This document shows, piece after piece, positions 1-20,629 of a stretch of DNA of 20,629 bases. Below the pieces are notes generated by a model. It did no database searches. It was not told the origin of the DNA and was given only the letters and a program-made list of their open reading frames with translations. Source of the DNA: Pseudomonadota bacterium. Lineage in GTDB: Bacteria > CALINM01. The stretch's first letter is position 1. Each line of letters starts with the position of its first letter. The position numbers were made by a program, and so were the translations under genes. The stretch is from the NCBI GenBank assembly GCA_026415985.1, contig JAOAGA010000020.1:1-20629 (forward strand). Reading direction: 5' to 3'.

Positions 1-103
1 TCAAAGCAGTAGTCTGCATAGATACAACTGCCAGAATACCAATGGTGAGTATTGACATAGCAATTAATACTTCAATAAGAGAAAATCCTTTATTGCCTTT
101 CAA
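1..103 (-). CDS. Type IV pilin-like / PilV-GspI-type minor pseudopilin, N-terminal fragment
   Basis: Only the first 34 codons are in the window; the C-terminus lies beyond position 1. The translation begins MKGNKGFSLIEVLIAM and continues with a hydrophobic stretch. This is a class III prepilin signal: a short basic leader, Gly before the cleavage site, then Phe, Glu at +5 and a membrane helix. The SLIEVLIAMSIL pattern is most like PilV/GspI minor pilins, but the fragment is too short to be sure of the subfamily. I chose a TTG start at 101-103 because GGGAGGG lies 6 nt upstream. An in-frame ATG at 116-118 would add five residues (MGGLK) and place the Shine-Dalgarno sequence inside the gene. 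The start overlaps the 3' end of the GspH-like gene, suggesting translational coupling. The product would be inserted in the inner membrane and processed by prepilin peptidase. Confidence 0.8.
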   Translation of the reverse strand, partial: MKGNKGFSLIEVLIAMSILTIGILAVVSMQTTAL

Positions 104-542
104 CTTTAACCCTCCCATAACCTGAAACTATTACTCTCCTTTGCTGTTGACCATACCTGAACACGATAGTGTTATTCGTTCCTAAAACTATTCCCGTCGG
201 CGGAATACAAACTATTAAATTATCTGATGTTATTTCCATTTCTTCATTGAGTTTAAGAGTTTGTTCTATTTTTTCGCCAGAGGTAAAGGTTTTACTTCTA
301 TCACTGTCAATGAACATGGAAATAGATGGATTTTTCCCTTTGGGAAAAGATAGGCATACTTGCTCATTATATTTAAGAGATACTGACTTGGCTAAATTTA
401 TAAAAGATACAACCTTTTGCATATCACCTTTTGTTATATAAATTTCTCTATATCTGACAAAATTCGGGATCGCAACAGCACTCAAAATAGTAATTATTGC
501 TATAACTATTAATAACTCCACTAAGGTTAATCCCTTTTCCAC
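90..542 (-). CDS. GspH/FimT-type pseudopilin
   Basis: A 150-residue prepilin-like protein. The N-terminus MEKGLTLVELLIVIAI has a four-residue leader ending in Gly, cleavage before Leu, the +5 Glu, and a ~20-residue hydrophobic helix. The body is short and beta-rich, with an SDRS/GEKIEQ segment and a C-terminal VFRYG...VIVSGYGRV strand pair. Both are typical of GspH/FimT/FimU minor pilins, which sit at the tip of type IV pili or type II secretion pseudopili. The start is GTG at 540-542. No clear Shine-Dalgarno sequence is seen upstream, but no other start would preserve the short leader. It is the first gene of a leftward operon and overlaps the next prepilin gene. Pilus versus type II secretion cannot be decided from this window. 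Confidence 0.87.
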   Translation of the reverse strand: MEKGLTLVELLIVIAIITILSAVAIPNFVRYREIYITKGDMQKVVSFINLAKSVSLKYNEQVCLSFPKGKNPSISMFIDSDRSKTFTSGEKIEQTLKLNEEMEITSDNLIVCIPPTGIVLGTNNTIVFRYGQQQRRVIVSGYGRVKVERQ

Positions 543-553
543 GTTTTGCTGTA

Positions 554-646
554 TGCAATATTTTTGCCAAAACTATAAAATAAGTCTTAGTTTAGTTTTT
601 TAGCAGAAATATAGTTGTTATTTCAAATAACTATGCAATTTTTGCA
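554..646. promoter_or_regulatory. Paired TGCAA palindromes in divergent intergenic region
   Basis: The 154-bp spacer between the leftward pilin operon and the rightward DUF1573 gene is very AT-rich. It carries TGCAA-TTT-TTGCA at 634-646 (perfect inverted repeat, 3-nt spacer) and TGCAA-N5-TTGCC at 554-568, each preceded by TA. A further TGCAA half-site lies at 657-661. This arrangement is what a dimeric transcription factor acting on divergent promoters would use. No regulator is identified, and short palindromes arise by chance in AT-rich DNA. Confidence 0.3.
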
Positions 647-696
647 CATAACAATCTGCAAAATATGTTTATTTTTTTTAAAAAATATGATAAAAA

Positions 697-1059
697 ATGA
701 TTATGAAATATATCCGTTTTTTAATCTTGGCTTGGTTCTTTTTTATTTTTACCGCTCAAATTGGTGTGCCTAAGTATGAACACGATTTCGGTAAAGTAAA
801 AGCTGATCAGATTGCCACTTGCACCTTTGAGATTGAGAATAATGAGAATGAACCTTTAATAGTTGAGTATATTGAGGGAGGCTGAGGTGTTTATACAAGG
901 CTACTTTCGGGTAAAGTAGCCAAAAAAGGAGAAAAGATAATTTTAGAGGTTGAGTATAAGCCCTGCAGTAAAGAAAAGTTTGAAAAGTTAATACTTGTAA
1001 AGGTTAACAAATCGGCCGGTTACATAACTTTTACAATCAGGGGCGAAGCAACAGACTAA
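697..1059 (+). CDS. Predicted exported DUF1573-family selenoprotein (in-frame TGA read as Sec)
   Basis: Read through the TGA at 883-885, the frame stays open to TAA at 1057-1059 and gives 120 residues. The N-terminus (MIMKYIRFLILAWFFFIFTA) is a signal peptide or membrane anchor. The mature part matches DUF1573 throughout, on both sides of the TGA: HDFGKVK near residue 29, FEIENNENEPLIV, then GEKIILEVEYKP and a closing beta-strand segment. Typical members carry S-C-G-C-T after the PLxI strand; here the corresponding residues are G-Sec-G-V-Y, so Sec63 replaces the first conserved Cys. Cys42 and Cys90 are the only cysteines. A SECIS-like hairpin follows the TGA. Family function is poorly known; location would be periplasmic or membrane-anchored. 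The start is ATG 697 or ATG 703; neither has a good Shine-Dalgarno sequence. The alternative is a pseudogene with a nonsense mutation. Homology continuing past the TGA and the hairpin argue against that. Confidence 0.78.
899..921 (+). promoter_or_regulatory. Candidate bacterial SECIS hairpin
   Basis: GGCTACTTT (899-907) pairs perfectly with AAAGTAGCC (913-921), nine uninterrupted base pairs closing the loop CGGGT (908-912). The apical loop starts 22 nt after the TGA at 883-885. Known bacterial SECIS elements lie immediately 3' of the UGA inside the coding sequence, with the apical loop roughly 16-37 nt away and a G among the first loop bases; this fits on all counts. It would recruit SelB carrying Sec-tRNA. 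It is not a conventional terminator: no T-run follows the stem on either strand, and the stem lies in translated codons. Confidence 0.75.
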
Positions 1060-1255
1060 GTTCATCAGAAAATTTCAAATGATAATAAATACATTCCATT
1101 TTTTATTCAAAAGCATCTTTGAGCTTTTAGAGATTTTAATAGCTATTTTTCAGAATCTATATCTTATATTCAATTATCTGATTTAAAACTAATCTTTTCT
1201 ATTTCTCAAAAATAAAATATAATTTATAAATTAATCTAATTTTAGGAGTTTTTGT

Positions 1256-1615
1256 ATGAAAAGAGAAGAACTTGAAAAAATTAAGGAGATTTTAATAAAC
1301 TGGCGAAAGGAGATTCTTGCCTCTCAACAACAGGCTGTTAAAGAGATTTCCGAAGATATGGAAGACAGAACATTTTCAGATCCAACAGATAGGGCAAGCT
1401 ATGAAGAAGATAGAGCGGTTTTGCTAAAAATTAAAAACAGAGAATCAAAACTTCTTCTTAAGATTGATGAAACTTTAAAAAGAATTGAATCGGGCGATTA
1501 TGGCATTTGCGATGAGTGTGGTGCAGAAATACCCTTTGAAAGGTTGCTTGCAAGACCTGTAACAAACCTCTGTATAGACTGCAAGACTGATCAAGAGGAA
1601 AAAGAGACTAAATGA
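1256..1615 (+). CDS. dksA: DksA/TraR-family C4 zinc-finger transcription regulator
   Basis: A 119-residue protein with an N-terminal coiled coil, then a four-cysteine zinc finger (Cys85, Cys88, Cys106, Cys109; CDEC...CIDC). The coiled-coil tip has DPTDRAS (Asp42, Asp45, Ala47), equivalent to the DPVDRA tip of Escherichia coli DksA that enters the RNA polymerase secondary channel. It is therefore likely to be a functional DksA-type partner of ppGpp rather than a degenerate paralogue. It is shorter than E. coli DksA (151 residues), mainly at the N-terminus. ATG 1256 has TAGGAG about 9 nt upstream. The TGA stop overlaps the pyk start (ATGA), so the two are probably translationally coupled. The 196-bp spacer before it (1060-1255) is very AT-rich; the operon promoter is presumably there, but no convincing one can be picked. 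Confidence 0.93.
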   Translation: MKREELEKIKEILINWRKEILASQQQAVKEISEDMEDRTFSDPTDRASYEEDRAVLLKIKNRESKLLLKIDETLKRIESGDYGICDECGAEIPFERLLARPVTNLCIDCKTDQEEKETK

Positions 1616-3057
1616 GAAAAACAAAAATAATCGCTACTCTTTCAGCAAAGCTTTCCTATGAACAGATTAAAGAAATGGCTGACTTTTTTGACTGTGCAAG
1701 AATAAATCTCTCTCATGGTTCCTATGAAGATTATGAAAAGATTACTAATTTTATAAGACAGATCGAAAGAGAAAAAAATAAATATATACCAATACTTTTT
1801 GATATTTCAGGTCCTAAAATCAGAGTAACCAATATTGAAATACCCTTAGAAGTTAAGAAAAAATCTAAAGTAGCTCTTATAAAAAAAACTTCTGATAAAA
1901 CAAATCTTTTCTTAGCTATTAATTTTCCGGAAATAATAAATCATCTGAAGATTGGTGACAGGGTATATATAGATGACGGCAAAATAAGGTTTAAGGTAAC
2001 AGAGATTGATAAAGATGGAGTTATTCTTGAAGCACTTACCGATGGCATTATTAGAAAAAATAAGGGGCTTAACTTTCCCGATACAGAACTACCACTGCCA
2101 TCTTTAACAGAAAAGGATTTAAAAGATCTCGATTTTGTCTCAAAATTAAACCCCGATTTTATTGCCCTCTCTTTCGTCAGAAAAAAAGAAGATATATTTA
2201 TGCTCAGAAAAGAGCTTGATCAAAGAAAAGTCAGCACATCTGTTATAGCAAAAATAGAAAGACCTGAAGTGATTAAAGTTCTTGAAGATGTTATTGAAGT
2301 GTCAGACGGTATTATGGTAGCAAGGGGTGATTTGGGTATAGAGCTTTCCCTTGAGAAAGTTCCTATTATCCAGAAAAAGATTGTAGAGCTTTGCAAAAAC
2401 AAGGGGAAGTTTTCTATAGTTGCCACTCAGATATTAGAGACAATGGTTGAAAAACCGGAGCCAACGAGAGCAGAGGTATCTGATATTGCCAACGCAATCT
2501 TTGACGGATTTGATGCTCTTATGTTATCCGGTGAGACAGCATCCGGCAGTTTTCCTCTTGAATCTTTGCAAATACTCGACAGGGTGGCAAAGGAAACAGA
2601 AAAAAATATTAAACTCAACAAGAGTTTTGATCTGAAAGAATATAACTTTTTAAAAGATGATATAACTTCTACTATTGCCTTCTCGGCCTATATTTCAGCT
2701 ATTACTTTGAAAGCAAAGGCAATTATTTCTTTTACCGCTTCAGGACAGACAGCGGGCATCTTGTCAAAGTTTAGATACGATAAAGATGTAATTGCTGTAA
2801 GCTATGATATAAAGACATTAAGAAAATGTTCTCTTTTTTACGGTATTAAGCCTTTATTAATTAAAAAAAGTGAGATTACCGATGAGCTAATGTTTGAGAT
2901 GGAGAAACTTTTGCTTGATATAGGTTTTAAAGATGACGAGCTAATAATAATGACCATTGGCTTACCTGTCGTTGAAAAGGGACATACAAATATGATGAAG
3001 GTTCATAAAATAGGAGGGTATTTACCATATAAAGAAAAGTTTCAAAAAGTTGATTAA
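1612..3057 (+). CDS. pyk: Pyruvate kinase
   Basis: At 481 residues it has the length of a bacterial pyruvate kinase, the last glycolytic enzyme (phosphoenolpyruvate + ADP to pyruvate + ATP, cytosolic). Landmarks are R30-x-N32-x-S34-H35-G for phosphate/ADP and K+ binding, GPKIR leading into the inserted beta-barrel B domain, and the active-site signature IAKIERPE with Lys214 and Glu216. Then come VARGDLG with Asp240 (metal ligand), ATQILETM and LSGETASG. The C-terminal effector domain contains FTASGQTAGILSKFR. The N-terminal strand is TKIIATLSAKLS, lacking the usual GP after the strand (family TxGPxS), a local divergence outside the catalytic residues. It overlaps dksA by 4 nt and is followed 37 nt later by galT, which has its own AGGAGG. 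Confidence 0.96.
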   Translation: MRKTKIIATLSAKLSYEQIKEMADFFDCARINLSHGSYEDYEKITNFIRQIEREKNKYIPILFDISGPKIRVTNIEIPLEVKKKSKVALIKKTSDKTNLFLAINFPEIINHLKIGDRVYIDDGKIRFKVTEIDKDGVILEALTDGIIRKNKGLNFPDTELPLPSLTEKDLKDLDFVSKLNPDFIALSFVRKKEDIFMLRKELDQRKVSTSVIAKIERPEVIKVLEDVIEVSDGIMVARGDLGIELSLEKVPIIQKKIVELCKNKGKFSIVATQILETMVEKPEPTRAEVSDIANAIFDGFDALMLSGETASGSFPLESLQILDRVAKETEKNIKLNKSFDLKEYNFLKDDITSTIAFSAYISAITLKAKAIISFTASGQTAGILSKFRYDKDVIAVSYDIKTLRKCSLFYGIKPLLIKKSEITDELMFEMEKLLLDIGFKDDELIIMTIGLPVVEKGHTNMMKVHKIGGYLPYKEKFQKVD

Positions 3058-3094
3058 TAGATATTTGAAGTTATAATTTTTTTAGGAGGGTTAA

Positions 3095-4090
3095 ATGCCG
3101 GAATTAAGAAAAGACCCCGTTGCAAACAGATGGGTTATTATATCTTCTGAAAGAGCACAGAGACCTCATAGTTTTGTCCCCCAAAAACCGGAAAAGAAAC
3201 ACACAACCTTTTGTCCCTTTGATTACGGTAATGAACATATAACACCAAATGAGATCTTCGCCATAAGACCCTATGGCTCTCCTAAGGGCTCACCAAACTG
3301 GACATTAAGGGTGGTTCCAAATAAGTTTCCTGCCTTGAGGATAGAAGGTGATTTAAACAAGGAAGGCGAAGGGCTTTATGACAAGATGAATGGTATCGGT
3401 GCCCACGAGGTTATAATTGAAACCCCTAACCATGATGAGACTTTATCCACAATGAGCAGAGACAGGTTTAAAGATGTTCTTTTTGCTTACCGGGAAAGAA
3501 TGATAGATTTAAAGAGGGATGTCAGATTTCGTTATGTCCTGGTTTTTAAAAATCATGGGGAGCAGGCAGGTGCTTCGTTATCTCACTCCCACTCTCAGCT
3601 TATTGCTCTACCGATTGTTCCCAAAAGGGTTTTAGAAGAATTGGAAAATTGCAGCAGATACTTTAATTTCAAAGAAAGATGCCTTATCTGCGATATTGTA
3701 AGGCAGGAGATTCAGCAAGGTGCAAGGATTGTCGCAGAAAATACTGATTTTATTGCCTTTTGTCCCTATGCTCCGAGGTTCCCCTTTGAAGTCTGGTTAC
3801 TGCCGAAATATCATCAATCTGCCTATGACGATATAAAGGATGATAAGTTAGAGAACCTCAGCATAATTTTTCAAAATGTTTTGCAAAAAATAGATAGTGT
3901 TTTAGAAGAGCCCGACTATAATTTTGTTTTGCATACCGTTCCCTTTACAGACATACACAATAATTATTATCACTGGCATTTTGAGATTATACCGAAACTA
4001 ACAAAAGTGGCTGGATTCGAGTGGGGATCAGGTTTTTATATCAATCCCACTCCACCTGAAGAGGCAGCAAAATATCTGAGGGAGATATAG
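3095..4090 (+). CDS. galT: Galactose-1-phosphate uridylyltransferase-type HIT-superfamily nucleotidyltransferase
   Basis: A 331-residue GalT-family enzyme that exchanges NMP between a nucleotide sugar and a sugar-1-phosphate through a nucleotidyl-His intermediate. The active-site segment is SLSHSHSQL, with His164 and the probable nucleophile His166. RVVPNKFPAL and GAHEVIIETPNHD (His104) match the family. The first zinc site, normally CPFC, reads CPFD (Cys40, Asp43), so one metal ligand is replaced. The second site keeps CLIC (Cys196, Cys199) with candidate partners His240 and His293/His295. The start at 3095 has AGGAGG 6 nt upstream. It lies 6 nt before glgA, so an ADP-glucose phosphorylase-like role (as in plant GalT homologues) is as plausible as UDP-galactose exchange; substrate is not decided by sequence. 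No other galactose-pathway genes are present. Confidence 0.9.
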   Translation: MPELRKDPVANRWVIISSERAQRPHSFVPQKPEKKHTTFCPFDYGNEHITPNEIFAIRPYGSPKGSPNWTLRVVPNKFPALRIEGDLNKEGEGLYDKMNGIGAHEVIIETPNHDETLSTMSRDRFKDVLFAYRERMIDLKRDVRFRYVLVFKNHGEQAGASLSHSHSQLIALPIVPKRVLEELENCSRYFNFKERCLICDIVRQEIQQGARIVAENTDFIAFCPYAPRFPFEVWLLPKYHQSAYDDIKDDKLENLSIIFQNVLQKIDSVLEEPDYNFVLHTVPFTDIHNNYYHWHFEIIPKLTKVAGFEWGSGFYINPTPPEEAAKYLREI

Positions 4091-4096
4091 ATTAAT

Positions 4097-5515
4097 ATGA
4101 AAGTGCTTTTTGCAAGTTCAGAAGTTTTTCCCTTTTCCAAAACAGGTGGGCTTGCAGATGTTAGTTCTGCCCTACCTGTAGCCTTAAAAAAATTAGGTGT
4201 TGATATCTCTATCATAACTCCTCTTTATAAAGGAATAAGTGAAAAATATAACTTAATAAAAACTGAAAACCATTTTGAGATTAAAATTTCCGATAAAACT
4301 TCTTCCGGAGAGATATATTTGGGTAATCTTAACAGTGTTCCTGTATTTTTCTTAGATTGTAAAAAATATTTTAACCGCGATGAGCTTTATACAACAAAGA
4401 CCGGTGATTATTTAGACAATGCTGAGAGATTTATCTTCTTCTCAAGGGCAGTTGTTGAGTTTGCCGTTAAAAACTCCTTTGATATAATCCATCTTAATGA
4501 CTGGCAGACCGCTATGTCTGCTGTTTACGCCAAATCACTCTATAAATTTGGCGGGAAAACTATACTGACCATTCATAATTTAGGTTATCAGGGACTTTTC
4601 TGGCATTTTGATATGCATCTGACTAACTTAGGCTGGGAGTATTACAATCCCCGGATGCTTGAGTTCTGGGGAAAAATAAATTTTTTAAAGGGAGGAATTT
4701 ATTTTTCTGATGCAATTACTACCGTTAGTCCTACCTATGCAAAAGAAATCTTATCGGAAGAGTCCGGCTTTGGCTTGCAGGGCGTGTTAAAAGATGTTGA
4801 GGATAGGCTATACGGAATTCTAAATGGAATTGATTACGATGAATGGAATCCGGAAAAGGATAAATACATCGCCATGAATTATTCGGAAAACAATTTTACT
4901 GAAGGGAAGAAAATTTGCAAGACTAAACTCATAAAAACGGGAAAACTTAATCTTGGTTCAAAAACACCTTTATTCGGAATGATAACCCGAATCGCCGATC
5001 AAAAAGGTTTTGATATCTTAATACCTGCCTTAGATGAAATATTGAAAAAAGATATTGGTCTTATAATACTTGGCTCAGGAGAGAAAAGATACGAAGAGGC
5101 TTTGATGGATTATGTCAAAAAATATGAAGGCAAGATTAGCTGTTTTTTTGAATTTAATAACCCCTTAGCTCATCAGATAGAAGCAGGGGCTGATTTTTTT
5201 CTTATGCCATCTAAATACGAGCCCTGTGGATTAAATCAGATGATAAGCATGAGATATGGAACTATACCGGTTGTGAGGGCGGTGGGAGGTTTAGAAGATA
5301 CTGTAACAGATATTAATGAGAGAAGCGGAACAGGAATTAAGTTCCAGTCCTATGATACAGAGTCACTCATAGATGCCATAGACAGGGCTATAGATGTTTA
5401 CTGCAAACCTTTAAGTTTATATCAGATAAGAAAAAGAGCCATGAAAAAAGATTTTTCATGGGATAACTCTGCTAAAAAATATCTTGAGTTATACAAAAAG
5501 GTGCTAAATGTCTAA
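4097..5515 (+). CDS. glgA: Glycogen synthase (ADP-glucose type, GT5)
   Basis: A 472-residue GT-B enzyme transferring glucose from ADP-glucose to growing alpha-1,4-glucan. The N-terminus has the diagnostic KTGGLADV motif (Lys15, ADP-glucose binding). The N-terminal Rossmann domain includes HLNDWQTA and TIHNLGYQG, and GILNGIDYDEWNP marks the domain junction. The C-terminal domain has RIADQKGFD and the catalytic EPCGLNQM motif (Glu375), followed by VRAVGGLEDTV. Length is standard for bacterial GlgA (about 477 residues in E. coli). Its 3' end overlaps the histidine kinase gene by 8 nt. With galT just upstream it forms a small sugar-nucleotide/storage-polysaccharide pair; no branching enzyme or glgC is in the window. 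Confidence 0.96.
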   Translation: MKVLFASSEVFPFSKTGGLADVSSALPVALKKLGVDISIITPLYKGISEKYNLIKTENHFEIKISDKTSSGEIYLGNLNSVPVFFLDCKKYFNRDELYTTKTGDYLDNAERFIFFSRAVVEFAVKNSFDIIHLNDWQTAMSAVYAKSLYKFGGKTILTIHNLGYQGLFWHFDMHLTNLGWEYYNPRMLEFWGKINFLKGGIYFSDAITTVSPTYAKEILSEESGFGLQGVLKDVEDRLYGILNGIDYDEWNPEKDKYIAMNYSENNFTEGKKICKTKLIKTGKLNLGSKTPLFGMITRIADQKGFDILIPALDEILKKDIGLIILGSGEKRYEEALMDYVKKYEGKISCFFEFNNPLAHQIEAGADFFLMPSKYEPCGLNQMISMRYGTIPVVRAVGGLEDTVTDINERSGTGIKFQSYDTESLIDAIDRAIDVYCKPLSLYQIRKRAMKKDFSWDNSAKKYLELYKKVLNV

Positions 5516-7736
5516 GCTTGCGGTTTCTGAAATTATATCCTTTCTGAGAGATTTTAATACTTTTACAGATTTTGAAAAAAAATTTGTTCTGATCGGCGAT
5601 TTTTTAAAAAAATATGAAGTTGAGAAGGCCTTTCTTATAAACGATAAAACATTTGAGATAAAAAACATTCTTGGCGATTTTACTCCAAGCCCCGCAAATA
5701 TCAGCATTTTAAAAAGGGAGCTTCAAGACTATCCACTAAACAGAATTAATCTGGATAATAACGATTTCGGGGTAATCAAGATAGATGATGAAACGATTAA
5801 TTTCAGATATTTTTTATATTATCCTCTTTCTCTTGATGATGATATAAGAGATTTTGTTTCTCTGGAGTTCAGCTGTCTGATAAAAAATTATCAGAACTAC
5901 CTTCAGCTAAATAAAAGACAAAACGAAATAAATACTATAAAAATGCTATCTGAAAAGGTTTCTACTTTCTATAACCTGAAAACACTTTTGCATATAGTTA
6001 CGGAGTATGTTACTAAATCTCTCTTCTGCAGAGGGACTGTTATAAGGCTTGTAAATAAAAAAACGGGGCTTTTAGAGGTAGTAGAAGAGTTTGGTCTTGA
6101 AAATGTTAACATAAGAAGGTTTGGCGTGAAAAAGGGAAGTGGTGTTTCAGGCCAAACATGGGAATCGGCAAAACCAAGACTTGTTACGCCAGATACGGAA
6201 GAATCAAAGGAGCTTCTCCAATCAACATTGGGAGTTGGTTCTCTTATCTGTGTCCCCCTTATTTTTGGAAATGAGGTCATAGGAACTCTTAGCGTATATG
6301 AAAAACTTAATAATGAAACCTTTACTGAAGAAGACAAGGTTTTTTTGGAAGTTATAGGTAGTTTGATATCACCAATCATATCTTATGCCGATGCCCTGGA
6401 AATAGAAAGAAACTTAAGAGAGCTTATTAATATCTATCTCAAAGATCTGGAATTAATTACAGAAATTAACAAGATTATAATGCAGCCACGAAGGATTGAT
6501 GAACTACTATATATCATTCTTACCGCCCTTACTTTTGGCGAGGATATTGGTTTTAACAGAGCTGCCATATTTACCTATAACTTCAATACAGAAACTCTTC
6601 AGGGAATGCTTGGTGTTGGCTGTGAAGACATAGAAGAGACAAAAGAAGTCTGGGAAAAGCTTCCGAAAAATATTAATTCTATAAAATGGTTACAGGAGTT
6701 TTCACGACTTGGATTTTATGACAATAGTCCTTTCAATGAGAAGATTAAAGCATTAAGGTTTAATATTAACAAGATTCCCGAACTGATCGGTTCGCTAAAA
6801 AAAGGCAAGGTGTATTTTTCTGACGAAAAAAGAAAGGATTTCTTTAAAGAGATATTCAAGATAAGCGAGTATGCCATTGTGCCTCTAATTGGCAAAGAAA
6901 ATCTTTTAGGAATAATTTATGTTGATAATAAGTTTACCAATAAAAAAATAGATGAGAGATACATTAGATTATTAGAGATTTTTGGTTCGCAGGCATCAAT
7001 AGCTATTGAAAATTCCAATACTTTAAGCGAGCTAAAAGATGCAAACAATATGTTAAAGATAGCTCAGCAAGAGATCCTCATGAAGGAAAAATTAGCAGCA
7101 GTTGGTGAGATGTTAACAACTCTTGCTCACGAGATCAGAAATCCGTTGACTACAATTGGCGGTTTTTCAGATATACTGAGCAAAAAGATTGAAGATAAAA
7201 ATCTTAGAGAGCTGGCAGAAAAGATTCACAAACAGGCACAAAGAATGGAGAAGATTTTTAATAGCTTTTTATATCTCTCTAAAAACAGGAATTTCAAAAA
7301 AGAACTGATAAATCTAAAAGAATTTATTATAAACTGTGTTGAACAGTTAGGTATTCCGGAAGACAGAAATATTAAGATTAATTTTCATTTTTCCGATGAA
7401 AACATAACAGCAAATATTGATAAACAGATGTTTTCAGTTATAGTTGAAAATCTTATAAAAAATGCAGTTGAGGCAATGCCGGGGGGCGGAAACATAGATG
7501 TTACCCTCGGAAGAGATGAGAACTTTTTTATATTGACCGTAGAAGATGAAGGGCCGGGTATCAATAAAGATGATCTGCCAAAGATTTTCGACCCTTTCTT
7601 TACTACCAAGTTTAACGGCTTCGGAATCGGTTTGGCAATAAGTTATAAGATTATAAAACAACATAATGGTTTAATTTATGCGGAAAACAGGAAACCTAAG
7701 GGAGCAAGATTTGTTCTGAAAATGCCTTTAGGTTAG
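5508..7736 (+). CDS. Cytosolic GAF-GAF sensor histidine kinase
   Basis: A 742-residue kinase without any transmembrane helix. An N-terminal region of about 145 residues has no assigned domain. GAF domain 1 spans about 150-296 (GSGVSGQTWESAKP...VPLIFGNEVIGTLSVY). GAF domain 2 spans about 315-503 (VPLIGKENLLGIIYVDN...QASIAIENS). A short coiled coil then leads to the HisKA H-box LAHEIRNPL with phospho-acceptor His541. The HATPase domain (about 620-742) has the N-box ENLIKNAVEAM (from Glu647), G1 DEGPGI, F-box DPFFTTK and G2 GFGIGLAIS. It should sense an intracellular ligand or redox state and phosphorylate the receiver encoded 32 nt downstream (7769-8134), perhaps also the receiver of the GGDEF protein at 9121. 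The gene overlaps glgA by 8 nt. The ligand is unknown. Confidence 0.92.
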   Translation: MSKLAVSEIISFLRDFNTFTDFEKKFVLIGDFLKKYEVEKAFLINDKTFEIKNILGDFTPSPANISILKRELQDYPLNRINLDNNDFGVIKIDDETINFRYFLYYPLSLDDDIRDFVSLEFSCLIKNYQNYLQLNKRQNEINTIKMLSEKVSTFYNLKTLLHIVTEYVTKSLFCRGTVIRLVNKKTGLLEVVEEFGLENVNIRRFGVKKGSGVSGQTWESAKPRLVTPDTEESKELLQSTLGVGSLICVPLIFGNEVIGTLSVYEKLNNETFTEEDKVFLEVIGSLISPIISYADALEIERNLRELINIYLKDLELITEINKIIMQPRRIDELLYIILTALTFGEDIGFNRAAIFTYNFNTETLQGMLGVGCEDIEETKEVWEKLPKNINSIKWLQEFSRLGFYDNSPFNEKIKALRFNINKIPELIGSLKKGKVYFSDEKRKDFFKEIFKISEYAIVPLIGKENLLGIIYVDNKFTNKKIDERYIRLLEIFGSQASIAIENSNTLSELKDANNMLKIAQQEILMKEKLAAVGEMLTTLAHEIRNPLTTIGGFSDILSKKIEDKNLRELAEKIHKQAQRMEKIFNSFLYLSKNRNFKKELINLKEFIINCVEQLGIPEDRNIKINFHFSDENITANIDKQMFSVIVENLIKNAVEAMPGGGNIDVTLGRDENFFILTVEDEGPGINKDDLPKIFDPFFTTKFNGFGIGLAISYKIIKQHNGLIYAENRKPKGARFVLKMPLG

Positions 7737-7768
7737 AACTGCCAATTTTAAACTTTCAGGAGGTATCC

Positions 7769-8134
7769 ATGAATAAAAAGAAAATTCTCGTTGTAGATGA
7801 TGAGGAAAACATTAGAATCCTCTTTAAGTTAGGGTTAGAAGAGGAAGGATATGAAGTGGAGTTGGCGGGAAGTGGACAGGAAGCTTTGGAAAAGGTTAAA
7901 AATTTTGATTTTGATCTTATAACCCTCGATATTAAAATGCCCGGAATGAGCGGATTGGAAACCTTGCAGGAGATTAGAAACTTAAATAAAGACAAACATA
8001 TACCAGTCATACTGTGTACCGCCTTTGAAGAGTTTAAGCAGGATTTTACAAGCTGGGCTTCCGATGATTATATAGTTAAGAGCCACGATCTGACAGAGTT
8101 AAAGAGGGCTATAGAGAGGCTTTTGGTGAAATAA
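7769..8134 (+). CDS. Single-domain (CheY-like) response regulator
   Basis: 121 residues forming one receiver domain and nothing else. Visible residues are the acidic pocket VVDDEEN (Asp10, Asp11), the phospho-acceptor Asp54 in TLDIKMPGMSG, Thr84, and Lys104 in YIVKS. All are conserved, so it should be phosphorylatable. The usual KP after the lysine is KS here. There is no output domain: it may act by protein contact or as a phosphorelay intermediate. It follows the histidine kinase, with AGGAGG upstream of ATG 7769, and its TAA overlaps the next ATG by one base. Confidence 0.93.
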   Translation: MNKKKILVVDDEENIRILFKLGLEEEGYEVELAGSGQEALEKVKNFDFDLITLDIKMPGMSGLETLQEIRNLNKDKHIPVILCTAFEEFKQDFTSWASDDYIVKSHDLTELKRAIERLLVK

Positions 8135-9111
8135 TGAAAATACTTGAAGACATTAAAGTAGTGGAACTTGCAATGTATTTACCCTTGCCTTATGCAGGGG
8201 CTTTCATTGCCAAGATGGGAGCTGATGTTAAAAAGATTGAGCAACCTGAAAAGGGGGATCCCTTAAAAGGACTTGATCCGTCAGCTTATAAGGCACTTAA
8301 CGGTGATAAGAATATTGTCTATCTTGACTTGAAAGATAAGAAAGACATAAAAGAACTAAAAAAAATCATGTTTTCTTCGGATATAGTCTTAAATGGTTTC
8401 AGGAGAGGCTTTTTGGAAAACTTAGGGTTGGGTTTTGATGATATTTCAAAAAAAAATAGAAAAATTATATATATAAACCTCTATGGCTATCCTGAAGAGA
8501 TAAGTCTGAAAGACAAGGCGGGGCATGATTTAAATTTTCTCGGACTATCAGGGATATTTGATCATCTGAAAAATTTTAATAAACCCTTACCTGTTCAGAT
8601 AGCAGATATGGCGGGTGCTCTCTGGGCAATTATTGGTATCCTCCTTATGCTTTCAAGGAGAGAAAAAGAAAACAGGGGTGGCGAGTTAGATTTATCTCTA
8701 TTTACGTCTCTTATATCTTTTATGCCATTCTTTTATTTTTCCAAAAAAGACGGAAAGATAGACAGAGGACTTCTTTATGGTTTAAACCCTTTTTATAATG
8801 TTTACGAATGCAAAGATGGTAAACTAATGGCTGTAGGCAGTCTGGAAGAGAAGTTTGCAAGAAAACTACTTGAAATATTAAAAATAAAATATAATGATAA
8901 TATATTTTCAGATAGAAACCGGGATGCTTTGTACAAAAAATTAAAAAGGGTTTTCAGAAGTAAAGATCAAGATTTTTTTATAAAATTATTTGAAAAAGAA
9001 GATATTTGCGTTACACCTGTTCTGAGTAAAGAAGACTTTATTAAATTTCTTGAAAAAAATTTGAAAAAAGGAACAGTTATAGAGGATTTTCTTTCTTTCC
9101 CTATTAAATAA
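8134..9111 (+). CDS. CaiB/BaiF family CoA-transferase / alpha-methylacyl-CoA racemase-like protein
   Basis: 325 residues of the class III CoA-transferase fold. The N-terminus (VVELAMYLPLPYAGAFIAKMGADVKKIEQP) is characteristic. AGHDLNFLGLSG (His131) and QIADMAGA (Asp158) align with the His/Asp pair of alpha-methylacyl-CoA racemases (GHDINYLALSG and GDFGG). Asp158 also occupies the position of the catalytic Asp in formyl-CoA transferases. The GHD signature favours racemase-type chemistry, but substrate assignment is not safe. The protein is shorter than usual (family about 360-400), mostly in the C-terminal region. It overlaps the upstream receiver gene by one base and ends 9 nt before the GGDEF gene. 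A CoA-metabolism enzyme between two signalling genes is unexpected; no partner acyl-CoA enzyme is adjacent. Confidence 0.88.
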   Translation: MKILEDIKVVELAMYLPLPYAGAFIAKMGADVKKIEQPEKGDPLKGLDPSAYKALNGDKNIVYLDLKDKKDIKELKKIMFSSDIVLNGFRRGFLENLGLGFDDISKKNRKIIYINLYGYPEEISLKDKAGHDLNFLGLSGIFDHLKNFNKPLPVQIADMAGALWAIIGILLMLSRREKENRGGELDLSLFTSLISFMPFFYFSKKDGKIDRGLLYGLNPFYNVYECKDGKLMAVGSLEEKFARKLLEILKIKYNDNIFSDRNRDALYKKLKRVFRSKDQDFFIKLFEKEDICVTPVLSKEDFIKFLEKNLKKGTVIEDFLSFPIK

Positions 9112-9120
9112 GGGGGGTTT

Positions 9121-10506
9121 ATGAAACCGAACATATTGATAGTTGATGATGATAAGCTTTTTTTAGAACAGTGTGTTGACATGCTAATTGATGTAGAGGG
9201 GGATTTACATTTAGCAACTTCCTGCAAAGAAGCCAGTGATATTATTGAATCAAATAAAATTGATATTCTTATCCTTGATCTTGTATTGCCTGACGGGAAA
9301 GGCGACAGCGTAATGGAGATTGCAAAAAAGAAAAATCCGGATGTAGATGTGATAATAATTAGTGCCTTTGGAACGGTTGAATCGGTAATAAATCTAATGA
9401 GAAAGGGGATATTTGACTATATTAAAAAACCAATAGTACCTGAGGAGTTTAAATTTACTATTCTTAAATGTCTAAGAGAAAGGGCGATCATCGAAGAAAA
9501 CAGAAAGCTTAAGGAGTCTTTAAACATCTATGAGCTTGGGAAGATGCTTACCAGCAATTTAGAGCTACCAAAGGTTTATGATAATATTCTGGTTTTATTT
9601 GATAATATAATGAAAGGCTCTAAGGTGGTTGTGTTTTCTTCAGATGTATCAGATAACTATGATATAAGGGCTTTTTTAAACTTTGACAGAAGTGAACTTG
9701 CTAATATTAAAGAAAAACTTGTTGATTTTTTAAATGACAGGGTTTGTTATAAAACAGACGAAACAATTGATGGCAATATAAGCATTTTTAAGCTATCTAA
9801 CTTGGATTTTCCTGAAAAGTTTGACAAAAATTATTTGATAACATTCCCCATTATCTTTGACAACAGAGTCAAGGGAGGAGTTTTTGTCTTTGCCGATTAT
9901 ATTCAGGACTCTAAAAGGGAGTTCTTTACTTTTATAAGGGATCATATTAATTTAGCTATAGAAAATGCCATCAGATATATCAATGCTCAGGAGATGGCTT
10001 TTATAGATGAGTTGACTAAGGTTTACAATATCAGATATCTTCACGTGGCCCTCGAAAATGAGATAAAAAGAGCTGAGAGGTTTGGGAGCTTTTTATCCGT
10101 TTTATTTCTCGATTTAGACTTTTTTAAGAATATTAATGATACCTATGGTCATCTGACGGGCAGTAAATTATTGATAGAGATAGCAAAAGAGATTAAAAGA
10201 TGCGTAAGAAGCATTGATATAGTAATCAGATACGGTGGAGATGAGTTTGTTATAATATGCACAGAAACTGACCCCGAACTGGCATTGAAAGTTGCAGAGA
10301 GAATAAGAAAAAGAATTGAAACTACCGAGTTTCTGAAGGAAGAAGGAAAGAATATTAAAATAACTGCATCAATAGGTATAGCAACCTATCCTGTTAATGC
10401 AACTACAAAGACAGATTTACTTGAGCTCGCGGATAAGGCGATGTATAAAGGCAAAGAAACCACAAGAAACGTAGTATATCTCACAGACAAGGTATTAAAA
10501 AGATGA
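9121..10506 (+). CDS. Response regulator diguanylate cyclase (receiver-GAF-GGDEF)
   Basis: 461 residues. The receiver (1-120) has Asp9-Asp11 acidic residues, phospho-acceptor Asp53 in LILDLVLPDG, Ser81 and Lys103 in IKKP. A GAF-like middle domain (about 135-300) contains FPIIFDNRVKGGVFVFAD and DHINLAIENA. The GGDEF domain (about 305-461) has DELTKVYNIR, the intact active site RYGGDEF (372-376), and the inhibitory I-site RSID (363-366), five residues before it. It should therefore make c-di-GMP from GTP and be product-inhibited. A GGGGGG stretch precedes ATG 9121. Its TGA overlaps the hisS start (ATGA). The likely upstream kinase is the GAF-GAF histidine kinase at 5508. Confidence 0.94.
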   Translation: MKPNILIVDDDKLFLEQCVDMLIDVEGDLHLATSCKEASDIIESNKIDILILDLVLPDGKGDSVMEIAKKKNPDVDVIIISAFGTVESVINLMRKGIFDYIKKPIVPEEFKFTILKCLRERAIIEENRKLKESLNIYELGKMLTSNLELPKVYDNILVLFDNIMKGSKVVVFSSDVSDNYDIRAFLNFDRSELANIKEKLVDFLNDRVCYKTDETIDGNISIFKLSNLDFPEKFDKNYLITFPIIFDNRVKGGVFVFADYIQDSKREFFTFIRDHINLAIENAIRYINAQEMAFIDELTKVYNIRYLHVALENEIKRAERFGSFLSVLFLDLDFFKNINDTYGHLTGSKLLIEIAKEIKRCVRSIDIVIRYGGDEFVIICTETDPELALKVAERIRKRIETTEFLKEEGKNIKITASIGIATYPVNATTKTDLLELADKAMYKGKETTRNVVYLTDKVLKR

Positions 10507-11756
10507 TTCATTCAATAAGAGGATTTAATGATATTTACGGAAAAGAATCGGTAATCTTTCAGAAACTTGAGTCTCTTTTAAGAGAGATTTTAAAGTTATG
10601 GAATTTTAAAGAGGTAAGATTACCAATTTTAGAAAAAACGGAGCTTTTTCAGAGAGGTATTGGTGATGATACCGATATAGTTGAAAAAGAAATGTATACC
10701 TTCTATGACAGAAACGGTGAATCTCTCACTATGCGCCCCGAGGGAACCGCAAGTGTTGTAAGGTTTCTGAATGAACATAAGCTATACGGGTCAGACAGAT
10801 ATCTTAAATTTTTTTATATTGGTCCTATGTTTCGTTATGAAAGACCTCAGAAAGGCAGGCTCAGGCAGTTTCATCAGGCTGGCATAGAAATTTTTGGTCT
10901 CCCCCATCCTCTTGCTGAGCTGGAAGGAATATCGGTCTTACAATATATTTTATCAAGGATAGGAATAACCGATACCACATTTTATATTAACTCCTTAGGG
11001 TGTGATTTATGCAGGCCTGGTTATAAGGAGGCTCTGTTTAGTTTTTTTGATAACAAAGAAGAGCACCTCTGTGAAGACTGCAAAAGGAGAAAGATTAAAA
11101 ACCCCTTGCGTCTTATTGATTGTAAAAGCACCAAATGTCAGGAAAATCTTGAAAAGGCTCCTAAAATAACTGACTTTCTCTGTAATAACTGCAAAAATCA
11201 TTTTGATGAGTTAAAAAATCTACTTTTTTTGTATAATATATCTTTTGAAGAAAATCCAAAGATTGTGAGAGGGCTTGATTATTATAACAGGACTGTTTTT
11301 GAAGTTCACTCAAAGAGTTTAGGTGCCCAAAGCGCCCTGTGCGCAGGCGGGAGGTACGACAGACTTTCTAAGGATTTAGGAGGCTTTGATTTGCCTGCCT
11401 TTGGCTGGGCTATGGGAATAGAAAGACTTATTTCACTTATTACTGATAGCTCTGATTATAGCGAGGAGATAGATTTTTTTGTTGTTATTATCGGAGAAAG
11501 CGCAAAAAAAGAAGGATTGACTGTAATAGATCGTCTTAGAAAAGCTGGTTATTCTGTTGAATACGATACCTTCTTTGGAAGTGTTAAGAGCCAGCTGAGA
11601 AGGGCAGATAAGCTAAAGGCAAAAAAAACTATTATCCTTGGTGAAGATGAAATTAAAAGGGGAGTTTTTATATTGAAAGATATGAAAGAAGGCAAGGAAG
11701 AGGTTGTTGAAATAAATAAACTGTGGAAAGGAGATTTTGTTAAATGGAGTTTTTAG
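10503..11756 (+). CDS. hisS: Histidyl-tRNA synthetase
   Basis: 417 residues, a class II synthetase that charges tRNA-His. Motif 2 is visible as YIGPMFRYERPQKGRLRQFH. TMRPEGTASVVRF and the histidine-binding GLDYYNRTVFEV are present, as is motif 3 in FGWAMGIERLI. The last ~95 residues form the anticodon-binding domain (FFVVIIGESAKKEG...). The insertion between motifs 2 and 3 is cysteine-rich (LCEDC, DCKSTKC, LCNNC, about residues 168-233) and looks like a zinc-binding variant known in a subset of bacterial HisRS. It overlaps the diguanylate cyclase gene by 4 nt and aspS by 13 nt; the hisS-aspS pair is common in bacteria. Confidence 0.97.
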   Translation: MIHSIRGFNDIYGKESVIFQKLESLLREILKLWNFKEVRLPILEKTELFQRGIGDDTDIVEKEMYTFYDRNGESLTMRPEGTASVVRFLNEHKLYGSDRYLKFFYIGPMFRYERPQKGRLRQFHQAGIEIFGLPHPLAELEGISVLQYILSRIGITDTTFYINSLGCDLCRPGYKEALFSFFDNKEEHLCEDCKRRKIKNPLRLIDCKSTKCQENLEKAPKITDFLCNNCKNHFDELKNLLFLYNISFEENPKIVRGLDYYNRTVFEVHSKSLGAQSALCAGGRYDRLSKDLGGFDLPAFGWAMGIERLISLITDSSDYSEEIDFFVVIIGESAKKEGLTVIDRLRKAGYSVEYDTFFGSVKSQLRRADKLKAKKTIILGEDEIKRGVFILKDMKEGKEEVVEINKLWKGDFVKWSF

Positions 11757-13531
11757 GGAACTGGAAAAGAACCGATTATTGCGGGAACATTGATGAAAAC
11801 TGGATTGATAAAGAAGTTACCGTTATGGGATGGGTCTTCAGGAGAAGAGACCACGGTGGAGTTATATTTGTTGATTTACGAGACAGAGAGGGGCTTTTGC
11901 AAATTGTCTTTGACCCGACAATAAACGCTGATGTTCACCAGAAAGCAGAAAAGATTAGAACAGAATATGTCATTGCAGTAAGAGGTGTAATCAGAAACAG
12001 GCCCGCTGGAACTGAGAACCCCAATTTGAGAACAGGAAAGGTTGAGTTAGCTGTAAGTGAACTTAAGATACTAAGCGAGTCTCTGCCGATGCCTTTTAGT
12101 TTAGAAGAGGGAGAAATTGAAAAAGTAGGGGAGAATATCAGGCTTAAATATAGATATCTTGATTTAAGAAGTGAAAATCTTAAAAACAGTATAATTTTCA
12201 GACATAAAATCTCGTCTCTTATAAGAAATTATCTAAACAACAAAGGGTTTATTGATATAGAAACGCCATTTCTTACCAAAAGCACACCGGAAGGGGCAAG
12301 GGATTTTCTTGTACCAAGCAGATTAAATCCCGGCTGTTTCTTCGCGTTACCACAGTCTCCTCAGCTTTTTAAGCAGATTCTTATGATTGGAGGTTTAGAT
12401 AAATATTACCAGATAGTTAGGTGCTTCAGAGATGAGGACCTAAGGGCAGACAGACAACCTGAGTTTACTCAGGTAGATATTGAGATGTCTTTCATATCGG
12501 AAGAAGATATAATCTCGCTAATTGAAGGAATGATGGCTGAGCTTTTTTCCGGGGTTTTAGGATTAAAAATAGACCTTCCGTTAAAAAGGCTAACCTATAA
12601 ATATGCCATGGAAAATTATGGAACGGACGCACCGGATACAAGGTTTGATTTAACAATAAAAGATATTACCGGTTGCCTATCAAACTCACAGTTTAAGGTT
12701 TTTTCAGACACGATAAAAAGCGGTGGTGTCATTAAAGGTATAAACTTAAAAAAACTGCCTCTGTCAAGGAAAGAGTTAGACGAGCTGATAGAGTTTGCAA
12801 AGGATTTAGGTGCCAAAGGGCTATTATGGGTAAAGATACAGGATGACGGCTGGCAATCACCTGCTTCCAAGTTTATAACTGATGAGGAAAAAAGAGAGGT
12901 AGAAAAGATTTTTCAGACAGAAAACGGAGATATAATTATCTTTGTAGCAGATAAACCAAAGCTGGCTCTTTTTATCCTTGGTAAAATCAGGGTTATGCTT
13001 GGAAAAAAATACCGTTTATATGATGAAAAAACCTTTAATCTTGTCTGGGTAACTGATTTTCCGCTCTTTGAATACGATGAAGAGGAGAAAAGACTCGTTT
13101 CGGTACACCATCCCTTTACAATGCCGAAAGATGAAGATATTTATCTTCTCGAAAAGGATCCTCTGAACGTGAGAGCAAAGGCTTACGACATTGTATTAAA
13201 CGGTAATGAGATAGGAGGTGGTAGCTTAAGGATTTATCAGCCTGCCTTACAGAAAAAGATTTTTGAGCTAATCGGATTATCAGATGAAGATGCCGAAAAG
13301 AAGTTCGGGTTTTTTCTTGAAGCATTAAAGTTTGGTGCACCTCCTCATGGTGGTATTGCCCTGGGCCTAGACAGAATTATTATGTTAATGCTTGGAAAGG
13401 AATCTATCAGAGATGTAATAGCCTTTCCAAAAACACAGAAAGGCACCTGTCTGCTTACCGATGCCCCGTCACCGGTTGATGATTTACAGTTAAGAGAACT
13501 ATATATAAAAAGGATTTTACCTAAGCAATGA
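11744..13531 (+). CDS. aspS: Aspartyl-tRNA synthetase, bacterial type, probably non-discriminating
   Basis: 595 residues with the full bacterial architecture: N-terminal OB-fold anticodon domain (1-110), class II catalytic core split by a GAD insertion (about 290-420), and motif 3 at GIALGLDRIIMLM near the end. Catalytic-core landmarks include TKSTPEGARDFLVPSR, LPQSPQLFKQ and FRDEDLRADRQPEFTQ. His37 in RRRDHGG and Gly89 in RPAGTENPN correspond to the pair (His31/Gly83 in Pseudomonas aeruginosa) that marks non-discriminating AspRS. This enzyme would then also aspartylate tRNA-Asn, for later amidation by GatCAB. ATG 11744 lies inside hisS with AAAGGAGA upstream. Its TGA stop overlaps the next ATG (ATGA). 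Confidence 0.96.
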   Translation: MEFLGNWKRTDYCGNIDENWIDKEVTVMGWVFRRRDHGGVIFVDLRDREGLLQIVFDPTINADVHQKAEKIRTEYVIAVRGVIRNRPAGTENPNLRTGKVELAVSELKILSESLPMPFSLEEGEIEKVGENIRLKYRYLDLRSENLKNSIIFRHKISSLIRNYLNNKGFIDIETPFLTKSTPEGARDFLVPSRLNPGCFFALPQSPQLFKQILMIGGLDKYYQIVRCFRDEDLRADRQPEFTQVDIEMSFISEEDIISLIEGMMAELFSGVLGLKIDLPLKRLTYKYAMENYGTDAPDTRFDLTIKDITGCLSNSQFKVFSDTIKSGGVIKGINLKKLPLSRKELDELIEFAKDLGAKGLLWVKIQDDGWQSPASKFITDEEKREVEKIFQTENGDIIIFVADKPKLALFILGKIRVMLGKKYRLYDEKTFNLVWVTDFPLFEYDEEEKRLVSVHHPFTMPKDEDIYLLEKDPLNVRAKAYDIVLNGNEIGGGSLRIYQPALQKKIFELIGLSDEDAEKKFGFFLEALKFGAPPHGGIALGLDRIIMLMLGKESIRDVIAFPKTQKGTCLLTDAPSPVDDLQLRELYIKRILPKQ

Positions 13532-14295
13532 GATTTTTATTTGGTCTTCTTCTTGTGGCACTCTTATTTTCCTGTGCTAAATTTCCAGAAGAAGAACTAA
13601 AAAAAACAAAGGCTGATATAGAAAATTTATATTATCAAGATTTACCGGAATATTTACCCGAGGAGTGGGATCAGATCAGAAATATCTGGACAAAATTAGA
13701 TGATATAGAGCGAGAAAGAAACATTGATGAAGCACAGAGATTTCTTTTGTACAGCAATTATAAAATTAAGACAATAATTGAAAGTTTGGATGCAAAAAAG
13801 AGAGAAATAGAAGAAAAAAGATTGGAAGTAATAAAAAAGATTGAGGAACGAAAAAAGGCAGAGGAAGAGGAGCAGAAACAAAGGAAAGCAAAAGAAGAGT
13901 TAATTATTGAATCTAAAAAACCGGAAGAAAGGCCCGTTGAAAAGAAAAAGAGGCAAAAAACCATAGAAGACGTCAGGTTTAAGATTGAAAAAAGATATCC
14001 ATCCTTTTATACTGTAAAAGAAAATGAAACATTAGAGGAAATTTCATCTTATCCCTTTATTTATAATGATGGCTATTACTGGCCACTATTGTATAAATAT
14101 AACAGAAACCAGATACGAGACCCAAAGAAGTTATATGCTGGACAGATATTAAAGATACCGAGAAATATATCTCTTGAGGAGATTTACAAGGCAAGAGAGG
14201 AGGCGGGAGCGAAAAATAACAGAAGTCTTCCTAAAAATGCCTTTACACCGGAAAAATATAAAAAATTTATAGATGAACTTTTAGCGGAGGAATAA
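13528..14295 (+). CDS. LysM-domain lipoprotein
   Basis: 255 residues. The N-terminus MRFLFGLLLVALLFSC is a lipoprotein signal with lipid-modified Cys16 (lipobox LFSC), so the protein should be membrane-anchored, probably in the outer membrane. Residues about 25-90 are helical. Residues about 88-150 are a strongly charged Lys/Glu coiled coil (EEKRLEVIKKIEERKKAEEE and following). A LysM module follows at about 156-214 (FYTVKENETLEEISSYP...LYAGQILKIPRN), a peptidoglycan-binding fold. The likely role is tethering the envelope to peptidoglycan. No catalytic domain is present. It overlaps aspS by 4 nt and ends 2 nt before the next gene, so it is co-transcribed with housekeeping genes. Confidence 0.85.
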   Translation: MRFLFGLLLVALLFSCAKFPEEELKKTKADIENLYYQDLPEYLPEEWDQIRNIWTKLDDIERERNIDEAQRFLLYSNYKIKTIIESLDAKKREIEEKRLEVIKKIEERKKAEEEEQKQRKAKEELIIESKKPEERPVEKKKRQKTIEDVRFKIEKRYPSFYTVKENETLEEISSYPFIYNDGYYWPLLYKYNRNQIRDPKKLYAGQILKIPRNISLEEIYKAREEAGAKNNRSLPKNAFTPEKYKKFIDELLAEE

Positions 14296-14297
14296 AG

Positions 14298-16118
14298 GTG
14301 ATTAACTGGAACAGCAAGAAGAATAGATTTGAGATAACCAAGGCAGGTCAGAGAAACCACTCTCATGTTATAAACCCTGACAAGCCAAATCTTTTAAGAG
14401 AGATGTTTCCTTATTCAGAGGTCTGTAAACAGGTCTATTGTGACGAAGTTATCTTGATGGATATACCAGAAGATATTTTTATAACTGATACAACATTCAG
14501 AGATGGTCAGCAGGCACGACCACCTTATACAGTCAAACAAATTGTTGATATCTTCAAAATGCTTCATAAACTTACGGGAGCAAGTGGCGTTATCAGACAG
14601 TCAGAGTTTTTCCTTTATAGTGAAAAAGATAAAGAAGCTGTCAGAGAATGTATCGATTTAGGATATAAATACCCGGAGATAACAGCATGGGTAAGGGCAA
14701 ACAAAGAAGATTTGAAGCTTGTGAAAGAGATGGGAATAAAAGAGACAGGAATCTTAACCTCTGTTTCCGATTACCATATCTACCTTAAATTAGGCTGGGA
14801 CAGAAAAAAAGCCCTTGATAGCTATATTGGAGTAATAAAAGATGCCCTTTCCATAGGTGTTAAACCAAGATGTCATTTTGAGGATATTACAAGGGCAGAT
14901 ATCTATGGATTTGTAGTTCCCTTTGTACTTTCAATAATGGAGCTGGTGGAGGAAAGCGGAATTGAGATAAAGGTCAGACTATGTGATACAATGGGATATG
15001 GTTTGCCCTTTCCACAGGCAGACATTCCGAGAGGCATTCCCAAGTTAATTTATGTTCTGAAAAAAGAGACAGGCATAACTTCTGAGCAGTTGGAATGGCA
15101 TGGGCACAATGATTTCCACAGAGGGCTTGTAAATGGATTATCTGCCTGGCTTTACGGTGTCAGCTCAATAAACGGAAGCCTACTTGGTTTTGGCGAGAGG
15201 ACCGGTAATCCGCCCATCGAGGCTTTAATAATTGATTATCTCAGTATTAAAGGAAACAACGGAGAGATTGACACAACCGTAATAACCGAGATTGCAGAGT
15301 ATTTTAAAAGAGAGCTCGCCTTTGAGATACCACCAAATTATCCTTTTGTAGGAGATGCCTTTAACGCCACCTCAGCGGGTATTCATGCAGACGGTGTTAT
15401 TAAAAATGAAGAGATTTATAATATATTTGATACACTAAAAATTTTAAACAGACCCATCAAGGTTACAATCACCGATAAGTCCGGTACAGCAGGTATAGCT
15501 TACTGGATTAACCAGAGACTTGGCCTTAAAGATGACCAAAAGATTGATAAAAGACATCCAAGTATAATAAAAATTTATTCCTGGATTGAAAAGCAATATA
15601 ACGAAGGCCGAACAACCTCTATTTCTGATGAAGAGATGGAAAAGCTTTGCAGAAAATATCTGCCAGAGTTATTTATGTCAGAGTTTGACAGGATTAAAGC
15701 AAAGGCTAAAGATATGGTTCTTCATCTTATTGAAGAACTCCTTCAAATACCTGATGTTGCATCTATGGTTCCTGAGAGGCAGGAAGAGGTTCTCAAAAAG
15801 TTAGTGGAAGAAAATCCATTTATCCAGTTTGCCTATATAACTAATGCAGAGGGCATTAAAATCACAAAAAACATTACTCAGATAGAAGACAAGCCCAAGT
15901 ATGAGAAGATTGGCTTCAATGAAGACTTTTCCGATAGAGAATGGTTTATAGAGCCAGTTAAAAACGGGAAGGTTTTTGTTACCGATCTTTACAGCTCAAA
16001 AATTACCGGTGCCTTATGTGTAACCGTATCGGCTCCTATCAGAAATGAAAAAGATGAGATAGTAGGCGTGATTGGTCTTGATATTAAGTTTGAACATCTG
16101 GCAAAGACCGAAGATTAA
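14298..16118 (+). CDS. HMGL-family condensing enzyme, probable Re-citrate synthase, with C-terminal Cache-like domain
   Basis: 606 residues, starting at GTG 14298 with GGAGG 7 nt upstream. Residues about 55-400 are a DRE-TIM metallolyase barrel of the isopropylmalate/homocitrate synthase family: FITDTTFRDGQQ (Asp64, Arg68, Asp69), metal-binding HGHND (His268, His270), and FGERTGNPP. The LeuA-type regulatory domain is absent. From about residue 500 the sequence resembles a Cache/PDC sensor module (FAYITNAEGIKITKN, FSDREWFIEPVKNG, SAPIRNEKDEIVGVIGLDI), normally found outside the membrane in receptors; here no membrane segment exists. The gene lies just upstream of icd. HMGL-type Re-citrate synthases are known in strict anaerobes (Clostridium kluyveri, Syntrophus), so oxaloacetate + acetyl-CoA to citrate is my preferred reaction. 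Homocitrate or another 2-hydroxyacid synthase remains possible. Confidence 0.8.
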   Translation: MINWNSKKNRFEITKAGQRNHSHVINPDKPNLLREMFPYSEVCKQVYCDEVILMDIPEDIFITDTTFRDGQQARPPYTVKQIVDIFKMLHKLTGASGVIRQSEFFLYSEKDKEAVRECIDLGYKYPEITAWVRANKEDLKLVKEMGIKETGILTSVSDYHIYLKLGWDRKKALDSYIGVIKDALSIGVKPRCHFEDITRADIYGFVVPFVLSIMELVEESGIEIKVRLCDTMGYGLPFPQADIPRGIPKLIYVLKKETGITSEQLEWHGHNDFHRGLVNGLSAWLYGVSSINGSLLGFGERTGNPPIEALIIDYLSIKGNNGEIDTTVITEIAEYFKRELAFEIPPNYPFVGDAFNATSAGIHADGVIKNEEIYNIFDTLKILNRPIKVTITDKSGTAGIAYWINQRLGLKDDQKIDKRHPSIIKIYSWIEKQYNEGRTTSISDEEMEKLCRKYLPELFMSEFDRIKAKAKDMVLHLIEELLQIPDVASMVPERQEEVLKKLVEENPFIQFAYITNAEGIKITKNITQIEDKPKYEKIGFNEDFSDREWFIEPVKNGKVFVTDLYSSKITGALCVTVSAPIRNEKDEIVGVIGLDIKFEHLAKTED

Positions 16119-16131
16119 CTTAATTTGCCTG

Positions 16132-16147
16132 ATAGCTTATAAGCTAT
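16132..16147. promoter_or_regulatory. 16-bp perfect palindrome between citrate-synthase-like gene and icd
   Basis: ATAGCTTATAAGCTAT is its own reverse complement. It occupies the 81-bp gap between the HMGL-type gene and the preferred icd start, the largest gap in the second half of the gene run. It could be an operator for an icd promoter or a small processing hairpin. It has no loop and no T-run, so it is not a standard terminator. Confidence 0.35.
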
Positions 16148-16199
16148 TGGTAAATAATATTAATGTTATCATTAAAATATGGAAAGGAGAGCACTAAAG

Positions 16200-17405
16200 A
16201 TGCAATTTAAGGAAGAAAACAAGATCAGGTTTGAAAATGGAAATCTTTTCGTACCAGAAAAACCCTACATTGTTTATATTGAAGGAGATGGGACAGGTCC
16301 TGATATCTGGAATGCTTCAAAAATGGTTTTTGATTCTGCTGTTAAGAAGGTCTTTAACGGTAAAAAAGAGATTATCTGGATCGAAGGCTTTGCAGGCGAA
16401 AAGGCTTTTAAAGAGAAAGGAAGCTATCTTCCTGAAGAAACACTTGAATTAATTAAAGAGCTGAGAGTCGGAATAAAAGGACCCCTTACCACCCCTGTCG
16501 GAAAGGGTATCAGGAGTATCAACGTTGCCTTGAGACAGGAACTTGACTTATACGCCTGCATAAGACCGGTAAGATATTTTGAAGGAGTTCCTTCACCAAT
16601 AAAATATCCTGAGAAAGTCGATTTCGTTATTTTCAGGGAAAACACAGAAGACCTTTATGCCGGCATAGAGTGGCAGGCTGGCTCTGAAGAAGCAAAAAAG
16701 GTTTCTGACTTTTTATATAAAGAGTTCGGGAAAAAATTACCAGACTATGTTGGAATCGGAATAAAGCCAATCAGCAGGTTTGCCACTGAAAGATTAACAA
16801 GAATGGCTATGAGATATTGTATTAAAAACAAAAAAGATACCTTAACCTTTGTTCATAAAGGCAATATTATGAAGTTCACGGAAGGGGCTTTTAAAAACTG
16901 GGGAGTTGATTGTGTTAAAAGAGAGTTTGGCCAATATGTCGTAATTGAAGGTGAAGGTGAAAAGGAAAAAAATAAAGTTCTTGTTAATGACAGGATTGCC
17001 GATGCCATGTTTCAGCAGATAGTTCTAAGACCCGATGAGTATAAAGTAATAGTTACTCCAAACTTAAACGGTGATTATCTGTCCGATGCAGCAGCTGCTC
17101 TTGTAGGTGGTTTAGGAATGGCACCCGGTGCGAATATTGGTGACGGTTATGCAGTATTTGAAGCCACTCACGGAACCGCTCCGAAATACGCTGGTCTTGA
17201 TAAGGTAAATCCTTCATCGGTAATACTTTCTGGTGTTATGATGTTTGAGTATTTAGGATGGGATGCTGTGGGGGAATTAATTATAAAAGCTATTGAGAGA
17301 ACAATTAAAAATAAGACTGTAACCTATGACTTAGCAAGGCAGATGGAGGGCTCTAAAGAGCTTAAATGTTCACAGTTTGCCGAAGAGATTATAAAAAATA
17401 TGTAG
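16200..17405 (+). CDS. icd: Isocitrate dehydrogenase, NADP-type
   Basis: 401 residues from ATG 16200, oxidatively decarboxylating isocitrate to 2-oxoglutarate. The sequence follows E. coli Icd closely: [35 protein letters not shown] (the Ser regulated by phosphorylation in E. coli), [25 protein letters not shown] and [22 protein letters not shown] and VTYDLARQ retain the Lys-Tyr and Tyr...Arg residues that bind the NADP 2'-phosphate, so NADP is the expected cofactor. I chose ATG 16200 because AGGAG (16185-16189) lies 10 nt upstream. An in-frame ATG at 16179 would add seven residues but has no ribosome site, although it would match E. coli length better. pgsA starts 3 nt after the stop. With the upstream condensing enzyme it covers two of the three steps to 2-oxoglutarate; aconitase is not in the window. 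Confidence 0.95.
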
Positions 17406-17408
17406 AAA

Positions 17409-17942
17409 ATGTATCTAAATTTACCAAACCTAATTACTCTTTTTAGAATATTTTTAATTCCTTTTTATATTTATGAGCTAATGATTGACAACTTTTGGTC
17501 AGCATTAGCTCTTTTTATTATTGGCTCATTATCTGACCTTTTAGATGGTTTACTGGCAAGAAGGTTAAATCAGGTTACCTCCTTAGGTAAGTTTCTCGAT
17601 CCTTTAGCAGATAAACTCTTCTTTCTTTTCTCTCTTTCAATAATGAGCTATAAAAACCTTGTTCCTCTCTGGTTTTTTGGAATTCTGCTTTTGAGAGATA
17701 TACTTGTATCAATTGGCTCGGTAATATATATTGACAAGGTAGGAATGAAAGAGATCAGACCGCACCTTACAGGAAAGTTGGTAAATTTTTGTATTTTTTT
17801 TATAACCCTTTTTGTATTAATAGATCATACTTATGCAGATATTAGCTTTTATCTTTTTTATACCCCCCTTTATTATGTCTCCACATCTCTTTCTGTTTAT
17901 TCCCTTTTTGTATACTGGCAAAGATTCAGGAGGCTCGGATAG
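17409..17942 (+). CDS. pgsA: CDP-diacylglycerol-glycerol-3-phosphate 3-phosphatidyltransferase
   Basis: 177 residues, hydrophobic, with several predicted membrane helices. The CDP-alcohol phosphatidyltransferase signature is complete: Asp43, Asp46-Gly47, Ala50-Arg51, Gly60, Asp64, Asp68 (spacing D-x2-DG-x2-AR-x8-G-x3-D-x3-D). LPNLITLFRI at the N-terminus is typical of PgsA, which makes phosphatidylglycerol phosphate at the inner membrane. The length matches family members (about 180 residues). It is the last gene of the rightward run. Its final 17 nt overlap, tail to tail, the end of the leftward activase gene, and no terminator hairpin is visible between them. Confidence 0.92.
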   Translation: MYLNLPNLITLFRIFLIPFYIYELMIDNFWSALALFIIGSLSDLLDGLLARRLNQVTSLGKFLDPLADKLFFLFSLSIMSYKNLVPLWFFGILLLRDILVSIGSVIYIDKVGMKEIRPHLTGKLVNFCIFFITLFVLIDHTYADISFYLFYTPLYYVSTSLSVYSLFVYWQRFRRLG

Positions 17943-20629
17943 CACTATTTTTTAAAATCTCTATATAGGGTATTAAATCAAGATTGGGCTTGCCCGATTT
18001 ATCGTAAAAGAGCGGTATGACAGGTTTTTTATATTTCTTTTCAATGTCTTTAAGGATATAACTTGAGATTGTTCCGGGCATGCAAAAGGTTGGTGAAGCA
18101 TTAACAATTGCATCAACCTTTTCCTCTTCAAAGAAGATTATTGCTCTGCCTATGGTTAATATAGCCTCCCCTAAAAACTCTTCAGGAAGATAGTTACTTC
18201 CCTTCTCAACTACATCGTATATATTGGGCTCAAAAATATCTGGAAAATATTCCTTTGCATAATTGAATAATTTATGTTCCCTTGAAAAATAAAAAAATTT
18301 CCTGAGAAGATGTTTTAATCTGCTCTCCCATCCGCTTTTTTTAAGTTTTATATCCAAACCTTCAAGAAAGAGTGTATAAAAAAACCATTCTGATATAGTG
18401 GCAATTTTTGCCTCTGCGCCGAGGGCTTCGATGGTCTTTATAAGATTATCATTTAAAAAACTATTACTTCTCACATAAATCTCACCAACTATTCCAATAA
18501 GAGGTTTATTTACCTTTTTTATTCTTATGTTAGCAAGATTTTTAACACTTTCTTTATACACCTTTATATAATTTTCTTTGCTTTCTATTGCCTTTTTTAT
18601 ATTTCTATACACATTTTGCAAGGTATGATTAGTTTCCCCCTTTTCTATTTCATAGGGTCTTATTGTCAGAACAATCTTTTTGAGGATGTCATTAATGATT
18701 ATGCTGTCAAAGATTGTTTTTTTCAGGTCATCAGATAATCCCGCATAGGCATTTCTGTCGGAAGGGGAGATTAAAGATACATCTCTGCCTAAGGATCTTA
18801 GAACTATTCTCTGAAAAAGTGAATACTGTCCGAATCTGCAAGGACCAATTCCTGTGGGCATAAAGTATGCATATTTCCCCCCTCCGTTATTGGTTCTTTT
18901 TAGAACCGCTCCTAAGGTTGAGTGGAAGGGAGAACATTCATAACCTGTTGAGTATTTTAAACCTTCTCTAAAAGAATCGAGAGACTCTTTTAGTGTCTCC
19001 GCTGATTTATATCTTCTTGTGAAGGCACCTGCAATTAATTCTGCACCATCTTCTTCCATAGGTGGTATTAAAACAGTGCGATCTCTATCAGGAATATCCT
19101 CAATTTTAGAATAACTGTCTTTAGTAAAATCACCGGAAATATCAAGTTTAAGGTAGTTTCTGAAACTGTCAATTCCTGCCTCAAGTCTTGTAATATAACC
19201 TGTTGCCGAGCTATGACCATCTAACTGAAGAACCAGATAGGGTTTTTTAAGGGACTCCATCTCTCTGTAAAAATAGTTAAGAATAAAAGAATCGGGCCCA
19301 CAGGAAAAACAGGATAGAAATACCGGGAAAAGATTCCTCTTTTCTTTAAAAAGTTTAAGGGTTGAAAGAATTATCTGACCGTACTGCCAGTAAACATGAG
19401 AAAATTTATCAGTTATAAAATTTATATCGGGTGTTATAAAATCAACTGTTATTGACTTAATCTTATAATCGGCAATCTTGTCAATTAAGCGATGATTGAA
19501 TCTTGGATTGTATAAAATATACGGGCGCCCCAAAAAGACTACGCCTATCTCATCATCTTTCAGGTTTTTTAAAAACTCCTCTCCCTGAGAATATTTTTTT
19601 TCCATTTCCATTTCCACTGTTTTTTCAGCGTAATTAAAGGCGGAGGAAATCTCTTTATATGTTATCTCAAAATGTTTTGAGAGTTCTTCAAACAAGCTAT
19701 CCAGATATTTTTTATCTTTACTTATTTTTAATATTTTAGGGGTTATAAACGATATATCTTTTTTCTGAGTTTTTAAAATTGAAGGGATCGTCTGGGTTAA
19801 GGGACAAAGATGGCATTCTGTTATATTTTCCGGAACTTCGTTTTTAAGAAAATAAGGGAAAAATATTTTTTCATCTTTCAACTTGCTCATTGCCCCAAAA
19901 GTAATTACACAGGGCGCACAAATCTCAAAGTGAGCTATTTTACGCCCTCTTTCATAATCATCTTTTGAGGGAGACAAAATAACAGGTTCAATATCAAGAT
20001 AGTCAAAAAAGCTTTTAAGAAAGTAAATATTTTCTGAATTGGCCAAAAAGTCTGGTATGTATATTTTCCCTCTTTTGTAGATAGTTTTTTTCTTATTGAT
20101 AAAATTCTCCCTTTCCTTCAGGTAAGGATTAGCGGTATTTGCCCTTGGTTTTTTTGAATCATAGTCTCTCCCACATTTAAGTCCCCAGGCAACCTTTATA
20201 TCGTCCGTTGATATTATTGACAGGGCACACTTATTAACACACAAATCACACGTTTCTTTTTCTATAACAGTATCTTTATTTGAAAACTCCAATCCGATAA
20301 ACCTTGATTTAGCAGGCTTTCTATCCATTACATATAGGGCTGATCCCATTGCTCCGGTAAGGTGACAATAGGGAGAGACAATTATCTTCCTGTCAAGTCT
20401 TTCTTCAAAGGCTGAAACGAGCGCTCTGTTTCTTGCTGTGGCACCCTGAAAATAGACCTTATCTCCAATAGGAACATTTCCTACAACCTTATTTAAATAA
20501 TTATCCCTGACTGCAAATAAAACTGCACCAGCAATATCTTCCTTAGGAACACCCTTTGCAATAAGGAGATCTATGTCTTTTTCCATAAATACAGTGCATC
20601 TGTCAGATGTGGGAGGAGGGACCCTGTTT
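17926..20629 (-). CDS. Large acyl-CoA dehydratase activase (BcrAD/BadFG ATPase + DUF2229 + D-component-like), C-terminal part
   Basis: The frame is open to the right edge: before the ATG at 20586 it reads NRVPPPTSDRCTVF, which matches the family, so that ATG is internal and the N-terminus is outside the window. About 900 residues are visible of a family usually near 1400. The first ~100 close an ASKHA-type activase domain (FQGATARNRALVSAFE, HLTGAMGSAL). A four-Cys cluster (CDLCVNKC and LKCG, about 20173-20250) follows, then DUF2229. The rest is a 2-hydroxyacyl-CoA dehydratase D-component-like region (FLGRPYILYNPRFN, SCFSCGPDSF, QLDGHSSATGYITRLEAG, MPTGIGPCRFGQY). Such proteins are found in anaerobes and are thought to supply low-potential electrons to radical dehydratases or related reductases; the true role of this long subtype is unclear. 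The TGA stop at 17926-17928 lies inside the pgsA 3' end. Confidence 0.9.
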   Translation of the reverse strand, partial: NRVPPPTSDRCTVFMEKDIDLLIAKGVPKEDIAGAVLFAVRDNYLNKVVGNVPIGDKVYFQGATARNRALVSAFEERLDRKIIVSPYCHLTGAMGSALYVMDRKPAKSRFIGLEFSNKDTVIEKETCDLCVNKCALSIISTDDIKVAWGLKCGRDYDSKKPRANTANPYLKERENFINKKKTIYKRGKIYIPDFLANSENIYFLKSFFDYLDIEPVILSPSKDDYERGRKIAHFEICAPCVITFGAMSKLKDEKIFFPYFLKNEVPENITECHLCPLTQTIPSILKTQKKDISFITPKILKISKDKKYLDSLFEELSKHFEITYKEISSAFNYAEKTVEMEMEKKYSQGEEFLKNLKDDEIGVVFLGRPYILYNPRFNHRLIDKIADYKIKSITVDFITPDINFITDKFSHVYWQYGQIILSTLKLFKEKRNLFPVFLSCFSCGPDSFILNYFYREMESLKKPYLVLQLDGHSSATGYITRLEAGIDSFRNYLKLDISGDFTKDSYSKIEDIPDRDRTVLIPPMEEDGAELIAGAFTRRYKSAETLKESLDSFREGLKYSTGYECSPFHSTLGAVLKRTNNGGGKYAYFMPTGIGPCRFGQYSLFQRIVLRSLGRDVSLISPSDRNAYAGLSDDLKKTIFDSIIINDILKKIVLTIRPYEIEKGETNHTLQNVYRNIKKAIESKENYIKVYKESVKNLANIRIKKVNKPLIGIVGEIYVRSNSFLNDNLIKTIEALGAEAKIATISEWFFYTLFLEGLDIKLKKSGWESRLKHLLRKFFYFSREHKLFNYAKEYFPDIFEPNIYDVVEKGSNYLPEEFLGEAILTIGRAIIFFEEEKVDAIVNASPTFCMPGTISSYILKDIEKKYKKPVIPLFYDKSGKPNLDLIPYIEILKNSAIRAS

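Follow-up and report, generated by a model that had tools for sequence, protein, structure and literature searches.

The window, by which we mean the whole 20,629-nucleotide stretch of DNA analysed here, carries near its start two divergent genes, namely a GspH/FimT-like minor pilin gene on the minus strand (90..542) and, on the plus strand, a short DUF1573 gene (P0001, 697..1059). DUF1573 is a large domain family, by name of unknown function. The frame of the gene runs from an ATG at 697 to a TAA at 1057-1059 and is interrupted by a single TGA at 883-885, such that translation with table 11 stops after 62 residues while reading the TGA as selenocysteine (Sec, U) yields 120 residues. Because a standard gene caller cuts the gene to 62 residues, a DUF1573 selenoprotein of this kind is easily missed. 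The Pfam profile PF07610 matched across the TGA (residues 26-117, profile positions 5-97 of 98, 7.1e-18), with a score of 64.9 bits vs. a gathering cut-off of 26.1 bits that places the protein in DUF1573, and in a six-frame search of the genome the match at this locus was marked '1 TGA'. These data agree with an earlier note on this DNA, which had claimed a frame open save for one TGA, a product of 62 vs. 120 residues and a single DUF1573 domain. The N-terminal segment of the protein (697..768, MIMKYIRFLILAWFFFIFTAQIGV) is hydrophobic and may serve as a signal peptide, recognized as such by inspection only, or as a membrane anchor; the predicted model has a helix at residues 3-21, and the orthologue in genome G001 also begins with a hydrophobic stretch. 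The genome has one other DUF1573-matching protein, a 644-residue frame with three such domains (G000:C55:23997-24947, minus strand; L002-L004), none of which has Cys or Sec at the motif. With the window protein as query, genome contigs yielded one distant Bacteroidia match only, and viral contigs searched for the DUF1573 protein gave no match.

Elsewhere in the window, a gene at 14298-16118 (plus strand) encodes an HMGL-like enzyme of the isopropylmalate/Re-citrate synthase type, to the C-terminus of which a PDC/Cache sensor domain (PF22673, residues 496-602) is fused. This fusion is unusual, since PDC domains mostly act as sensors outside the cytoplasm. The same fusion occurs in genome G002 (77%), and relatives of the enzyme in G011 and G026 (55-60% identical) match only to about residue 471, with frames of 465-484 residues.

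In an alignment of 36 DUF1573 domains, the TGA (883..885, plus strand) coincides with the leading Cys of the CGC motif typical of the family, a column occupied by Cys in 25 domains and by Sec in 8 (33/36 Cys or Sec), as the earlier note had proposed in placing it at a conserved Cys; we refer to the residue as Sec63. Among the genomes searched, only G001 and G002, both of one sister genus, belong to the same family as the window genome, and in both the TGA is found at the same codon (IESGUGVKTKILSG vs. IEGGUGVYTRLLSG in the window). Over the 57 codons past the TGA, G001 and G002 differ at 6 first, 4 second and 34 third positions, with protein identity of 48/57 after Sec and 21/27 before it; the third-position bias of these differences, together with an identity no lower past Sec than ahead of it, is a sign of selection on the protein on both sides of the TGA, strong and purifying downstream of it, and implies that the TGA is translated through. 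Neither random stops nor frame decay was seen in these relatives, the frame being intact after the TGA in all three genomes, and the in-frame stops among the DUF1573 matches listed for 145 and 386 genomes were all TGA, with no TAA and no TAG. The sequence of a single MAG is on its own not enough to exclude an assembly or sequencing error, with a codon that is really TGC or TGT, but given the same-codon TGA in three genomes that were assembled separately and represent two genera, we rejected this explanation as having a negligible probability. That the TGA is a true stop, leaving a 62-residue fragment or a decaying pseudogene, is how a standard gene caller treats the gene in ending it at 883-885; this seems to us very improbable, and we rejected it in view of the intact frame past the TGA, the conservation of the same TGA codon in three genomes, the purifying selection downstream, and the hairpin and Sec machinery described below.

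Downstream of the TGA, at 899..921 on the plus strand, lies a bacterial SECIS-like hairpin, GGCTACTTT-CGGGT-AAAGTAGCC, with an MFE of -12.0, the stem of which begins 13 nt and the loop 22 nt past the TGA; the 9-bp stem and 5-nt G-containing loop that the earlier note had read at this distance are thus present. Bacterial SECIS elements have been described with a small apical loop containing guanosine (PMC1088965), and the window hairpin has a G in a small apical loop just downstream of the TGA. The place of the hairpin is conserved, with different letters in the stems (ATTCTCTC/GAGAGGGT in G001 and CCTCTCC/GGAGAGG in G002). When synonymous codons were redrawn at local usage, an equally good SECIS-like hairpin at the right distance had p=0.0025 in the window, 0.0042 in G002 and 0.058 in G001, the last not being significant on its own; plain folding energy in redrawn synonymous codons gave p=0.030, 0.005 and 0.049, respectively. 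Since the three sequences are related, the three hairpin p values are not to be multiplied. A hairpin of equal quality was found at 3/750 TGA triplets of the window, with the DUF1573 TGA among the 3. Across 44 domains, the SECIS-specific hairpin score was higher in UGA-type (19) than in Cys-type (25) domains (Mann-Whitney p=5e-5, a value to be read with caution as the sequences are related), whereas plain MFE gave no convincing separation between UGA-type and Cys-type sequences (p=0.054). The score is not a sensitive SECIS finder, because no hairpin was found in 6/19 UGA-type sequences.

The source MAG (1.57 Mb in 161 contigs, 84% complete) harbors a tRNA-Sec with anticodon TCA (76.6 bits vs. 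a gathering score of 47), selB (373 bits), selD (324 bits; L065, 1501-2409 on contig C33) and selA (378 bits), the match of the latter covering positions 113-454 of 455, with the N-terminal quarter missing from the match. The selD gene has its own in-frame TGA near the N-terminus (ASASGUAAKMGPG), so that SelD is probably a selenoprotein itself in the window genome. With tRNA-Sec, selB, selD and most of selA in the MAG, the Sec trait is present, and the machinery that the earlier note had wanted sought in the genome has been located, selA in part. In other genomes, tRNA-Sec scored above the cut-off in 9/10 of those tested that bear such a TGA (the exception being G059) vs. 0/3 of those without it. 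A read-through TGA might also be explained by reassignment of TGA to an ordinary amino acid in the window lineage, but TGA terminates four other window genes (1613-1615, 10504-10506, 13529-13531 and 17926-17928), the same number of normal TGA stops as given in the earlier note, TGA does not serve as a sense codon in many other genes of the window, and the tRNA with the TCA anticodon is tRNA-Sec, with selB and selA also present; we consequently rejected reassignment as having a negligible probability. We are confident that Sec is incorporated at UGA 883-885, and hold it to be highly probable, if a shade less so, that the product is a redox-type DUF1573 protein containing Sec. In such a scheme, SelB and Sec-tRNA would bind the hairpin at 899-921, and UGA 883-885 would be decoded as Sec63.

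The earlier note had described a putative new selenoprotein. The selenoprotein part stands, based on the machinery, TGA conservation, selection and the hairpin, but DUF1573 as a new selenoprotein family has been ruled out, given that OS_HP2 (pfam07610, motif UxC) was a predicted selenoprotein family by 2008 at the latest (PMC2398784), that DUF1573 with the motif UGC is among the selenoproteins in PMC9312934 (2022) and PMC13188914 (2026), and that the NCBI model NF041425 is named 'OS_HP2 family (seleno)protein'. We found UGC forms in eleven further genomes (G003, G060, G079, G107, G126, G192, G221, G238, G257, G267 and G346). OS_HP2 appears to originate in an NAR 2007 study of an Olavius symbiont. 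Among other forms, L046 (G140) and L047 (G059) hold another DUF1573-like selenoprotein candidate with the motif GCUPP, in which Sec stands one residue after Cys; both loci have strong hairpins (scores 13 and 12), and G059, as mentioned, is without tRNA-Sec above the cut-off. L048 (G041) has a UACT motif, a UxC form, in a 695-residue protein with a DUF1573 domain. No report of DUF1573 activity tested experimentally was found in the literature. What is new here is the UGV variant with an extra Cys, DUF1573 as a selenoprotein family having already been predicted.

The second Cys of the CGC/UGC motif, present in 29/36 aligned domains, is replaced in the window protein by Val65 (889..891, plus strand), and Val at this position occurs only in the three orthologues of the window lineage, all of which (3/3) thus have UGV and not the UxC/UGC redox motif. 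The same three orthologues share an invariant Cys within a '(K/T)PC' motif (Cys90 in the window protein, codon 964..966, plus strand), and none of the other domains among the 36 aligned has Cys in that column. The G001 protein contains no Sec or Cys residues besides Sec57 and Cys85; the window protein also has Cys42, a candidate competing partner for Sec63 that is absent from G001 and G002. Judging from these alignments, the window lineage appears to have exchanged one redox partner for another, in a sample of three sequences from one lineage that is small and may reflect a single event. The earlier reading of the protein is strongly supported as to Sec and overlooked this unusual feature, i.e. 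loss of Cys in going from UGC to UGV and gain of Cys elsewhere.

A PDB sequence search with the window protein alone returned chance matches only, and PF22544 matched the protein at 37.7 bits. In an AlphaFold2 single-sequence model (best mean pLDDT 84, pTM 0.69, with five models spanning pLDDT 50 to 84), the top fold match was 2qsv of P. gingivalis (Z 12.1, rmsd 1.9 over 92 residues), followed by domains of VesB, HYDIN and CEP192. In the model, the third strand (54-60) is followed by a loop (residues 61-64) that carries Sec63, and the sixth strand (94-103) is preceded by one (residues 88-93) that carries Cys90. In the Ig-fold topology, these two loops (C-D and E-F) share one pole, and the two strands usually run side by side. 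The loops of Sec63 and Cys90 are accordingly placed, as a prediction, at the same end of a PapD/ASH-like sandwich. We surmise that the domain of this small, exported or membrane-anchored protein would fold outside the cytoplasm as a PapD/ASH-like Ig sandwich, and that Sec63 and Cys90, carried by the C-D and E-F loops respectively, may form a reversible selenenylsulfide in place of the CxC/UxC pair of ordinary DUF1573 members, a proposed pairing to which we would give just under an even chance. A competing view is that the protein contains Sec but the selenol acts alone, being reduced by an external thiol or removing peroxide, or binds a metal, with Cys90 being no partner; this is a serious contender to which we assign a substantial minority share of the probability, as the CxC partner has been lost in the window lineage and several listed selenoproteins with UxxT, UxxS and UxxV motifs do without a nearby resolving Cys (PMC2398784, PMC9312934). 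On the other hand, the PC cysteine occurs in exactly the three sequences in which the motif Cys has been lost and is the sole Cys in the G001 protein, a distribution that favors the Sec63-Cys90 pair. With this pair, the protein would most likely be a thiol-selenol oxidoreductase, and its possible clients would include disulfides of the type IV pilus machinery, e.g. those of the Cys-rich PilY1.

The idea of a pilus client comes from the gene neighbourhood. The window pilin (90..542) is 55% identical to the G001 pilin, and this orthologue heads a pilin-pilW-pilY1 cluster in G001 with the DUF1573 gene as its last member, the order on one strand being GspH/FimT-like pilin, second prepilin, pilW, pilX-like, pilY1, DUF1573 and dnaJ. 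The ATG of the G001 DUF1573 gene overlaps the pilY1 stop (ATGGTAA), the name PilY1 being based on the length, the cluster context and a Pfam score slightly below the cut-off (27.9 of 28.1 bits). In G002, dnaJ adjoins the DUF1573 gene, and the contig ends inside the latter. With the divergent pilin orthologue in the window and the cluster in G001, the gene adjoins type IV minor-pilin genes in either genus, notwithstanding a rearrangement. The G001 PilY1 contains 29 Cys residues, and the pilX-like and PilW proteins none; a search of the MAG of the window for PilY1 gave no match, and controls in the same search gave none either. From gene linkage alone, we hypothesize that the DUF1573 selenoprotein perhaps takes redox care of PilY1; a pilus-related client in general is a speculative proposal that we regard as rather unlikely. 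Less probable still is the most elaborate version of this reading, namely a lineage-specific redesign of the active site in which the motif Cys was lost, a new partner Cys arose on a neighbouring loop and the exported Sec-Cys protein became dedicated to type IV pilus biogenesis. The replacement of Cys by Sec strongly hints at a catalytic or redox-active CGC motif in DUF1573, and a one-domain variant with a seemingly moved partner Cys and a link to a pilus cluster provides a small and testable entry to DUF1573 function.

Compared with known systems, the predicted fold of the window protein is like that of the PapD-like (ASH) domains of HYDIN, CEP192 and VesB and of 2qsv, at an identity of 10-18%; the domains of HYDIN and CEP192 are parts of large eukaryotic proteins, and the shared fold shows no function. 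With the Cys-type DUF1573 proteins of PF07610, the window protein shares a match over nearly the whole profile, but theirs is a CGC motif and that of the window is Sec-Gly-Val. Its likeness to OS_HP2/NF041425 lies in the same domain, in Sec at the column of the first Cys of CGC and in a hairpin after the TGA, found in many members; unlike OS_HP2, with UxC/UGC, the window protein has UGV, with an additional Cys in its lineage 27 residues further on. Against NF041425, the three orthologues scored 32.1, 29.9 and 32.0 bits, far below the cut-off of 100, and UGC-type domains from two other genomes, given as single domains, scored 73 and 84 bits. By the NCBI definition, the window protein is therefore not OS_HP2 (32 of 100 bits; UGV, not UxC), but it probably works on a chemistry similar to that of OS_HP2.
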